Shown: positions 1 through 64,000 of the stretch, in pieces
Layout: every line of letters starts with the position of its first letter
Position numbering within the stretch: position 1 is the stretch's first letter
Source: Desulfovibrio sp. An276
Lineage (GTDB): Bacteria > Desulfobacterota > Desulfovibrionia > Desulfovibrionales > Desulfovibrionaceae
Assembly: GCF_002159665.1 (NCBI RefSeq)
Contig: NZ_NFJC01000001.1
Coordinates: 248,001 to 312,000 of the forward strand
DNA: 64,000 nucleotides
Direction of reading: 5' to 3'
The notes under the pieces: model-generated
What the model was told of the DNA's origin: nothing
What the model saw: the letters and a program-made list of their open reading frames with translations, nothing else
The model's database searches: none
Position numbers and translations under genes: made by a program

Positions 1-1583
1 AGCGGGTTTGAACGCCCTGGCACAAAGATGCGGTCCGCCACATTGCCTGCACGCCTGTCCGCATGCCCCTCCTCGTCCCTGGCCTTGGCTATGCCTGCCA
101 CGGCAAAGAGGTCTTCCGAGCCTTTTTCCTTCAGAGCGCGCACAACCGAGGCCACCTGACCGCGTCCGCCGTCCACAAGCAAAAGATCCGGCCAGGGTGG
201 TCCGCTTTCAAGGCGCCTTGCCACCCAGGCATGCAGGGTCTGGTAGTCGTCGTTGCTGTCCGGCATGTTGTACACACGCCACAACTTTCGGTCCGCAACA
301 CCCTCCGTGTAGACCACAAGGCCCACCCTGGTCTGCTTTCCCTGCGTGTGGGACACATCCACGCACTCTATGCGGGAAAGATTCTTTTCAAGGTGCAAAA
401 GCCTTGCAATGCTTGGCAAGGGCCCGTATTGCGCTGCCCTTTTCCTGCGCAATGCCTCCTCCCTGGCATTGCCCTGGGCTATGTCCACCAGCCTGTTGTC
501 CGCCGCGTTTTGCGGAGCGACCAGGCGCACCGGCCCCCCGCGCCTTTCGGAAAGTCCCTGCTCAAGGACATCCCTCGAGGTTCCGGAAGATGTTCCGGAA
601 GCCGTGCCGGTCTCGTCTGCATCACTGTCCTCCCCATCCCTGGGAATCCAAGGAAGGAGTATGCGTCCAGGGGGAAGCGCGTCTATATAGAACTGGCCCA
701 CAAAGCTGAAGAGGAGCTCGGATGCGTCGCCAAAGTCCAGGCCCTGCCAGAAAAAGGCCCGACCGTCCATGACAGCGCCAGAGCGCACAAAGATGATGCC
801 AAGGGCAAGCCCCTCCTCTGCAGCGTAGAGGCCAATGACGTCCATGTCCCCGCCCTTGGGCAAAACCACTGCCTGCTGCTCGATGGTCCGCTCCACAGCC
901 TGTATCTGATCGCGGTAGAAGGCAGCCTGTTCGAACTCCAGATCGTCCGATGCTTTCAGCATCTTCTCCTTCAGATCTGCAAGGAAGGTGTCCGCCTTTC
1001 CGGAAAGCACCTGGCAGACGTGGTCCACGTGCTCGTGGTAGTCCTTTTCCGCCACATTGCCCATGCAGGGAGCAAGACACTGTCCCATGTGGTGGTAGAG
1101 GCAGGGGCGCACGCGATTGCGCATGGCCCTGTCCGTACATCTGCGCAGGGGAAAGGCCTTGTGCAAAAGCTTCCAGGTCTGCCTTGCAGACAGCGCCGAG
1201 GTAAAGGGACCAAAGTAGCGGGCCTGATCGCGTCTTGCGTGACGCACTATCTCAAGGCGCGGATATTTTGCCTTTACGTCCAGACGAAAGAGCGCGTACT
1301 GCTTGTCGTCGCGCAACAGGATATTGTAGTGGGGCCTGTACTTCTTGATGAGGCTTGCCTCAAGCAAGAAGGCTTCCTTGTCCGTGGTGGTGGTCAGATA
1401 CTCAAGACTCTTGGCATGGGACAGCATGGCCGCGGTCTTGGCCGGAATGTCGCTGCGAAAATAGGAGAGCACGCGTCTTCTCAAGATACGTGCCTTGCCG
1501 ACATAGATGACGTGAGCCCCCTCGTCCCGGTAGAGATAGACTCCGGGCGAGTTGGGGATGCTTTGCGGATCCGGCTTTTCCAT
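1..1583 (-). CDS. uvrC: Excinuclease ABC subunit C (3' end cut by window edge)
   Basis: Nucleotide-excision-repair endonuclease that makes the dual incisions with UvrB at bulky lesions. It reads from an ATG at 1583 on the minus strand and is still open at base 1, giving 527 residues of a family usually about 600 long. The GIY-YIG nuclease is at residues 10-45 (SPGVYLYRDEG, IYVGKARILRRRV). A UVR motif follows near 205-225 (DLEFEQAAFYRDQIQ), then the RNase H-like C-terminal domain (ECVDVSHTQGKQ, LLLVDGGRGQV). The C-terminal helix-hairpin-helix lies outside the window. A low-complexity insert of Asp, Thr, Ser and Gly near residue 325 separates the halves. The start lies 15 bases downstream of the response-regulator stop, so the genes may be co-transcribed. 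Confidence 0.95.
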   Translation of the reverse strand, partial: MEKPDPQSIPNSPGVYLYRDEGAHVIYVGKARILRRRVLSYFRSDIPAKTAAMLSHAKSLEYLTTTTDKEAFLLEASLIKKYRPHYNILLRDDKQYALFRLDVKAKYPRLEIVRHARRDQARYFGPFTSALSARQTWKLLHKAFPLRRCTDRAMRNRVRPCLYHHMGQCLAPCMGNVAEKDYHEHVDHVCQVLSGKADTFLADLKEKMLKASDDLEFEQAAFYRDQIQAVERTIEQQAVVLPKGGDMDVIGLYAAEEGLALGIIFVRSGAVMDGRAFFWQGLDFGDASELLFSFVGQFYIDALPPGRILLPWIPRDGEDSDADETGTASGTSSGTSRDVLEQGLSERRGGPVRLVAPQNAADNRLVDIAQGNAREEALRRKRAAQYGPLPSIARLLHLEKNLSRIECVDVSHTQGKQTRVGLVVYTEGVADRKLWRVYNMPDSNDDYQTLHAWVARRLESGPPWPDLLLVDGGRGQVASVVRALKEKGSEDLFAVAGIAKARDEEGHADRRAGNVADRIFVPGRSNP

Positions 1584-1598
1584 GGCTTTTTGTGCGGC

Positions 1599-2984
1599 CT
1601 AGTGTCCTGTGATGCCATACTTTTTGAGTTTGTACTGCAAAAGACTCTTGGAGATGTTCAATAGCTCCGCAGCCTTCACCTGGACAAGGTCTGCCCGAAC
1701 CAATGCCCTGCGTATGATGGCAGCCTCTATCTTGTTCAGGGTTGCCACAAGATCCAGCTGGACCGGCAGAAGGTCCACTGCGCTCTTGAACTGGGATTCC
1801 TCGTCACGGATTTCCGCTGGCAGATCCTCCTCGTCAATGACCTGCCCCGGAACGAGAACCATGCAGTTTTCCACTATGTTTTCAAGCTGGCGTATGTTTC
1901 CCGGCCAGTCGTAGCCAGTCAGGTAGTTGAGAGCCTTGGTGGAAAAGCTCTTCACCTCTGTCATGTTGTTGTCCTGGCGGATCTTGTCCACAAAGTGGGC
2001 TATGAGCAGCGGGATGTCCTCTCTTCTTTCGCGCAAGGGCGACATGTGCAGCTGAACCACATTCACGCGGTAGTAGAGGTCCTCGCGAAATACCCCCTCC
2101 TCCACCTTCTTTTGCAGCTCGCAGGTCGTTGCCATGCAAAAGCGCACGTCCACGTTGATGGTCTGGGTGCCACCCACACGCTGCAGGCTGCGATCCTGCA
2201 GGACGCGCAAAAGCTTGACCTGCAAATCGGGGGAGAGGGCAGCAAGCTCGTCCAAAAAGAGTGTCCCGCCCTCTGCCTGCTCTATGCGGCCGCGCTGTAT
2301 GGCTGGGCTGCCCTCCACAGAGGAGGGAATCTCGCTGCCAAAGAGCTCGCGCTCAAGGGCCTCTGGAGAAAGCGATGTGCAGTCCACAGCCACAAAGGGC
2401 TTGTCCTTGCGGGGGCTCGCAAGGTGTATGGCGCGGGCTGCCATTTCCTTGCCTGTCCCTGTCTCGCCAGTGATGAGCACAGTGGTTCTGCCAGGAGCAG
2501 TGCGCTCGATCTTTTGCCGCACGCTTGAAATGTTCTTGCTTCTGCCCACAAGGGTGTGCACGCCAAAGCGCTCCTGCATGGCCTCCTGCAACAGCCTGTA
2601 CTGGCGGTGGGCATGGGAGAGTTCTACCGCATTGTGGATGGAGAGCAGAAGCTCGTCATTGGAAAAGGGTTTTGTGATGTAGTCGAAGGCCCCGTATTTC
2701 ATGGTTTCCACTGCGCTTTCGATGGTTCCGAAGGCAGTCATGATGAGCACCGGTATGTGGGGCAGCTGCTTTTTGACCTGCATCAAAATTTCCACACCAG
2801 ACACATGGGGCATTTTCATGTCCGTCACCACAACGTCCACTTCGCTTTCCTGCAAGAAGGTCAGGGCAGTGACGGGATCGTTGATGGCTGTCACTGTATA
2901 GCCCGCGTCCTCAAGCAGGGTCTGCAGCACAAGAAGATAGTTCTTTTCATCGTCTATGACGAGAATATGGGCATTTTCGGACAT
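1599..2984 (-). CDS. NtrC-family response regulator without a recognisable GAFTGA loop
   Basis: Two-component regulator of 461 residues: receiver domain at 1-120 (acidic D11/D12, phospho-acceptor D55 in VVVTDMKMP, T83, K105), AAA+ domain at about 145-390 with Walker A GETGTGKE (173-180) and Walker B GGTLFLDE (239-246), and a C-terminal Fis-type helix-turn-helix. Where the sigma54-contacting GAFTGA loop should sit (after LFG at 214-216), the sequence reads SEIPSSVEGSPAIQRGR. The protein may therefore not remodel sigma54 polymerase in the usual way. The kinase gene lies just upstream, separated by a terminator and a repeat cluster, so this gene probably has its own promoter. An AGAGGT precedes the ATG. 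The target is unknown. Confidence 0.92.
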   Translation of the reverse strand: MSENAHILVIDDEKNYLLVLQTLLEDAGYTVTAINDPVTALTFLQESEVDVVVTDMKMPHVSGVEILMQVKKQLPHIPVLIMTAFGTIESAVETMKYGAFDYITKPFSNDELLLSIHNAVELSHAHRQYRLLQEAMQERFGVHTLVGRSKNISSVRQKIERTAPGRTTVLITGETGTGKEMAARAIHLASPRKDKPFVAVDCTSLSPEALERELFGSEIPSSVEGSPAIQRGRIEQAEGGTLFLDELAALSPDLQVKLLRVLQDRSLQRVGGTQTINVDVRFCMATTCELQKKVEEGVFREDLYYRVNVVQLHMSPLRERREDIPLLIAHFVDKIRQDNNMTEVKSFSTKALNYLTGYDWPGNIRQLENIVENCMVLVPGQVIDEEDLPAEIRDEESQFKSAVDLLPVQLDLVATLNKIEAAIIRRALVRADLVQVKAAELLNISKSLLQYKLKKYGITGH

Positions 2985-3131
2985 GATGAGAACCTCTGTA
3001 TGGATATATGATGATGCTCTGTTGCGAGTCTGTATTCTGAGTTTGCAGGCTGAGTCTGCATGCCAAATCGGATGTCCCGAAACCCGGATTTTCGCGCATT
3101 CAGAGAAGCGTGCTTCAGCTCTCGGCTTCCG

Positions 3132-3193
3132 AATCGCGCAATTCTTGCTTGCGCGATTGCACGATTGCGCGATTTAATTTGTCGTTGCGCGAT
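3132..3193. repeat. Cluster of four TTGCGCGAT-type repeats upstream of the response regulator
   Basis: Within 62 bases the word TTGCGCGAT occurs three times on the plus strand (3149-3157, 3165-3173, 3185-3193) and once inverted as ATCGCGCAA (3133-3141). The first two direct copies are 16 bases apart. The cluster lies 150-210 bases upstream of the response-regulator start and beyond the kinase terminator, so it may be an operator or the control region of that gene. This role is inferred from position and repetition only. Confidence 0.6.
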
Positions 3194-3197
3194 AGGC

Positions 3198-3216
3198 AAA
3201 AAAGGCGTTCCGCCTT
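3198..3216 (-). terminator. Rho-independent terminator after the histidine kinase
   Basis: Read on the minus strand, AAGGCG-GAA-CGCCTT runs straight into a T run (stem 3202-3207 with 3211-3216). It lies about 100 bases after the kinase stop and separates the kinase from its response regulator. Confidence 0.75.
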
Positions 3217-3314
3217 CATTATGTCAGTATGCGGATATACGGATTTTCAAAAATATTTATATACAAAATTTGTAATATATGTGTCATTCCGCACTGATAT
3301 ATATGTCTTCGCAC

Positions 3315-4859
3315 TCAGGAGGGCAGGTTCTTTTGCGACTCTGCCTCGTTTGGATTCTCCATTGCGACCAGGGGAAGGAGCACTTCCACCCTGGCTCCGC
3401 CTTCCTCTGCGTTGGAAAGGTGGACGCTGCCGCCATGGGATTCGATGATGGAGCGGACAATGGGAAGGCCAAGGCCTGTGCCAGCGTCCTTGGTGGTGAA
3501 GAAGGGTTCGAAGAGCTTGTCTATGGTGTCCGGGTCAAAGCCGGGTCCAGAGTCCGTGACCTCGACCACTGCCCAATTGTCGCGCTCGAAGGTGCGGATG
3601 ACTAGGGTCCCGTCCTTCTTCATGGCCTGGCGGCCATTCACAAGCACGTTGTAGAGTGCCCTGTAGAGCAAATCCTTGTCTCCCAAAACCCACAGGTGAT
3701 CGCACATTTTGGGTTCGACCACTATGTTGTCCCTGGCAAAGTCTCCCTCTACAAAGGCCAGAATCTGCCTGAGCACAAGCCCAAGGTCAACCGGATCCTG
3801 TTTGGGTTGCCTGGGCCTTGCGTAGTCGAGAAAATCGTTCACTGTCTGGGACAGACGCAACGACTCGTCGTATATGGCCTGAAGGAGCAGGGTTGTGCCC
3901 TTGTCCGATTTGCTGGACGCGCGTCTTTGCAAAAGCTCCGCTGTGGAGCGGATGATACCCAGGGGATTGCGTATCTCGTGGGCTATGCTTGCCACAACGC
4001 GCCCCATGCTCACAAGCCTTTCCGTGCTCTGCAATTCCTTTTCCAGCTGCATGTTCTTCTGCATGCGAAGGCTCAGGACACGCTCCGCCCTGTGGATGAT
4101 GATTATGAGCAGAATGAACATTATGATGGAGGACATGAGGCACATTATCACGATGGCCGCCTGAAAGAGCAAAACCTGTGCGTAGTCTGCCGTAATGTCC
4201 TGGGTGAGCTCAAGAACCCCCAGCACAGGGGATGCGCCTGTATTGTAGGCGTCGCCGCGCAGGGGATAGAGGACGCGCAGCTTGACTGTATTGGGCTTCA
4301 GGGGCCAGTGCAGCGGCATCTTCCACTCTTCGATGTCCGACACCGTCTCCGGTTTCAGAAGCTCGCCCTGAAAGGCACCCCCAATGTTCAAGGGGGCCAG
4401 CCCCTTGCGCCCTATTTCTGCTGGGTCCGTGGAATAGGCCACAACGCGATTGAAGTCGTACACGCGCAGTCTGGACACGGGCAGTCCCTCGATAACCGAG
4501 CGGACCACCCCGTCCAGGCGGTCGTGCTGCTCTTCCTGGCGCAGGGCTATGTGCCCGTAGGCAAGGATGGTGGGCACTGCAAAACGCTGGAAGATCTGGT
4601 TGTTCAGATTCTGGGCCAGAAGCAGGGCAAAGCCCTCCTGGCGCTCCATGAGCGTCTGCCTGGCCTGGTTGGAAATAAAGAAGGAGAGCCCAAGGCTCAC
4701 GAGCAAAACCACGAGCAGGGACAGCCAGGAAAGGGTACGGGCGTAGCTAAGCGACAGTCCCCCGTCGCCGTGCAGCATACCTGCGCGAAACAGGCCCCCG
4801 GTCTTGCCGTTTGTCTGGCCGTTTCCAGCCTGTCCGTCCATTCCCCTGTTGTCCGGCAT
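3315..4859 (-). CDS. Membrane-bound sensor histidine kinase
   Basis: Sensor kinase of 514 residues, probably the partner of the NtrC-type regulator downstream. Transmembrane segments at about 44-63 and 231-255 flank a periplasmic sensing region of about 165 residues. A HisKA dimerisation domain follows with phospho-acceptor H294 (SIAHEIRNP), then an HATPase domain with N-box NVLVNGRQAM, DSGPGFD and GTGLGLP near the end. No PAS or HAMP domain is evident. A GGGAGG site precedes the ATG at 4859. Only about 20 bases separate it from the end of pgi upstream, which suggests co-transcription with pgi. The ligand cannot be inferred. Confidence 0.93.
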   Translation of the reverse strand: MPDNRGMDGQAGNGQTNGKTGGLFRAGMLHGDGGLSLSYARTLSWLSLLVVLLVSLGLSFFISNQARQTLMERQEGFALLLAQNLNNQIFQRFAVPTILAYGHIALRQEEQHDRLDGVVRSVIEGLPVSRLRVYDFNRVVAYSTDPAEIGRKGLAPLNIGGAFQGELLKPETVSDIEEWKMPLHWPLKPNTVKLRVLYPLRGDAYNTGASPVLGVLELTQDITADYAQVLLFQAAIVIMCLMSSIIMFILLIIIIHRAERVLSLRMQKNMQLEKELQSTERLVSMGRVVASIAHEIRNPLGIIRSTAELLQRRASSKSDKGTTLLLQAIYDESLRLSQTVNDFLDYARPRQPKQDPVDLGLVLRQILAFVEGDFARDNIVVEPKMCDHLWVLGDKDLLYRALYNVLVNGRQAMKKDGTLVIRTFERDNWAVVEVTDSGPGFDPDTIDKLFEPFFTTKDAGTGLGLPIVRSIIESHGGSVHLSNAEEGGARVEVLLPLVAMENPNEAESQKNLPS

Positions 4860-4880
4860 GTCCCTGCCTCCCTGTTTTGG

Positions 4881-6227
4881 CTAGAAGTCCTGCCTTTTCT
4901 CTGCAGTCTTCAGATATCGCTCAAGAAGAGCCTCTTCCTCTGCGTAATCCGGCTTGCCAAGGCGGGCATTGGCAAGGCGCTTGCCCAGCTCTACTGCCGG
5001 CTGATCCAAAGGATTGATGCCCATGAGCCAGCCTGTGAGCACAGTGGCAATCTCAAGGAGCATCATGAGCTTGCCCCCGGATTTTTCCGAGGCATCGTCA
5101 AGGCAAATCTGCACAAGGGGAACATCGTGCATGGAAAGCGCCATGCGTGTACCCAGGGCTTCTGCCTCAAGCAGGCAGGAGAAGGGCTTGCCGGAAAGGA
5201 ACTCCCATCCCTTGGGAAGGGCCGCCGGGAAGGTGGGACCGCTATTGTGTCTGGAGCTTGTGACAAAGAGGCAGGCCTTGTTGCGTATGCCGTCCAAAAA
5301 CATCTGGTTTACGGAATGCTGATCCGTGACGCCTGTCGCTGGCACAGGCATGGTACCAAGGCCTTCCTTGCCAAGGCTTTCGGCCCACAGCTGTGCAAAC
5401 CAGGGGCCGTACATCGCAAAGAGCGGCTCGTAGCAGAAGAAGATGAGGTCGGTGTAGCCGTAGTCCTCAAGGGCCTTTGCCCAGGAGGCCAGGGCCATGG
5501 AGGGGTGGGTGGCAAGGGAACCCGGGTTTTCCACCAGGGGCCTTGCCAGGGAGGCTGCGCCCTCAAGCAGAGCTTCCCAGTCTATGCCAAGGAAGGCTGC
5601 GGGCAGAAGACCCACTGCGGAGAGGGCAGAATAGCGGCCGCCGAGATTGTCCGGCACTTCCAGAGAATCCAGGCCGTGCTCGCGAGCCTCTTCGCGCAAG
5701 AAGCCCTTTGCTTCGTCCGTGACCACGATCATGTGATCCTTCCAGGCCTCTCTCAGGGCCTTTTGCAGCCATTCCCTGGCCAAAAAGTACTGGGAAATGG
5801 TCTCGATGGTGCCGCCGGATTTGGAGATGGTCACAACAACGGTTCTTTGCGGATCCAGCAGTTTGAACCAGTCGCCAAGGGTTGTCGGGCAGACATTGTC
5901 GGCAATCCAGATCTGCTTGCCCTCGTGGCCGCCGTGGCCGGGCATGTCCACACCCCTTGCAAAGGCCTTTTGCATGGCCCTTGTGCCAAGGGCAGAGCCA
6001 CCTATGCCAAGGACCAGCATATGCTTGTAGGGCCTTGTCTTTTCCACAAGACGGGGCATGTCGCGCTTCAATGTTTCCACATAGCCCATGCGCAGGAAGG
6101 GAAGGAGTCCCGCATCCACTTCTCTGGCAAGACGCAGGGAGAGTTCCTGCGCCCTTGCGCCAAGGGATTGTACATGGCTTTCACGAACCCGGGCCGTGCA
6201 GGCCCTGGACCATTCCAGATAGGCCAT
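4881..6227 (-). CDS. pgi: Glucose-6-phosphate isomerase
   Basis: Interconverts glucose-6-phosphate and fructose-6-phosphate in the cytoplasm (glycolysis and gluconeogenesis). The 448-residue length fits the compact bacterial form. Visible signatures are the phosphosugar-binding segments LGIGGSALGTRAMQ and SKSGGTIETISQ, the VPDNLGGRYSALS segment with the catalytic-region Arg and Glu residues, and VTDQHSVNQMFLDG further on. A GGAGTG site lies just upstream of the ATG at 6227. The gene ends about 20 bases before the histidine kinase. Confidence 0.96.
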   Translation of the reverse strand: MAYLEWSRACTARVRESHVQSLGARAQELSLRLAREVDAGLLPFLRMGYVETLKRDMPRLVEKTRPYKHMLVLGIGGSALGTRAMQKAFARGVDMPGHGGHEGKQIWIADNVCPTTLGDWFKLLDPQRTVVVTISKSGGTIETISQYFLAREWLQKALREAWKDHMIVVTDEAKGFLREEAREHGLDSLEVPDNLGGRYSALSAVGLLPAAFLGIDWEALLEGAASLARPLVENPGSLATHPSMALASWAKALEDYGYTDLIFFCYEPLFAMYGPWFAQLWAESLGKEGLGTMPVPATGVTDQHSVNQMFLDGIRNKACLFVTSSRHNSGPTFPAALPKGWEFLSGKPFSCLLEAEALGTRMALSMHDVPLVQICLDDASEKSGGKLMMLLEIATVLTGWLMGINPLDQPAVELGKRLANARLGKPDYAEEEALLERYLKTAEKRQDF

Positions 6228-6245
6228 AAGTCACTCCAGTGTTTG

Positions 6246-6286
6246 CAAAAAAAGAGAGTATGCCCGATGCTTGCGCCATCAGGCAT
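6246..6286 (-). terminator. Probable terminator overlapping the SEC-C gene stop codon
   Basis: On the minus strand ATGCCTGATG-gcgcaag-CATCGGGCAT forms a 10-bp stem overlapping the stop codon of the SEC-C gene. It is followed after six bases by a run of seven T. It would end the SEC-C transcript before pgi. Confidence 0.6.
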
Positions 6287-6818
6287 TCTTGCCACAGCAC
6301 TTCTTGTATTTCTTGCCGCTGCCACAGGGGCAGGGATCGTTTCTCCCCACCTTCGGGGCCTCGCGGCGAACAGGCTCACGGACAAGGGGTACGCCACCGG
6401 TGTAGTAGAGCTTGTCCTCGACAGTCTTGAAGTAGGCGTGCTCGCCTATCTCCCTGGCTACTCCGTCCACAACGTAGGCTGCCATGTAGTCTACGTAGTC
6501 ACAGCCCTCTTCCTCGTCCCTGCCGCTCTGAAGAATGCTAAGACCGAGCCAGTCAATGCCTTCACTGCGCTCTTTCAGCATCTCGGCAGTTACAGGCTCC
6601 TCGTCCTCGCTCTGCCAGGCGGTCTTTTCCAGATAGTCCCAGGCGCCCACTGCATAGGCGCAGTAGCGGGTCCGAAGCATGGTAAGCGTATCCTGGGGCC
6701 AGCATTTTTCCTCGTGGTACGGGGCACAGCACTCCTCGTAACTCTTGCCACTGCCGCAGGGGCAGGCAGCAGTATTTTCCAGTTCCGGTGTGCTTTCGAT
6801 TCTTTCTGTATCAGGCAT
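6279..6818 (-). CDS. YchJ-like SEC-C motif protein, single module
   Basis: Small (179 residues) cysteine-rich protein with an N-terminal [17 protein letters not shown] motif starting near residue 18, a YchJ/UPF0225-type body ([21 protein letters not shown], a late YYTGG strand), and a C-terminal SEC-C zinc-binding motif [20 protein letters not shown] motifs bind zinc and in SecA mediate SecB and ribosome contact; the role of YchJ-type proteins is unknown. The ATG at 6818 was chosen; the frame stays open to a TTG at 6899, and no strong ribosome site decides between them. It lies directly downstream of the six-module paralogue and shares its 3' DNA almost exactly. Confidence 0.85.
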
Positions 6819-6905
6819 GGTCAAATTGCGGCGCCCTTGCTCCCGTCCCCGGGAAGCGCCTCCTCCTTCTTGAGAGTATTTTGCAGTTTGTGCAGGCAAA
6901 AATCC

Positions 6906-9815
6906 TTACACATTCTTGCCGCAGCATTTCTTGTATTTCTTGCCGCTGCCACAGGGGCAGGGATCGTTTCTTCCCACCTTGGGGGCACGACGGACAGGCC
7001 TTGCGCTCAAGGGAACACCTCCAAGATAGATCAGTTTTCCCTCAAAGCTTACGAACAAGGCCCTCTCGAGAATCCTGTGCTCCTGAACGTCGTACTTTTC
7101 ATCGTACTCGTCATCGTCAGCACCATCTTCATCGTACGGCTGCCATTCGTACACGGCAGTACAGTCGAGTTGATAGTCCACATACTCCATGTGCTCCAGA
7201 CCCAGGTCCAGGGCAGCCAGATCCAGCTGACTGTCCCCAAGGTCTTCTCTGCCCCTCCCCAAGATAACCATTTGCTTCACATGGATATCTGTATAATCTG
7301 TGCTGAACTCTTGCAGGATATCCCTCAGATTGGGGTTGCGCCTGTCGTCCTCGTCAAAGTCGAGCATCTCTGGCTCCAATTGAGGAAAATCAGGCAATAC
7401 TGCCATGGCAAAGGCACAACATCTTGCCCGTACAAAGCTGACGGCATCCTCTGGCTCTTCTGCTCCGGTAATGTACCTTGCGCAGCATTCTCCGTATGTC
7501 TGTCCGCTTCCGCAGGGACAGGGGAATGCAAAATCTCCGGCTTCGGCAGCTTCCTCCCAGGTCAGCTCGCGCATGCCCGTATAGAAAAACCTGCCGTCTT
7601 CTGTTTCGTAATAATAGCGTGCAACATGTGGATATGTCGCCTCGCAGTCCAGCCAGCAAACTGTGCCATCAATGTAGTTGCGCCCCTGCTCGTCTGTACC
7701 CTGCGAGTACTGTTTGAGATCACTCAAAATCAGCCCCATACGATAGAGCATGATCAGCATATCGCAAGACAGGGGGTCTTCCCCATATTTGAGACGGGAT
7801 GTCCTTTCAAGATAGTCTCGTCTGCCAAGCTTCATGGCGCTTATACGTGTGCGCATAAAGGTCAGTGCATCTTCAGGCAGACGGGAACCATCGTGATACG
7901 GTGCGCAACACTCCTGATAGTACCTCCAGTCATCGTCAAAGTACCTGCCCGTTTTGCAGGGGCAGAGTATATCGCGTCCTTCGGATAGTATGTCTTCTGA
8001 TTCTGAGCCGGTATAGTAGATTTTGCCGTCAACACGCCTGTAGTAGCAGCGCGTCTCCAATTGAATGTCCCCGTCCAGCATCTCTCCAAAGTACAGATTT
8101 TCCAGATATTCTTCGCCGTCCTTCTCCCCGCGCTCAAGGGAATCCATTGATCCCCACGCAATGTCGCAAGCATCCGCAAGAGCATTCAGCTCTTCCGGTC
8201 TAAAGAAGATTCTCCCCTCCCTGGGCAGGGCTGTGCGCTCAAGATACTCCCAGTTGTTGCAGGCAAGGGCACAGAAACGGGTGCGCGCCATGGTTTTGGC
8301 GTCTTCTGGCCACAGTTTCCCTTCAAGATACGGGGCGCAGCACTTTTCGTACGGCTCCATACTGCTACAGGGGCAGGGATACCCCCTTTGGGCAATCCTG
8401 TATTCGCTCCTTGGTGTTGCAGAAGAGTCTACATAGTAGAGTTTCCCATCTATGCGCTCACAGAGGGATCGCTCCACCCATTGCCCAGCCTTCACGTCCT
8501 CGGACCTTACGGCCAGAGCCTTCCAGTCTGCAAATTCCCTTCCTTCGCTGTCCACCCCCTTGTTATACAGGATAAAAGTGAAGAAATGCATTTGCGGATC
8601 GTCAAGATATTGCTGAAGATATTGCGTGGAAAAATGTTCTTCCTCGGGAGTGTACAGCCTGGCAGTCTTGTCCAGATACTCCCTGTCACGATGTACACAG
8701 GCAGTGTAGCGCGTACGAACCATGGTCTCCACATCTTCAGGCCAATTCTTGCCTTCAAGATACGGACCACAGCATTCGTCATACTTTTTGCCACTGCTGC
8801 AGGGACAAGCGTCGGGATCCGGCTTTTCAAAGGGCGTATGGGAAGTCTTCAGGGCATCAGCATCACCCCCGGTATCATCCAGATACTCGGAGTCAATGAG
8901 GTCCTTCCCCGTAGTGTAGTACACTTTCCCGTCTATGGTAGCAAAATAGTCCCTCTGCTCAACTCTCCTCTCCCCCTCATCCGGCTCTTCTGTCTTGTAT
9001 TCGTACTCCACAAACTCGTAGCCGTCATCATCTCTGCCGCCATCCAGTATACGCAGTCCACTCCAGGTGCATCCGCTTGCCGATGCCTCCTGCAGGTCTG
9101 CAAGCGAGTACGTTGTCTCGCCGGGGTTCTCGTCAAGGTGTTCCGTAGTATTCAGAAAATCCCAGTCTTGCAGACGATATGCAGCAAAGCGCGCACGCAC
9201 CAGGGTTTTGGCGTCCCTGGGCCAGCGCAGGCCATCAAGATATGGACCGCAGCATTTGCCATACTTTTTGCCACTGCCACAGGGACACTTGTCGTCATCA
9301 GCAGGGCGCAAGAAATCTGACTCTGACCTTGGGGCCTCACGCTCGATAAAGTCTGTCCCTGTAGTATAGTATATTTTCCCGTCTATCGTGGTCAAATAGT
9401 CCTTTTGTTCCCAGTATTCCACACCGGTCTTGGGATCCATGAGCGTATATTCGTAGCGCACATACTCATACGCACTGTCCTTGTCCCTGCCACTCTCGAG
9501 TATGCGCAAGGAACTCCAGGTCCTTCCTTCCTCCCTGGCTTCCTTTTCCATATCCTCGCATGCATAGGTATTCTCGCCCGGGACCTCGTCGTAGTACTCT
9601 GTTCCCTTGAGAAAATCCCAGTTCTGCAGGCAATAGGCCGAAAAACGGGCACGAACCAGAGTCTCGGCATCCTCTGGCCAATACATGAGCCCATGGTAGG
9701 GTCCACAGCACTCCTTGTAGCTCTTGCCACTGCCGCAGGGACACAGGTCATCCCTTTGCCTTTTGCCAGCCTGTTGTGCTGCCCCTGTCCTGCTTTTGCC
9801 ATTCCTTGCACTCAT
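6906..9815 (-). CDS. Tandem six-module YchJ/SEC-C repeat protein
   Basis: A 969-residue protein made of six degenerate copies of a roughly 150-residue YchJ-type unit plus a terminal SEC-C motif. Zinc-type motifs start near residues 25 ([13 protein letters not shown]), 177 ([13 protein letters not shown]), 337 ([13 protein letters not shown]), 481 ([13 protein letters not shown]), 618 (CPC and ECC with a six-residue insertion between them), 766 ([13 protein letters not shown]) and 953 ([13 protein letters not shown]). Each unit continues with a WPEDA-T-RTR-like helix and ends in a DGKIYYTTG-type strand. There is no signal peptide or membrane segment and the protein is acidic. The start at 9815 is supported by AAGGAG; the upstream open frame is not needed. 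Single-module YchJ proteins are common, but I know of no described six-fold array. Function unknown. Confidence 0.9.
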
Positions 9816-9926
9816 GGATGTTGCTCCTTGGCCCAATTCTGTGTTCGGCCTTTTTCGCATCCTCAAAAAACATATACCTTGCGTTCCTGACAGCAAAGCC
9901 CTGTGGCCGTACGCATGGATCCGGAA

Positions 9927-10964
9927 CTATTGCCCGTTCCTGGTATGCCGATTATCAGTGTCCCGGCTTCCTTCTTCCTGTTTGCAGCAGCCCTTTTTGT
10001 CATGCATGCCCTGCATGCCCCTTTCAATGAGAGGAGAAAAGACTCCCCTGCGCATGGGAGTTCCCACAAAATCCTCCCTTTCCCAGAAGGCTATAAAAGA
10101 TCCGGAAGAGGGAAGCCCGTGGTCCGCAGGAATAAAGAGACAGCTGGCAATACCGTTCTTTTCCTCGTCGTAGATAACCTTGCCAAGACGATTCATGTCC
10201 CTGTCGTAGGCCACAAAGCTCTTGCCCGTAACCTCGCGCTTTCCCTGTACTGCATAGACACGCATAAAATTGCCTTCTGGCTGGACGCGCACTATCTCGG
10301 CAAGGCCAAGATCCCGCAAAAGGGCGTTTTGTCTTCTGCCCAAAAAGAAGCTGGATATGCCCGTACCTATGCCAAAAACACCAAATATGGCTGCCAGGTA
10401 GAAGGGATTGAAACCTGTGTAGCGCCTAACCATGGAAAGCGAGGCCCGATCCTGCTCCCGCGCGCTTGCAGCCACACTGATGGTATAGGTCTGGAAGGAA
10501 GAGGATGGCTGCCCCTCGATGCCCACAGCCAGGGCATAGGTTCCACTGGGTGCTGTTTCACTCACATGCACAAGGCCGCGCCACATGCCTGTTCCGAACC
10601 AGTAGCTTGTGAAAAAGCCCTGAAACTCGAAGGAAAGAGGGGCGTCGGCCGGAATCGGGAAGGCGCGCATCTCGCTTGCAAGCGCAGGCCCGCTGCCCAT
10701 GGGGCCGGAAACTGCCTCGCTTGTGCCAGGCAGCATTTCCAGTCTGTAGGATCCGCCCCCGCGCATGCGCGACAAGAGACCGTCTGCCAGAACCACAAAG
10801 GCCAGAATAAGGAGCACCGCGGCAAAAACGCCCGCAAGGCGCTGCCTGTTGCGTGCGCCGGAGTAAAGCAGCCATTCCGGGCTTTCGGCCAGCGGGATAC
10901 TGTCCCTGACCATCTGTTCCTCGTGGGCGTCACTCGGGGGTGTTTGAGGGGTCTGTGCTTGCAT
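9927..10964 (-). CDS. Conserved two-helix membrane protein, last gene of the TauE-type operon
   Basis: A 345-residue protein of unknown function. After a polar N-terminus (MQAQTPQTPPSD) there is a transmembrane segment near residues 45-62 (LAGVFAAVLLILAFVVLADG), an extracytoplasmic domain of about 140 residues, a second segment near 210-232 (FYLAAIFGVFGIGTG) and a cytoplasmic tail. The ATG at 10964 was chosen because the sequence upstream overlaps a terminator and lacks coding character. It is downstream of a small membrane protein, a lipoprotein and a TauE/SafE exporter on the same strand, so it may be an accessory of that transport unit, but an internal terminator at 11063-11096 could uncouple it. 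Confidence 0.75.
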   Translation of the reverse strand: MQAQTPQTPPSDAHEEQMVRDSIPLAESPEWLLYSGARNRQRLAGVFAAVLLILAFVVLADGLLSRMRGGGSYRLEMLPGTSEAVSGPMGSGPALASEMRAFPIPADAPLSFEFQGFFTSYWFGTGMWRGLVHVSETAPSGTYALAVGIEGQPSSSFQTYTISVAASAREQDRASLSMVRRYTGFNPFYLAAIFGVFGIGTGISSFFLGRRQNALLRDLGLAEIVRVQPEGNFMRVYAVQGKREVTGKSFVAYDRDMNRLGKVIYDEEKNGIASCLFIPADHGLPSSGSFIAFWEREDFVGTPMRRGVFSPLIERGMQGMHDKKGCCKQEEGSRDTDNRHTRNGQ

Positions 10965-11062
10965 ATATCTACCTTCCTGTGAATTTGTCCTTTGCAAGAA
11001 TAGATGGAAGCAGCCTCTTGGGCAAGCACAATGCTTGTGACATTCAGGCAAAGGCAAGAGGG

Positions 11063-11096
11063 CAAAAAAAAACTGCCCGCAAACCAATGGGGCAGT
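11063..11096 (-). terminator. Rho-independent terminator
   Basis: Minus-strand reading gives ACTGCCC, a short loop and GGGCAGT followed by nine T. It lies downstream of the 113-residue membrane protein and before the 345-residue gene. Confidence 0.8.
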
Positions 11097-11159
11097 GTAG
11101 GGTGACATCCCCACTTGCCGGGCAAGGGGAGCCGACAAGCGGGATGTCTGTGGAGATTT

Positions 11160-11501
11160 TTAGAGCGCGATCTGTGTGGGGCGCTGCACACACAGGGAAG
11201 ATTCGGCCACCTTCCAGTGCACAAGGGAATGTTTCTTGTGGCCCGGCAGGCGTACAAGTCCTTCGTCCGCATCGGCGTACATCATGCGCACACGGGAACA
11301 GGCAAACCTTGCCGCAGTCCATGTCACGATGGTGATGCCGAAAAAGTACTGGCAGAAAACGGAAAGAGAAGAAGCCGGATTCAGATAGGACTGATACATG
11401 GCAACACACACGGCAGCCAGCATGACCAGATTTGCTGCTACGCGGATGGCACACAGCCATATGGTTCTCTTGTACTGATTGTCTGTGCTGTTTCTTCTCA
11501 T
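11160..11501 (-). CDS. Small membrane protein, two predicted helices
   Basis: A 113-residue protein of unknown function with hydrophobic segments at about 15-37 and 45-62 and a basic N-terminus. AAGGAG sits seven bases before the ATG at 11501. It follows the DUF4881-like lipoprotein in the same orientation. The intervening 74 bases contain a strong GC-rich stem-loop. It is probably part of the TauE-associated membrane operon. Confidence 0.7.
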   Translation of the reverse strand: MRRNSTDNQYKRTIWLCAIRVAANLVMLAAVCVAMYQSYLNPASSLSVFCQYFFGITIVTWTAARFACSRVRMMYADADEGLVRLPGHKKHSLVHWKVAESSLCVQRPTQIAL

Positions 11502-11522
11502 TTTTACACTCCTTCTCCCTTA

Positions 11523-11549
11523 GGCGGGGCCCCCAATGGGAGCCCCGCC
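11523..11549. other. GC-rich intergenic stem-loop without a T tract
   Basis: GGCGGGGC pairs with GCCCCGCC around a short loop, and neither strand follows it with a T run. It separates the lipoprotein gene from the next membrane gene and is more likely an mRNA processing or stability element than a terminator. Confidence 0.55.
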
Positions 11550-11575
11550 AAGGGGGATACATCAATGTAGGATTG

Positions 11576-12157
11576 CTACTTCTTGAAGATGTTCGTCTTA
11601 GACACGTTCATGAAGCGCAGGGCCTGATGCTTGGCATTTTCCTTGTAGTAAATGCGGCATTCGTCGCCGGCTTCCCAAGTGCTGGGGGGCAGCTCAAGGT
11701 ATTCTGCGGGCACCTTGAAGGTGACGATTTCATGCAGGCGCTTGGAGTATTCGGTGATGGTGCCGTTGTCCTTGTCGATGACAGGGAACTTGTGGCCGGC
11801 AACCTTGGGGTTGGAGGGCAGGATGTTCTTCTGGATGTCGGTGAACTCGACCTTGACGGTCTCAAGCTTGCCATCCCTGAAGATGATCACTTCGCTCTTC
11901 TCGGTGTTGATCTGCACGCGTCCGCCGGGAACGGGCTCGGGGCCGATTTCAGCAGGATCTGCGGGCATGGTGTAGGTCATCACACCACCGGTGTAGGAAG
12001 GATTCTGCACATCGTGATTGACGTCCAGGACCATGGTAAAGGTCTGTTTGCTGGCGTCGTAGGCCACACAGCGCCCCTGTTCAACCTGTCCGAACTCGCA
12101 TGCAGCCAGGCCGAGGCAGAGGACGAACAAAGCCAATATCTTGTAATACGTTCTCAT
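11576..12157 (-). CDS. DUF4881-like lipoprotein
   Basis: A 193-residue exported lipoprotein. A type II signal peptide ends in the lipobox LGLAAC, so Cys20 would be lipidated. The rest is a soluble beta-rich domain with no catalytic motif I recognise. The composition resembles the Desulfovibrio family annotated as DUF4881; that is recollection, not a search. An AGGAGG lies six bases before the ATG at 12157, and the TauE/SafE exporter stop is only about 10 bases upstream. This points to tight co-translation and perhaps a periplasmic accessory role to the exporter. Confidence 0.8.
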   Translation of the reverse strand: MRTYYKILALFVLCLGLAACEFGQVEQGRCVAYDASKQTFTMVLDVNHDVQNPSYTGGVMTYTMPADPAEIGPEPVPGGRVQINTEKSEVIIFRDGKLETVKVEFTDIQKNILPSNPKVAGHKFPVIDKDNGTITEYSKRLHEIVTFKVPAEYLELPPSTWEAGDECRIYYKENAKHQALRFMNVSKTNIFKK

Positions 12158-12166
12158 GATGTCCTC

Positions 12167-13228
12167 CTAGTTCTGCGCAGCGCGTCTCTTTTCCGCGAGT
12201 TCCTGCTTGGCACCCTGGACCATCTTGGCGGCGATGTAGATGGAGATACCGGACACGAAGCCGAGCACCACCACAGTGGACACGCCGTTGATGAAGCCAG
12301 CGTAGGCGGGGAAGTAGGGCTGTATCAGCTTGAGGACAACGGAGCACAGGCAGCCGAGGACGGCCAGGCCGAAGGCTGTGCGGATGCCGTAGCCCTTGAT
12401 GTACTTTGTGGCAACTGCGCCAATCTGGGCGCCAACGGCAGCACCGATGAGCATGATAAGAGCGGCAACCAGTTCGGTACGCCCCTTCAGGGTGTAGGTG
12501 GCAGCGCCGTACAGGCCGGAGATGGCAACTTCAAAGAGGTCGGTGCCGACTGCGATGTGGGTCGGGCAGCCAACGAGGTACACCAGGGCGGGCATACGGA
12601 TGAGGCCGCCGCCGATGCCGAGGATACCGGCGAGAACGCCAGTGAGGAAGGACACGCAGATGGGGAGCCATGCGGAGCAGTAGATGCCGGCCTGATGGAA
12701 GTGGACCATCGGGGGGATCTTGATGGCGTGGAGCTTGGTAGCCCAGTCAAGGCCGGTGGCCTTTTCGTCAAGGACTTCGCCCTTGGCAGCGGCTTCGCGT
12801 TCCTTCTTCTTGCGCAGGGCCACGTCATGGAAGACCATCCAGGCCATGAGGATGAGCAGGACAACGTAGAGCCAGCGGACAACCTGATCGACGCTGCCGA
12901 GGCGTTCGAGCTGCATGACTATCTGGGCGCCGATTTCCACGCCCACCACGGTACCGACAAGCATTGTCAGACCGAGCTTGTAGTCAACGTTGCCGAAGCG
13001 GCCGTGACGCATGGTGGAAATAAGGGATTTACCAGCCATGTGAGCCACGTCGGTACCAATGGCGAAGGCCATCGGGAAACCAAGGATGTTCAGGCCGGGG
13101 GTAACCATCCAGGCGCCGCCCATGCCGAAGAAGCCGCCGATGATGCCGACACCAAGACCCAGGATGATGAGGCCGGGCCAGAAAACGGTGCAGCCGGAAA
13201 TGGGCATCAAAACATACAACCAGTCCAT
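12167..13228 (-). CDS. TauE/SafE-family anion exporter
   Basis: Integral membrane protein of 353 residues with about eight or nine hydrophobic helices and glycine-rich repeats typical of the family (GLGVGIIGGFFGMGGAW in the N-terminal half, GVLAGILGIGGGLIRMPAL in the C-terminal half). TauE/SafE members move sulfite, sulfoacetate and related organosulfur anions across the inner membrane. A cytoplasmic insert rich in Lys and Glu lies near residues 130-150. It sits between a small membrane protein (13240-13554) and a lipoprotein. The unit is divergent from a membrane-anchored AAA+ regulator and preceded by a sigma54-type promoter, so inducible export of a sulfur anion is a reasonable inference. 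Confidence 0.9.
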   Translation of the reverse strand: MDWLYVLMPISGCTVFWPGLIILGLGVGIIGGFFGMGGAWMVTPGLNILGFPMAFAIGTDVAHMAGKSLISTMRHGRFGNVDYKLGLTMLVGTVVGVEIGAQIVMQLERLGSVDQVVRWLYVVLLILMAWMVFHDVALRKKKEREAAAKGEVLDEKATGLDWATKLHAIKIPPMVHFHQAGIYCSAWLPICVSFLTGVLAGILGIGGGLIRMPALVYLVGCPTHIAVGTDLFEVAISGLYGAATYTLKGRTELVAALIMLIGAAVGAQIGAVATKYIKGYGIRTAFGLAVLGCLCSVVLKLIQPYFPAYAGFINGVSTVVVLGFVSGISIYIAAKMVQGAKQELAEKRRAAQN

Positions 13229-13239
13229 AATGTACCTCC

Positions 13240-13554
13240 CTATTCGGCCGCTTTCCTGTGCTTGAGGTCGATGCCGATGTGATTCATGACCAGGTCAGCC
13301 AGCATACCGAACACACAACCGGTAATCGGAATGATGACGATGGTCAGAAGCATGAAGTACAGATGGCTGTCATTGTACATCTGGGCCCACCACAGCAGAA
13401 TGCCGTCGAGGCGCCTGGTGTCAGCGACAATAACCACGTTGGCTGCCGCCTTCTTGGCAGCAACGGCCAAACCAGGGGCTATCAGCAACATTGTTGCCAG
13501 ACAGCCTACGAACCACGCTGAAACTTTCAGTGACAGTTTTCTCAGCTTCGTCAT
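13240..13554 (-). CDS. Small two-helix membrane protein, first gene of the TauE-type operon
   Basis: A 104-residue protein: a signal-anchor-like segment (residues 9-32, WFVGCLATMLLIAPGLAVA), a short extracytoplasmic stretch, a second helix near 70-90 (LLTIVIIPITGCVFGMLADL) and a His/Lys-rich tail. The ATG at 13554 is supported by AAGGAG; the longer open frame upstream crosses the promoter and is rejected. Its position immediately before the exporter suggests a subunit or assembly partner. Function is otherwise unknown. Confidence 0.8.
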   Translation of the reverse strand: MTKLRKLSLKVSAWFVGCLATMLLIAPGLAVAAKKAAANVVIVADTRRLDGILLWWAQMYNDSHLYFMLLTIVIIPITGCVFGMLADLVMNHIGIDLKHRKAAE

Positions 13555-13645
13555 GACTCTCTCCTTGTCAAATCGTTCTGAGACTTGAGCGCAAGTCCTG
13601 ATTATGGGGTGAATGCGCATCAATTCGAAATCCAGCTGGCATGTA

Positions 13646-13660
13646 GCATAAAGCGTGCCA
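13646..13660 (-). promoter_or_regulatory. Sigma54 (-24/-12) promoter for the TauE-type operon
   Basis: Minus strand reads TGGCACGCTTTATGC. This matches TGGCACG-N4-TTGC with exact GG-to-GC spacing and a single change in the -12 part. Transcription would start about 75-80 bases before the first gene at 13554. The element differs by one base from the one upstream of the islA-like gene at 46930-46944. Confidence 0.75.
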
Positions 13661-13783
13661 TTGCGTGATTTTGCGCGAAAAAATTTTTTAGAAACCCATG
13701 CAAGCCCCGTGTCTTGTGAAAAAAGTTGCAAATTGACTGTTCCAATGCTACACAAGGCGTGTCACCATCACCGGAGTCGCGCA

Positions 13784-16468
13784 ATGTCTGATCTGCACTT
13801 TTCTCCGCGCCTTTTTCGCGTTTCCAAACCCCGCTTTTGGGGCAAATCCGGGCTTGTCCGCAGGCTGATGCTTTTTTGCCTGCCATTTCCCCTGATAATC
13901 CTGGTTGCGCTTTTTCTAATCACGCATCGCAACGTGGAAGAGAATCTCGCAAACGCAATCGCGCAAAACTCCTATATCCTCTCCCAGAGCATGGGAATTG
14001 CGCTATCCCAGACACTGCAGGAAACTCGCAACCAGATTGCAGTACTCGCAACCGGTTCGAACAGTTTCGAGGAACTCAGGCATCGCATCTGGCGCAGACT
14101 CGAAACCCTCAACGCCATGGGTGATGCACGCTTTTGCGAAGCGGCCTTTTTGGGGCTGGGACAATTGTCCAGCAAACGCTTCCTCTGGATCCAGGACAAG
14201 GGCAAGATGAGAGCCATTGACCCCGAGCAGATCGAAATACAGTCTGCCTCGCCCTTCCATCTTCCCCTGCGTCAGCCAGGCGAACACGAAGTTGTGCTCT
14301 CCATTCCCACAGAGGTCTCCTATTCCTTCAGCGATCCCGCCAACAAGACTCCGCAGACCCAGGTGACCCTGCAGCTCATGCGCTTTACCGCTCCTGTGAC
14401 ACTCTCGGACGGAACCTTTGCGGGGTACCTCATCCTCTCTGTGGATCTTGCCTGGTTGCGCGATACGATTTCTTCTTGCGCGGTAGCCATGCGCAAGGGG
14501 GAACAAACGCCTCTGACCTTTTTTGTGGACAACGCAGGCTGGATGATCTTCGAGACAGGGGCTCAAAAGGAGAACGGGCATTCCAGAGCAGCCGTCATCG
14601 ACATGGTCCGCTCGGGCTTCCAGGGCGATTTTGGCAGGGCAGGCTATGCCCCGGGCTTTCGCCCAGGAGCCGAGTACTATTCCTACTGGACCATGATGAA
14701 CCACATCCAGAAAAACGAGGCCGGCCAATTCCAGACAAGCAGGATTCCCTGGAACAAGGATGGCATTCCTGTCGAAACCGTCAGCTACGCACCGGTAACC
14801 TATATGTCCGGTGCCGAGGGACGCAGGGACATTGTGGGCGGCATAGTTGTTCTCGACACATCCTTTGCTGCCGCATCCCAGCGCTCCAAGCTCCACAGCC
14901 GCTATCTTGTGGCCTGTGCCGTTGCAGCCCTGCTTCTTTCCGTCTCCCTCTTTTTCATCGGCATGGCCATACGCAAAAGCCTAAGAACCCTTGGTCGCGA
15001 CATAGCCGAATCCACCTCCTCTGCCCTTGCAAAGCCCCTGCCCGACCGCAGCGCGCCGAAGGAGGTGCAGGAGGTGCGCGAATCGGTCAATCGCCTGCTC
15101 GAACAGCTGCGGAATCTTGAAGACGAGCGAGACATGGAAAATACCCTCGCCTCTGCCCGCATAGAGGTCGAGGAAGCGCACAACATGCCCACCGAAATTC
15201 CCGTTCCGCCGGACGGCATCATAGGCGTGAGCCTTGAGATGCGAAACCTGCGCCAGAACATCCTTCAGGCAGCCAAAGTCCAGGCAGACGTGCTCGTCAT
15301 GGGAGAAACCGGTACTGGCAAGGAACTGATCAGCCGCGCCATTCACATGCATTCTGCCAACAGCGAAGGCCCCTTCATGACCATCAACTGTGGTGCTCTC
15401 GATGAAGGCCTTCTCATGGACAGCCTTTTTGGTCACGTGAAGGGGGCCTACACCGAAGCGCGCGAGGCGCGCAAGGGTGCTTTCCTCACTGCCGAGGGTG
15501 GCACACTCATGCTCGACGAGATAGGCAACGCCTCCCCAAAGGTCCAGCAGGCTCTTTTGCGTGCTCTTTCCGACAGGCGCATCACCCCGCTTGGCTCGGA
15601 TACAAGTGTTCCCTTCAACACCAGGGTCATTGCAGCCACCAACGCCGACCTGCGCGAGGAAATACAAAAGGGGACCTTCAGGGAGGATCTCTATTTCCGC
15701 CTGGCTGTCATCACTATCCATACCATCCCCTTGCGCGAACACAAGATGGACATCCCCTATCTTGTAATGTTCTTCCTGCGCGAGGCTCGCGCTCAGGCCC
15801 ATTCAAACAAGCCCATTCCTCGTATGAGCAAGGGCGCCCTAAGCCAGCTCATGCACTACCACTGGCCAGGCAATGTGCGCGAGCTGAGCAATACCATTTT
15901 CCGCACTGCAGCCTTCTGCGACGGGGACATCATCCTGCCCCATCACCTGCATCTCGGAGCAGACTCTTCCCAGAACGACAAAAAGGGCAAATTGCGCAAA
16001 GGCAAGTCTTCCAAGGCCCAGCAGCCGGACGTAGCTGGCAGGAAGCAGGACGAAAAGGCTACCGACAACGTACTCCCGGCAGTTGTTCCCCAAACGCCAG
16101 CACCCGTCCCGGCTCCTCTCCCGGAATCCATTTCGGAAGCTGTGAAACCTGCTCCGACCAAGGTTGCTCCCGGGGAAGCAAACCCTGAACCCGCAAAAAG
16201 AGCGGAAGCCAGCGCAGAATTCCAGGACGGAAGAAAGGATATTTCCGAATTTCCGAGACTGCAGAAGCTTTTGCCAAAACTTACCGAGCTTGGCTCATTC
16301 AGCCGCAAGGACTATCAGGAGCTCGCTCAGGTTTCGGTGCGCACAGCCCAGTACGATCTGCAGCTCTATGTGGAGGAAGGCTATCTTGAGCGCAAGGGCA
16401 GAGGTCCTAGCCAGCGCTATCTTGTGGCAGGGGAACACGCTCCAAAATCCGAAATACTCCCGGATTAA
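13784..16468 (+). CDS. Membrane-anchored AAA+ (sigma54-activator-like) regulator with variant GAYTEA loop
   Basis: An 894-residue protein combining an extracytoplasmic sensor with a cytoplasmic AAA+ domain. Transmembrane segments at about 27-48 and 372-394 enclose about 320 residues resembling a double Cache-type sensor. A HAMP-like linker precedes the AAA+ domain: Walker A GETGTGKE (507-514), Walker B GGTLMLDE (572-579), WPGNVREL (694-701). The sigma54-contact loop is GAYTEA (554-559) rather than GAFTGA. Instead of a Fis helix-turn-helix there is a Pro/Ala/Lys-rich linker (about 730-825) and a C-terminal winged-helix-like segment (SFSRKDYQELAQVSVRTAQY). The ATG at 13784 was chosen over upstream codons. 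It is divergent from the TauE operon and probably controls it. Confidence 0.88.
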   Translation: MSDLHFSPRLFRVSKPRFWGKSGLVRRLMLFCLPFPLIILVALFLITHRNVEENLANAIAQNSYILSQSMGIALSQTLQETRNQIAVLATGSNSFEELRHRIWRRLETLNAMGDARFCEAAFLGLGQLSSKRFLWIQDKGKMRAIDPEQIEIQSASPFHLPLRQPGEHEVVLSIPTEVSYSFSDPANKTPQTQVTLQLMRFTAPVTLSDGTFAGYLILSVDLAWLRDTISSCAVAMRKGEQTPLTFFVDNAGWMIFETGAQKENGHSRAAVIDMVRSGFQGDFGRAGYAPGFRPGAEYYSYWTMMNHIQKNEAGQFQTSRIPWNKDGIPVETVSYAPVTYMSGAEGRRDIVGGIVVLDTSFAAASQRSKLHSRYLVACAVAALLLSVSLFFIGMAIRKSLRTLGRDIAESTSSALAKPLPDRSAPKEVQEVRESVNRLLEQLRNLEDERDMENTLASARIEVEEAHNMPTEIPVPPDGIIGVSLEMRNLRQNILQAAKVQADVLVMGETGTGKELISRAIHMHSANSEGPFMTINCGALDEGLLMDSLFGHVKGAYTEAREARKGAFLTAEGGTLMLDEIGNASPKVQQALLRALSDRRITPLGSDTSVPFNTRVIAATNADLREEIQKGTFREDLYFRLAVITIHTIPLREHKMDIPYLVMFFLREARAQAHSNKPIPRMSKGALSQLMHYHWPGNVRELSNTIFRTAAFCDGDIILPHHLHLGADSSQNDKKGKLRKGKSSKAQQPDVAGRKQDEKATDNVLPAVVPQTPAPVPAPLPESISEAVKPAPTKVAPGEANPEPAKRAEASAEFQDGRKDISEFPRLQKLLPKLTELGSFSRKDYQELAQVSVRTAQYDLQLYVEEGYLERKGRGPSQRYLVAGEHAPKSEILPD

Positions 16469-16502
16469 CCTGCAGGACCAATCAGAGAGCAGATGGGAGA
16501 GT

Positions 16503-17183
16503 CTAATATTCCATGGCTCCATCCTGGCTTGCATCGTACAGGGATGCCGAGACAATCTCTTTTTCCGGCAGGGCACGCACCTGCTGCACGGCACGGACAA
16601 GCTCTTCCCTGTCCTTTACTGCAAGTCTTCCCAGATCCCCGTCCTCAAAAAAGGTGAGCGCCTGCAGGGCTGCCCTGGGAGCAAAGGCCGAGCCATAGAG
16701 AGCCCTTGCTCCTGCAAGGCCATCCGCAAGGCTCAAGCCAGCGCGCAGGAGGGCTGCCATATCAAAGTAGTCCTTCCACTGTGCCCTTTGCGTCACTACC
16801 GCAAGCTTGAGCGCCAGCAAATCCTCAAGGCAGGCAAGCTGTATCCCGTATTTTCTGTCTACAACCGGCCTTCCCAGACGCCCAATGCCAATGCCACCGA
16901 AGAAGGACAGATAGACACCCTCTTCCGTTTTCAGGGACAGGGTATTTCTCTCATCCTGAACTATGGCTCCTCTTGCTCTAGCTGGCAGCATCTCAAGGAG
17001 CTTCGTCTTCTCGAAGTCGCAGGATGTGAAGAAATCGAAATCAAGGGATGTTCTGTGTTCGAGCTGCAGGGCTATTGCTGTTCCCCCATAGAGGACAAAT
17101 CCAAATTGCGAGACGGGCCCAAGCTCTGCCCAAAGCCCCTGCTGACTCTTTGGGAGAATCTCGTAGTGGAGCGTTGTCGTCAT
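16503..17183 (-). CDS. AbiEii/AbiGii-type nucleotidyltransferase (toxin-like)
   Basis: A 226-residue protein of the DUF1814/AbiEii family of DNA-polymerase-beta-like nucleotidyltransferases, found as toxins of type IV toxin-antitoxin and abortive-infection systems. The core motif is visible: YGGTAIALQLEHRTSLDFDF, with GG-T at 33-35 and the Asp pair at 48 and 50. The CLEDLLALKL and DYFDMAALL helices typical of the family follow. The ATG overlaps the stop of the preceding DUF6922-like gene by four bases (ATGA), indicating translational coupling. Related genes can act outside phage defence; I infer the toxin role from family and pairing only. Confidence 0.85.
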   Translation of the reverse strand: MTTTLHYEILPKSQQGLWAELGPVSQFGFVLYGGTAIALQLEHRTSLDFDFFTSCDFEKTKLLEMLPARARGAIVQDERNTLSLKTEEGVYLSFFGGIGIGRLGRPVVDRKYGIQLACLEDLLALKLAVVTQRAQWKDYFDMAALLRAGLSLADGLAGARALYGSAFAPRAALQALTFFEDGDLGRLAVKDREELVRAVQQVRALPEKEIVSASLYDASQDGAMEY

Positions 17184-17512
17184 GAAAACCTCCGTACAGG
17201 CAATGGCGGCACCTCGCCCACACTTGTGTCTGCCACCATGTAGTGCCAGTAGTGCCAGGGCCTTTGTGTGAACTGCCCTGCCTGCGCATGCTCAAGGACC
17301 CAGCGCAGGCGCTCCTTTCCCAGGGCTTCCAGAAGGCGCATGCTGTCCTCGAAGGTCCCCAGCTGCATGACCTGCGCTATCAGCATATCCGGCCTTTGCA
17401 GCGTCATTTCTGGAGTCTTCCACCAAATGTAGTTTGCCAGGGAGCGTAGAATTTTCATTTCCCGCTCGCCAAGGCGCAAAGCCTCGAATATCTTCCTTTC
17501 GCACTCGTCCAT
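17180..17512 (-). CDS. DUF6922-like partner of AbiEii protein (putative antitoxin)
   Basis: A 110-residue protein with the pattern YIWWKTPEM followed by IAQVMQLGTFEDSMRLLEAL and WHYWHYM, as in the small helical DUF6922-type proteins that precede AbiEii-family genes. The ATG at 17512 was chosen because upstream frame content is out-of-frame proC region; an AGAGG lies before it. The stop overlaps the downstream start by four bases. It has no clear helix-turn-helix, so if it is an antitoxin the mechanism is not evident from sequence. Confidence 0.72.
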   Translation of the reverse strand: MDECERKIFEALRLGEREMKILRSLANYIWWKTPEMTLQRPDMLIAQVMQLGTFEDSMRLLEALGKERLRWVLEHAQAGQFTQRPWHYWHYMVADTSVGEVPPLPVRRFS

Positions 17513-17601
17513 GCGTGTTCCGATGTTGCCTCTTTTTGCGTGCAGCGGAACCGGAGTCCCGCTACACGTCCTTCTGTTGGCGCCGCTGCTGCAAGGGCAC
17601 C

Positions 17602-18402
17602 CTAGTCTTCCATCTCTCGTCCGCGCTCGTTGGCCTTCAACACCGCCCGCCCAAGCTTTGCGGAAAGGCCTTCCTCGTTCATGGCGTTCACCCCGGCAAT
17701 GGTGAGGCCAGCAGGCGAGCACACGTTGTCGCGCATGGCCATGAGGTGTTCTGCGGAATTTTCCGCTGCCATCTTCGCACATCCTGCAAAGAGTTCCGTC
17801 ACCATACTGCGACTCTGGGCATGGGAAAAGCCCAGGGTGACGCCTGCCATGACAAGGCCCTCCATGAGATCGAAGACATAGGCAGGCCCGGCACCTATGA
17901 GGGCCGAGAAGGGGGTGAACTGCTCTTCTGTCAGTTCCAGGCACAGGCCAAGGTCCGCGAAGATCCCCTTCACGCACTCCTTCTCTTTTTCCCCGGCCTT
18001 CTTGTCAAAGCACAGGGCAAAGACGCCACGGCTGACCATGGCAGGCGTGTTCGGCATGCACCGAACCACAGTGCAGCAATTGTCCGCAGCCTTTTTCAAG
18101 GTCTTCAGGCTTGTGCCGGCAGCGATGGAAACAAGGATTTTGCCGGAAAGAAGCTTCTTGTCGAGGCTCTCTATGACATCCTCTATCTGATAGGGCTTGA
18201 CCCCAAGGATCAAAACAGAACTCTTGCGCACAAGATCATTGGCGTCCGTAGCAGCCTCAACTCCCATTTCAAGCAGCGGATCGAGTCTTTTCATGGTTCT
18301 TGTCCAGCCAATAAGGCTGTACTTTCCAGTAGCAGCCAGCCCCTTGAGGATGGCGCCGCCCATATTGCCGCAACCAAGAATACCCACACAAAGCTCTGCC
18401 AT
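17602..18402 (-). CDS. proC: Pyrroline-5-carboxylate reductase
   Basis: Last step of proline biosynthesis: NAD(P)H-dependent reduction of pyrroline-5-carboxylate in the cytoplasm. The 266-residue length is normal. The Rossmann motif GILGCGNMGGAI is at residues 7-18. The ILGVKPYQIEDV and RCMPNTPAMV segments and the C-terminal family signature (SPAGLTIAGVNAM) are present. A GGAGG site precedes the ATG at 18402. A perfect 13-bp stem-loop (18421-18450) sits just ahead of that ribosome site. Confidence 0.95.
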   Translation of the reverse strand: MAELCVGILGCGNMGGAILKGLAATGKYSLIGWTRTMKRLDPLLEMGVEAATDANDLVRKSSVLILGVKPYQIEDVIESLDKKLLSGKILVSIAAGTSLKTLKKAADNCCTVVRCMPNTPAMVSRGVFALCFDKKAGEKEKECVKGIFADLGLCLELTEEQFTPFSALIGAGPAYVFDLMEGLVMAGVTLGFSHAQSRSMVTELFAGCAKMAAENSAEHLMAMRDNVCSPAGLTIAGVNAMNEEGLSAKLGRAVLKANERGREMED

Positions 18403-18420
18403 TTTTGTCCTCCACTATGA

Positions 18421-18450
18421 CAATGCCTGCCGCGATTGCGGCAGGCATTG
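18421..18450. other. Perfect 13-bp stem-loop ahead of the proC ribosome site
   Basis: CAATGCCTGCCGC, a GATT loop, then the exact reverse complement. It lies between the protease stop (18489) and proC start (18402). There is no T run on the minus strand, so it is not a standard terminator for the upstream gene. A role in mRNA stability or translation control is possible. Confidence 0.6.
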
Positions 18451-18488
18451 ATCTGTCTTGCGGTATTTTTGTCCGGGCTGTTCCCGAA

Positions 18489-19838
18489 CTACTTGTTCTT
18501 TATGGCCTGCATGCTCGGCAGACCCTTTACTATCTGCAGGGCAAGGCGCAGCTGATTGTCCTTTGCAAGCTGCTCCTTCGTCTGCTTGTCTTCGCTCTTC
18601 TTCTCTGCGTTTGGCGCATCACCCTCGGCATTGCTGTTTTCCAGATGGCGGTTCAGGTCTGCCTCGCGCAAAAGGAAGCGATTTTCCTTGTCCTTGTCCG
18701 AAGGCATTTCAAAGGGAATCTCTATGTCCGGAGAAACACCTTCTGCCTGAATGGATCTGTTGTCCGGGGTATAGTAGAGGGCGACCGTGAGCTTGAGGCC
18801 CGAACCGTCTGCCAAGGGAATGATGTTCTGCACAGAACCCTTGCCAAAGGAGCGTTCGCCCACAATGGCAGCCCTGTGCTGATCCTTCAGGGCTCCTGCC
18901 ACGATTTCCGATGCGGATGCAGAGCCTGCGTTGATAAGAACAACCATGGGAGCTTCAACATCCGTGGGCTGGGCCTGAGCCGTGTACACGCGTTCGGTCA
19001 CGTTGCTTCTGCCCTTGATGGAAACAATGGTTCCCTTTTGCAGGAAGAGATCCGAAACACTCACTGCCTGGCTGAGAAGACCGCCGGGGTTGTTGCGCAA
19101 ATCAAGCACAATACCCTTGATGCCTGTCTTGCCGGCTTCTTTCTTTGCTTTGGCAAAAGCCTCGATGAGCTCGTCCGTGGTCTTTTCCGAGAAGCGGGTC
19201 ACACGGATCCAGTAGTAGCCGTCCTCCAGCTTCTTGCTCTTGACGCTGACAATGGGAATTGCCCCGCGCACAATGCTCAAGGAAACGGGTTCCCTGCCAT
19301 TGGTGTGCAGGATGGAAAGCTCGACCTTGGTTCCCTTGGGGCCGCGAATGCGCGAAACCACGTCCTGCAGGGTCATTTCCTGGGTCGACTGGCCGTTGAT
19401 GGTCAGGATGATGTCGCCGGTCTTCATGCCGGCGTTGAAGGCAGGGGTGTCCTCGATGGGGGCAACCACTGTCACCTGGCCGTTTTCCATGGCAATTTCC
19501 ACGCCAATGCCGAAAAACTCGCCCGACGTGGTTTCCTGCATTTCCTTGTATTCGTCTGCGCTCATGAAGGAGGAATGCGGATCCAGCCCCTGCAGCATCC
19601 CCTTGATGGCTCCATCGACAAGTTCTGCCTGACCTATGTCGTTCACGTAGGAACGTTCAACTATGTCGAGGACCTGTCCGAAACGGCGCAGGGCGTCGAA
19701 TTTGCTCAAGGGCTGCTGTTTGCCCTCGTTCTGAGCCTGCTTTGTCGCTGCAGGCTGTGCCCCTGCGGGCACAGGCATGCTGCAGCCGCAGCACAAGATA
19801 AGCAGCAGGAGACAAACCCCTGCAAGGCGGTGTCGCAT
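18489..19838 (-). CDS. S41-family carboxyl-terminal processing peptidase (lipoprotein)
   Basis: Periplasmic serine protease of the CtpA/Prc family, 449 residues. The signal peptide ends in a lipobox-like LCCGC. A PDZ domain occupies about 105-185 (FFGIGVEI, VVAPIEDTPAFNAGMKTGD). The S41 catalytic core follows with the nucleophile in NAGSASASEIVAG and the lysine in GKGSVQ. The C-terminus is charged. The ATG at 19838 has GGAGG eight bases upstream; the longer frame is rejected. Members trim the C-termini of envelope proteins and regulate murein hydrolases. It precedes proC on the same strand. Confidence 0.93.
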   Translation of the reverse strand: MRHRLAGVCLLLLILCCGCSMPVPAGAQPAATKQAQNEGKQQPLSKFDALRRFGQVLDIVERSYVNDIGQAELVDGAIKGMLQGLDPHSSFMSADEYKEMQETTSGEFFGIGVEIAMENGQVTVVAPIEDTPAFNAGMKTGDIILTINGQSTQEMTLQDVVSRIRGPKGTKVELSILHTNGREPVSLSIVRGAIPIVSVKSKKLEDGYYWIRVTRFSEKTTDELIEAFAKAKKEAGKTGIKGIVLDLRNNPGGLLSQAVSVSDLFLQKGTIVSIKGRSNVTERVYTAQAQPTDVEAPMVVLINAGSASASEIVAGALKDQHRAAIVGERSFGKGSVQNIIPLADGSGLKLTVALYYTPDNRSIQAEGVSPDIEIPFEMPSDKDKENRFLLREADLNRHLENSNAEGDAPNAEKKSEDKQTKEQLAKDNQLRLALQIVKGLPSMQAIKNK

Positions 19839-19927
19839 GAAGCTATCCTCCAGAAAAATGTTGCCGCATCGTGCCTTTTTTCCCTGCAAAAGGCAATGAG
19901 AAAGCAGACTTCCGCTAAAGGGAACCC

Positions 19928-19966
19928 AAAAAAGGGAGCGCCTTCGGAAAAACCGAAAACACTCCC
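19928..19966 (-). terminator. Terminator after rubrerythrin
   Basis: On the minus strand GGGAG pairs with CTCCC and an inner TTCGG pairs with CCGAA, followed by six T. It lies 52 bases after the rubrerythrin stop and before the protease start. Confidence 0.75.
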
Positions 19967-20017
19967 TCTTTCATTCAGAATATGGGCCTTGCGGCCGGAA
20001 AGGAATCTATCCCGAGG

Positions 20018-20509
20018 TTAGTCAACCTTGATGAAGGAAGAACCCTTGGCGCCGCACACGGGACAGGCACCGTCAAAGGGACCTTCGTGGGTGTAGCCGC
20101 ACACGGGGCAGATGTAGTAGTCACCGGTGAAGGCGTTGGCGTCCTCGATGGCCTTCTTGTAGAGCTTGGCATGCACTTCTTCCACCTTGTTGGCGAAATC
20201 AAAGTACTTTGCCACCTTCTCGTTGCCTTCTTCCAAGGCTTCCTTGTACATTTCGGGATACATCTTGGTGAATTCGTAGGTTTCACCCTCAAGAGCGTCC
20301 TTCAGATTGGCAGCGGTGTCACCGATCTTGCCGGCATTGCGCAGATGGGCATGGGCGTGAATGGTCTCGGCGGCTGCGGCTGCACGGAACAGCTTGGCAA
20401 TCTGGGCCTTGCCTTCCTGATCTGCCACCTTTGCGTAGGCAAGGTACTTGCGGTTGGCCTGGCTCTCGCCTGCAAAGGCGTCCATCAAATTTTTCTCGGT
20501 CTTGCTCAT
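20018..20509 (-). CDS. rbr: Rubrerythrin
   Basis: Non-haem iron peroxidase protecting anaerobes from hydrogen peroxide. The 163 residues comprise a ferritin-like diiron four-helix domain (Glu residues in DAFAGESQANRKY and AAAETIHAHAH, then EGETYEFTKMYPEMY and NKVEEVHAKLY) and a C-terminal rubredoxin-type site (CPVCGYTHEG, CPVCGAKG). The ATG at 20509 has AGAGAGG upstream. It is transcribed alone, ended by a terminator at 19928-19966. An 8-bp inverted repeat upstream (20558-20582) may be a peroxide-regulator operator. Confidence 0.95.
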   Translation of the reverse strand: MSKTEKNLMDAFAGESQANRKYLAYAKVADQEGKAQIAKLFRAAAAAETIHAHAHLRNAGKIGDTAANLKDALEGETYEFTKMYPEMYKEALEEGNEKVAKYFDFANKVEEVHAKLYKKAIEDANAFTGDYYICPVCGYTHEGPFDGACPVCGAKGSSFIKVD

Positions 20510-20557
20510 AATGGTAAACCTCTCTTCACAAGGGTATTTGAAAATTATTGATAATAG

Positions 20558-20582
20558 TTGTCTGTTTGCCACAGACAGACAA
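20558..20582. promoter_or_regulatory. Inverted repeat upstream of rubrerythrin
   Basis: TTGTCTGT and ACAGACAA form a perfect 8-bp inverted repeat around a 9-base spacer, 49-73 bases upstream of the rubrerythrin ATG and about 100 bases before the divergent YigZ-type gene. It is placed as an operator would be; the regulator is not known. Confidence 0.5.
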
Positions 20583-20680
20583 TATCTAATGCCCAAATTT
20601 CTTCTGTAAAGGGGCAGATTGCAAAATTTTGTGTGACAGGGCACAAAAGGGCTTCTTCCCTCCTACATTTTCTGCATCTT

Positions 20681-21310
20681 ATGACACAAGAGACGACATC
20701 CCTCATACCTGCGCTTGCGATGGGAGAGCTGCACGAAACCTCTCTCCTTATAAAGAAAAGCCGCTTCATCACCCATATAGGACACTGTTCCAGCGTGGCC
20801 GAGGCGAAGGACGGCATCGAGGCCGTCCGCAGCACCTACGCCGACGCAACCCACAACTGTTGGGCCTTTGTGGCCTGCCCTGCCGGCTCAAGCGCCCAGG
20901 TTGGCTGCAGCGATGATGGGGAACCTCACGGAACAGCTGGACGGCCCATGCTCACAACCCTGCTGCACTCAAACGTTGGAGAGCTTTTTTGCGTGGTCAC
21001 CCGCTACTTCGGAGGCATCAAGCTTGGCACAGGGGGCCTTGTCCGCGCCTATCAGCAAAGCGTTGCCCTCTGCCTCGAAAACCTTCCTGTCTGCGCCAAG
21101 ACAGAACTTGCCAGCCTCAAGGTGGAAATAGCCTACGCGGACAGCGACAGGGTACACCGCCTGTTGCCAGCTCATGCGGCAAATATTATTGGAGAGGAGT
21201 TTGCTTCCTCCATGGTTCTTTCCCTGGAAATGCCGGCAGACAGGAGAGACGAACTCACTCTTGCCCTTGCAGAGTGCACCAACGGCAGGGCCAGAATACT
21301 TCCGGATTGA
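20681..21310 (+). CDS. IMPACT/YigZ family protein
   Basis: A 209-residue protein of the UPF0029/YigZ family. The N-terminal IMPACT domain shows KKSRFITHIGH, ATHNCWAFV, SDDGEPHGTAGRPML and TRYFGGIKLGTGGLVRAY, the family signature. A C-terminal ferredoxin-like DUF1949-type segment follows (LPAHAANIIGEEF). Family members are linked to ribosome or translation regulation, but the bacterial role is not settled. The ATG at 20681 is the first plausible start; no strong ribosome site is seen, and an ATG at 20720 is an alternative. The stop is 22 bases before the DUF262 gene. Confidence 0.92.
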   Translation: MTQETTSLIPALAMGELHETSLLIKKSRFITHIGHCSSVAEAKDGIEAVRSTYADATHNCWAFVACPAGSSAQVGCSDDGEPHGTAGRPMLTTLLHSNVGELFCVVTRYFGGIKLGTGGLVRAYQQSVALCLENLPVCAKTELASLKVEIAYADSDRVHRLLPAHAANIIGEEFASSMVLSLEMPADRRDELTLALAECTNGRARILPD

Positions 21311-21332
21311 GACATTTGATGAGGATCTTGTC

Positions 21333-23051
21333 ATGGCGACTGTTCCCTTCAAGTTCCGAAACATGACCTTCAGGCAGGTGATGGAGCCGGGCTGCTTCTA
21401 TAAGGTGCCCCTCTTTCAGAGAAGCTACGCCTGGGGTGAGCACGAATGGGATGCTCTGTGGCAGGACATCCTTAGTCTGCCACTGGACGACACTGCCCAG
21501 TCCCATTTCATGGGCTTACTTGTCCTTTATGCACAGGACAGGGCGCATTTCACCATTTTCGATGGGCAACAGCGACTGACAACCATCGGTATCCTCATAC
21601 TTTCTGCCATAAGCCTTTTGCGGGATATGGCAAGCAATGGGGAAAATACAGAGCTGAACACACAGAGAGGAAAATTCTTTCTTGACAGCTATATCGGAAA
21701 TATCAATCTCGTGACTCTGAATGTGTCGACAAAGCTCACACTGAACCCGAACACCAACTTCTACTATCAACACTATCTTGCAGCGCTTGAGGACCTGCCT
21801 AGCGTGGGCCGGAACGAGTCCGAGATTCTTATGCGGCAGGCTTTTCTCTGGTTCAAGGGGCAGCTGGAAGCTTTCTGCGCCAAAGACAAGGACAGAGGTG
21901 CACACATTGCGGCCCTTGTGGACACAGTAGTGAGCAGACTCTTTTTCACCACGGTCACAGTCAGCAACGAGAGCGATGCATTTGCGCTCTTCGAAAGCCT
22001 CAATGCCCGGGGTGCCTTACTCTCGGCTGAAGCTCTTCTGAAAAACCGTCTTTTCAGCAGTATTGCCAGCGAATACATGGAAAGCCCGCCAGCCCTGCAG
22101 GATCTCGAGATGCGGTGGTATCAGATTGCCTCCTGTGTTGGAGAAGGAAACTTTGGCGAATTCTTGCGCATATTCTGGAACTCCCAACACAAAATTGTCC
22201 GCAAAAACGCCCTTTTCACCACTTTGAGCAGAGAGGCCCGGGATCCGCGCAAGGCTTTTGTCCTGCTGAAAGATTTGGGGAGTGCGGCACCTCAGTACGC
22301 GGCACTGCGCACCCCTTCCGACATTGTGTGGAACCCTAGGGAGAAGGCTGCCCTGCGGGAGATCGAGATCTTGGACAGTACAGCTCCCCTCTCTCTTCTT
22401 CTGACCTGCTACAAGGTCTTTTTCTCATCCAGCAGGCAGACATTTACCAGAATCGTCGAGGCTGCAGCTGGCATTGCATTTCGCTCCAGCATTGCCGGAA
22501 ACACAACTTTCAATGAGCAGGAGCGCATCTACAATGACATCTGCCTGAAAATTCTTGCACAAGAGTACACTTCAGAACAGCAGATTCTCGATGCGCTCAA
22601 AGCCCTCTACCCTGAAGATGATCTTTTCAGACTGTCCTTTTCAAGAAAGTCTATCAACACTGTACCCCCAAAAAGCAGGGAACTTGTACGCTACATTCTT
22701 TTCAGGATAGAGGAGCAACAATCTATCATCTCCTGTGACCCCTTCACCCCCAAATACACCATAGAGCACATTTTCCCCGTCACTCCCGAAGATGGTTGGA
22801 GTCCGGCCGAATTCAGGCAGATGCAGCGCATGGTCTTTCGCCTTGGCAACATGACATTGCTTGAAGCAGCCTCAAACCGCGCTGTCGGAAACTCCTCCTA
22901 CGAGCAAAAGCGGGAGGTTTACAAAACAAGCGTCTTCCAGACGACCAGGGCTATTGCCGAATACTACGGGGAATGGTGCGCGGATACCATTGGCAAAAGA
23001 CAGAAACACATGGCCGACATTGCAGTCCAAATCTGGAAGGTCCGTTTCTGA
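21333..23051 (+). CDS. DUF262-DUF1524 protein (GmrSD-like putative modification-dependent nuclease)
   Basis: A 572-residue single-chain protein. The N-terminal DUF262 domain carries VPLFQRSYAWGEHEWDALW and the nucleotide-binding motif FDGQQRLTT (76-84). The C-terminal DUF1524 domain has an HNH-type site (IEHIFP at 477-482, then GNMTLL and SNRAVGN). The architecture matches fused GmrS-GmrD type IV restriction proteins and relatives acting on modified phage DNA; the order and motifs look intact. The ATG at 21333 has GAGG upstream. It sits 22 bases after the YigZ-type gene, an unusual partner. Defence function is inferred from the family, not shown here. Confidence 0.88.
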   Translation: MATVPFKFRNMTFRQVMEPGCFYKVPLFQRSYAWGEHEWDALWQDILSLPLDDTAQSHFMGLLVLYAQDRAHFTIFDGQQRLTTIGILILSAISLLRDMASNGENTELNTQRGKFFLDSYIGNINLVTLNVSTKLTLNPNTNFYYQHYLAALEDLPSVGRNESEILMRQAFLWFKGQLEAFCAKDKDRGAHIAALVDTVVSRLFFTTVTVSNESDAFALFESLNARGALLSAEALLKNRLFSSIASEYMESPPALQDLEMRWYQIASCVGEGNFGEFLRIFWNSQHKIVRKNALFTTLSREARDPRKAFVLLKDLGSAAPQYAALRTPSDIVWNPREKAALREIEILDSTAPLSLLLTCYKVFFSSSRQTFTRIVEAAAGIAFRSSIAGNTTFNEQERIYNDICLKILAQEYTSEQQILDALKALYPEDDLFRLSFSRKSINTVPPKSRELVRYILFRIEEQQSIISCDPFTPKYTIEHIFPVTPEDGWSPAEFRQMQRMVFRLGNMTLLEAASNRAVGNSSYEQKREVYKTSVFQTTRAIAEYYGEWCADTIGKRQKHMADIAVQIWKVRF

Positions 23052-23218
23052 CGCAGCTCTGGGTCAGGCCCTGCATTTGCGTTTTCAGCGGGCTTGCCCG
23101 GCCCCCTGTTCCTCGCTACACTGCCCGTGACCGAATAAGCCCTCAAAAAGCGCTACGCACACAATCCGCAAACATCATATCTTTCGGCACTTGTTGCCGA
23201 AACGAGGTAGAAATTCCC

Positions 23219-23869
23219 ATGCGCAAAAACATTGTCAGCCTGATCTTCGTTCTGGGGCTTGCCCTGCTCCTCGCAGCCTGCCAGACCTCCGGTCCCCAGA
23301 AAACCCTCAACGACGCTGCCAAGGCCCTGACGGACAAGAACAGCCAGGCCTTTATGGCACAGTTCGACATGGACGCCTTTGCCAGCCATGAGCTCGTGAA
23401 TCTCAAGGAAGACAACAGTCTCCTCAACTTTGCCGGCGATCTCGGCACCCTGTTCGGCATTGGCAACGAGATGGACCGCTGGCTTGAGTCCGCCATGGAT
23501 CTGAAGAGCCAGTACACAAGGACCTTCACCCGCATGGTGGGCACAGGCGAGCTCGTTGCCCAGTGCACAAGGTCCCAGAGCTCCGACTGTCCCTGGGAAC
23601 CCCAGGCCCTGAAAAAGGCCGAGGTCAAGGAACTTGGCACTGATGCTGCCATCGCCAGGGTGACGACTCCTGCCAATATGACAAGCTGGCTTGCCCTGCG
23701 CAAGGTTGGCGAGAAGTGGCTCATTGTGGGCAAGGCAGTCCTCGAGGATCAGGCAGCAAAGTTTGCCACCAATACAAAGCCCATCCTTTCGAACACCAGG
23801 GACGCTGCTCCGGCACCTCAGACGCCCGCCACTCCGAAGCAGCCCGAACCAAAGGCCGAGACCATCTAG
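23219..23869 (+). CDS. Conserved lipoprotein of unknown function
   Basis: A 216-residue exported lipoprotein: signal peptide with lipobox LLLAAC (Cys20), a mixed alpha/beta domain of about 150 residues resembling small DUF2939-type proteins, and a Pro/Lys/Thr-rich C-terminal tail (QTPATPKQPEP). The ATG at 23219 starts a typical MRKN signal sequence and has a GAGG 13 bases upstream. It is monocistronic, ended by the strong hairpin at 23893-23927. No catalytic motif is visible. Confidence 0.8.
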   Translation: MRKNIVSLIFVLGLALLLAACQTSGPQKTLNDAAKALTDKNSQAFMAQFDMDAFASHELVNLKEDNSLLNFAGDLGTLFGIGNEMDRWLESAMDLKSQYTRTFTRMVGTGELVAQCTRSQSSDCPWEPQALKKAEVKELGTDAAIARVTTPANMTSWLALRKVGEKWLIVGKAVLEDQAAKFATNTKPILSNTRDAAPAPQTPATPKQPEPKAETI

Positions 23870-23892
23870 CCGTCACAAGGTACCAAAACACT

Positions 23893-23930
23893 ATGGGCCG
23901 CCTCTCTTGAAAAGAGAAGCGGCCCATTTG
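23893..23930. terminator. Bidirectional terminator between lipoprotein and speA
   Basis: A 16-bp stem with one mismatch (23893-23908 with 23912-23927) around a 3-base loop, with a modest T-rich tail on the plus strand. It lies between convergent genes. Confidence 0.8.
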
Positions 23931-23959
23931 TTGCCTGTCCTGCCATGGGCAGGAGAAGA

Positions 23960-25879
23960 CTAGCGTTCGAAATAGGTGTAGCCGCGTATGCCGTCCTCGA
24001 AGATCTGCAGGAAGGCAAAACGCTGGCTGGGAGTTATGCGACCCTCGCGCACGGCACGCTCTGCCATGCTGCGCAGGGATTCCATGATGCGCCGAGGATC
24101 GTACTCTACATAAGAGAGGACGTCTGCAACCGTATCGCCTTCCTGTTCGCGCACAAACTCGTAGCTTCCGTCTTCCTCGATGCGGATGGAAACAACGTTG
24201 TTGTCGCCAAGGAGGTTGTGCAGATCGCCCAGCGTTTCCTGGTAGGCGCCAACAAGGAAGACACCCAGATAGTACTCCTCACCAGCCTTCAGGGGATGGA
24301 GTTCCAGGGTTCTCTTGTTGCCCTGCTGATCGATAAAGTGGTTGATCTGGCCGTCGGAGTCGCAGGTAATGTCCGAAATGATGCCAAGGCGCGTGGGGCA
24401 TTCCTTCAGCCTGTGCACGGGCATGATGGGGAAGAGCTGATCAATGGCCCAGGAGTCCGGCAGAGACTGGAAAATACTGAAGTTGCCGTAGTAGATGTCC
24501 GCAAGATAGGCGTCGATGTCCTGCAAGTCCCTGGGAATAACCTTGAGCTTGTCCTTCTCCTCGGAAATGCGCATGAGGATTGCCCAGAAAAAGCGCTCGG
24601 ACAGGCAGCGCTGGCGCAGATTGACAGCGCCTGTGGCAAAAAGCTGACGCATTTCGCCGCGGTAGTAGATGGCGTCGTTGTAGCATTCCTGCAGATTGCG
24701 GGGAGTAATGTTGACAAGAACCTCGCGCAGGTTCTTGACTGGCTCCGGGCTGTCCTCTGGCAAATCCTCGGGCAGCTGCATGGGTTCGACTACACTTGCG
24801 TCAAGAATGTTGAAGAGCAGAAGGGAATAGTAGGCAACCGTGGCCCTGCCCGATTCGGTCACAATGTGCGGATGGGGCACACCTACCTCGTCCAGGGTGC
24901 CCATGATGGCTTCCACTATGTCCGCGCTGTATTCGTCCAGGGTGTAGTTGCGCGAGGAGACGTAGTTTGTGTGCGAGCCGTCGTAGTCCACGGCAAGGCC
25001 GCCGCCAAGGTCGATGTAGCCCATGGGCGCGCCTTCCTGCACAAGGCCCGCGTAGAAGCGGGCGCCTTCCTGCACGCCCAGGCGGATGTCGCGGATATTG
25101 GAAACCTGGGATCCCAGATGGTAGTGAAGCAGGCGCAGGCAATCGAGCATGTCGTTTGCCTTGAGCTTGTCAATAAGATCCACGATTTCTGCAGGGGAGA
25201 GGCCGAAGACCGAACGCTCGCCACCGGACTCTGCCCAGTGGCCACTTGCCCTGGTGGACAGCTTGCAGCGCACGCCAAGTTTTGGCCGCATGTCGTGGAT
25301 GCGGGCGCGCTGCAGTATGGTTTCGAGCTCGCCGGGCATTTCGATGACAAAGAAGACGTTCAGACCAATTCGCTGTGCCTGAAGGCCCAGGTCAATGAAT
25401 TCCCCGTCCTTGTAGCCGTTGCAGATAAGGCAGGCTTCCCTGTCGGAAAGGTGGGAGACTGCGGCAATGAGCTCGCCCTTGGAGCCCACTTCCAGGCCGT
25501 GGTGGTAGCGCGAGCCGAAGTCGGCGATTTCCTCAATCACCTGTTGCTGCTGATTGACCTTGACGGGGAAGACGCCACGGTAGCTGCCCTTGTAGCCAAG
25601 GTTCTTGATGGCCTTGCGGAAGGACTCGTGCAGATTGGCAATCTGCGTGTCGAGAATGTTTTCCACCCTGAGCAGGCAGGGCATGTCGTAGCCCCGTTCC
25701 TTGATGCCTTCGATGATCTCGGGAATGGACACTTTGGGACCCTGGGGGCCATTGGGACAGATAACAACATCGCCGTTTGAGGAAACGTCAAAGTAACCGG
25801 CACCCCAGGAATGGATGCCATAGAGCTCTGCGCTGTCCTCGACGCGCCACGGCTGCAGCAAGCTACGGAAATTGTTCAA
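23960..25879 (-). CDS. speA: Biosynthetic arginine decarboxylase
   Basis: PLP-dependent decarboxylation of arginine to agmatine, the first step of a polyamine route. About 639 residues in the SpeA family. Visible signatures are YGIHSWGAGYFDV at the N-terminus, the PLP-lysine segment YRGVFPVKVNQQQ, HYHLGSQVSNIRD, GYIDLGGGLAVDYDG, and the C-terminal CLSERFFW and CDSDGQI segments. No ATG is well placed: the TTG at 25879 (LNNFRSLLQPW) fits the family N-terminus and has GGGGAG about 11 bases upstream. The frame stays open to a GTG at 26035, so the start is provisional. Confidence 0.93.
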   Translation of the reverse strand: MNNFRSLLQPWRVEDSAELYGIHSWGAGYFDVSSNGDVVICPNGPQGPKVSIPEIIEGIKERGYDMPCLLRVENILDTQIANLHESFRKAIKNLGYKGSYRGVFPVKVNQQQQVIEEIADFGSRYHHGLEVGSKGELIAAVSHLSDREACLICNGYKDGEFIDLGLQAQRIGLNVFFVIEMPGELETILQRARIHDMRPKLGVRCKLSTRASGHWAESGGERSVFGLSPAEIVDLIDKLKANDMLDCLRLLHYHLGSQVSNIRDIRLGVQEGARFYAGLVQEGAPMGYIDLGGGLAVDYDGSHTNYVSSRNYTLDEYSADIVEAIMGTLDEVGVPHPHIVTESGRATVAYYSLLLFNILDASVVEPMQLPEDLPEDSPEPVKNLREVLVNITPRNLQECYNDAIYYRGEMRQLFATGAVNLRQRCLSERFFWAILMRISEEKDKLKVIPRDLQDIDAYLADIYYGNFSIFQSLPDSWAIDQLFPIMPVHRLKECPTRLGIISDITCDSDGQINHFIDQQGNKRTLELHPLKAGEEYYLGVFLVGAYQETLGDLHNLLGDNNVVSIRIEEDGSYEFVREQEGDTVADVLSYVEYDPRRIMESLRSMAERAVREGRITPSQRFAFLQIFEDGIRGYTYFER

Positions 25880-26366
25880 TTCCTTTAGTTCTCCCCTTGG
25901 ATTGGGCAGGCCATGCCCGCTTTTTTTGGAGCTTCTGGCCCCAAATGCACTTGTTCCCCAGCCCTGCAAAGGCCAAGGGCTTCGCAAGACAGAAAAAAAC
26001 GTGTCCAGCCTGTGGTTTGGTACCAGTAGCGACACGTCTCAAAAAGGAGCTGCCGGGTATTTGATCTTGTGAGAGAGAAGAGCAAACACGGGGTATTGAC
26101 AAAAGCAGCCCTAAGGCAGTTTTTCCTTGCCCAATAGCAGGGCAAAAGTCAAGGACCGAACAGGTGTCGACATTGTGACAAAAGGGTTGCCAGGCCATGT
26201 TGCAGGGCCTGTTCCCCCACGTTGCAAATCCACAGTGCGACCCACTTTAGCCGCGTGCACGGAGCCTTTCCCCATTTTGCTTTTTCCCAACACTTGTGCA
26301 ATACTTCACTCTGTCCTCGAAAACCAATGGCGAGGAACGCTTTTTTGTTCCACGCAGGAGAACACT
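25880..26366. other. Intergenic region between speA and purH
   Basis: About 490 bases between divergent genes. The first 156 bases stay open in the speA frame, so part could be an N-terminal extension. Otherwise there is a TTGACA at 26095-26100 without a convincing -10 partner and a CAGGCC...GGCCTG hairpin. No gene is supported. Confidence 0.4.
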
Positions 26367-26957
26367 ATGGAACTTCTTCCCATCCGGCGGGCAATTCTCA
26401 GTGTCACGGACAAGAGCGGGCTGGTGGAATTTGCCTCCTTTCTGAGCAGCAACGGAGTGGAACTCGTGTCCACTGGCGGCACCATGAAGGCTCTGGAAAA
26501 CGCTGGCCTTCCCGTACACTCTGTCAGCTCCGTCACAGGCTTCCCCGAAATCCTGAACGGCAGGGTCAAGACGCTGCACCCCAAAATTCATGCCGGCATC
26601 CTTGCCAACAAGGACGTGCCAGAGCACATGCAGGTTCTCGAAGAGATGCAGATCAAACCCTTTGATCTGGTCTGCGTCAATCTCTACAATTTTGCTGGCG
26701 CCATTGCGCGTCACCTCTCCCTGGAGCAGGCCGTGGAGGAAATCGACATCGGCGGTCCCTGCCTCATCAGGGCCGCAGCCAAGAACTTCCACTCCATGCT
26801 CGTGATCCCCGGCACGGAATGGTACGGGCCTGCCATGGAAGATCTGAAGGAACACAACATGTGCTCCTCCCTGCTCTTCCGCCAGCGCATGGCCTCCAGA
26901 GCCTTTGACGCGACCTCGCGCTACGACGCTCTCATCACCTCCTACATCCGTCCCTAA
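26367..26957 (+). CDS. purH: IMP cyclohydrolase (stand-alone PurH N-terminal domain)
   Basis: Closes FAICAR to IMP, the last step of purine synthesis. The 196 residues cover only the MGS-like cyclohydrolase domain of bifunctional PurH: ILSVTDKSGLVEFA, STGGTMKAL, PEILNGRVKTLHPKIHAGIL, VNLYNF and the IDIGGPCLIRAAAKN signature. The AICAR-transformylase half (about 320 residues) is missing, and the stop is followed directly by the hflX ribosome site, so this is a natural one-domain form rather than a truncation at a lesion. A separate formyltransferase must exist elsewhere. The ATG at 26367 lies after AGGAG. Confidence 0.92.
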   Translation: MELLPIRRAILSVTDKSGLVEFASFLSSNGVELVSTGGTMKALENAGLPVHSVSSVTGFPEILNGRVKTLHPKIHAGILANKDVPEHMQVLEEMQIKPFDLVCVNLYNFAGAIARHLSLEQAVEEIDIGGPCLIRAAAKNFHSMLVIPGTEWYGPAMEDLKEHNMCSSLLFRQRMASRAFDATSRYDALITSYIRP

Positions 26958-27017
26958 CCTATCCGCCCCTGATTTCGGAGGCTTCCCATTTCACGTCTTG
27001 ACGGAAATCTGCAGGGC

Positions 27018-28619
27018 TTGAGCCCAAGTCAGCTCAAGTCCCTTGAGCGCCTTGGCACACGCAAGTTTCCCAGAGGGGATGTCTACACCCTCGATCAGGC
27101 AAGAGAACTGGCCCTACTGTCCCGCTCCCTGGAGCGACAGATAGGGCTTTTGCTTGATCGCAGGGGTCGTGTCGCCCTGGTCATCGTGGGCAAGGCGGAC
27201 GGCATTTATATTCCGGAACTCTCCCGCTCTCGCATGGGCTCAGAAAGACTGAGAGGCCTGCGCCTTCTCCACACCCACCTAGGATCGGAGGGCCTAAGCG
27301 AAGAAGACCTCATGGACATGCTCTTCCTGCGCCTTGACGCCATGGTCGTGCTCACCATCACGGAAGAAGGCTTTCCCCTGCAGTGGCAGTTTGCGCACCT
27401 TCTGCCGCCCACAGCAAGCGAGCCCTACCGTGTGGAGCCCATGCGCGCCTGGAGCGACACTGCCATCGATCTGACAGAGCAGGCCCAGGCCCTTGAAGAG
27501 GAGTTCGCAAGAGTTTCCTCGGACGGGAAAACCTCTTCCTCGGAAAACCGCTGCATCCTTGTGTCCGTGTCCGAGGAGCCGCGCTCAATCCAGGAGCGCA
27601 ATCTGGACGAACTGGCTGAGCTGGCCAAAACCGCTGGCATCACTGTCTGCGGGCGCATGATACAGCGCACCAAAAACCTGCAGCCCAGAAACATACTTGG
27701 CCGTGGCAAGATGGCGGAACTGGAAGTCCAGGCCCTGGCAGGTCAGGCCGACATGCTGATTTTTGACGGTGAACTGCTCCCTGCCCAGCTGCACAATCTC
27801 GCGGATATCACAGAACGCAAGGTGCTCGACAGGACACAGCTCATCCTGGACATCTTTGCACAGCACGCAGTGACGAGGGCAGGCAAACTGCAGGTGGAGC
27901 TGGCCCAGCTAAAATACATGCTACCGCGTCTGACAGGCAAAAACCGCGCCATGGACAGACTCATGGGCGGTATAGGCGGCCGAGGTCCAGGCGAAACCAA
28001 ACTCGAAATAGACAGGCGCAGAAGCCGCGAGCGCATGGGAAGATTGCGCAAGGAACTGGACAATTTGCGCAGGCAAAGGTCTTATGTGCGCAACAACAGG
28101 AGCCGCAACGGCATTCCTCTGGCTGCGCTTGTGGGCTACACCAACGCAGGCAAATCCTCGCTTCTGAATACCCTCACGAAATCCGAGGTCCTTGCCCAGA
28201 ACAAGCTCTTTGCCACCCTGGACACGACCACAAGGCGCCTGCGCTTTCCGGCAGAGCGCGAAATCGTGCTCGCGGACACAGTGGGATTTATCCGCAACCT
28301 TCCTGCTGAACTCATGGAGGCCTTCCAGGCCACCCTGGAGGAGCTGGACAGCGCGGATCTGCTCATACACGTGGCGGACGCATCCCACACGGACCTTTTT
28401 TTGCAAATCTCGTCCGTGGAAACCATCCTGGATACCCTGGACCTTGGCAAGGTCCCCCGCCTGCTTGTGCTGAACAAGTGGGATCTGCTCGACCCTGCCG
28501 TGCAGGCCGAGCTGGGAGACGCCCTGCCGGATGCCCTGCACGTCTCTGCCCTCAAGGGAACAGGCCTTGAGACGCTCATGAAGGCCATCGAGAGCAGGTT
28601 GCTGGGGCTCAAAACCTGA
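27018..28619 (+). CDS. hflX: GTPase HflX
   Basis: Ribosome-associated GTPase of about 533 residues that splits stalled or stressed ribosomes. The N-terminal domain is extended. The HflX glycine-rich region is GGIGGRGPGETKLEIDRRR, followed by the G domain: G1 VGYTNAGKSSLLN, G2/G3 ATLDTTTRR and LADTVGFIRNLP, G4 LNKWD. The coordinates use the TTG at 27018, but GGAGG at 26977-26981 sits six bases before an in-frame ATT at 26988, from which ISRLDGNLQGLSPSQL would be read. That stretch looks like the normal family N-terminus, so translation may start at ATT. It follows purH closely and is probably co-transcribed. Confidence 0.95.
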   Translation: MSPSQLKSLERLGTRKFPRGDVYTLDQARELALLSRSLERQIGLLLDRRGRVALVIVGKADGIYIPELSRSRMGSERLRGLRLLHTHLGSEGLSEEDLMDMLFLRLDAMVVLTITEEGFPLQWQFAHLLPPTASEPYRVEPMRAWSDTAIDLTEQAQALEEEFARVSSDGKTSSSENRCILVSVSEEPRSIQERNLDELAELAKTAGITVCGRMIQRTKNLQPRNILGRGKMAELEVQALAGQADMLIFDGELLPAQLHNLADITERKVLDRTQLILDIFAQHAVTRAGKLQVELAQLKYMLPRLTGKNRAMDRLMGGIGGRGPGETKLEIDRRRSRERMGRLRKELDNLRRQRSYVRNNRSRNGIPLAALVGYTNAGKSSLLNTLTKSEVLAQNKLFATLDTTTRRLRFPAEREIVLADTVGFIRNLPAELMEAFQATLEELDSADLLIHVADASHTDLFLQISSVETILDTLDLGKVPRLLVLNKWDLLDPAVQAELGDALPDALHVSALKGTGLETLMKAIESRLLGLKT

Positions 28620-28621
28620 AA

Positions 28622-29581
28622 CTATTCCGCAAAATGACAACGCACGCGCCAGCCTGGGGCAAGTTCCTCCCAGTCTGGCGCCTTTTCCTTGCATATGTCC
28701 TGGGCCTTGGGGCAGCGCGGATGAAAATGGCAGCCCTGGGGAGGATTGAGCGGCGAGGGAAGCTCACCCTCAAGGACCACCAGCCCCTCCCCTGCCCTTG
28801 TTCTGCCCGGCATTGCCCGATACAGCGCCCTGGTATAGGGATGGGCTGCGCGGCCGAGATCCTTCGCTTCCAGCATCTCCACGATGCGTCCAAGGTACAT
28901 AACCAGCACCCGCGAGCACATGTAGCCAACCACTGCCAGATTGTGGGAGATAAAGAGCTGCGCCTGCCCGAATTCTTCCTGCAGATCGCGCATTACATTG
29001 AGAACCTGGGCCTGCACGGAGGCGTCCAGGGCGGACACAGGCTCGTCACAGACCACAAGATCCGGCCTTGTCACAAGGGCCCTGGCAAGCGCCACGCGCT
29101 GGCGTTGCCCACCGGAAAACTCGTGGGGGAAGCGTTTTTCCATGCCGGCCAGGCCTACCTTTGCGAACATGTCCCGCACAGCATCGCGTATTTCCGCCCT
29201 GCCCATCTTCCTGCGTCTCTGAAAACCGCGGCTCTCGAGGCCCTCGGCCACTGTGCGTCCTACGCTCAGGCGGGGATCGAGGGAGGAGAAGGCGTCCTGA
29301 AACACCATCTGTATGCGGCCTACTGCGGGCGAGGAAGCGCAGGCCAGTGGCAGAGGCTCCCCGTCGAACAGAACTTGTCCGGATGTTGGCCTATCCAGCC
29401 CGCACACCAGACGCCCGAGCGTGGATTTGCCACAGCCGGATTCGCCCACAAGGCCCACACATTCCCCCTTTTCAAGGGAAAAGCTTGCCTTGTTTACCGC
29501 AAAAAGCATGCGCAGCCCCTCGCGCGAGCGCACGGGAAAGACCCTGCTCACATCCTCGACTACCAGCAAATCCCTGTCCAC
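28622..29581 (-). CDS. Peptide-type ABC transporter ATPase (OppF/DppF-like), orphan
   Basis: A 319-residue ATPase of the oligopeptide/dipeptide importer class: Walker A GESGCGKST, Q-loop QMVFQDAFSSLDPR, signature FSGGQRQRVALARAL, Walker B LVVCDEP, H-loop FISHNLAVV, and the C-terminal oligopeptide-type extension with paired cysteines (GCHFHPRCPKAQDIC) usual in OppD/OppF. The GTG at 29581 follows GGAG directly after the cobT stop. No permease or binding protein is adjacent in this window; the gene sits at the end of an hflK-hflC-mltB-cobT run. It may serve permeases encoded elsewhere. Confidence 0.9.
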   Translation of the reverse strand: MDRDLLVVEDVSRVFPVRSREGLRMLFAVNKASFSLEKGECVGLVGESGCGKSTLGRLVCGLDRPTSGQVLFDGEPLPLACASSPAVGRIQMVFQDAFSSLDPRLSVGRTVAEGLESRGFQRRRKMGRAEIRDAVRDMFAKVGLAGMEKRFPHEFSGGQRQRVALARALVTRPDLVVCDEPVSALDASVQAQVLNVMRDLQEEFGQAQLFISHNLAVVGYMCSRVLVMYLGRIVEMLEAKDLGRAAHPYTRALYRAMPGRTRAGEGLVVLEGELPSPLNPPQGCHFHPRCPKAQDICKEKAPDWEELAPGWRVRCHFAE

Positions 29582-29593
29582 CTTGTCTCTCCG

Positions 29594-30754
29594 TTAGTCA
29601 GCCTTGTCCGCAGTCGAGACACCAGCCTCGCCAAAGGTAGCCATCTCCCTGTAGGCAGCAACAGCTGCGCGCAAAAGGGGATAGGCCACCGCGCAGCCAG
29701 TCCCCTCGCCAAGATGCATGCCAAGATTCAAAAGGGGTGCAGTCAGTCGCTCTCCCTGCGTCCAGGGATGCGTTTGCTTCGTGTTCTGCCCAAAATGCGC
29801 ATCCAGAAGAGAGGAAAGCCTTTTCATGGAAAGCTCGTGCCCTGGCTCTGCGGACGCGTGGGCCACAAAGCAGTACTGGGCTGCCCAGGGACAGAGCAAA
29901 ACTGCAGCCATGTAGGCTGAGGAGGCGATAAATCCGTCCACAAGGACAGGCACGCGCATGGCAGCCCCGCCAAGGACTATGCCTGCCATGGTGACGATCT
30001 CGAATCCGCCAAGGCAGGACAGGGCAGCCACGGGATCTGGCCAAAGCTCATCCTTGCGCCCAAGCAGCTCCCTGTTGACTTCGATGGCCCTTTGCACCAC
30101 TTCTGCCTTGTGGGCCATTCCCCTGTCGTCCACGCCCGTGCCAGGCCCCACCACCTTTTCTGCCGGAAGGTCCAGAAGGTGGGAGTAGAGTGCAGTGGCT
30201 GACGTGGAATTGGCTATGCCCATCTCGCCTATGGCAAGACAGTGGCATCCTTCACTTACTGCCTGCATGGCAAGACGCGCGCCGTTTGCAAGGCCTGCAA
30301 GGCAGGTTGCCTCATCCATGGCAGGCCCCTCGCACATGTTGGCTGTGCCATCGCCAAGGCGGGCGTCCACAACAGGGCTGCCAAAGGGACCGCCAGCGCA
30401 GCCAGCATCCACAATTACTAGCTCCATGCCGCTTGCCCTTGTCAGGGCATTGATGGCAGCTCCGCCTGCGAGAAAGTTTGCCACCATCTGGCGCGTTACT
30501 TCCTGCGGGAAGAGGGAAACACCCTCCCTTGCAACGCCGTGATCCCCTGCCACGGTAAACAGTCTGGCAGGCTCAACTGCAGGGGGATAGCTCATGCCGG
30601 CAAGGCGCTCTGCAATTTCTTCAAGGCGTCCAAGGCTTTTGGCAGGCTTTGCCTGCATGTCCATATGCTCGCGGGCAATACGGCATGCGCTGTCGCTTAT
30701 GGGATGAATGGACACTTTGGGTGGGAATATCTGCCCGAGATCAAAAGTGGACAA
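29594..30754 (-). CDS. cobT: Nicotinate-nucleotide-dimethylbenzimidazole phosphoribosyltransferase
   Basis: Activates the lower ligand base for cobalamin: nicotinate mononucleotide plus dimethylbenzimidazole gives alpha-ribazole phosphate. The 386 residues include FTVAGDHGVAREGVS, an EMGIANSTSATALYSHLL segment and GTGVDDRGMAHK. The catalytic-region Glu lies in the C-terminal GEGTGCAVAYPLL. The TTG at 30754 was chosen because AAGGAG lies six bases upstream; the ATG further upstream has no ribosome site. It lies between mltB and the orphan ABC ATPase on the same strand. No cobalamin riboswitch was seen upstream. Confidence 0.93.
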   Translation of the reverse strand: MSTFDLGQIFPPKVSIHPISDSACRIAREHMDMQAKPAKSLGRLEEIAERLAGMSYPPAVEPARLFTVAGDHGVAREGVSLFPQEVTRQMVANFLAGGAAINALTRASGMELVIVDAGCAGGPFGSPVVDARLGDGTANMCEGPAMDEATCLAGLANGARLAMQAVSEGCHCLAIGEMGIANSTSATALYSHLLDLPAEKVVGPGTGVDDRGMAHKAEVVQRAIEVNRELLGRKDELWPDPVAALSCLGGFEIVTMAGIVLGGAAMRVPVLVDGFIASSAYMAAVLLCPWAAQYCFVAHASAEPGHELSMKRLSSLLDAHFGQNTKQTHPWTQGERLTAPLLNLGMHLGEGTGCAVAYPLLRAAVAAYREMATFGEAGVSTADKAD

Positions 30755-30796
30755 GGGTTTCTCCTTGCCCTGCCCGCGTGGGACAGGGCTCATGTC

Positions 30797-31804
30797 TTAG
30801 CGCGTCTTGCCGGCCCTTTTGGCAGTGAGGCTTGCAAGTTCAAGGATGGTGTTGGCGTAGCGAGTGGATTTGTTGTAGCGCATGAGCACCCTGTGCTTGA
30901 GCGCCCTTGAGCCGTTCTTTTTCCAGCCGTGTTTGGCAAGGTAGTTGGCAAGGCTCGCAACTGCGTCTTCAGGGGTGTAGAGGTTGACAATGCCATCGCC
31001 GTTTCCGTCAGCCCCGTAGGGGGCAATGTTGCTCGGCATGAACTGGCAAAGTCCCACTGCCCCGTAGACAGAGCCAGGCAGTGTGGCAGGATCTATGCGG
31101 TTGTCCACCATATAGCGCACAAGGGCCCTGGTTTCGCGATAGGCCCACTCCGATCGCTTACGCATGGTTTGGGCAAACCAGGTTTCGTGCTCCTCGTGCC
31201 CTGGCATTCTGCCAAGCCAGTCCGCGATATCGGACTTTTCCCTGCTCTCGGCCATGCTTGCAAGCGTCTGCAGGGCATTGTCCCCCTTGGCGCCCAGATA
31301 CGCTCCAAGCCGTGTTTCCACAAAGAGCAGCGCGCAGGCTACAGAGGGCTCTACTCCGTATTTTTTCTCGGCCCGGGCAAAGGCCCCTTTATGCTTTTGT
31401 ATGAAGGCAAGGCACTTGTCCGCATTCTTTGCTGTGACAACGCCCTTGTACACATCTGCAGACGGCTTTTTCGGGGGCGTTGGGCTTGGCAAAAAGTTCT
31501 TTTTGTAGAGCTCAGTCATCTTGCGGCCCATGGGCGCAGAGCTTTTGGGCCCAAGGCTCGCAAGAAGGCTGTCTACCTCTGGCCCGGCAAGGCCGTCCGC
31601 AGCAAGCCTTTTTTGCAGATGCTGCCACTCTGGCGCAATCAGTCCATGGGAAGAAACATTGCCAATGTCTGCCCCTGACGAAAGATGTGCATCCTCCGCC
31701 TTTTGGGCAGCACAGGCCGGAAGGGTTGTGAGGCAAAGGAGCAAAAACAGAAAGGCGCCCCGTTTCAGGACACCTTCCCGGACAGCCATCGTTATGCGAT
31801 ACAT
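30797..31804 (-). CDS. mltB: Lytic murein transglycosylase B-like lipoprotein
   Basis: Cleaves the glycan strand of peptidoglycan with formation of anhydro-muramyl ends in the periplasm. The 335 residues include a signal peptide with lipobox LPAC, then the MltB/SLT fold: the catalytic Glu in CALLFVETRLGAYLG, SVYGAVGLCQFMPSNI and YGADGNGDGIVNLYTPEDA. The ATG at 31804 has AGGA upstream. A stem-loop at 31830-31855 separates it from hflC. The hflK-hflC-mltB order suggests an envelope quality-control unit. Confidence 0.92.
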   Translation of the reverse strand: MYRITMAVREGVLKRGAFLFLLLCLTTLPACAAQKAEDAHLSSGADIGNVSSHGLIAPEWQHLQKRLAADGLAGPEVDSLLASLGPKSSAPMGRKMTELYKKNFLPSPTPPKKPSADVYKGVVTAKNADKCLAFIQKHKGAFARAEKKYGVEPSVACALLFVETRLGAYLGAKGDNALQTLASMAESREKSDIADWLGRMPGHEEHETWFAQTMRKRSEWAYRETRALVRYMVDNRIDPATLPGSVYGAVGLCQFMPSNIAPYGADGNGDGIVNLYTPEDAVASLANYLAKHGWKKNGSRALKHRVLMRYNKSTRYANTILELASLTAKRAGKTR

Positions 31805-31829
31805 GTCTTGTATTCCTGCTTCAGTTCGA

Positions 31830-31855
31830 AGAGAGCCCCGCAAAGGGGGCTCTCT
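31830..31855 (-). terminator. Stem-loop between hflC and mltB
   Basis: AGAGAGCCCC pairs perfectly with GGGGCTCTCT around a 6-base loop. The T tract on the minus strand is short, so it may act as a weak terminator that lowers mltB and cobT expression. Confidence 0.5.
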
Positions 31856-31871
31856 TGCAAAAGGCGTGAAC

Positions 31872-32720
31872 CTACTTCAGATGCTTCAGCAAGGCCTCCG
31901 GCGAGGAGAGGACCATCTTGCTGTTTTCGTTGAAGGACGTCCTCATGGCTTCAAGCCAGCGCTGGAAGGCGTAGAAGTCCTTGTTCTTGTTGTAGGCGTC
32001 AGCATAGATCTGGGCAGCGCGCGCGTCCGCGTCACCGCGGATGATCTGACTGTCCCTGGCAGCGTCTGCCAGGATGATGGCCTTCTGCCTGTCCGCGTCG
32101 GAGCGGATGCGCGTGGATTCTTCCTCGCCTTCCGAGCGATACTGTTTGGCCTGGCGCTCGCGTTCCGCGCGCATGCGGTCAAAGATGGCGCGCAGGTTTT
32201 CTGCAGGAAGGTCTGTACGCTTGATGCGCACGTCCAAAACTTCCACGCCAAAGCCCTTCATGATGCCCTTCACCTTCTCCGTGACCTCGGTCATGATGGC
32301 AGCCCTCTGGGTAGAGACGACCTCGGACAATGTGTAGGCACCGACCATGGCGCGCAGCTGCGAGTAGACAACGTCGTCCAAACGGGCCTGTGCGCCCACA
32401 AGGGTTCTCATGGTACGGTAGAACTGCAGGGGATCCGTGATGCGCCAGCGGGCGTAGTTGTCCAGCACTATGGCCTTCTTGTCCACTGTGAAGGCTTCCC
32501 TTGAGCTTGCCTCGTAGTCCAGCACGCGGGCATCAAAGTAGATGACCTTCTGGATGAAGGGGAGCTTGAAGTGCAGGCCGGGCTTGTACACATCGTCCAG
32601 GGGCTCGCCAAGCTGGAGAACTATGGCCGTTTCCATCTGGTTGACTGTAAAGATGGACTGGCTGAGCAATGCCAGGGCCAGAAGGGCTATCAGGGCCAGA
32701 GAGGAGACTTTCTTGTTCAT
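31872..32720 (-). CDS. hflC: HflC, SPFH-domain protease modulator
   Basis: Inner-membrane partner of HflK; the HflKC complex encloses and regulates the FtsH protease. The 282 residues have one N-terminal anchor (LALIALLALALLSQSIFTV), the SPFH/band-7 core (QMETAIVLQLGEP, LGQ-type repeats through KRTDLPAENLRAIFDRM) and a long helical C-terminus rich in Arg, Glu and Ala. A GGGAGG precedes the ATG at 32720, directly next to the hflK stop. Confidence 0.95.
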   Translation of the reverse strand: MNKKVSSLALIALLALALLSQSIFTVNQMETAIVLQLGEPLDDVYKPGLHFKLPFIQKVIYFDARVLDYEASSREAFTVDKKAIVLDNYARWRITDPLQFYRTMRTLVGAQARLDDVVYSQLRAMVGAYTLSEVVSTQRAAIMTEVTEKVKGIMKGFGVEVLDVRIKRTDLPAENLRAIFDRMRAERERQAKQYRSEGEEESTRIRSDADRQKAIILADAARDSQIIRGDADARAAQIYADAYNKNKDFYAFQRWLEAMRTSFNENSKMVLSSPEALLKHLK

Positions 32721-33950
32721 TTATCTTCCCTCCCCGGCCTTCGGGGCCTTGGCCCCAAGGGTTGGCAGCGGCAGATAGGGGAGAGCGCGCTCTCCTGCCT
32801 GGCCGTCCAGCACAACCTTCTCCTCGGCCTTCTTCAAAATGTCTTCCATGGTTTCGTAGTAGAGGCGCTGTCCCGTGACCTCGGGTGCCTTTTCGTACTC
32901 TACGCGCAGGGCGTTGAAGCGGCTTGCGGCACCTTCGGCATTCTGCACGCGGGTTGCGGCATAGGCTTCGGCAGCGTTGCGTATGGCAGATGCCTCGCCT
33001 CGTGCCTCAGGCAGGATGGCGTTGCGGTAGGCTTCGGCCTCGTTGATGATGCGGCTCTTGTCTTCGCGGGCAGAGGCCACGTCCTTGAAGGCCTCGATGA
33101 CTTCCTGCGGCGGATGCACGTCCTGCAGCTGTACGGCAAGGATCTGGATGCCAGCGCCGTAGCGGTCGAGAATGGTCTGCAGAAGCTGGGTTGCGTCGCT
33201 CTGAATCTGCAGCTTGCCGTCCGTGATGGCCGAATCGATGAGGTTGTTGCCTATGACCTCGCGCATGGCAGCCTCGGCTGCGTTGTGCACAAGGGAGGTA
33301 GGATCTGCCACGTTGAAGAGGTACTGCACAGCGTCCTTGATCTTGTACTGCACAGAGAACTGCACGTTCACCACATTCTCGTCGCCTGTCAGCATGGAAG
33401 CTTCCTGGGGCATGGTGCGCACTCTGCCCTGCTGGAAGGTAGCCGACTGGCCGCCCACGTTGCGGTAGCCTATTTCGCTTCTCAAAACCTGGGTGACCTT
33501 GGGCGTGTAGACAGTTTCAATGGGAGCAGGCAGGGCATAGTGGGGGCCAGGGCCTGTGCTGCGGTTGTATTTTCCAAAGCGCAGGACAACGCCTTCCTCG
33601 TCCGGCTCGACAATATAGATGCCGGACAAGAGCCAGACGGCAAGCAGTATGCCCAAAAGCATCCACAGTCCCTTGCCTGTGGCAAAGCCGGGCTTTGGCA
33701 CCTTGAAGGCGACCACGCGCGGCCCGCGGCCACGGCCTCCGCCGTTGTCGCCGCCACCATTGTTGCCGCCGTTGTTGCCACCATTGCCGCCGCCAAAGAA
33801 ATCGCGGCGTTCCCTGTCGTCCGTGTTGTCGGGTCTGGGCTCCTCGGGCTCTGGGTCACGCGGCGGAGGGGTAAACCCCTTCTGCTTGGCCCTTTTTTCC
33901 TGCAGTTTGTCCCAGTCCCAGTTTTTCAGTACCTGAGCGGTTGAACTCAT
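32721..33950 (-). CDS. hflK: HflK, SPFH-domain protease modulator
   Basis: A 409-residue partner of HflC. A glycine/asparagine-rich, positively charged cytoplasmic N-terminus (FFGGGNGGNNGGNNGGG) precedes a single transmembrane helix near residues 95-115 (LLGILLAVWLLSGIYIVEP). The band-7 domain follows (DEEGVVLRFGKYNR, VQDVHPPQEVIEAF), then an Ala/Glu/Arg coiled region. The ATG at 33950 has AAGGAGG upstream; the longer open frame is non-coding in character and is rejected. First gene of hflK-hflC-mltB-cobT-ABC ATPase. Confidence 0.95.
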   Translation of the reverse strand: MSSTAQVLKNWDWDKLQEKRAKQKGFTPPPRDPEPEEPRPDNTDDRERRDFFGGGNGGNNGGNNGGGDNGGGRGRGPRVVAFKVPKPGFATGKGLWMLLGILLAVWLLSGIYIVEPDEEGVVLRFGKYNRSTGPGPHYALPAPIETVYTPKVTQVLRSEIGYRNVGGQSATFQQGRVRTMPQEASMLTGDENVVNVQFSVQYKIKDAVQYLFNVADPTSLVHNAAEAAMREVIGNNLIDSAITDGKLQIQSDATQLLQTILDRYGAGIQILAVQLQDVHPPQEVIEAFKDVASAREDKSRIINEAEAYRNAILPEARGEASAIRNAAEAYAATRVQNAEGAASRFNALRVEYEKAPEVTGQRLYYETMEDILKKAEEKVVLDGQAGERALPYLPLPTLGAKAPKAGEGR

Positions 33951-34264
33951 GCGCCCTCCTTGGGCAGCGTCGGGAGTATCCCGGTATGCATGGTTGTATT
34001 TTGTTCTCAATGTTTGAGCCAGATTGTCCTGTATGTGCGCGAAAAAGACATCCTGATCCCAAATCCTTTGCCTTGCTTTCGTATTCGCCGGCAACAGGGA
34101 AGGCCAGGCCTTTCTTGCGCTTGCCAGAAGCCTTGATAGTATGGCAGAGGACGATAGAAAATGCAATTTGCCTAAGTTTTTTGATTCACAACCCTTTTCG
34201 GGCTCAGGACGCCTTTGGGATACCATTGCGTGCATGGGGCCCGACCAAGAGGAGAGCGCGCAGC
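33951..34264. other. Intergenic region between hflK and xthA
   Basis: About 310 bases between divergent genes, AT-richer than its neighbours. It must hold both promoters, but no clear -35/-10 pair or operator could be assigned by eye. No gene is supported. Confidence 0.4.
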
Positions 34265-35071
34265 ATGCAAGTCAGACTCGTTTCCTGGAACGTTAATGGC
34301 CTGAGGGCCGTGTCCGCCAAGCCGGACTGGTCCTGGTTCAACAGGGACACTGCCCACATCATAGGCCTGCAGGAAACCAAGGCCACAAAGGAGCAGCTTG
34401 CTCCGGAAATTGCCAGTCCCAAAGGCTGGCACAGCTACTTTGCCTCAAGCACTGTGAAGAAGGGCTATTCGGGTGTGGCAGTCTTCAGCCAGATTGATCC
34501 CATAAGCGTCCGCCATGAGCTTCCGGACGAAAAATGGCAGGGCGAGGGACGCATCCTTCATCTGGAATACGAGAAGTTCCATTTCATCAACGGCTATTTT
34601 CCCAATGGTGGAGCCGAAATCCTGGACGAAAACGGCAAGCATCAAGGGCTTTTCAAGCGCCTCGACTACAAGATGGGCTTTTTCGAGGCCTTCCTTTCCT
34701 ATGCCGAGGATTTGCGCAAGAAAAAGCCCGTGGTGGTTTGCGGCGATTTCAACATAGCCCACAGGGAAATCGATCTTGCAAGGCCCAAGCAAAACGTGCT
34801 GAACACTGGCTTCCTTCCTCTTGAGCGCGCCTTTTTGGACCGTTTTGTGGAACTTGGCTGGATCGACACCTTCCGCCACGTGCACGGGGACGAAAAGGAC
34901 GCCTATTCCTGGTGGTCCTACAAGTCCAGGGCCAGGGAGAAGAACATCGGCTGGCGCATAGACTACTTCTTCGTGACAAGCGATCTGAAAGACAACATAG
35001 CCGATGCCTGGATCGAAAGCGGCCAGTTTGGCTCGGATCACTGTCCCGTGGGCCTTGCCCTGGAATTCTGA
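34265..35071 (+). CDS. xthA: Exodeoxyribonuclease III / AP endonuclease
   Basis: Base-excision-repair enzyme that incises at abasic sites and trims 3' ends. The 268 residues carry the whole exonuclease III signature: SWNVNGLRA, IGLQETKA (metal-binding Glu), VVVCGDFNIAHREIDLA, SYKSRAREKNIGWRIDYFF and the terminal GSDHCPVGLALEF (catalytic His). The ATG at 34265 was chosen for the canonical MQVRLVSWN start with AGGAG upstream. The longer upstream frame is rejected. It ends in a terminator at 35100-35129. Confidence 0.96.
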   Translation: MQVRLVSWNVNGLRAVSAKPDWSWFNRDTAHIIGLQETKATKEQLAPEIASPKGWHSYFASSTVKKGYSGVAVFSQIDPISVRHELPDEKWQGEGRILHLEYEKFHFINGYFPNGGAEILDENGKHQGLFKRLDYKMGFFEAFLSYAEDLRKKKPVVVCGDFNIAHREIDLARPKQNVLNTGFLPLERAFLDRFVELGWIDTFRHVHGDEKDAYSWWSYKSRAREKNIGWRIDYFFVTSDLKDNIADAWIESGQFGSDHCPVGLALEF

Positions 35072-35099
35072 TTACCCTGAACCCAAGCTCAATGTACAA

Positions 35100-35140
35100 G
35101 GGGACACCGGAAAGCATCCCGGTGTCCCCCCTTCAATTTG
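35100..35140. terminator. Bidirectional terminator between xthA and the TPR gene
   Basis: GGGGACACCGG pairs with CCGGTGTCCCC (35100-35110 with 35119-35129). CCTTCAATTT follows on the plus strand. It lies between convergent genes. Confidence 0.75.
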
Positions 35141-35159
35141 CTTAAGTGCCTCAAAAAAA

Positions 35160-35789
35160 CTAGGCGAGCTTTTCTGCCAGTTCCTGCCTGTAGCCCTCGG
35201 GCACGTCAAAGCCAAGCTCTGCTGCCTTTTCCATGGCTTCCTTTGCCTCGGGGTAGCGCCCCTGTTCGAAAAGGGCCAGGGAGAGGTTCTGCCAGGCAGG
35301 AGCAAAGTTCGGCTCGTCCGCGATGAGCGCACGGCTCGACTTCTCGCTCTGCTCGTAGTTGCCCTGCATGAAGTAGGCAATGGCCTCGTCGTTGCGCGCC
35401 TGCACAAACTTGGGCTCCCACTTGAGTGCCTTGGCAAGGTGCTTCAATGCCTTGTCTGGCTCGCGGCGCTGCAGATGCACAAAGGCAATGTTGCTCTCGG
35501 CAATGGCAAACTTGGGACGGAAGGTGGTAGCTTCCGTGTTGTAGTTGAGGCAGCCTTCAAGGTCGCCCCTCTGCAGGCAGATGCCGCCGAGCTGCACCAT
35601 GGCCTCGGCCATGTGCGGAGATTCTCGCAAGGCATCGCGGAAAGCGCCCTCTGCGCCCACAAAGTCGCGCTTGCTCAAAAGGGCAAGGCCAAGGTTGTAG
35701 TGGTGTGCGGCGCAGGCACCATCGGATTTGGCAATGGCGTCCTGAAGGTCTGCGATATATTCGTTGATGTCGTCGTACTTGTCTTTCAT
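35160..35789 (-). CDS. Tetratricopeptide repeat protein
   Basis: A 209-residue cytoplasmic protein (no signal peptide) with four to five tetratricopeptide repeats between residues 28 and 195. Examples are AHHYNLGLALLSKRDFVGAE, IAESNIAFVHLQRREPDKAL and PAWQNLSLALFEQGRYPEAK. Such proteins are scaffolds for protein-protein contacts; no partner is evident. It follows a 141-residue conserved gene and a YkgJ-type gene in the same orientation, probably as one operon. Confidence 0.9.
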   Translation of the reverse strand: MKDKYDDINEYIADLQDAIAKSDGACAAHHYNLGLALLSKRDFVGAEGAFRDALRESPHMAEAMVQLGGICLQRGDLEGCLNYNTEATTFRPKFAIAESNIAFVHLQRREPDKALKHLAKALKWEPKFVQARNDEAIAYFMQGNYEQSEKSSRALIADEPNFAPAWQNLSLALFEQGRYPEAKEAMEKAAELGFDVPEGYRQELAEKLA

Positions 35790-35845
35790 GGAAAAACCTT
35801 GGGCGGGGAGCTCAAATCCCCTTATTTACTGGTTTATGGGGATGC

Positions 35846-36271
35846 CTACTTCGGCATGGTCTCAAGATGGGGTTTCACGTGGCCTTCGCGGCGAAGAAGA
35901 TCCGCGTACCACAGGCAAAAATCAAAGGTGCCGCGCATGGTCTCGTCGCGATTGACAATGCCCAAGGCTGCCTGCAAAGCACCTCTGCCATACTCGTTGC
36001 TGTAGGACTCGCTCTTGCTCACAAGCTGCAAAAACTCGCGCACAAGCTGCTGTGTTGTCCTCTTGGTCGCATCCTGACGTATGTCCAGGGGATCGTTCGG
36101 CTTCTGGAAGGGGTCCCAGTTCTCGTAGCCTATGCGGTCCACAAAGCGCCTGCCGCGAGGACTCATCCTCTCGTACATCTCGCGCTTGCTGGCCTCCTGC
36201 TCCTCGTTCAGCTCCTGCGGGGTGCCGTCGCGGTACATGAAGGCGTGTATTTCGGAAAGAAAGCTCGGCAT
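35846..36271 (-). CDS. Conserved protein of unknown function
   Basis: A 141-residue, charged, mostly helical soluble protein without a signal peptide or recognised motif. N-terminal MPSFLSEIHAFMYRDGTPQE and central ENWDPFQKPNDPLDIR are the distinctive stretches. It lies between a TPR gene and a YkgJ-type cysteine-cluster gene (spacing about 57 and 12 bases), so the three are probably co-transcribed. I do not recognise the family. Confidence 0.72.
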   Translation of the reverse strand: MPSFLSEIHAFMYRDGTPQELNEEQEASKREMYERMSPRGRRFVDRIGYENWDPFQKPNDPLDIRQDATKRTTQQLVREFLQLVSKSESYSNEYGRGALQAALGIVNRDETMRGTFDFCLWYADLLRREGHVKPHLETMPK

Positions 36272-36282
36272 GGGATGCTCCT

Positions 36283-36954
36283 CTAGTCACGTTCCCGCTT
36301 GGCTGGTCCAATGCCCAGGAAGGTGTCGTCAAAGGAAGTGAGCAGGGCCATGGAAACGGGCATGAGTACTTCGTGCAATTTGTCGAAACGGCTGTGCACG
36401 GCCTTTTCGATGGCAATGCTCATATCGTTCAGGGCAGCCTGTATGCTGTCCAGCTTCAGGGTCGGATACTGTCCGCCCTGGTTGAAGCCGGCAAGCCCGC
36501 ACACGTGCCCCTGGCCAGCAATGCTTGTGGGAACACCGTAGGCCCTGCAGGTGATGGGCCTTGCCTCATAGAGGAGGCACTTGTTGTTTTCGTCAAGCAA
36601 TGGACAGGGCATGCGCATTTCCGCAGCCTCGTGCAGGATATTCTCCGCATCCCTGCTCTGCTTGTATTCGCTGAAGAGGTTCTTCTTGACCTTTGCAAGC
36701 TGACGATCGATTTTGCTTGCCCTTTCCAGAAGGGCAGAGCGCTCGGGACCGTAGTCGAACTTCTGCCTGAAGGCCCTGTTGATATACATGGCCTCGACCA
36801 GGGACACATCGAAAAGCGCATGGCAGCAGTCGCTGCAGCCCACATGGCAGGCCATGCAGTCCGGGTGCTTCTGGCCAACCGTGGCAAAGGCCTGGTCCAC
36901 CAGGGCGCGCAGCTTTTCGTACTGGGTAAATATGGGGGTGAGATCTGGCACCAT
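36283..36954 (-). CDS. YkgJ-family cysteine cluster protein
   Basis: A 223-residue protein of the YkgJ/FliB-like cysteine-cluster family, thought to bind zinc or an Fe-S cluster. An N-terminal CMACHVGCSDCC cluster lies near residues 34-45. A second group is MPCPLLDENNKCLLYEARP followed by TCRAYGVPTS. The ATG at 36954 was chosen with AAGGAG upstream; a TTG at 36975 is an alternative. First gene of the YkgJ-hypothetical-TPR run. The substrate is unknown. Confidence 0.87.
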   Translation of the reverse strand: MVPDLTPIFTQYEKLRALVDQAFATVGQKHPDCMACHVGCSDCCHALFDVSLVEAMYINRAFRQKFDYGPERSALLERASKIDRQLAKVKKNLFSEYKQSRDAENILHEAAEMRMPCPLLDENNKCLLYEARPITCRAYGVPTSIAGQGHVCGLAGFNQGGQYPTLKLDSIQAALNDMSIAIEKAVHSRFDKLHEVLMPVSMALLTSFDDTFLGIGPAKRERD

Positions 36955-37025
36955 GGCCTGGGCTTCTCCTTGCAAGATGATTTGGGAGGCTTTGTCCTGG
37001 CCCTTGCCTTCCTGAGACAGGCCAG

Positions 37026-37063
37026 AAAAAAAGCCGCCATTAGACTATAAGTCTTTTGGCGGC
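37026..37063 (-). terminator. Terminator after the ferredoxin gene
   Basis: On the minus strand GCCGCC...GGCGGC with an inner AGACT/AGTCT stem is followed by seven T. It lies about 30 bases after the ferredoxin stop. Confidence 0.85.
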
Positions 37064-37090
37064 ATAGTCAAAAGGGCTTGCGCCCAATAA

Positions 37091-37279
37091 TTACATTTCT
37101 TTGACTTCGATGGCGTCGGAAGAGCAAACTTCCACACAGGACTCGCAGCCGAGGCATTCTTCGGAGTTGACAGGCTCGGACTTGCCGTCCTTCAGCTCGT
37201 AGACTTCAACGGGGCAAACGTCCACGCACTCGCCGCAGCCCACGCACTTCTCGGTGTCAACAGTAACTTCGTAAGACAT
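37091..37279 (-). CDS. 2[4Fe-4S] ferredoxin
   Basis: Low-potential electron carrier of 62 residues with two [4Fe-4S] motifs: CVGCGECVDVCP and CLGCESCVEVCS. The second cluster lacks the usual terminal proline. The protein is strongly acidic, as expected. The ATG at 37279 has GGGAGGAC upstream. It is a single-gene unit with its own terminator (37026-37063). The redox partner cannot be assigned from the neighbours. Confidence 0.95.
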   Translation of the reverse strand: MSYEVTVDTEKCVGCGECVDVCPVEVYELKDGKSEPVNSEECLGCESCVEVCSSDAIEVKEM

Positions 37280-37524
37280 GATGTCCTCCCAAACTTGGTC
37301 GATGACCTGAATTGATTTTTGACGGAAATCTCGTCCGTCTTTCGCAGTATTGACAAAGGCCCCTCTCCTGTCAAGTGAGAACCTTTCCGTTTTTGTGCGG
37401 TAATTGGCTGAATAGACTTGCCTTTTTGACAAGGGCCCGTGTTACTGCCAAATTCGTTGTTCCACGCATTGCCCCTTGCAAGGCCACTTTTGCCGTAGGG
37501 TTGCAGGGCAGGAAAAAATGCCCG

Positions 37525-38862
37525 CTACTGAATTTGCAGCCGCGCGTAATAGCCCCTGCCCTGGCGCTCTATGAAGAGCAAAACGCTGTTCGAAAGCCTT
37601 TCCTCACGGAATATGGCAGCAAGTGTTTCAAGACTGTCCGCCTCGTAGCCGCTCACCCCTCGCAGGACATCGCCCTTGCGCAAAAAGCGTGCAGGTCCCT
37701 GTTCCTCGACCCTGTCAATCACAAGGCGCCCACGGCTTTTCTTGACCACAAGACCCCAGCGCCTTTCGAGCACGTCAAGTGCCATCTTGTCCGTAAAGAT
37801 CTCTGGCGTCAGTGTTATCCTTCGTATCCTGTCCGGTTCGTGCAGCCCCGCAACCTCAAGCGTCAGGGCTGTGCCCTCGAGCTGATTGCGCAAAAGGAAG
37901 AGGTAGTCGCGCCTGCTCTTGATGTCCGTGCCGTTGACGGACAAAAGCACATCCCCTGGCTCTATGCCTGCCCTGGCAGCAGGAGTATTTTTGTACACCC
38001 CGCTCACCACAATGCCGCGCATAGAGGCAAGTCCGAATTCCATGGCAAGGCGCTGGTCTATGTCATCCGCCTGCAACCCGAGCCACAGAGGCGATGCCGC
38101 CCTGCCCTCCAGAATGCGCTGCATGACCTGGCGGGCCTTGTTGATGGGTATGGCAAAGCCGAGCCCCCAGCCCTTGCCGTAGATGGCAGTATTGATACCA
38201 ATGAGGCTGCCGTCGAGATTGATGAGGGGGCCTCCGGAATTGCCCGGATTGATGGCTGCGTCCGTCTGTATGAGGTCTGTGAACACCCCGCCTTCCGAGC
38301 GTATGGTGCGCCCGAGAGCAGAGACCACACCCGTAGTCACTGTATGGGAAAAGCCATACGGGTTGCCTATGGCTATGACTGTCTCGCCGGGATTTACGTC
38401 CGCGCTGTCCCCCATGGGAAGGGAGGGCAGATTTTTCGCACCTTCAAGCTCGAGCACAGCGAGATCGAAGTCCGGGTCGGCACCACGCAGTTTGGCCGTA
38501 AACTCGCGCCCGTCCTTCAGACGCACCTGTATGTCCGTGCCGGACTGGACCACATGGGAGTTTGTGAGCACCAGGGCCTTCTTGCCGTCCACGATGACAC
38601 CGGAACCAAGGCTTGCCCGCTTGCGCTGCCTTGGCTGCATGCCGAAATCCCCGAAAAACTGCTCAAGGGGAGACAACGGCCTTCCCTGCACGCTCGTGCT
38701 TGTGATGTTCACGACTGCAGGTGAAGCCATATTGACCACCTTCACCACAGGCGTGTTGCGCACCTCGGAAAGGGCCAGGACACTCCCTGGCTCAAGAAGG
38801 AAACAGGAAAGAAGTGCAAGGGCTGCCATACACAGGCGGCCCGACACAGCATGTCTTGTCAT
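37525..38862 (-). CDS. HtrA/DegP-type periplasmic serine protease
   Basis: Periplasmic quality-control protease of 445 residues: signal peptide (LCMAALALLSCFLLEPGSVLA), trypsin-like domain with the triad in LVLTNSHVV (His), FDLAVLEL (Asp) and GNSGGPL (Ser), and two PDZ domains (about 245-335 and 365-445), the second weak. The early QRKRASLGSGVIVDGK stretch is typical of the family. The ATG at 38862 has AGAGG upstream. It follows a DMT-type transporter by about 14 bases, last in a run that includes ddl. Confidence 0.95.
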   Translation of the reverse strand: MTRHAVSGRLCMAALALLSCFLLEPGSVLALSEVRNTPVVKVVNMASPAVVNITSTSVQGRPLSPLEQFFGDFGMQPRQRKRASLGSGVIVDGKKALVLTNSHVVQSGTDIQVRLKDGREFTAKLRGADPDFDLAVLELEGAKNLPSLPMGDSADVNPGETVIAIGNPYGFSHTVTTGVVSALGRTIRSEGGVFTDLIQTDAAINPGNSGGPLINLDGSLIGINTAIYGKGWGLGFAIPINKARQVMQRILEGRAASPLWLGLQADDIDQRLAMEFGLASMRGIVVSGVYKNTPAARAGIEPGDVLLSVNGTDIKSRRDYLFLLRNQLEGTALTLEVAGLHEPDRIRRITLTPEIFTDKMALDVLERRWGLVVKKSRGRLVIDRVEEQGPARFLRKGDVLRGVSGYEADSLETLAAIFREERLSNSVLLFIERQGRGYYARLQIQ

Positions 38863-38875
38863 GATAGCCTCTAAA

Positions 38876-39781
38876 CTATCCCCTGCGCCCAAGGCGGCCA
38901 AGGACATTGCCCCTTGTCTCGGACAGGACAAGACCTGCCAGGGTGAGGGCCATGCCCGTGGCGGAAAGCAGGGTTATGCGCTCGGAAAGCAGGAAAAAGG
39001 CGCCTACCACAGTGACAACGGGAGTAAGATATATGTAGGCAGTGGCGCGGACCGCGCCCAGCACACGCAACCCGTAGTTCCAGGTCACAAAGCACACGGA
39101 CGAGGCCAGAACGCCAAGGAAGAGGAAGTTTGCCCAGACAGCGGCGCTGCCAAGATCCGGAAGGTGCACCTCGCCCTGCAGGGGCAGTGCCAGGCCTGCC
39201 GTGACAAGGCCCCAGAAAAGGATGCGCCGCGTGGCCTCAAGCAGGGGATAGTTCCTTGAAAAGATGCGGCGCGTGAAGATGGAGTAGAAGGCCCAGCTTG
39301 CCGCTGCCCCTACTGCCAGCAAATCCCCTGCCGGGTTCAGGTTGAGGTAGGCTGCGCCATTGAAGGAAATGCAGGCTATGCCTGTAATGGCCACAAGAAA
39401 GCCGGTGAAGAAGTTTCCGTGCAAAGCCTCTTTCAGAAAAAAATGCGCAGCAAGGCCTGTCAGAAAGGGTGCCGTGCAGATAATGAGGCTGACGTTCGAG
39501 GCATAGGTCAGGGTGAGGGCCGTGTTTTCGAAGCAGAAATAGACCGTGATCCCGCTTGCACCTGCGCCAAGAAAGAGCAGCTCTTCCTTCCATCCGCGCC
39601 CGTGACGAAAGATCTTCGGCTTCATGCAGTACATGACCGCAAGGGCCAGCACAAAGCGGAAGAAGAGCACCTCAAGGGGCGTTGAGCCGTGGTTCATGAG
39701 CACCTTGGTGGAAATGAAGGTCAGGCCCCAGACCACTGTGGTGCCAAAAGCGCACAAATGCGCGCAAAGATGGCTTCCCAC
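38876..39781 (-). CDS. EamA/DMT-superfamily transporter
   Basis: Integral membrane protein of 301 residues with about ten transmembrane helices in two EamA repeats (TVVWGLTFISTKVLM near the start, SWAFYSIFTRRIF in the middle). Family members export amino acids or other metabolites; the substrate is not predictable. The GTG start at 39781 directly abuts the ddl stop, indicating translational coupling. Confidence 0.9.
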   Translation of the reverse strand: MGSHLCAHLCAFGTTVVWGLTFISTKVLMNHGSTPLEVLFFRFVLALAVMYCMKPKIFRHGRGWKEELLFLGAGASGITVYFCFENTALTLTYASNVSLIICTAPFLTGLAAHFFLKEALHGNFFTGFLVAITGIACISFNGAAYLNLNPAGDLLAVGAAASWAFYSIFTRRIFSRNYPLLEATRRILFWGLVTAGLALPLQGEVHLPDLGSAAVWANFLFLGVLASSVCFVTWNYGLRVLGAVRATAYIYLTPVVTVVGAFFLLSERITLLSATGMALTLAGLVLSETRGNVLGRLGRRG

Positions 39782-40693
39782 CTAGCGTCCCCTGCGCTCA
39801 AGGCCAAGCTTTATGAGCTCTCCCAGAAATTCTGCAAAGGACATGCCTGCTGCCCTGGCAGCCTTGGGCACAAGGCTTGCCTCTGTCATGCCGGGAATGG
39901 TGTTGACCTCAAGGATGTGCAGGCTTCCATCATCGCCCAGGATGAAGTCCGCCCTGCCGTAGCCGTCAAGACCAAGGGCTTCCACTGCCTTCAGGGTATA
40001 CTCCTGCATCCTGCGGGTCACGTCCTCGGGGATGGGTGCCGGACAGATTTCCTTGGCTCCGCCGTCCTCGTACTTGCTCTCGTAGTCAAAATAGCTTCCC
40101 TTCTGGGGCAAAATGAGGATGGGCGGCAAGGCCCTGTCTCCCAAGACTGCGCAGGTGACATCGCGCCCGGGCAGGGCAGGCTCAAGGATCGCTCCCTGGC
40201 TTTGGGCAAGGATGTCGCGAAGAAGAGCATCCAGCTCTTCCCTGTTGCTTGCCCTGCCAAGATGCAGGGATGAGCCTCCCAGATTTGCCTTGACAAAGAG
40301 GGGATAGGGAAGACGCGGCTCCCAGGAAGCGTCCGGCATGGTGGGCAAAAATTCCCAGTCCGCAGTGGGAATGCCTGCTTCCTTGAAGATTTGCTTTGCG
40401 CAGGCCTTGTTCAGGGCAAGGAAGCTTCCGGGAGCGCCTGCCCCCTGGTAGGGGCAGCCGACACTGTCCAGCATGGCCTGCACAAGACCGTCCTCGCCAG
40501 GGGCCCCATGCAAATCTATGAAGGCAAAGTCGTGCTCCTTCGCAGCTGCAAGCAGGGAATCGAAACCCGTCATGAGATCAAAGAAGGTCACAGTGTGGCC
40601 AAGTTCTTCGAGGCCTTTGCGTATGACAGGCACTGCCGCAAGGGACACGTCCCGTTCGCTGGACCAGCCTCCGGCTATCAAAAGAATCTTCAT
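39782..40693 (-). CDS. ddl: D-alanine-D-alanine ligase
   Basis: ATP-grasp enzyme joining two D-alanines for the peptidoglycan precursor. The 303 residues include GGWSSERDVSL (N-terminal substrate loop), HGAPGEDGLVQ, FVKANLGGSSLHLGR, YDYESKY-like FDYESKYEDGGA, and GYGRADFILGDDG then ILEVNTIPGMTEASL near the end. The ATG at 40693 has a GGGGGG run upstream. It lies downstream of an HD-domain gene and is coupled to the EamA transporter. Confidence 0.94.
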   Translation of the reverse strand: MKILLIAGGWSSERDVSLAAVPVIRKGLEELGHTVTFFDLMTGFDSLLAAAKEHDFAFIDLHGAPGEDGLVQAMLDSVGCPYQGAGAPGSFLALNKACAKQIFKEAGIPTADWEFLPTMPDASWEPRLPYPLFVKANLGGSSLHLGRASNREELDALLRDILAQSQGAILEPALPGRDVTCAVLGDRALPPILILPQKGSYFDYESKYEDGGAKEICPAPIPEDVTRRMQEYTLKAVEALGLDGYGRADFILGDDGSLHILEVNTIPGMTEASLVPKAARAAGMSFAEFLGELIKLGLERRGR

Positions 40694-40786
40694 CAAAGCC
40701 CCCCCTGCGCCCCTCTTCCCGACAGGCGCTGCCTTTTTTATGATTGAGTCTTTTTTTCCCATACTGGGAAAAGTCAGGAAAACAGC

Positions 40787-41449
40787 CTATGCAGGAATGG
40801 TGTGGGCAAGCCCCACGCCAAGATGTTTCGAGAGCGCATCCTCGATGGCCTTGGCCTGCAGGTAGGAAGCACGGATGCTCTTTCTGTGTTCCTCTGTTTT
40901 GCCATAGCGATCGATGAGATCCTCAAAACGGCTTTCCAGTGTCACAAAGCTGTCGTGCTTCGCTCTCTTGTCCGCGTAGAGAATAAAAAAGGGCAGGGAA
41001 CACATCCTTGCCGCATCGTCTGCCGGCAGTTTCCAGGGCCAGTACACGTGGTGGAATACTCCCCTGGCGAGCTCGTAGTTGCCGGTTTCCTGCACTACCC
41101 AGGAAGCGCCGAGCTCTGCGTGCGAGCCTCCGTGGCACAGGCAATGGGTCTTGGCAAGATCGTGCAAGAGGGCCGATGCGCGCACAGCCTCCACGTTTAC
41201 GCAAAAGCCAAGACTTTTGGCCCTTTTTGCAAGCCGTGTGGCCACATTGGCGACCACTTTCGAGTGGGCGCGAATGTTGTCCAGCATCTCGTACTTGTCC
41301 CAGAGCCTTGTGCACGCCTCATCGTCCGGAACAATACCCTGCATGCGTACAGGATCGGCAAGATCAAGATCCGGAATACCTTTCAGGGGATAGTCGGGAA
41401 TCTCGACAGTTGCGGGATCCTCGGGTTTTGGCAGCTTGTTTGTGAACAT
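40787..41449 (-). CDS. HD-domain phosphohydrolase
   Basis: A 220-residue protein with an HD metal-dependent phosphohydrolase core: IRAHSKVVANVA (His), ALLHDLAKTHC (HD pair) and downstream GGSHAELGA and FFILYADKRAKHD. Substrate unknown; such proteins hydrolyse nucleotides or phosphate monoesters. It begins three bases after the end of the PAS-sigma54 activator gene, suggesting read-through from that gene, although functionally it may belong with ddl. Confidence 0.85.
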   Translation of the reverse strand: MFTNKLPKPEDPATVEIPDYPLKGIPDLDLADPVRMQGIVPDDEACTRLWDKYEMLDNIRAHSKVVANVATRLAKRAKSLGFCVNVEAVRASALLHDLAKTHCLCHGGSHAELGASWVVQETGNYELARGVFHHVYWPWKLPADDAARMCSLPFFILYADKRAKHDSFVTLESRFEDLIDRYGKTEEHRKSIRASYLQAKAIEDALSKHLGVGLAHTIPA

Positions 41450-41452
41450 GGC

Positions 41453-42883
41453 TCACATCTGCTCCTGTTTCTGGTCCTGTTTTTTGTCCTGTTTGCCCTT
41501 GCGTATCTTGCGAAAAATGGTGGATCTGTCAACCCTGAACCTTTTTGCAACGGCCTGTATGGAGCCGTAGTGCTCTATGGCGCGGGTCAGAAAATCCGCC
41601 TCGATCTCTTCCATGATCTCGTGCAGGGAGCGGCTGTCCGCAAAAATGTCCTCGCCAAAGGAGCTTTCCTTCTGTTTTGTTCCGGATATCTGGGAAGGCA
41701 GATCCTGCGGGGAAATGGCCGGCCCCCTTGCCGTAATGGCTATGCTGTGCACAAGGTTTTGCAGCTCGCGCACGTTGCCAGGCCAGGAATAGCTGCGCAA
41801 AATCTCGAGCGTGATGTCCAGAAAGTAGAGGTTCTTTCTGTACTTGCTTGCGTACATGGCCAAAAAGAGTTTGGCCAGAAGGCCAATGTCTTCCGCGCGC
41901 TCCCGTAAAGGTGGAATGTTGATGGTTGCCACATTGAGGCGATAGTAGAGGTCCCTGCGGAAGGTTCCCGCAAGCACGCAGTCTTTCAGGTTGCGGTTGG
42001 TGGCAGCGATGATGCGCACATCCACCTTGCGCGGCGAGGCAGAGCCCACACGCATAATCTCGCCGTCCTGCAAGACGCGCAAAAGGCGTGTTTGCATGGA
42101 TAGGGGAAGCTCGCCTATCTCGTCCAGAAAGATGGTGCTCCCGTTGGCGATTTCAAAGTAGCCGGCCTTGCCCTTGGAGGAGGCCCCGGTAAAGGCGCCT
42201 GCCACGTAGCCAAAGAGTTCGGATTCGGTCAGCCCCTCGGAAATGCCGCCGCAGTCCACCTTGAGCATGAGATTCTCTGCCCTGGGGCTTCTCTGGTGCA
42301 CAAGGTTGGCTATGACGTCCTTGCCAACCCCTGTCTCACCCAAAATGAGCACTGTGGCGTCCGTAGGCGCTATGCGATCCACAAGGTTCAGAACCTCGCC
42401 CATGGCCTTGCTGGCAAAGGAAGGTGTGAAGCTGTGCTCCTTTTGTTGCTTTGCCATGAAGGCTATCTGCCCTTCCGTCTTCTGCAAAAGGCTTTTCTGA
42501 TGGCCCACCTGTTCGTTCAGATTGGTCAGGATGGTTATGTCTCTTGCAAAGGTCACCACGAAACAGAGCTTTCCCTCCTCGTCGAAGACGGGATAGCCGC
42601 TCAAGACCAGGGTCTTGCCGTCCTTCAGGTGCTGCACCTTTGTCGCAGGCTTGCGGGTTTCCACTATTTCCGGATTGAGGATGCTGTCGAAAATCCCGTT
42701 GCGGACCATGTCGCGCACATCGCATCCTTCTATATCTTCCCGCCTGAGGCCTGTGAGCTGCTCGTACATGCGGTTGACGCACAGGGTCTTGCCCGTGACA
42801 TCGGAAATGTAGACGCCGTCGGAAAGAGCGTCGAGTATGGCCTGAAAGTGCCCCGTCAAATGCACTTCTGTCTGTCTGTTCAT
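41453..42883 (-). CDS. PAS-domain sigma54-dependent transcriptional activator
   Basis: A 476-residue activator: PAS domain at about 10-120 (DALSDGVYISDVTGKTLCVN), a short coiled linker, a complete AAA+ domain with Walker A GETGVGKD (182-189), intact GAFTGA (229-234), Walker B STIFLDEIGE, and a C-terminal Fis-type helix-turn-helix (SIQAVAKRFRVDRSTIFRKI). The ATG at 42883 begins the PAS region. It lies next to the IslB/IslA-like genes and is the best candidate for the activator of the three sigma54 promoters in that module. The PAS ligand may be the sulfonate or a product; that is inference. Confidence 0.93.
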   Translation of the reverse strand: MNRQTEVHLTGHFQAILDALSDGVYISDVTGKTLCVNRMYEQLTGLRREDIEGCDVRDMVRNGIFDSILNPEIVETRKPATKVQHLKDGKTLVLSGYPVFDEEGKLCFVVTFARDITILTNLNEQVGHQKSLLQKTEGQIAFMAKQQKEHSFTPSFASKAMGEVLNLVDRIAPTDATVLILGETGVGKDVIANLVHQRSPRAENLMLKVDCGGISEGLTESELFGYVAGAFTGASSKGKAGYFEIANGSTIFLDEIGELPLSMQTRLLRVLQDGEIMRVGSASPRKVDVRIIAATNRNLKDCVLAGTFRRDLYYRLNVATINIPPLRERAEDIGLLAKLFLAMYASKYRKNLYFLDITLEILRSYSWPGNVRELQNLVHSIAITARGPAISPQDLPSQISGTKQKESSFGEDIFADSRSLHEIMEEIEADFLTRAIEHYGSIQAVAKRFRVDRSTIFRKIRKGKQDKKQDQKQEQM

Positions 42884-43012
42884 GGGTACCCGCCTGAATG
42901 CGCGCTTCGCAAAAGTTGTTCGGAACAAGGGAAAACACAAGGTTCCTGCCACTGCCTTGCTCAAACCTAGCGCTCTACTTCTAATTCATATTTTTCCCCC
43001 TGTCCAAGGTTC

Positions 43013-43026
43013 TGACAATGTTGTCA
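43013..43026. promoter_or_regulatory. Palindrome upstream of the PAS activator
   Basis: TGACAA-TG-TTGTCA is a perfect 14-base inverted repeat, 130 bases upstream of the activator start and 150 bases after islB. It is a possible operator; the binding protein is unknown. The rest of this 290-base gap shows no gene. Confidence 0.45.
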
Positions 43027-43176
43027 TTTGCTAATGAAAACCATTGTTCACGAGCCTTTGAAAAAGGTGCGCAAAAAAGGGCACCCAGCCTTTGCGCAAA
43101 ATCCGGAAAAGACGATTTCCACGCTCTTCCTGCGCAAGATCCGGATGCCCGAAAATTTTTCCCTGCAAACGTACTG

Positions 43177-44124
43177 CTATTTGGGGATATGGTGTCTGCC
43201 CTTCAAAACACGGTGTGCGTACTTGAGCAGCTTCTTGTAGGCCAGATTGTCTAGGGAAACGTCTCCCATGAGATACGATCTGTCCAGAAATTCATACTTT
43301 TGCGTGCCGAGCCTGTGGTAGGGCAGCATTTCGTACTGCACATGCTCGCCAAAGGGTTCAATGAATTCGGCAATGGCCGTCACAGCTTCTGGAGTATCGT
43401 TGAAGCCCGGCACAATGGGCGTACGCACAAGAATGGGCTTGTCCGGGTATTCCTCGCACAGTGCTTTCAGATTGCTTATGATGTGCTCGTTGGGAAGACC
43501 TGTCATTTCCTTGTGCTTGGCACTGTCCATGCTCTTGATGTCAAAGAGCACGTAGTTCAGGTATTTGCCTGCCTCAAGCAGCACGCTTTGCTCGCACATG
43601 CCACAGGTTTCCACTGCCGTGCGGATGAAGCGGGCCCTTGCCTCGCGCAAGAGTGCCAGGGCAAACTTGCCCTGCAAAAAAGGCTCTCCACCGGAAAGGG
43701 TCATGCCACCGCCGCTTCTGGCGTAAAAGGGCGCGTCCTGCTCCACAACCTTCATGACCTCGTCTACGGTCTGCAGCTTGCCGTAGATATTGAGGCCTTG
43801 GGCAGGACAGGCATTGGCGCAGGCAAGGTCCGTACAGTCCTTGCACAGCTCGCGCCTGATGGCGACCTTGGAGCCATCGCTATAGACAGCGCCCCTTGGA
43901 CAGGCATCCATGCAGAAGTGGCACTTGTCCGTTCCTATGCAGCGGTTGTTGTTCACTGCCACCTGGGGAAGGGGCTCCTGCGATTCGGGGTTGCTGCACC
44001 ATCTGCAGCGCAGATGGCAGCCCTTCAGAAAGGCAATTGTTCTGATGCCCGGGCCATCGTGGACAGAGTATTTCTGTATGTTGAAGACATAGCCGGTGGT
44101 CTTTTTGTCCTCTATTCTGCTCAC
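43177..44124 (-). CDS. islB: Glycyl-radical enzyme activase (IslB-like)
   Basis: Radical-SAM enzyme that installs the glycyl radical on the neighbouring enzyme. 315 residues from a GTG at 44124 (GGAGG seven bases upstream). The radical-SAM motif is GCHLRCRWC with cysteines at 36, 40 and 43. Two ferredoxin-type clusters follow, Cys62/68/71/75 and Cys94/97/102/106, as usual for this family. TLSGGEPFLQ, a SAM-binding segment, follows. It lies directly downstream of the glycyl-radical enzyme gene on the same strand, with a strong stem-loop (44214-44244) between. The substrate assignment follows that of the neighbour. Confidence 0.92.
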   Translation of the reverse strand: MSRIEDKKTTGYVFNIQKYSVHDGPGIRTIAFLKGCHLRCRWCSNPESQEPLPQVAVNNNRCIGTDKCHFCMDACPRGAVYSDGSKVAIRRELCKDCTDLACANACPAQGLNIYGKLQTVDEVMKVVEQDAPFYARSGGGMTLSGGEPFLQGKFALALLREARARFIRTAVETCGMCEQSVLLEAGKYLNYVLFDIKSMDSAKHKEMTGLPNEHIISNLKALCEEYPDKPILVRTPIVPGFNDTPEAVTAIAEFIEPFGEHVQYEMLPYHRLGTQKYEFLDRSYLMGDVSLDNLAYKKLLKYAHRVLKGRHHIPK

Positions 44125-44213
44125 TGCAGGGCCTCCCTCTGGCAAGAGCCGTTGTAATGTTTGTCCGGCGCATCTTGCCCCGGAATGCGAAATCATGACG
44201 TTTGATGCTGCAA

Positions 44214-44244
44214 GGACCTGTTCCTTTCGCGAAGGAACAGGTCC
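44214..44244. other. 13-bp stem-loop between islA and islB
   Basis: GGACCTGTTCCTT pairs perfectly with AAGGAACAGGTCC around a 5-base loop. A T run follows only on the plus strand, opposite to the gene direction. For the minus-strand operon it is therefore more likely an mRNA-stabilising or partial attenuation element, letting the structural enzyme exceed its activase. Confidence 0.65.
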
Positions 44245-44310
44245 TTTCAGATTTTTTGTCCTGGCCCGACACTCTGTCAGGCCGGGACTATTGTGTATTG
44301 CATGGCGGCA

Positions 44311-46815
44311 CTAGATGCTGTCGTGCACGGTACGGGCAATAAGGTCATTCTGCAGGTCGGGAGACAGATCCACGAAGTAGGCGCTGTAGCCGGCGATGCG
44401 GACAATGAGGTTGCGGTACTTTGCGGGATCCTTCTGGGCCTTCAGCAGGGTGTCGGCGTTGATGACGTTGAACTGCACATGCCACAGCTTCAGGTCAATG
44501 AAGGTGCGGATGAAGGCAACGAGCTTTTCGGTGCCCTGCTCGCCCTCAAGGCACTTGGGCGTGAACTTGATGTTCAGCATGCGGGCAGCGCGGTCACGCA
44601 TACCGTAGTTCTTGGTGTTGTAGTTGGACAGAAGCACTGCCGTGGGGCCATTGACGTCCGCGCCATGGGAGGCGGAGGAACCGTCGGACAGGGGGAACCA
44701 GTCCACGCGGCCGTTGGGGGTAGCGCTCACAACCTTGCCGAAGGGCACGTGGGAGGTGAAGGGCACGTAGCGCACATCGTTGTGCATGCCAAGGTCCTTC
44801 ATGCTGTACTTGTGGCCGTATTCCACGCTGAGGTGGTCAATGGCACGGCCGATGGAATCGGCGTACTCGTCGTTGTTGCCGTAGCAGGGGGCGGACTTCA
44901 GAAGGGCCTTCACATCGTCGTAGCCCTCGAAGTTGGCGTCCAGGGCCTTGATAAGCTGATCCATGGTCAGCTTCTTGTCTTCGAAGACCAGCTTCTTCAC
45001 TGCGCAGAGGGAATCGACCACAGTGCCGAGCCCCATGTACTCGAAGTAGCCGAAGTCGATGCCTTCGGGAATATGTTCCTGATGCAGGTCGATGCAATGC
45101 TTCATGGCAAGGTCATGCATGGCGGAGAGCATGGGCACTGCAAAGTGGCGGGCACGCAGCTTGTTGATGATGTACTGCTGGATGAAGGCTGTACGCATGA
45201 AGAGCATGTGCTGCTGCACGTAGGCGTTCCAGAACTCGTCCCAGGTCTTGAAGTTGCGCGGATCTCCGGTTTCCACACCAAGGAGCTGGTCGCCGTACTT
45301 CTTCATGCGACCATTGCGCAGCACCATTTCCACTGCTGCGGCAAAGTTCACATAGGCACCGCCGGAGGTGTAGGTGTCACGGTTGGGCATGCGGGCTTCT
45401 GTGCAACCGGAAACTGCGTAGTCGAAGGCCTCTTCGAAGGTAGCGCCCTTGGACACGTACAGGGGCACGATTTCCTCGTCGTTGATGAGCTTGGGGAAGC
45501 CGGAACCATACTTGATGGTCTCTGCCACATCCCACAGGTAGCTCTCGGGGCAGCCGCTGTGCACGCGGGCAGCGAGATCCGGATAGTGCAGCGGGAATTC
45601 GCGCTTGGAGCGGAGGATGAGGTGGGTGAGCTCGTTGGTGGCGTCGCGACCGTCCGGGGTCTGGCCGCCAACGGTTACTGCTTCCCAGTGAGCGTAGCCT
45701 TCGTTGAAGGCGCCGCCGGTGGGGGAGATGTACATGTCGATGAATTCGGCCATGCCGACCCACATGCACTCCAGGATTTCCAGGGCCTGATCCTCGGTGA
45801 TCTTGCCGGCTTCGATGTCAGCCTTGAAGTAGGGGTAGAAGTACTGGTCCATGCGGCCGTTGGAAATGGTCGTACCGGTCTTCTGCTCCAGACGGGAGAA
45901 CATCTGGGTGAACCACTGGCTCTGGCAGGCTTCCCAGAAGTCGCGGGCGGGCTCGCCGGGAACGCGGTCTGCATTCTGGGCCATGCGCAGAAGTTCTGCC
46001 TTGCGCTTCTCGTCGGTGCACTTGGCTGCGGCTTCGCGGGCAGCATCAGCGTAACGATGAGCCCAGAGCACGATGGCGTCGGACACAATCACGATGGCGT
46101 CGAGGAAGGGCTTCTTCTCGCACATGTCCTTGCAGGAGAGCGGATCCAGGGCAGCCAGCTTTTCCTGAGCCTCGGCCTTGATGGAATTGAAGCCGCGGTT
46201 GATAATCTTGGCGAAATCCGGCACCCACTGGATGGAGGAGCGGAAGGAAGCGGTCTCGTTGACGATGTAGCGGGAGATGAGGCCCTGGGGATCGTCGTAG
46301 GTCAGCTTGTGCACTTCCGGAGGAAGGGCGGCGTTGAGGTCTTCATGGAAGGTCTTGCCCTTCCAGAAGGGGGCCACTTCTTCCACAACCTTCTTGGCGT
46401 CTTCGGGATCAATGGAAGCAGGAGAGGTCTCGCGGGTGGGCAGATCCTTCACAGCGATGTCAAGGAAGTCGCCGTCGAGTTCGGGATAGAGGATACCATA
46501 ACGGCCGGGCAGACCACCGGCGCGGCCGAGCAGGAGCTGATCTTCCTCAACAGTCACGGTGATGTTCTTGGCGATATGGGCAAGAGCCTTTGCCCAGCGC
46601 AGAACCAGGGGCTGACCCTCGGTTTCCTTCATGGACTGAGTGAAGTACAGGGCGCGCTCGATATCGATCTGGGGTTTCTGGCCCTCAAAACGCTCGAGCA
46701 TACGGAACACGCGCTCGTGGGTTTTGCGATAGCGGTCTACCTTGCCGTCGATCTGGTCCTGCAGGCGTTCTTCCTGAGGGGAGCGAAGGCAGCATTCTGT
46801 AACGGGAGCGGTCAT
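44311..46815 (-). CDS. islA: Glycyl-radical isethionate sulfite-lyase-type enzyme (IslA-like)
   Basis: An 834-residue glycyl-radical enzyme of the sulfonate C-S lyase group, which splits isethionate into acetaldehyde and sulfite. The thiyl Cys471 and Glu473 lie in [15 protein letters not shown], and the glycyl loop [10 protein letters not shown] carries Gly809. Arg192 and Gln196 (FRSSIQW) sit where the sulfonate-binding Arg/Gln pair of isethionate lyases is found, with the same three-residue offset as the Cys/Glu pair relative to my recollection of the characterised enzymes. GGAGG precedes the ATG. The activase, PAS-sigma54 activator, TRAP transporter and TauE-like exporter nearby support sulfonate catabolism. 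A related dihydroxypropanesulfonate lyase (HpsG/HpfG) is the main alternative. Confidence 0.88.
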
Positions 46816-46929
46816 ATTGGTTCCTCCAAAGTGAAGATCTGGAAATTTTGGAAGTTGGTTGTGATTTGCTGTATTTTGCGTTCCTGCCCCCCGTGGGGTA
46901 TCGGAAGCGCGTCTTCATGCCCTAATTAA

Positions 46930-46944
46930 GCATAAAGCATGCCA
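46930..46944 (-). promoter_or_regulatory. Sigma54 (-24/-12) promoter of islA
   Basis: Minus strand TGGCATGCTTTATGC, correct GG-to-GC spacing, about 115 bases before the islA ATG. It is identical in 14 of 15 bases to the promoter of the TauE operon at 13646-13660. Confidence 0.75.
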
Positions 46945-47050
46945 AAGAGCACACTATTTTCTTAACCAATTAAATATACTGATAAAACAATATTTTGCCC
47001 CGCCAGAGCTTTCTCGGCTTGTGCGCTTTTTGCACAAGGCCATGACAATC

Positions 47051-47058
47051 ATGTTGCA
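47051..47058 (-). promoter_or_regulatory. Putative activator site ATGTTGCA for islA
   Basis: ATGTTGCA lies about 107 bases upstream of the islA -24 element, a usual enhancer distance. An inverted copy is at 47117-47124 and a third copy at 48566-48573 in the divergent dctP/amidohydrolase region. The proposed binder is the PAS activator at 41453-42883. Confidence 0.45.
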
Positions 47059-47116
47059 CTAATGCACCACAAAGCTTTTGGCGCTCGCTTTTGCCGGACC
47101 TTGTCCGCTGCAGAAC

Positions 47117-47124
47117 TGCAACAT
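47117..47124 (+). promoter_or_regulatory. Second putative activator site (TGCAACAT)
   Basis: Exact reverse complement of the site at 47051-47058, 58 bases further upstream of islA. It lies within the 7-bp inverted repeat at 47109-47131. Confidence 0.42.
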
Positions 47125-47313
47125 TTCTGCAAGTTATCGGTAACAATACTTAGTTTTTATTATATAAAAACTTGTAATTTTTAGATTTTTTTGATTTTTA
47201 TTTCTGTCCATAAAGTCGCAAATTCGCACTATTGCTCCTGATAGTTACTTTTTTTCACAAGGGGTGGCACAAAAGATGCCGCGCGCTTCCATGAATCTGC
47301 TCAGAGCCTTTGG

Positions 47314-47340
47314 CAAAAGAAAGGGAGCCCGAAGGCTCCC
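47314..47340 (-). terminator. Terminator of the amidohydrolase-fold gene
   Basis: Minus strand GGGAGCC-TTCG-GGCTCCC followed by TTTCTTTT; stem 47323-47329 with 47334-47340. It stops transcription from entering the islA control region. Confidence 0.85.
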
Positions 47341-47390
47341 GATTTTGTCAGTTGCGAGATGCGCAACCGTGCTCTTGTCGTCCCGAAGTC

Positions 47391-48230
47391 CTATTCGCCA
47401 AGGCCAAGGACGCGGTAGGCATTCTTGTACATGACCTTTGCCAGGGTCTCTTCATCAAGGCCCATGTTCATATAGGTCTCAATGGCGTCCTTCTGCTCAA
47501 TGAAGGGATGGGCGCTGGCAAAGATGATTTTGTCGGCAAGAACGCCTGTGGTCAGGGATTCGATGTAGTGTGTTGCCATGGGGGCGCGCTCGTATTCGGA
47601 GCAGTCCATGTACACGTTGCGGTTGCGCTGGCAGACAAAGATGGCTTCCTGCACAAATGGGTAGCCGCCGTGGCTCATGATGATGGTGAGTTCGGGGAAA
47701 TCGCGGGCAACCTTGTCCACATCGCGGGGATCCGTGTACTCGATAAGAGCGCCCTGCACCATTGGCGGAGGAGCCATGGTGATGAACACAGGCACGTTCA
47801 GCTCGCAGCACTTTGTATAGATGGGATAGAAGCGGGCTTCGCTGGGAGAAATGTGTGCAAGGTACGGATCGGTGGCAATACCGCGCATGCCGTACTCTTT
47901 CACAACCTTCTCCACATCGCGCACTGCGTCCATACCGCGATGGGGATCTATGCCCCAAAAGCCGTAGAAAAAGTCCGGATAGGCCTGGCAGAATTCGAGA
48001 ACACTGCCGTTGTTGTCCGGAAAGCCATAGGTCGTGCGGCAATCACGGCCTGTGATGACATTGCCCACAACGCCACGACCTTTGAGTTCGTCCACGATCT
48101 CGGGCAGGGTCTGAGCCACACGTTTGTCGAAACCGCTGGCTTCGCACGAAGCCTTGAACATGGTGCTGTTTGCGATGCCGTCGAGTATCGCCTTGGTATT
48201 GGGTCTGAAACGAAAATCGAAAATTTTCAT
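47391..48230 (-). CDS. Amidohydrolase-2-fold protein with altered metal-binding motifs
   Basis: A 279-residue TIM-barrel protein of the amidohydrolase_2 type (decarboxylase/hydrolase family). The fold is suggested by GFWGIDPHRGMDAV, RGIATDPYLAHISPSEARFYP, PVFITMAPPP and IIMSHGGYPFVQEA. The N-terminal HxH metal motif is replaced by FDFRFRP (residues 4-10), and the usual late Asp (S-D-x-P) reads FASAHPF. Metal binding is therefore doubtful or unusual. The ATG at 48230 was chosen; the 48-residue upstream extension crosses the sigma54 promoter. It is divergent from dctP and shares the sulfonate region, so a role in that pathway is possible but unproven. Confidence 0.82.
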   Translation of the reverse strand: MKIFDFRFRPNTKAILDGIANSTMFKASCEASGFDKRVAQTLPEIVDELKGRGVVGNVITGRDCRTTYGFPDNNGSVLEFCQAYPDFFYGFWGIDPHRGMDAVRDVEKVVKEYGMRGIATDPYLAHISPSEARFYPIYTKCCELNVPVFITMAPPPMVQGALIEYTDPRDVDKVARDFPELTIIMSHGGYPFVQEAIFVCQRNRNVYMDCSEYERAPMATHYIESLTTGVLADKIIFASAHPFIEQKDAIETYMNMGLDEETLAKVMYKNAYRVLGLGE

Positions 48231-48298
48231 ATGTGCTTGGCGCCGACAATCCTGGTCTGGGAACAGGCGCCACCTCCTTGACCATGTGTTGAACGTTT

Positions 48299-48313
48299 GC
48301 AAATGCCCTGCCC
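48299..48313 (-). promoter_or_regulatory. Sigma54 (-24/-12) promoter of the amidohydrolase-fold gene
   Basis: Minus strand GGGCAGGGCATTTGC followed by A. GG and GC are correctly spaced and the TTGCA -12 box is perfect. It lies about 70 bases upstream of the ATG at 48230. Confidence 0.6.
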
Positions 48314-48565
48314 TTTGCAGCCGGGCAGGCCCAAGAAAAGCAAGCCTTGTGATTTTTGGAGCCAGACGGCCCAATCAGGGACAGGCACACCGCCTTGTCA
48401 AAGCACAGCTACGCCAGAACAGGTGCTCAATCCCCACGCAAGCATACTTGCGTGCTTGCCTATGCATGAAGCTTTCCATTTCCTTCACAAGTGAAAAAAA
48501 TCCACAAATTTCAGAATATTGAAGATCGTTCCGCTTTGCACACGAAAAAGGAGCAGTCCTAAATT

Positions 48566-48573
48566 TGCAACAT
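48566..48573 (+). promoter_or_regulatory. Third putative activator site (TGCAACAT)
   Basis: Same octamer as at 47117-47124. It is 162 bases upstream of the plus-strand -24/-12 element for dctP and about 250 bases upstream of the minus-strand element. Confidence 0.4.
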
Positions 48574-48734
48574 CACATCCCTCCGATCTAGACATGTGAT
48601 GCTATTTTGCATCATTTGTTCATTCATGCATCAGAAAAGAGGAAAGCACTGAGACCATATTACAAATTTAATTTATATCTATAATCAAATAGTTACGCGA
48701 TTTTTTTCACATGACGTTCATATTTTTGTTAGTT

Positions 48735-48749
48735 TGGCAAGATCTGTGC
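48735..48749 (+). promoter_or_regulatory. Sigma54 (-24/-12) promoter candidate for the TRAP operon
   Basis: TGGCAAGATCTGTGC has exact GG-to-GC spacing. It is about 380 bases before the dctP ATG, so the leader would be unusually long. No better element was seen closer. Confidence 0.5.
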
Positions 48750-49129
48750 ATGCATACACAACTGAATTCGGCAAAAGCTCTCCCAACGAGGCTCTGCAAG
48801 GCCGATTGTCTCTTTTCTCACATGTCCTTCTCCCTGTCCGGGGACCCAAACCACCCAGGCCTTTTTCCTCTCCTGCAAGGCCAGATATTGGAGATTGAGC
48901 CCCTATATCTTCGTGATTCGCATTGTGCTGGCAAACACGCGGACTCCGTTTCCAGGCAACCCCTTGAAGGCATGCAGCACAGCACATGCTTCATGTGCGC
49001 ACAGGCACAAGTAGCAAAATTGCAACACAAGTTGCCTGGCCCTGCCACACATGAATTCGGCACATTGAAATTCTCTGCTCCAAGGTTCTTGGATGCTTCA
49101 TTTACATCTTGTTTTTGTGAGGAGTTCCC

Positions 49130-50131
49130 ATGAAAAAGCTTCTTTCCTGCGCCATCCTGCTGATGTTTGCAGTGTCCGCCCTGTGCGCCGGTACTGCCGA
49201 TGCGCGTCCTCTCAAGCTGCGTCTTGGCCATCCCATGGCTCCGGGCAACAACGTGACCCTGGGCTACGAAAAGTTTGCCGAGCTTGTGAAACAGAAGAGC
49301 AAGGGCCAGATCACCATCCAGATCTTCCCCAATGCCCAGATCGGCAACGACCGTGTGACCACCGAGGCCGCCCAGGCCGGTACCCTGGATCTCACCTCCA
49401 GCTCCACGCCCAACATGGCCTCCTTCCACCCCTACTACATGGCTCTGGATCTCCCTTACGTTACCAATCCCAAGAACCAGCAGAAGCTGTATGACGCCAT
49501 CGACAATGGCGAGCTTGGAAAGTTCTACCGCGAGCTTTCCCGCAAGATTGGCCTCGAGACCCTGATGTTCAGCGAATTCGGCTACCGCAACTTTGTCTCC
49601 GCTACCCATGACATTGCCAACGTCTCCGACTTCAAGGGCTTCAAGGTGCGTACCACCGACTCTCCCGTGGAAGTGGATGTGGCCAAGGCCCTCGGCATGA
49701 ACCCCGCCCCCATCGCCTGGGGTGAAACCTACACAGCCATGCAGCAGGGCACCGTTGACGGCGAAGGCAATACCTACTCCCTGCTCAACGACGCAAAGCA
49801 CACAGAAGTCATCAAGTACGCCACCGATACCCGTCACAACTACTCCATGCATCTTCTCATGATGAACAAGAAGAAGTGGGACAGCCTGACCGACGAACAG
49901 CGCAAGATCCTGCGCGAAGCTGCCGACGAGGCTTTGAAGTATCAGCGCGAAATCTCCGGTCCTCTGGAACAGAAGGCCTACGACGCCTTTGTGAAGGCCG
50001 GAATCAAGATGCATCACTACACCGATGCCCAGTTTGCCGAACTCTACAAGCTGACCCAGCCTGTGCGTGACAAGTACAACGCCCAGATCCCCGCAGAACT
50101 GACCAAGATGATCGCCGATACCCAGAAGTAG
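49130..50131 (+). CDS. dctP: TRAP transporter periplasmic substrate-binding protein (DctP)
   Basis: Extracytoplasmic binding protein of a TRAP-type organic-anion importer, 333 residues. A Sec signal peptide (cleavage after ALCAGTADA) is followed by the DctP fold: LRLGHPMAPGNN, IFPNAQIGNDR, and the FKVRTTDSPVEVDVAKALG segment with the conserved anion-binding Arg. GETYTAMQQGTVDGEGN, the usual hinge segment, follows. A GAGGAG lies before the ATG. With islA nearby and a sigma54-type promoter upstream, the probable ligand is isethionate or a related sulfonate. A terminator follows, so it is likely made in excess over the membrane part. Confidence 0.93.
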   Translation: MKKLLSCAILLMFAVSALCAGTADARPLKLRLGHPMAPGNNVTLGYEKFAELVKQKSKGQITIQIFPNAQIGNDRVTTEAAQAGTLDLTSSSTPNMASFHPYYMALDLPYVTNPKNQQKLYDAIDNGELGKFYRELSRKIGLETLMFSEFGYRNFVSATHDIANVSDFKGFKVRTTDSPVEVDVAKALGMNPAPIAWGETYTAMQQGTVDGEGNTYSLLNDAKHTEVIKYATDTRHNYSMHLLMMNKKKWDSLTDEQRKILREAADEALKYQREISGPLEQKAYDAFVKAGIKMHHYTDAQFAELYKLTQPVRDKYNAQIPAELTKMIADTQK

Positions 50132-50165
50132 CCTCCGTATATCCGGTCAGACAGCTTCAGTAATC

Positions 50166-50203
50166 GGAGGGGGCTGCATACGAAAGGCAGCCCCCTTTTC
50201 TTT
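50166..50203 (+). terminator. Terminator between dctP and dctQM
   Basis: GGGGGCTGC pairs with GCAGCCCCC (50169-50177 with 50187-50195), followed by TTTTCTTTTTT. It is placed to allow partial read-through into the membrane component. Confidence 0.9.
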
Positions 50204-50223
50204 TTTCCATCCGAGAGGACTTC

Positions 50224-52125
50224 ATGGCCACAGCTGTACTCGAAGAAAAACAAGGCATATGGCACTGGCTTGACGAAAATTTCGAAAAGATTTTTCTTGT
50301 TGCCGGCCTCATAGCCATTATCTGCTTTATCACCCTGCAGACCTTCTACCGCTACATCGTTTCGAACCTGCTTGAAACTGCAGGCGCAATGGTGTGGACC
50401 GAAGAAATTTCCCGCTACATCTTCATCTGGATAACGTACTTTGCAGTTTGCGTTGCCATCAAGAAGCGTTCGTCCATTCGTATCGACATCATCTACGAGA
50501 AATTGCCGAAGCGCTGGCAGGAAATCAGCTGGATAGTGGTCGATGGCTGCTTCCTCTTGCTCACCCTGGTCATTGCCATCACCGGCTGGGGTCAGATTGA
50601 GCGCCTCATGCAGTATCCGCAGTACACCACGGCCCTGCGCATACCCTTCCTCGTCCCCTACCTCATCCTGCCCATAGGCTTCGGCCTCATGAGCCTGAGG
50701 CTCATCCAGAATTTGTGGAAGCAGATCAAGGTCTGCGGCACAACCGATACCATCATAGGCCTTGTGGCACTCCTTGCACTCGGCATCCCCATGTATCCTG
50801 TCATGATCAGCCTCTACGTGACAGGTGATGTCTTCATCTACGACTACATTGCACCCCTGCCGGCACTTTTCGGCTACTTCATAGCTCTCTGCGTCCTTGG
50901 CGTGCCCATCGCCATCGGCCTTGGCCTTTCCACCCTGGCCACCATCATCTGCGCAGACACCCTGCCTTTGGAATACCTCTCCCAGGTTGCCTTCACCTCC
51001 CTGGACAACTTCCCCATCATGGCCATCCCCTTCTTCATCGCGGCTGGCGAATACATGGGTGAAGGCGGTCTTTCCTCCCGCCTTCTCAAGCTTGCCGACT
51101 CCATGCTCGGCGGCATGTACGGCGGCATGGCCATGACCACGGTCGTGACCTGCATGTTCTTTGGCGCCATTTCCGGTTCCGGCCCGGCCACAGTGGCAGC
51201 CATTGGTTCCCTGACCATCCCCGCCATGCTTGAGCGCGGCTACAACAAGGCCTTCTCCTGCGCCATCGTGGCTGCAGCAGGCGCCCTTGGCGTCATGATT
51301 CCCCCGTCCAACCCCTTTGTGGTCTACGGCATCGCGGCCCAGGTTTCCATTGGTGACCTCTTCATCAGCGGTATCATTCCCGGCATCCTCTGCGGCCTTG
51401 TGCTCATGGCCTACTCCTACTTCCATTCCAAGAAGATGGGATGGAAGGGTGACGCAGAAGAGCGCTCCGGCAAAAAGCTTGCCCTGGCTGCCTGGGATGC
51501 CAAGTGGGCCCTCATGGTGCCGGTCATCGTGCTTGGCGGTATCTACGGCGGTTTTATGACACCCACCGAGGCGGCTGCTGTGGCAGCCTTCTACGGCATC
51601 ATCGTCGGTGTCTTCATCTACCGCGAAATCGATCTGAAGAAGCTGTTCAAATGCAGCGTGAGCGCTGCCGAAACCTCTGCCACCATCATCCTTCTGATGG
51701 CTATGGCCACCATCTTCGGCAACATCATGACCATCGAGGATGTGCCAGGCACCATCGCCCGCGCCATCCTTGATTTCACGAACAGCAAGTTCTTCATCCT
51801 GCTCATCATCAACATCCTGCTCCTGATCGTCGGCGTGTTCATGGAAGCTCTGGCAGCAATCGTCATTCTCACCCCGATCCTGCTGCCCGTTGTCACCGGC
51901 GTGGGCGTTTCCCCGCTCCACTTCGGCGTCATCATGGTTGTCAACCTTGCCATCGGCTTCCTCACCCCGCCCGTGGGCGTCAATCTCTTCGTGGCCAGTG
52001 GTGTTTCCGGCGAGAACATCATACGCATCGCCAAGGCAGCCCTGCCCATGATTAGTCTCATGATTCTGGTCCTTCTTGTCATCACCTACTTCCCGCAGGT
52101 TCCGCTCTGCCTTGTAGGCAACTAG
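50224..52125 (+). CDS. TRAP transporter fused DctQM membrane subunit
   Basis: A 633-residue fusion of the small (DctQ, about residues 1-190, four helices, EEISRYIFIWITYFA) and large (DctM, about 200-633, about twelve helices) TRAP permease subunits. DctM signatures include FFIAAGEYMGEGG, FGAISGSGPATVAAIGS and PPSNPFVVYGI. The fusion is common in Desulfovibrio-type TRAP systems. The ATG at 50224 has GAGAGG upstream. It is driven by the sodium gradient together with DctP. Confidence 0.94.
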   Translation: MATAVLEEKQGIWHWLDENFEKIFLVAGLIAIICFITLQTFYRYIVSNLLETAGAMVWTEEISRYIFIWITYFAVCVAIKKRSSIRIDIIYEKLPKRWQEISWIVVDGCFLLLTLVIAITGWGQIERLMQYPQYTTALRIPFLVPYLILPIGFGLMSLRLIQNLWKQIKVCGTTDTIIGLVALLALGIPMYPVMISLYVTGDVFIYDYIAPLPALFGYFIALCVLGVPIAIGLGLSTLATIICADTLPLEYLSQVAFTSLDNFPIMAIPFFIAAGEYMGEGGLSSRLLKLADSMLGGMYGGMAMTTVVTCMFFGAISGSGPATVAAIGSLTIPAMLERGYNKAFSCAIVAAAGALGVMIPPSNPFVVYGIAAQVSIGDLFISGIIPGILCGLVLMAYSYFHSKKMGWKGDAEERSGKKLALAAWDAKWALMVPVIVLGGIYGGFMTPTEAAAVAAFYGIIVGVFIYREIDLKKLFKCSVSAAETSATIILLMAMATIFGNIMTIEDVPGTIARAILDFTNSKFFILLIINILLLIVGVFMEALAAIVILTPILLPVVTGVGVSPLHFGVIMVVNLAIGFLTPPVGVNLFVASGVSGENIIRIAKAALPMISLMILVLLVITYFPQVPLCLVGN

Positions 52126-52157
52126 CCCTTCTTCACTGACAAGGTTTCCAGATTTTT

Positions 52158-52187
52158 GGGGGTGGGTGCAGGCCCGCCCCCTTTTTT
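52158..52187 (+). terminator. Terminator after dctQM
   Basis: GGGGGTGGG pairs (with G-T pairs) with CCCGCCCCC, followed by six T. It lies between dctQM and the TauE-like gene. Confidence 0.75.
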
Positions 52188-52211
52188 CCACCCAAACTCT
52201 TCTCCACCGAC

Positions 52212-52955
52212 ATGCTTGACGATCCATCTCTCTGGCTCTTTGCCTTCGCCTGGTTTTTGGCTGGCTTTGTCAACGGCATAAGCGGCATGGGTGCCGCCAT
52301 GGTGGCCCTGCCCATTGTGGCCGGTTCCATGAATCCCGCGATCCTTGTTCCCGCAACGACCGTCTGCGTCACCATCATTTCCGCCTCCACCGCCTGGGTC
52401 TTCTGGCGACATACCCGCTGGCATGCACTCAAGGCCCTTCTTGTTGGCGCCGTGCCAGGCGCAGCAGCCGGCCTTGGCATCCTTCTCATCCTGCCAACAT
52501 CTGTCCTGCAGCTTGCCGCAGGCGTCATCATGATTCTCTTTGTGGCCTGGCAATTCAACCATTCTCAGGGCAAGGCCCATGGCGACACTGTGCCAGCAGG
52601 CCTGACAGCCGGCTTTTTTGCCGGTTTTGTCAATACATCCATCTCCTTCGGCAACCCGCCTGTCGCCATCTATTCCCTGTACGCAGGATGGAACCAGCTC
52701 GAAACGCTCGGATCTATGAACGTGTACACCTTTTTCGTCTGCCTCATCACCATGGCAGCCCACGCCTCGGCAGGCCTCTACACCATGGACGTCTTTGAGC
52801 ATGCCCTTTTCGGAGGACCTGCCACGATCCTTGGCATGATGGCTGCCCTGCCAATTGCAAAACACATTTCCCAGGCAGTCTTTCGCCGCATCCTTTTGCT
52901 TGTCATTGCAGCTGCCGGCGTTGTCTGTCTTGTCAGGGGCCTGCTTGCCCTGTAG
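52212..52955 (+). CDS. TauE/SafE-family exporter, sulfonate module
   Basis: A 247-residue integral membrane protein of the TauE/SafE family with about eight helices and the FVNGISGMGAAMVALP and FFAGFVNTSISFGNPPVA repeats. It sits just after the TRAP terminator, and the ribosome site is weak, so expression by read-through is likely. In sulfonate degraders such proteins export sulfite or sulfoacetate. It is distinct from the 353-residue TauE/SafE protein at 12167-13228. Confidence 0.9.
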   Translation: MLDDPSLWLFAFAWFLAGFVNGISGMGAAMVALPIVAGSMNPAILVPATTVCVTIISASTAWVFWRHTRWHALKALLVGAVPGAAAGLGILLILPTSVLQLAAGVIMILFVAWQFNHSQGKAHGDTVPAGLTAGFFAGFVNTSISFGNPPVAIYSLYAGWNQLETLGSMNVYTFFVCLITMAAHASAGLYTMDVFEHALFGGPATILGMMAALPIAKHISQAVFRRILLLVIAAAGVVCLVRGLLAL

Positions 52956-52974
52956 CCCATAAGCACACGGCATG

Positions 52975-53024
52975 AAAAAAGGCGCTCCCTCTCCGGCATT
53001 GTCCGAAGAATGAACGCCTTTTTG
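52975..53024. terminator. Bidirectional terminator after the TauE-like gene
   Basis: AAAAAAGGCG at 52975-52984 pairs with CGCCTTTTT at 53015-53023 around a 30-base loop that itself has a CGG/CCG stem. It separates convergent genes. Confidence 0.7.
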
Positions 53025-53050
53025 TATTTTTGTGTTTTGTCGGATCCTGT

Positions 53051-54034
53051 CTATTTCCAGGCAGCGCCCCACACAAGGGCTGCTCCGCTGATAAGATAGC
53101 ACAGTCTGACAAGATAGCCGTACCTGTCCAGGGGAAGCCAGTCGCCATCCCCCCTGGCCGCGATGAGCCTTTGCGCCTTCCACCAGAAGGGCACGCTCAA
53201 AAGGCAAAACACCACAGGCCAGCCTGCCAGATCACTGAGCCAGAGGTTGCCCAGCAAAATCCAGATGGCAGGCCACCATATCCTGAAGACAAGGAGCGCG
53301 TGATCCTTGCCCAGGATATTGGCCAGGGTGTGCTTGCCTGCTGCCAGATCCGTCTCTATTTCCGGCAGGCTCTGATAGTAGAGAATGCCTGCCACCATGC
53401 CCGCCACAGGGAGTGCCAGGGCCAGGGCCCGAAGCTCGAAGGTTCCGGCCAGGATGGCAGAAGATGCTCCCACGATGATAAAGCCCATGTTGATCCCCAC
53501 CATGACCTCGCCAAGGCCCCTGTAGCCATAGCGTATGGGCGGAGCCACATAGAAGATGGCAGAGGCCACGGCAAAGAGGGTGAGCAGGATCAGGGGGGCA
53601 TGCAACCCTTCCGGAAGGGAGAGGATGAGGCCAAGGCCTATGGCAATGGTCACTGCCACAAAGAAGAGTATGGCCAAAAAGAGCTCGCGGCAGGACACAA
53701 GCCCGCTTTGTATGGCCCCGGTGCCGCCAATGCTCTCCTCCCTTGCGTCCGTGCCGAGCACGTAGTCGAAGAGCTCGTTGGCAAGATTGGCAATGGTCAG
53801 GCCGCAGAAACAGCCGAGCAGAAGTCCTGCAAAGCGCAGCCACAGCGCACTGTCCATGGGGTAGCCTGTCCGCATGACAAAGCCCAAGGCAACGCAGACC
53901 GGTATGGCAGCAGTGATGAAAAAGGGCGGACGCATGAGGCGGTACCACACGCCACAAAGCTCTTTTCCAGTCCGTTTGGGAGCGCCCTCTGGCCTGCCTG
54001 CCAGGGACTTTTGCAGTATTTCGCCAAGGCTCAT
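53051..54034 (-). CDS. UbiA-family prenyltransferase (MenA-like)
   Basis: Membrane prenyltransferase of 327 residues with about eight or nine helices. The first Asp-rich motif is NLANELFDYVLGTDAREE, a MenA-type variant of NDxxDxxxD. The second is LPEIETDLAAGKHTL. It could attach a polyprenyl chain to a naphthoate or futalosine-pathway quinone precursor; the exact acceptor cannot be read. The start overlaps the RfbC-like gene stop by four bases, an odd coupling to sugar-nucleotide genes. Confidence 0.87.
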   Translation of the reverse strand: MSLGEILQKSLAGRPEGAPKRTGKELCGVWYRLMRPPFFITAAIPVCVALGFVMRTGYPMDSALWLRFAGLLLGCFCGLTIANLANELFDYVLGTDAREESIGGTGAIQSGLVSCRELFLAILFFVAVTIAIGLGLILSLPEGLHAPLILLTLFAVASAIFYVAPPIRYGYRGLGEVMVGINMGFIIVGASSAILAGTFELRALALALPVAGMVAGILYYQSLPEIETDLAAGKHTLANILGKDHALLVFRIWWPAIWILLGNLWLSDLAGWPVVFCLLSVPFWWKAQRLIAARGDGDWLPLDRYGYLVRLCYLISGAALVWGAAWK

Positions 54035-54552
54035 GCCTGCTTCCTCACAAAATCCGGATTTTTCCAGTCAAAGGGAATGAACCCTGCCTTCTCGTCCGTC
54101 CACTCGACACGCTCCCCTTCTGCGGGATCGTGGGGAATGTCCACAGCGTTGCAGATAAGCGCCGGCTTCTCGCCAAGAGCCGTGAAGCCGTACCATACCC
54201 CCTTCGGGATGCGCAAAAGCCCGTACATGTCCTCGCGCCCGAGCACAAGCTTCACAAGAGCTCCGCAGCTTAAGGAATCTGGTCTTGTGTCGTACAAAAC
54301 GATTCCCAAAGAGCCCTGGGGCACGCAAAAGTGCTGTGTCTGGCGTGTGTGGCGCTTCCATGCCTTGACGTGATTGGGCAGAACTTCCGAAAAGTACACT
54401 TCGCCCACCTGCATCTTCTCCTCTCCGGGGAGGCGTATGGGCAAATCGGGCTTAAGCATGTGCAGGACCGCCCCGCCCGGGGTCTGCTTCATGTCCAGCT
54501 CCATGTATTCCACGCCAATGATGTCCGTTGCGTGCACCTGTCCTTCGCTCAT
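54031..54552 (-). CDS. RfbC-like dTDP-sugar epimerase/cupin protein
   Basis: A 173-residue beta-helical cupin resembling dTDP-4-dehydrorhamnose 3,5-epimerase and its CDP-sugar relatives (GEVYFSEVLPNHVKAWKRH, FCVPQGSLGIVLYDTR, GLLRIPKGVWYGFTAL). The classical catalytic His/Asp context is only loosely kept, so it may be a specialised epimerase or isomerase. It lies just downstream of rfbG, so it probably acts on the CDP-4-keto-6-deoxyglucose made by rfbF and rfbG. Confidence 0.83.
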   Translation of the reverse strand: MSEGQVHATDIIGVEYMELDMKQTPGGAVLHMLKPDLPIRLPGEEKMQVGEVYFSEVLPNHVKAWKRHTRQTQHFCVPQGSLGIVLYDTRPDSLSCGALVKLVLGREDMYGLLRIPKGVWYGFTALGEKPALICNAVDIPHDPAEGERVEWTDEKAGFIPFDWKNPDFVRKQA

Positions 54553-54618
54553 GGTACCTCTATGTCTATGTGCCGGGCATCTGGCCCGGACTGTTTCGCA
54601 TTTTGTCGTTTCGGGATG

Positions 54619-55725
54619 CTACACCCAGGCCTGGTTGCGCATTTCGGCTGCGTTTGCGTAGGCGCTGATCTGTCCCAGGGTAAAGTCCAGCATGGATGTG
54701 TTCATGCCGTCCCCGCGGTAGTAGCGCTGATACCATTCGGCCGTGTAGCGTATGGTTTCGTCGAAATCGAGGGTCGCCTTCCAGCCAAGTGCAGCCAGAG
54801 CCTTGTCGCAGCACAGCTTCAAAAGCGTGCACTCCTTGCGGGTCATTTCCTGGTTCATGTCCATGCGGCTCTCGAAGTCCTGCCAGTGTCTGGCAAGGCC
54901 CTTGACCACATCGCTGACCGGATTGTTGACCTCGGCACCAGGACCGAAGTTGAAGGCCTCCCCGGAAAGTTCGAAGGGACGGGAGCTGTCCTTCTCGTAC
55001 AAGAGGGCGCCGAGCCAGAGGTAGCCCGACAGGGGCTCAAGCACGAGCTGCCAGGGACGGGTAGCGTGGGGCGAGCGAATGAGCACCGGCTCGTTTTTCG
55101 CCCAGGCCCTGGCGCAGTCCGGCACTATGCGATCAAGAGCCCAGTCTCCGCCGCCGATGACATTGCCTGCCCTGACTGTCGCGCAGCGAGGGCCATTCCC
55201 AAAGAAACTCTTGAAGTAGGAGTGTGCAACGATTTCCGCACAGCCCTTGGACGCGGAATAGGGATCGTAGCCACCAAGATGATCGTTTTCCCTGTAGCCC
55301 CAGACCTGTTCGTCGTTGCGGTAGCACTTGTCCGAGGTGATGAGTACAAGGCTTTGCACACTGTCGCAGGCCCGTACGGCCTCCAGGACATTGAGGGTAC
55401 CAAGAACATTGGCCTCGAAGGTCTCCACGGGCCTGTCGTAGGACAGTCGCACCAGGGCCTGGGCCGCAAGATGGAAGACAATGTCGGGCTTTGCCTCTGC
55501 CATGGCCCTGCACAAGTGCTCCCTGTCGCGTATGTCGCCGCGCACATCGTGCATGTGCCCTGCAAGATGCATGGCCTCGAAATGGGAGGGGTTCGTCGGA
55601 ATGTCGCGGGAATAGCCTGTCACTTCCGCTCCGAGGCTCACAAGCCAGGCGCACAGCCAGGAACCCTTGAAGCCGGTATGGCCAGTCACAAAGACGCGCT
55701 TTCCCCTGTACACATTGTGAAACAT
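54619..55725 (-). CDS. rfbG: CDP-glucose 4,6-dehydratase
   Basis: Short-chain dehydrogenase-family dehydratase of 368 residues producing CDP-4-keto-6-deoxyglucose. The NAD-binding motif is VTGHTGFKGSWL (residues 12-23). LAAQALVRLSY and the catalytic Tyr/Lys in DPYSASKGCAEIV are present. The family Ser/Thr and Asp are in LITSDKCYRN. The stop and start with rfbF almost touch (ATG at 55725, rfbF end at 55727). Confidence 0.94.
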   Translation of the reverse strand: MFHNVYRGKRVFVTGHTGFKGSWLCAWLVSLGAEVTGYSRDIPTNPSHFEAMHLAGHMHDVRGDIRDREHLCRAMAEAKPDIVFHLAAQALVRLSYDRPVETFEANVLGTLNVLEAVRACDSVQSLVLITSDKCYRNDEQVWGYRENDHLGGYDPYSASKGCAEIVAHSYFKSFFGNGPRCATVRAGNVIGGGDWALDRIVPDCARAWAKNEPVLIRSPHATRPWQLVLEPLSGYLWLGALLYEKDSSRPFELSGEAFNFGPGAEVNNPVSDVVKGLARHWQDFESRMDMNQEMTRKECTLLKLCCDKALAALGWKATLDFDETIRYTAEWYQRYYRGDGMNTSMLDFTLGQISAYANAAEMRNQAWV

Positions 55726-55726
55726 G

Positions 55727-56500
55727 CTATTTCTCCGCTTTCCAGAAGGCCTTGCCGCTGTCCCACAGCTCGTTCAAAAGCAGGCTGTCTCTCAAGGTGT
55801 CCATACACTGCCACTGGCCGGGATGGGGATACATGGAAAGCTGTCCCTCGCTTGCCAGACGCTGCAGGGGTTCCTTTTCGAGATCGCAGGACTCGTCCTC
55901 GCTCAAATAGTCGAGAAACTCCCTCTTGAAGACGAAGAAGCCGCAGTTGATGTATTCGTTCAGGATGGGCTTTTCTTCCCAGGAAGTAATCTTGCCTGTC
56001 TCGTCCGTGCGTACAGCGCCAAAGCGGCAGGGCATACGCACACCTGTGAAGGTGCCTATGCAGCCGGACTCCTTGTGGAAGCGCACGAGAGCGTCAATGT
56101 CGATATCCGCCACACCGTCTCCGTAGGTGACCATGAAGCGATCCGTGTCGATGTAGCGGGCAACTCGCTTCAGGCGCCCACCCTTGAGGGTCTCTGCGCC
56201 CGTGTCGCAGAGTGTCACGCGCCAGTCCTCAATCTCGCCCGTGTCCGTGGTGATGTCCCCGGTTTTCAGGGAAACCGTGAAATTCGTGTTCCTTCTGTGG
56301 TAGTCGGCAAAGTACTGTTTGATGACTTCGCCCTTGTATCCCAGTGGGAGAACGAAGTCGTTGTAGCCAAAGCGGCTGTAGATGTGCATGATGTGCCACA
56401 AAATGGGTCTTCCGCCAATTTCGACCATGGGCTTGGGCTTGACCGCGGTCTCTTCGCGCAGCCTTGTGCCCTTGCCACCGCACATGATTATGACTTTCAT
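55727..56500 (-). CDS. rfbF: Glucose-1-phosphate cytidylyltransferase
   Basis: Makes CDP-glucose from CTP and glucose-1-phosphate, the first step to CDP-3,6-dideoxy or related hexoses. 257 residues. The nucleotide-binding loop is IIMCGGKGTRLREET, followed by VEIGGRPILWHIM and YGDGVADIDIDAL. The ATG at 56500 was chosen: the frame extends far upstream, but that part is low in family character. It is the first gene of rfbF-rfbG-epimerase-prenyltransferase. No rfbH-type gene is adjacent. Confidence 0.94.
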   Translation of the reverse strand: MKVIIMCGGKGTRLREETAVKPKPMVEIGGRPILWHIMHIYSRFGYNDFVLPLGYKGEVIKQYFADYHRRNTNFTVSLKTGDITTDTGEIEDWRVTLCDTGAETLKGGRLKRVARYIDTDRFMVTYGDGVADIDIDALVRFHKESGCIGTFTGVRMPCRFGAVRTDETGKITSWEEKPILNEYINCGFFVFKREFLDYLSEDESCDLEKEPLQRLASEGQLSMYPHPGQWQCMDTLRDSLLLNELWDSGKAFWKAEK

Positions 56501-56624
56501 GAAAAATTCAGCGCAAAACCCCTTGCGTGCAGGCAAGGGAGGGCGCCGCCTCCTTGATTTGCCGATTTTTGATGGTTCTGTTTTCGAAAGCCAGCGAAAA
56601 GTCCCGCTTTCCGCTGCCTTCTCC

Positions 56625-56652
56625 GCCCCTGGGAACAATTGTCCCCAAGGGC
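56625..56652. promoter_or_regulatory. Near-perfect 28-base palindrome upstream of rfbF
   Basis: Arms GCCC and TGGG/CCCA around ACAATTGT form an inverted repeat over 28 bases with two mismatched pairs. It sits 125 bases upstream of the rfbF start, where an operator would be expected. The regulator is unknown. Confidence 0.45.
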
Positions 56653-56887
56653 AGGGAGACAATACCCAAGACAAAAGGACAAGTGAAGCCTCAAAAAAGT
56701 CCCATTCTCCCGAAGGCCAGGGGACATGGCGGAAGAAACTGTCCTTTCGCAAACATATGCCAGACAAGGAAAAGACAGGTTTTTTCAATCTGTTTTGCTT
56801 CCTTTCGGCAGACACGGAGGGGTATCCTGCCACTTTGTCTGCCCTGTCCCCGGGGTCCTCCTTTTCCCAAGCGTTTCAATCATTTTC

Positions 56888-56916
56888 TTGACCCCAAAAG
56901 CCCCTCGTACTAGACT
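56888..56916 (+). promoter_or_regulatory. Sigma70-type promoter of the amino-acid ABC operon
   Basis: TTGACC and TAGACT are separated by 17 bases. Transcription would start near 56923, about 35 bases before the ATG at 56959, which has a GGAGG site. Confidence 0.65.
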
Positions 56917-56958
56917 GAAAGGACATATTTTTTCCACTTTAACACGGAGGATCGGCTA

Positions 56959-57708
56959 ATGCTGAAAAAAATCCTGCTCCCCCTGATCGCACTTTTTGTG
57001 CTCGGCATTGGAGTGTCCGCTCATGCCGCAGAAAAGTATGTTGTGGCAACCGACTGCACCTTCCCGCCCATGGAATATCTTGACGAAAACAAGCAGCCGG
57101 TAGGACTCGATCCTTCCCTGGTCAAGGAAATCGCCAAGGCCTGTGGCTTCGAGGTTGAAGTGCAGAACATCGCCTGGGACGGTATATTTGCCGGTGTTGC
57201 CGCAGGCAGGTACGACATTGTGGCCGCCGCAGTCAGCATTACCCCCGAGCGCGCCAAGGCTTTCACCTTCTCCGACCCCTATCTGGACATCTATCCCACC
57301 ATTCTTGCCCCTGCGGGCTCCCCTTTTGCCAAGCCCGAAGACCTGAAAGGCAAGAAGGTTGGCGGCCAGATCGGCAACTCGGCCATCATGGCTCTTGAAA
57401 AAGTCAAGGTTGGAGCCGTGATTCGCGAATACGATGACGTGGGTCTTGCCATTGAGGACATGGTTAACGGCCGTATTGACGCTGTTGCCGTCGACAGCGT
57501 GGTGGCTCTCTACTATTTCAACAAGAAGGCCGAATACAAGGGCAAGCTGCGTATTGCCATGCAGTTTGGCGAACCCGAGCGCTACGCCTTTGTGGTCAAG
57601 AAGGGCAACAAGGAGCTGGTGGAAAAGCTCAACAAGGGCATCAAGCTGGTGAAGGAAAACGGCGCCTATGATCGCGTCCTGAGCGAGCATCTTGGCAGCG
57701 CCAAGTAG
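56959..57708 (+). CDS. Polar amino-acid ABC transporter substrate-binding protein
   Basis: A 249-residue periplasmic binding protein (SBP family 3). The signal peptide (LLPLIALFVLGIGVSAHA) is followed by VATDCTFPPMEYLDENKQPVG, then AVSITPERAKAFTFSDPY and the late GRIDAVAVDS hinge. Ligand class is amino acid by family; the exact one cannot be told. A hairpin after the stop (57726-57758) probably raises its level over the membrane components. Confidence 0.94.
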   Translation: MLKKILLPLIALFVLGIGVSAHAAEKYVVATDCTFPPMEYLDENKQPVGLDPSLVKEIAKACGFEVEVQNIAWDGIFAGVAAGRYDIVAAAVSITPERAKAFTFSDPYLDIYPTILAPAGSPFAKPEDLKGKKVGGQIGNSAIMALEKVKVGAVIREYDDVGLAIEDMVNGRIDAVAVDSVVALYYFNKKAEYKGKLRIAMQFGEPERYAFVVKKGNKELVEKLNKGIKLVKENGAYDRVLSEHLGSAK

Positions 57709-57725
57709 TCTTTTTGCATATTCCT

Positions 57726-57767
57726 GTCCGGAGTTCTGGCAAGAACAGGACTCCGGACTTTCTATTT
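57726..57767 (+). terminator. Stem-loop after the binding-protein gene
   Basis: GTCCGGAGT pairs with ACTCCGGAC, followed by TTTCTATTT. It probably acts as a partial terminator between the binding protein and the permease. Confidence 0.7.
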
Positions 57768-57841
57768 CCCTGCATCTGGAACAGGCATCTTGCGGATCCC
57801 CGCATGTACTGTCCCCAGAATCAGCTTAAAGTTGGAACGCG

Positions 57842-58663
57842 ATGGCACCTGAAACAGAAAAGAGCGCGGACAACGAGAGCACTGGCAACATCGTTGTTCT
57901 CACAACACAAGGTCCGCAAATCCCCAAGCCCTGGGGCAAGCGCATCATCACAGCATGGTCCATTTCCCTGATGGGCGCTATCATCACGCTCATTGTGCTG
58001 TGCACAATGTGGCCAGACCCCTATCTGGATGTTCTGACCTTTCTGCCCGACGGCATTCTGGTCACCTTTGAGGTCACGGCACTTGCCATCTGCTGCGCAG
58101 TACCCCTTGGCCTACTCACCGGCCTTGGCCGCATAGCCAAGAATCCGATTATCAACCTTGGCGCGTCCACCTATGTGGAAATCATACGCGGCATTCCGCT
58201 GCTTGTGCAGATTTTCTACATCTACTATGCCCTTTCCAAATTTCTGCAGGTTTCGAGCCTGACCAGCGCTGTTGTCGCCATCTCCTTCTGCTATGGCGCC
58301 TACATGGGCGAAGTCTTCAGGGCCGGCATCATGGCCATCCCCAAGGGACAGACCGAGGCGGCCAGATCCCTTGGCTTCAATCGCTTCCAGACCATGTTCT
58401 ACGTCATCCTGCCCCAGGCCTGGCGCACCATTTTGCCTCCTGTGGGCAACGAATGCATCGCCATGCTGAAGGACACCTCGCTTGTGTCCGTCATGGCCAT
58501 GCCGGATCTCATGCAGAGAGGCAGAAGCTTTGCGGCCAAGACCTATCTCTATTTCGAGACCTACACCATTGTAGCCCTGGTCTACCTTATCATTACCCTG
58601 CTCCTTTCCAAATGCGTGGCCATCATGGAAGCCAAGCTGAACTACTATGACAGAAGAAAGTAA
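57842..58663 (+). CDS. Polar amino-acid ABC transporter permease
   Basis: A 273-residue inner-membrane permease of the HisMQ class. After a polar N-terminus there are about five helices. The EAA loop is [20 protein letters not shown], with [17 protein letters not shown] after it. The [18 protein letters not shown] segment is typical of the class. It overlaps the ATPase start by 17 bases. Confidence 0.93.
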
Positions 58664-59420
58664 AAATCCCGCACAGCCTGCAAAGGGTGAATCCATCATC
58701 GAAATCAGCCAGGTGTGGAAGTTCTTTGGCTCGCTGACGGCCCTGCAGGACGTAAATCTGACCGTGCATGCCGGGGAAAGGGTTGTCATCATCGGCCCCT
58801 CCGGTTCCGGAAAATCCACCCTTTTGCGTTCCATTAACAGACTGGAGACCATTGATCAGGGCAGCATTACAGTTCAGGGACAGGACATTTCCCACTGCCG
58901 TTCCCATGAACTCAATCTGATGCGCCGCAATGTCGGCATGGTCTTCCAGCAGTTCAACCTCTTTCCCCACAAGACTGTGATGCAAAACGTCACCATGGCT
59001 CCCCGCAAGCTGCTCGGCCTGAGCAAGACGGAGGCAGAGGAAAGGGCGCTGAAGCTTTTGCAGAAAGTGGGCATTTCCGACAAGGCGGCAGTCTACCCTG
59101 CCATGCTTTCCGGCGGCCAGCAGCAGCGCGTTGCCATCGCAAGGGCCCTGGCGATGCAGCCTACCATCATGCTTTTTGACGAGCCGACCTCGGCCCTGGA
59201 CCCCGAGATGGTGGGCGAAGTCCTCGACGTTATGGTGGGCCTTGCCGAAGACGGGATGACAATGTGCTGTGTGACGCATGAAATGGGTTTTGCCAAGATG
59301 GTCGCAGACAGAGTCATCTTCATGGATCACGGCCAGATTATCGAACAGGGGAAGCCAGAGCACATCTTCAACGCTCCTCGTCACCCGCGTCTGCGCCAGT
59401 TCCTGGAACAGATTCTCTAG
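58647..59420 (+). CDS. Polar amino-acid ABC transporter ATPase
   Basis: A 257-residue ATPase. Walker [11 protein letters not shown]-loop [12 protein letters not shown], signature [15 protein letters not shown], Walker [15 protein letters not shown] and H-loop VTHEMGF are all intact. It is of the GlnQ/HisP type and ends the three-gene import operon. The mnmA start follows after four bases. Confidence 0.94.
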
Positions 59421-59424
59421 CCCC

Positions 59425-60540
59425 ATGCCCGCACCACACAGCAATCTAGCAACACAACTGCCAGAGGGACCTCTGGCAGTTGCTGTTTCCGGGGGCGTCG
59501 ACAGTCTCGCAGCCCTTTTGCTCAGCCTGGAGTCTGGCCGAAAGGTCTTGGCCATTCATGCCCGCATGTGGCGCAGGGAAGAGAGCTCCGAGGCCAGGGC
59601 GTGCGAACAAAGCCTTGCCCAAACCGTTGCCGACCTTGGATGCGACTTCCATCTTGCAGATCTTGAAAAAAGCTTCGAGGAAAGCGTTGTACGTCCCTTT
59701 GTCCATGCCTGGGAACAGGGGCTGACTCCCAACCCGTGCGCCCTGTGCAACAGGCGCATAAAGTTCGGTGCACTCTGGGAAAAGGCAGCAAGCCTCGGCG
59801 CCGCAGCCCTTGTAACCGGCCACTACGCACGACTCGACTACAACCATCCCTACAGGACAAAAGCCCCTCTGCTTGCCACTGCAAAGGATGCGCGCAAGGA
59901 TCAGTCCTATTTCCTGGGACTGGTTCAGAAGAAAGTGCTTGCAAGGGTAGCCTTCCCCTTAAGCTCCTATACAAAGGACGAGGTGCGGGCCCTTGTGGCG
60001 GAAAAGGGGCTTGCCGTCCCTGAGCCCAACGAAAGCCAGGAGATCTGCTTTGTCCCGGACACCCCACAGGGCTACAGGGACTTTCTTGGCGGCTATGGTC
60101 TACGCCTTCCTTCTGGCGACATCGTGGAAATAGACAGCAGAAAAAGGGTGGGCAGACACAGTGGTCTTTGGCAATACACGGAGGGGCAGCGCCACGGCCT
60201 TGGCATAGCCTGGTCCGAGCCCCTGTATGTCCTGGGAAAGGATCCGGCTACAAACACGCTATATGTCGGAGGGAAAAAGCACACTCTCATTACCAGGGCA
60301 AGAGTGCACAAGCTCAATCTGCTGGTAGACGCAGACGAGCTTCCAAAGACCTGCCTTGTGCGCCTGCGCTACAGGCAAAGGCCTGTCCCTGCCGACATTT
60401 TTGTTGTTGGTGGAGATGCTGAGGAAATGACCATCCTGTGCCACGAGCCATTGAGCCTTTCTGCTCCGGGACAGGTTGCCGCATGCTATGACGAGGAAGG
60501 ACGCCTTCTTTGCGCAGGACTCTTGCAGCATCTGTCCTGA
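59425..60540 (+). CDS. mnmA: tRNA-specific 2-thiouridylase
   Basis: Thiolates U34 of glutamate, lysine and glutamine tRNAs. The 371 residues include the PP-loop AVSGGVDSLAAL, the first catalytic Cys in TPNPCALCNRRIKFG, GHYARLDY, the second Cys in NESQEICFVPDTP, and GQRHGLGIAWSEPLY. The ATG at 59425 was chosen; the longer open frame overlaps the ATPase gene. The four-base spacing suggests transcription with the ABC operon. The stop is followed by a bidirectional hairpin. Confidence 0.95.
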   Translation: MPAPHSNLATQLPEGPLAVAVSGGVDSLAALLLSLESGRKVLAIHARMWRREESSEARACEQSLAQTVADLGCDFHLADLEKSFEESVVRPFVHAWEQGLTPNPCALCNRRIKFGALWEKAASLGAAALVTGHYARLDYNHPYRTKAPLLATAKDARKDQSYFLGLVQKKVLARVAFPLSSYTKDEVRALVAEKGLAVPEPNESQEICFVPDTPQGYRDFLGGYGLRLPSGDIVEIDSRKRVGRHSGLWQYTEGQRHGLGIAWSEPLYVLGKDPATNTLYVGGKKHTLITRARVHKLNLLVDADELPKTCLVRLRYRQRPVPADIFVVGGDAEEMTILCHEPLSLSAPGQVAACYDEEGRLLCAGLLQHLS

Positions 60541-60562
60541 CCATTGATTGCGACAAGCAAAA

Positions 60563-60616
60563 CAAAGGCCGTGCTCCGCAAAAGAACACTTTTGCAGAAC
60601 ACGGCTTCTGTTTTGC
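60563..60616. terminator. Bidirectional terminator between mnmA and the cyclophilin gene
   Basis: GCCGTG pairs with CACGGC, with an inner GCAAAAG/CTTTTGC stem. T-rich sequence follows on the plus strand. The genes are convergent. Confidence 0.65.
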
Positions 60617-60649
60617 TCCTTGTGCTTTCACACAAGGGAAAGGGTATCT

Positions 60650-61228
60650 CTATTCGCCAAGGACCTTCATCGATTTGATGACTACCGGTTCCACAGGCAT
60701 ATCCTTGTAGAAGGGATGCCTGTTGCTGGTCTCGACCTTCTCAATCTTGTCGACAACATTCTGGCCCTGGATGACAGTGCCGAAGACTGCGTAGCCTACA
60801 CCGTCACTGGCCTTGTCGGGATCAAGGAAGCGGTTGTTGGCGGTGTTGATAAAAAACTGTGCAGTTGCGCTGTCCGGGGCTGAAGTACGGGCCATGGCAA
60901 TGGTGTACTTGCGGTTGCGCAACTGAATGGACGCTTCGTTCTTGATGGGCGCGTGGGTGGGCTTTTCCTTCATCTCCTGGGTAAAGCCGCCACCCTGGAT
61001 CATGAAGCCCTTGATGACACGATGAAAGATAGTGCCGTCATAGAAGCCGGACTTCACATATTTCAAAAAGTTTTCGCAGGTGATCGGGGCCTTGCGCTCC
61101 TCAAGGCGCACCACAATGTTGCCCATGCTCGTCTCTATCTGGACTACAGGCGCCCCGGCAAAAGACGGGCTGCAAAGGACAAGGCCTGCGCCAAGAACAA
61201 AAATTGCCAATGCGAGAAATTTCTTCAT
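60650..61228 (-). CDS. Secreted cyclophilin-type peptidyl-prolyl isomerase
   Basis: Periplasmic proline isomerase (PpiA-like), 192 residues. Signal peptide cleaved near SPSFAGA. The cyclophilin core includes FLKYVKSGFYDGTIFHRVIK, GFMIQGGGFTQ, and TIAMARTSAPDSATAQFFIN (active-site Arg, Phe and Gln context). The ATG at 61228 starts the signal peptide; a GTG at 61240 is an alternative. Confidence 0.94.
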   Translation of the reverse strand: MKKFLALAIFVLGAGLVLCSPSFAGAPVVQIETSMGNIVVRLEERKAPITCENFLKYVKSGFYDGTIFHRVIKGFMIQGGGFTQEMKEKPTHAPIKNEASIQLRNRKYTIAMARTSAPDSATAQFFINTANNRFLDPDKASDGVGYAVFGTVIQGQNVVDKIEKVETSNRHPFYKDMPVEPVVIKSMKVLGE

Positions 61229-61659
61229 AGCGTAAAACACCGTCCCGGGGACGGGCCTCCAGTGAAAAGCTTTGCCGCGCTTTGGACAGGGTTGTCAGCC
61301 CTTGCGCAACAGCGCCGAAATAGCACGCCACCCGCCTGCAGGCAAGGGCACAAGCGTTCACTCACCCCTTGCCCCTTGCGCAAAAAGCCTTATCCTTATG
61401 ATACAGAGCGTGTTCATTTGCCAGGATTTTCTGGCAAACAGGTGCGCATTCAGATTTTGCCTTTCTTTCCCTTGTATGCTAACAAGCATATTCGGCACGA
61501 AGGAAACATCTCTTCGTACCTTCTCCTGGAAGTCTTGCCCCTACTCTCACACGCAATCGAGACCTCTCCGGGGGAAAGACATTGCTCTTCAGCATCCGAA
61601 AACAATCTTTGCGCAACCAAGGCGTCAATGGAGCTGACGCCATTTTGTGGAGGAAATCA
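61229..61659. other. Divergent region cyclophilin / Bax-inhibitor family gene
   Basis: About 430 bases. It contains a TATGCT-AACA-AGCATA inverted repeat at 61475-61490 and no supported gene. No clear promoter pair could be assigned. Confidence 0.4.
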
Positions 61660-62364
61660 ATGCAGACCTCTCGCACCCTTGAGGCCAGAACTCTCAGTGT
61701 GGCTTCCGTGTACATGCGCCACGTGTACACATGGATGACCGCAGGTCTCAGCGTCACTTCCGTTGTGGCTTTGGCCGTTGCCGGAAGCCCTGCCCTGCAG
61801 CAGATGATCTTCAGCAATTTCATTGTCATGATTGCCCTGATCGTGGCTCAGTTCGGCATTGTGATTGCTCTTTCTGCAGCAGTGCACAAAATGTCTGCCA
61901 CCATGGCAACGGGCATGTTCATGCTCTACTCCGTGCTGACAGGCCTGACACTCTCTTCCATCTTTATTGTCTACCCCATTGGCGCCATTGCCAATGCCTT
62001 CATCACGGCAGCAGGCATGTTCCTTGCGATGTCCATCTACGGAACAGTGACTAAGCGTGACCTTTCCGGCATGGGCAACTTCCTGTTCATGGGTCTCATC
62101 GGCATCATCATTGCTTCCATTGTCAATATCTTCCTTGGCAGCAGCATGATGGACTTTGTGATCAGCGTGGTGGGCGTTATCGTGTTTACCGGCCTTACCG
62201 CCTACGATACCAACAAGCTGCGCCAGTTCGGTGCCGGTGCTCCTCTTGACGACGCCGTTGCCATCCGCCGCGGTGCCATCCTCGGTGCCCTCACCCTGTA
62301 TCTCGACTTTATCAACCTCTTCCTCATGCTCCTGCGCCTCTTTGGTGGCAACAGCAACGACTAG
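61660..62364 (+). CDS. Bax inhibitor-1/YccA family membrane protein
   Basis: A 234-residue integral membrane protein with seven hydrophobic helices (VYMRHVYTWMTAGLSVTSVV in the first, the conserved TAYDTNKL near 180 and the C-terminal LGALTLYLDFINLFLMLLR). The family includes YccA, which modulates FtsH, and calcium-leak proteins; the bacterial role is not settled here. The ATG at 61660 has GTGGAGG upstream; the longer frame is rejected. HflKC, the partner of FtsH, is encoded elsewhere in the window. Confidence 0.92.
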   Translation: MQTSRTLEARTLSVASVYMRHVYTWMTAGLSVTSVVALAVAGSPALQQMIFSNFIVMIALIVAQFGIVIALSAAVHKMSATMATGMFMLYSVLTGLTLSSIFIVYPIGAIANAFITAAGMFLAMSIYGTVTKRDLSGMGNFLFMGLIGIIIASIVNIFLGSSMMDFVISVVGVIVFTGLTAYDTNKLRQFGAGAPLDDAVAIRRGAILGALTLYLDFINLFLMLLRLFGGNSND

Positions 62365-62490
62365 AGATTGACCGCATAGCGCATTCCACCAATGTGGAGC
62401 AAAATGTAACTCCGTCCGAAGCGAGCATATATCAGACGCAACACACTTCGGACACCCTATAGTCTGTAAAGGCTTTTGAAGATGAATCCA

Positions 62491-62530
62491 AAGACCCTGT
62501 GCATATTCAGTTATGCACAGGGTCTTTTTT
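62491..62530 (+). terminator. Strong terminator between the Bax-inhibitor family gene and rnr
   Basis: AAGACCCTGTGCATA pairs perfectly over 15 bases with its complement (62491-62505 with 62512-62526), followed by a T run. Only about 35 bases remain before the rnr ATG. Confidence 0.88.
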
Positions 62531-62563
62531 CCCTGCGCACCCGATTTCTTCTGAGGATGCATT

Positions 62564-64000
62564 ATGGAAATCAAGGACATTGCAAACAACAGTGACGAGA
62601 TTCTGGAGGATTTTGCCTCTCTCGTTGATCAGTATCCCCCAGCTTCCACAGAGACTGACAATAGCGCACCTGCGGCCCCTTGCAAGAAAGATTCCCGCAA
62701 TGTCTGCCTTTTCTGGCAGCCGGGGAAGGAACATCTGCAGGCGTGGGGCAGGGACGCAAACAATCTACCCGGCGTTCCCGTGAGAAGCGGGTATATGGTT
62801 CCAAGAGCGTCCACTGGAGGACACAAGTTCCTGGGATACTATGGTACACGCAAGGCTGTACATGTGACTTGGGAGGATATTGTTCGGATTCTGGAAAAGG
62901 AGGACGGGCTTACTTTCAAGCAACTTCGGGACCAGCTTAGATTCCTTGACTGCTCACAGATTGGCGTTGTCGGACACAACGACCTCAAGAACCTGCTTGA
63001 TGACAACAGGGCTTGTCTGGTTCAAGACAGCGAGGCAAGATATTTCCTGAAGGAAAAGGTGTTGAGCAAAAAAAAATTGCTCTCTTTTCTTGTCCGCGCA
63101 GGAGAGTGCAGCATTGATACGCTGGCAAATGTCTTCTCCGCTCGCAGATGCATGAAAACCCTGAATACCCTCCTCGCAGAACTTGTGGAGGATGGACAGG
63201 TTGAAGAAATACATTCCTCCTCGAAGAGCAAGGGAAAGGCCTTGCTCTACAGAGCTGTTGCAGGGAAAAAGGCATCCGCTTCCGTTGATGAAACAGCTCT
63301 CCATGAGGGCTATGTGCTGTTTAACGGGAAGAGCAAAGTAGTTCGTTATACGACAAGCGACGGCAGAATTGCCACAGCCAAGCTTGCCAACAGCAGAGCT
63401 CTTCTTCTGGATGGCGACAAGGTAGTGTGCGAACTGCTCATATCCAAAAAAGAAGGCTTCGCCGCTGCTGTCCACAGGATCGTCGCACGCTCCATTACTC
63501 CCGTTGCTCTGCGCATTGTTGGCAGAGACAAGAAGGGCAAGCAAAAAAAACAGTGGTGGGGTGTTGATGCCGGATCTCGACGCTGCAATTTTCTGGTCCG
63601 GGAAAACTCCGCATTTGGCAGACTCTATCCCGAAGACATAGTTCTGTGCCGCATCACTGAAGAAAAAGAAGGCAATGAGGGCGATTACTTCACTGCCGAG
63701 GTGATTAGAGTTGTCGACTCTCCCATGAGCATCAAATTCCATGAGAGACTAGTCAGACTCAATCATCTGGCTCCTGGCGAATTTCCTTCCAAAGCCAGAC
63801 TGCATGCTTCGAAACTTGCCCAAAGGTCTGAAGACCTGCAGGGCAGAAGAGATTTGCGCGATATTGCCCTCGTCACCATTGACGGTGCCGATGCCAGGGA
63901 TTTCGATGATGCCATCTGCGTGACGCGCACGGACTGTGGCTATCTCTTGCAGGTTGCCATCGCCGATGTCAGCCACTATGTGCGTCAGGGCGATCCCCTG
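62564..64000 (+). CDS. rnr: Ribonuclease R (5' part; runs off the window)
   Basis: 3'-5' exoribonuclease of the RNase II/R family. 479 residues are present and the frame is open to base 64000. The first about 90 residues are an extension beyond the usual length. A helix-turn-helix region follows, then the cold-shock-like segments (TTSDGRIATAKLANSRALLL, YFTAEVIRVV), and the catalytic-domain signature DGADARDFDDAI from residue 440 with VAIADVSHYV. The Asp cluster needed for metal binding is intact. The ATG at 62564 follows GAGGATGCATT. The C-terminal S1 domain is outside the window. Confidence 0.93.
   Translation, partial: MEIKDIANNSDEILEDFASLVDQYPPASTETDNSAPAAPCKKDSRNVCLFWQPGKEHLQAWGRDANNLPGVPVRSGYMVPRASTGGHKFLGYYGTRKAVHVTWEDIVRILEKEDGLTFKQLRDQLRFLDCSQIGVVGHNDLKNLLDDNRACLVQDSEARYFLKEKVLSKKKLLSFLVRAGECSIDTLANVFSARRCMKTLNTLLAELVEDGQVEEIHSSSKSKGKALLYRAVAGKKASASVDETALHEGYVLFNGKSKVVRYTTSDGRIATAKLANSRALLLDGDKVVCELLISKKEGFAAAVHRIVARSITPVALRIVGRDKKGKQKKQWWGVDAGSRRCNFLVRENSAFGRLYPEDIVLCRITEEKEGNEGDYFTAEVIRVVDSPMSIKFHERLVRLNHLAPGEFPSKARLHASKLAQRSEDLQGRRDLRDIALVTIDGADARDFDDAICVTRTDCGYLLQVAIADVSHYVRQGDPL

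Follow-up and report, generated by a model that had tools for sequence, protein, structure and literature searches.

A YchJ protein of six tandem units with a single SecA-type tail in Desulfovibrio sp. An276

The array gene and its locus

The window analyzed herein is a 64,000-nucleotide stretch of the genome of Desulfovibrio sp. An276 (contig NZ_NFJC01000001.1, positions 248,001 to 312,000). An open reading frame on its minus strand, with the ATG at 9815 and the stop codon at 6906–6908, encodes a protein of 969 residues comprising six YchJ-like units, each with a SEC-C motif and an NTF2-like domain, followed by one extra SEC-C motif at the C-terminus (Table 1). YchJ is present in many bacteria and is still barely understood. 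The original prediction, made from the sequence alone, had located this gene correctly, and its seven CPC..CC motifs were reproduced exactly, starting at residues 25, 177, 337, 481, 618, 766, and 953. The spacing of the inner motifs was 137–160 residues, with 187 residues before the last motif. All six units carried the N-terminal SEC-C cysteines in the pattern CxC-x8-CC, which became x14 in unit 5 of the window array through a six-residue insertion. The GSG core was altered in three units, reading SSG in unit 3, SSM in unit 4, and KTG in unit 5. It had been claimed that units 4 and 5 had lost the GSG core or gained a six-residue insertion while keeping all cysteines; the insertion in unit 5 and the retention of every motif cysteine held up, but the change in unit 3 had been overlooked.

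The array protein was strongly acidic, with a net charge of -70 (-32 for the orthologue in G096, a genome of a second species). The GC3 of the array gene was 0.589 (0.57 in G096) versus about 0.69–0.71 in the neighboring genes, and this low value may reflect low expression. TRF detected no tandem repeat at the DNA level over the array, because the units are too diverged. The scan for promoter-like sites gave results not far from chance, and these sites were left out of account.

Directly downstream of the array, the single ychJ followed on the same strand, and after it came pgi, a histidine kinase gene, and a sigma-54 response regulator gene. The spacing from the N- to the C-terminal motif was 144 residues in the single YchJ of the window, and this gene was retained beside the array in both the window genome and G096. 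In the whole genome, the YchJ_M-like domain was found only in the array and the single ychJ, whereas SecA was the one further protein with a SEC-C motif. The single ychJ evolves fast in the clade, with 55% identity between the window and the relative G101, while pgi was 90% identical. Directly upstream of the array, the gene at 9927–10961 (minus strand) had no Pfam match and evolves fast, being 59% identical in G096, where the three genes beyond it were 95–99% identical. A TauE/SafE exporter and a DUF4881 lipoprotein, also upstream (11576–13228, minus strand), were 99% and 95% identical in G096, respectively.

Table 1. Features of the array gene and the adjacent ychJ, in window positions
Feature	Position	Strand	Basis
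Terminator-like hairpin after ychJ	6260..6286	-	Consensus match; scan as a whole near chance
Ordinary single-unit ychJ, 179 aa, likely parent gene	6279..6818	-	ORF, Pfam, locus comparison, tree
Array gene, six YchJ-like units and C-terminal SEC-C, 969 aa	6906..9815	-	ORF, Pfam, motifs, profile, AlphaFold2
SecA-type SEC-C tail, residues 948-969, C-terminal	6909..6974	-	SEC-C search, tail comparison with SecA
Unit 6, residues 761-947, 13-residue motif and NTF2-like, longest unit	6975..7535	-	Motifs, profile, predicted fold; without Pfam NTF2 match
Unit 5, residues 613-760, CPC..CC with six-residue insertion and NTF2-like	7536..7979	-	Motifs, profile, fold; Pfam silent
Unit 4, residues 476-612, 13-residue motif and NTF2-like	7980..8390	-	Motifs, profile, fold match; Pfam under cut-off
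Unit 3, residues 332-475, 13-residue motif and NTF2-like	8391..8822	-	Motifs, Pfam
Unit 2, residues 172-331, 13-residue motif and NTF2-like	8823..9302	-	Motifs, Pfam
Unit 1, residues 20-171, 13-residue motif and NTF2-like	9303..9758	-	Motifs, Pfam, fold match
Likely ribosome-binding site, AAGGAG, in front of the array ATG	9824..9829	-	Read from sequence

Identity of the units and of the C-terminal tail

A Pfam search of the whole chain returned YchJ_M-like and SEC-C. When the units were scanned one by one, YchJ_M-like scored over the cut-off in units 1–3 of the window array and fell short in unit 4 (20.2 versus 22.7 bits). In the G096 array, units 1, 2, and 4 were over the cut-off and unit 3 was just short, and no YchJ_M-like match was found in units 5 and 6 of either array. 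SEC-C passed the cut-off in units 1, 2, 3, and 6 of the window array, stayed under it in unit 4, and was silent in unit 5. We further built a profile from 33 single-unit YchJ sequences, array sequences not included; the single gene of G034 lay outside the extraction rule and was left out of both the tree and the profile (33 of 34 used). With this profile, all 12 units of the two arrays scored 49.5–114 bits, and after removal of the zinc motif, which leaves the NTF2 part, they scored 24.9–74.5 bits, compared with 10.1 bits for the best of 2800 shuffled sequences. Units 2–6, whose failure to align with YchJ would have refuted the original prediction, all aligned with the profile within the range for whole units. 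Eight alignment columns were invariant over 38 sequences.

In an AlphaFold2 model of the whole chain, the pattern of helices followed by four strands recurred six times (mean pLDDT 72), which agrees with the six repeated folds that had been foreseen; the pTM of 0.43 gives no arrangement of the units relative to each other. Residues 476–607 of the model (unit 4) matched the YchJ structure 9vxg with a Z score of 17.9 (rmsd 2.5, 128 aligned residues), and residues 23–158 (unit 1) matched 2jq5 with a Z score of 16.2 (rmsd 2.6, 126 aligned). Unit 5, the most degenerate one, was folded separately from a 38-row alignment (pLDDT 87, pTM 0.82) and matched 9vxg with a Z score of 15.2 (rmsd 3.1, 127 aligned), while units 2, 3, and 6 were judged in the whole-chain model only. 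Since the alignments used for fold prediction contain YchJ sequences and so favor YchJ-like models, these folds are support rather than proof.

The units share the SEC-C and NTF2-like layout of the YchJ family (UPF0225; PF17775 and PF02810; 9vxg, 2jq5, and 2i9w), and their fold agrees with it where tested. The N-terminal SEC-C and the NTF2-like middle domain of the family were present in all six units, while its C-terminal SecA-like SEC-C occurred once per chain, after unit 6, and the inner units had none of their own. The relatives that we read carry one NTF2-like domain flanked on both sides by a SEC-C, whereas the array departs from this single-unit architecture with six domains and seven motifs in one chain of 969 residues. 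It is practically certain that the protein is a single chain of six diverged YchJ units closed by one SecA-type SEC-C. The architecture is new within a known family, and the array is a derived YchJ variant, not an ordinary member.

At the level of the whole chain, a Foldseek search with the array model matched the iota-carbonic anhydrase structures 7c5x and 7c5y (E 6e-6 to 2.5e-5), which we take to contain NTF2-like repeats in tandem. The identity was about 10% and the rmsd 27–29, and we do not propose that the arrays share an ancestor. To our knowledge, iota-carbonic anhydrase is devoid of SEC-C motifs.

The end of the array differed from the rest. A 20-residue segment of its tail was almost identical to an 18-residue segment of the tail of SecA (identified by Pfam) from the same genome. 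In the single ychJ genes, the C-terminal tail had a mean pairwise identity of 98% over 22 genes and the N-terminal motif 71% over 25; this comparison covered 25 of 31 single genes, 22 of which fitted the strict tail rule, and two of the three exceptions (L006 and L043) had I for V. The array keeps exactly one such tail. The basic SecA type is represented by the final SEC-C alone; the six motifs before it belong to the variable N-terminal type of YchJ. Thus, the seven like zinc motifs originally described are all present, but six of them are better regarded as module caps and the seventh as a docking tail. Although its last 20 or so residues are nearly the same as the C-terminal metal-binding domain of SecA, the array has no SecA motor, and the tail sits on YchJ units. 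In the window, the last 75 nt of the array and the single gene were alike at 69 of 75 positions, and the preceding 60 nt at 18 of 60. Strong constraint on the tail, or exchange there, would produce such a contrast.

Distribution, selection, and origin

To see how rare the array is, we surveyed the domain in the genus, the order, and the phylum. These surveys overlap in the genus and count matches at E 0.001 or better, so that an array with one recognizable unit passes as a single gene. In the genus, 56 of 79 genomes had the domain; 54 had one match, and the two with four matches were the window genome and G096, the only array carriers among the 79 members. The domain was found in 221 of the 317 genomes drawn from the order, and the array only in the window genome (G096 was not drawn). 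The two matches seen in G166 and in G143 were fragments of one domain, and G261 had two separate single genes on different contigs. For the phylum, 52 of 296 drawn genomes had the domain, with more than one match in the window genome only.

A gapped DNA pattern for tandem YchJ gave five matches in genome_contigs (described as covering 84,980 species), all of them single YchJ genes followed by chance bases past the stop codon, and none in viral_contigs. The pattern finds two of the five junctions of the window array and none in the G096 array, indicating that it misses old, diverged arrays; on 29 single genes, the first anchor was found in 25, the second in 28, and the spacing in 28. The window's own record may be absent from genome_contigs, and a search of this collection with the whole array protein found no relative. 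Literature searches gave no publication on a multi-unit YchJ array protein, in accordance with the earlier statement that no described protein like it was known. The array is genuine, rare, and, within what could be searched, undescribed.

The original prediction had suggested looking for the same array in related genomes, and an orthologous one was present in G096. It is 943 residues long, has the same six units, and occupies the equivalent locus, where the single gene again follows. The two arrays were 60% identical overall, and the single genes 79%. Equal units 1 to 6 were 63%, 52%, 64%, 61%, 67%, and 52% identical between the two species, and different units 24–57%; within the window array, units 1 and 2 shared 57% identity, more than unit 2 shares with its G096 orthologue (52%). 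The orthology of equal units indicates that all six units were already in place when the two species separated. In G096, GSG was kept in units 3 and 4, and unit 5 had no insertion (x8), indicating that those two GSG changes and the unit 5 insertion arose recently in one lineage. The motif cysteines, which are the predicted ligands of the zinc sites, were conserved between the arrays at 28 of 28 positions, and the other cysteines at 11 of 15.

Between the window and G096, the array had a dN/dS of 0.36, compared with 0.23 in the single gene and 0.076 in pgi, which indicates a looser constraint on the array than on the single gene. For units 1–6, the values were 0.29–0.56 with bootstrap intervals below 1 (the bootstrap covers these six units), and the tail had 0.05 on 22 codons. 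Both frames were open at a dS of about 0.8. The protein alignment of the arrays contained 14 indel events, in frame by construction, and the DNA alignment was used instead; 10 of its 12 gaps had lengths divisible by three, and the remaining pair, of 17 and 1, sum to 18. Both arrays are under purifying selection.

We then compared the locus in 12 stretches fetched from relatives. In the nearer relatives, the gene order was g13240, TauE exporter, DUF4881 lipoprotein, small gene, g9927, the array where present, ychJ, pgi, kinase, and regulator, as judged as far as each contig reaches. The order was less complete elsewhere: g9927 was unmatched in L046, L047, L049, L050, and L051, and in L049 pgi did not have the kinase and regulator as neighbors. 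No array was found at the locus in 11 of the 12 stretches, all but G096, and every match to the array in them was a single ychJ. In G101, with the pgi identity given above, about 0.36 kb lay between the flanking matches, without an array.

A tree of 47 sequences, for which the tool warns of long branches, gave a group with 94/94 support, just under the star, that held all 12 units together with three single genes, namely the two local ones and that of G101; the surrounding 19-row group was starred (96/96). Each unit paired with its own orthologue (bootstrap 94–100), and units 1 and 2 were sisters (99/97). Unit 6 grouped with the local single genes on long branches, so that the 12 units did not form one clade in the best tree and did so in 4% of the bootstrap trees. 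As the 11 other relatives have a single ychJ only, local tandem amplification is the most likely origin, and the array very probably arose in this way from the neighboring ychJ in a recent common ancestor. We strongly infer that its units diverged fast before the two species split. The duplication may have proceeded in one round or in several.

The breakpoints likely lie in the SEC-C motifs, where recombination may have joined the like N- and C-terminal motifs of neighboring ychJ copies, because each inner SEC-C replaces the C-terminal motif of one unit and the N-terminal motif of the next, and the inner motifs stand at the position of the C-terminal motif of the single YchJ. An origin from a phage or a plasmid was also considered and rejected. 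Phages gave no match. Matches occurred in 35 plasmid records, none covering 80% of the query; the eight listed covered 30–37%, about 460–615 bases each, which is one YchJ in size.

Possible function of the array

The original prediction had proposed a multivalent zinc scaffold or a platform that binds ribosomes or chaperones, as SEC-C can contact SecB or ribosomes. In E. coli, the C-terminal tail of SecA binds ribosomes near uL23 and is required for SecB binding, and many species that lack SecB retain this tail (PMC6620043). The requirement for SecB binding is what would favor a chaperone platform that binds SecB. However, no SecB (PF02556) match was found in the window genome, which is 99.99% complete in 98 contigs, or in 18 other genus members (0 of 19 in all), while 3 of 12 genomes from other families of the order had one. 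The SecB platform is thus largely refuted and barely credible, and the ribosome is the better-supported partner of the tail. A ribosome platform with many sites is a weak reading as well, since just one SEC-C, the last, has the basic SecA character and a chain as acidic as this one and its orthologue is unlike a multi-site ribosome binder.

The reading that we tentatively prefer as a whole, at somewhat less than an even chance, is that the array is a multivalent YchJ. Its single conserved tail would dock where the SecA tail docks, most likely at the ribosome exit region because no SecB was found. The six non-identical zinc/NTF2 modules would then form a row of different client-binding or thiol-sensing surfaces, and may provide avidity or a wider specificity than the one-module YchJ beside the array. 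As judged from its motifs, a multivalent zinc protein is plausible, and the tail-docked mechanism is possible though doubtful. The most specific version, a young, locally born, ribosome-docked zinc-thiol chaperone or sensor in which a SecA-mimicking tail delivers six separately specialized, individually metal-gated modules, would be a long shot.

The same cysteines may serve a different purpose. If the CxC-x8-CC sites are oxidizable and lose their metal, the array could be a multi-zinc thiol switch, an amplified redox-sensing YchJ that senses or buffers oxidative stress in an anaerobe. The titles of PDB entries released in 2025 name YchJ a ROS-sensing transcription factor (9vxg, from Salmonella, and 9l6b), all 28 motif cysteines were kept while 40% of the residues changed, and the genome has a dsrA over the model's cut-off and so presumably belongs to an anaerobic sulfite or sulfate reducer. 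However, the ROS-sensing role is taken from these entry titles, and structural zinc alone would also preserve the cysteines. RpoS, the target named for Salmonella, had no match over the rpoS model's cut-off in the genome, the matches under it probably being other sigma factors, although the array may have a target other than RpoS; the strongly acidic chain is unlike a DNA binder. We regard the thiol switch as unlikely. Alternatively, YchJ units, if they normally pair, may have been joined in one chain as a fixed oligomer or an assembly partner of the single YchJ. Structural neighbors other than YchJ include oligomeric hubs of the NTF2-like kind, CaMKII being one, the tandem NTF2-like chains of iota-carbonic anhydrase offer a parallel, and the single gene was kept next to the array in both species, but the low pTM of the whole-chain model gives this fused oligomer no unit arrangement to stand on, and we consider it fairly improbable, though, like the thiol switch, still in contention. 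The looser constraint on the array, the lineage-specific GSG change in units 3–5, and the loss of the NTF2 domain of units 5 and 6 by Pfam would fit a functionless array, be it a duplicate that is decaying or selfish or an error of assembly. Yet the array is present in two assemblies of different species, its frames have stayed open at this dS, dN/dS is below 1 in units 1–6, and the motif cysteines are intact; absence of function is mostly refuted and very improbable.

Whether or not the multivalent, tail-docked reading is right, the six-module form stands beside a retained single-module neighbor, is young, and occurs in two species, which makes it a ready comparison for YchJ. Residues conserved throughout the twelve diverging units indicate what a module requires, and the retention of just one SecA-type tail sets docking apart from the modules. 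The locus also captures how a large repeat protein came into being through duplication at a known site that is empty in relatives.
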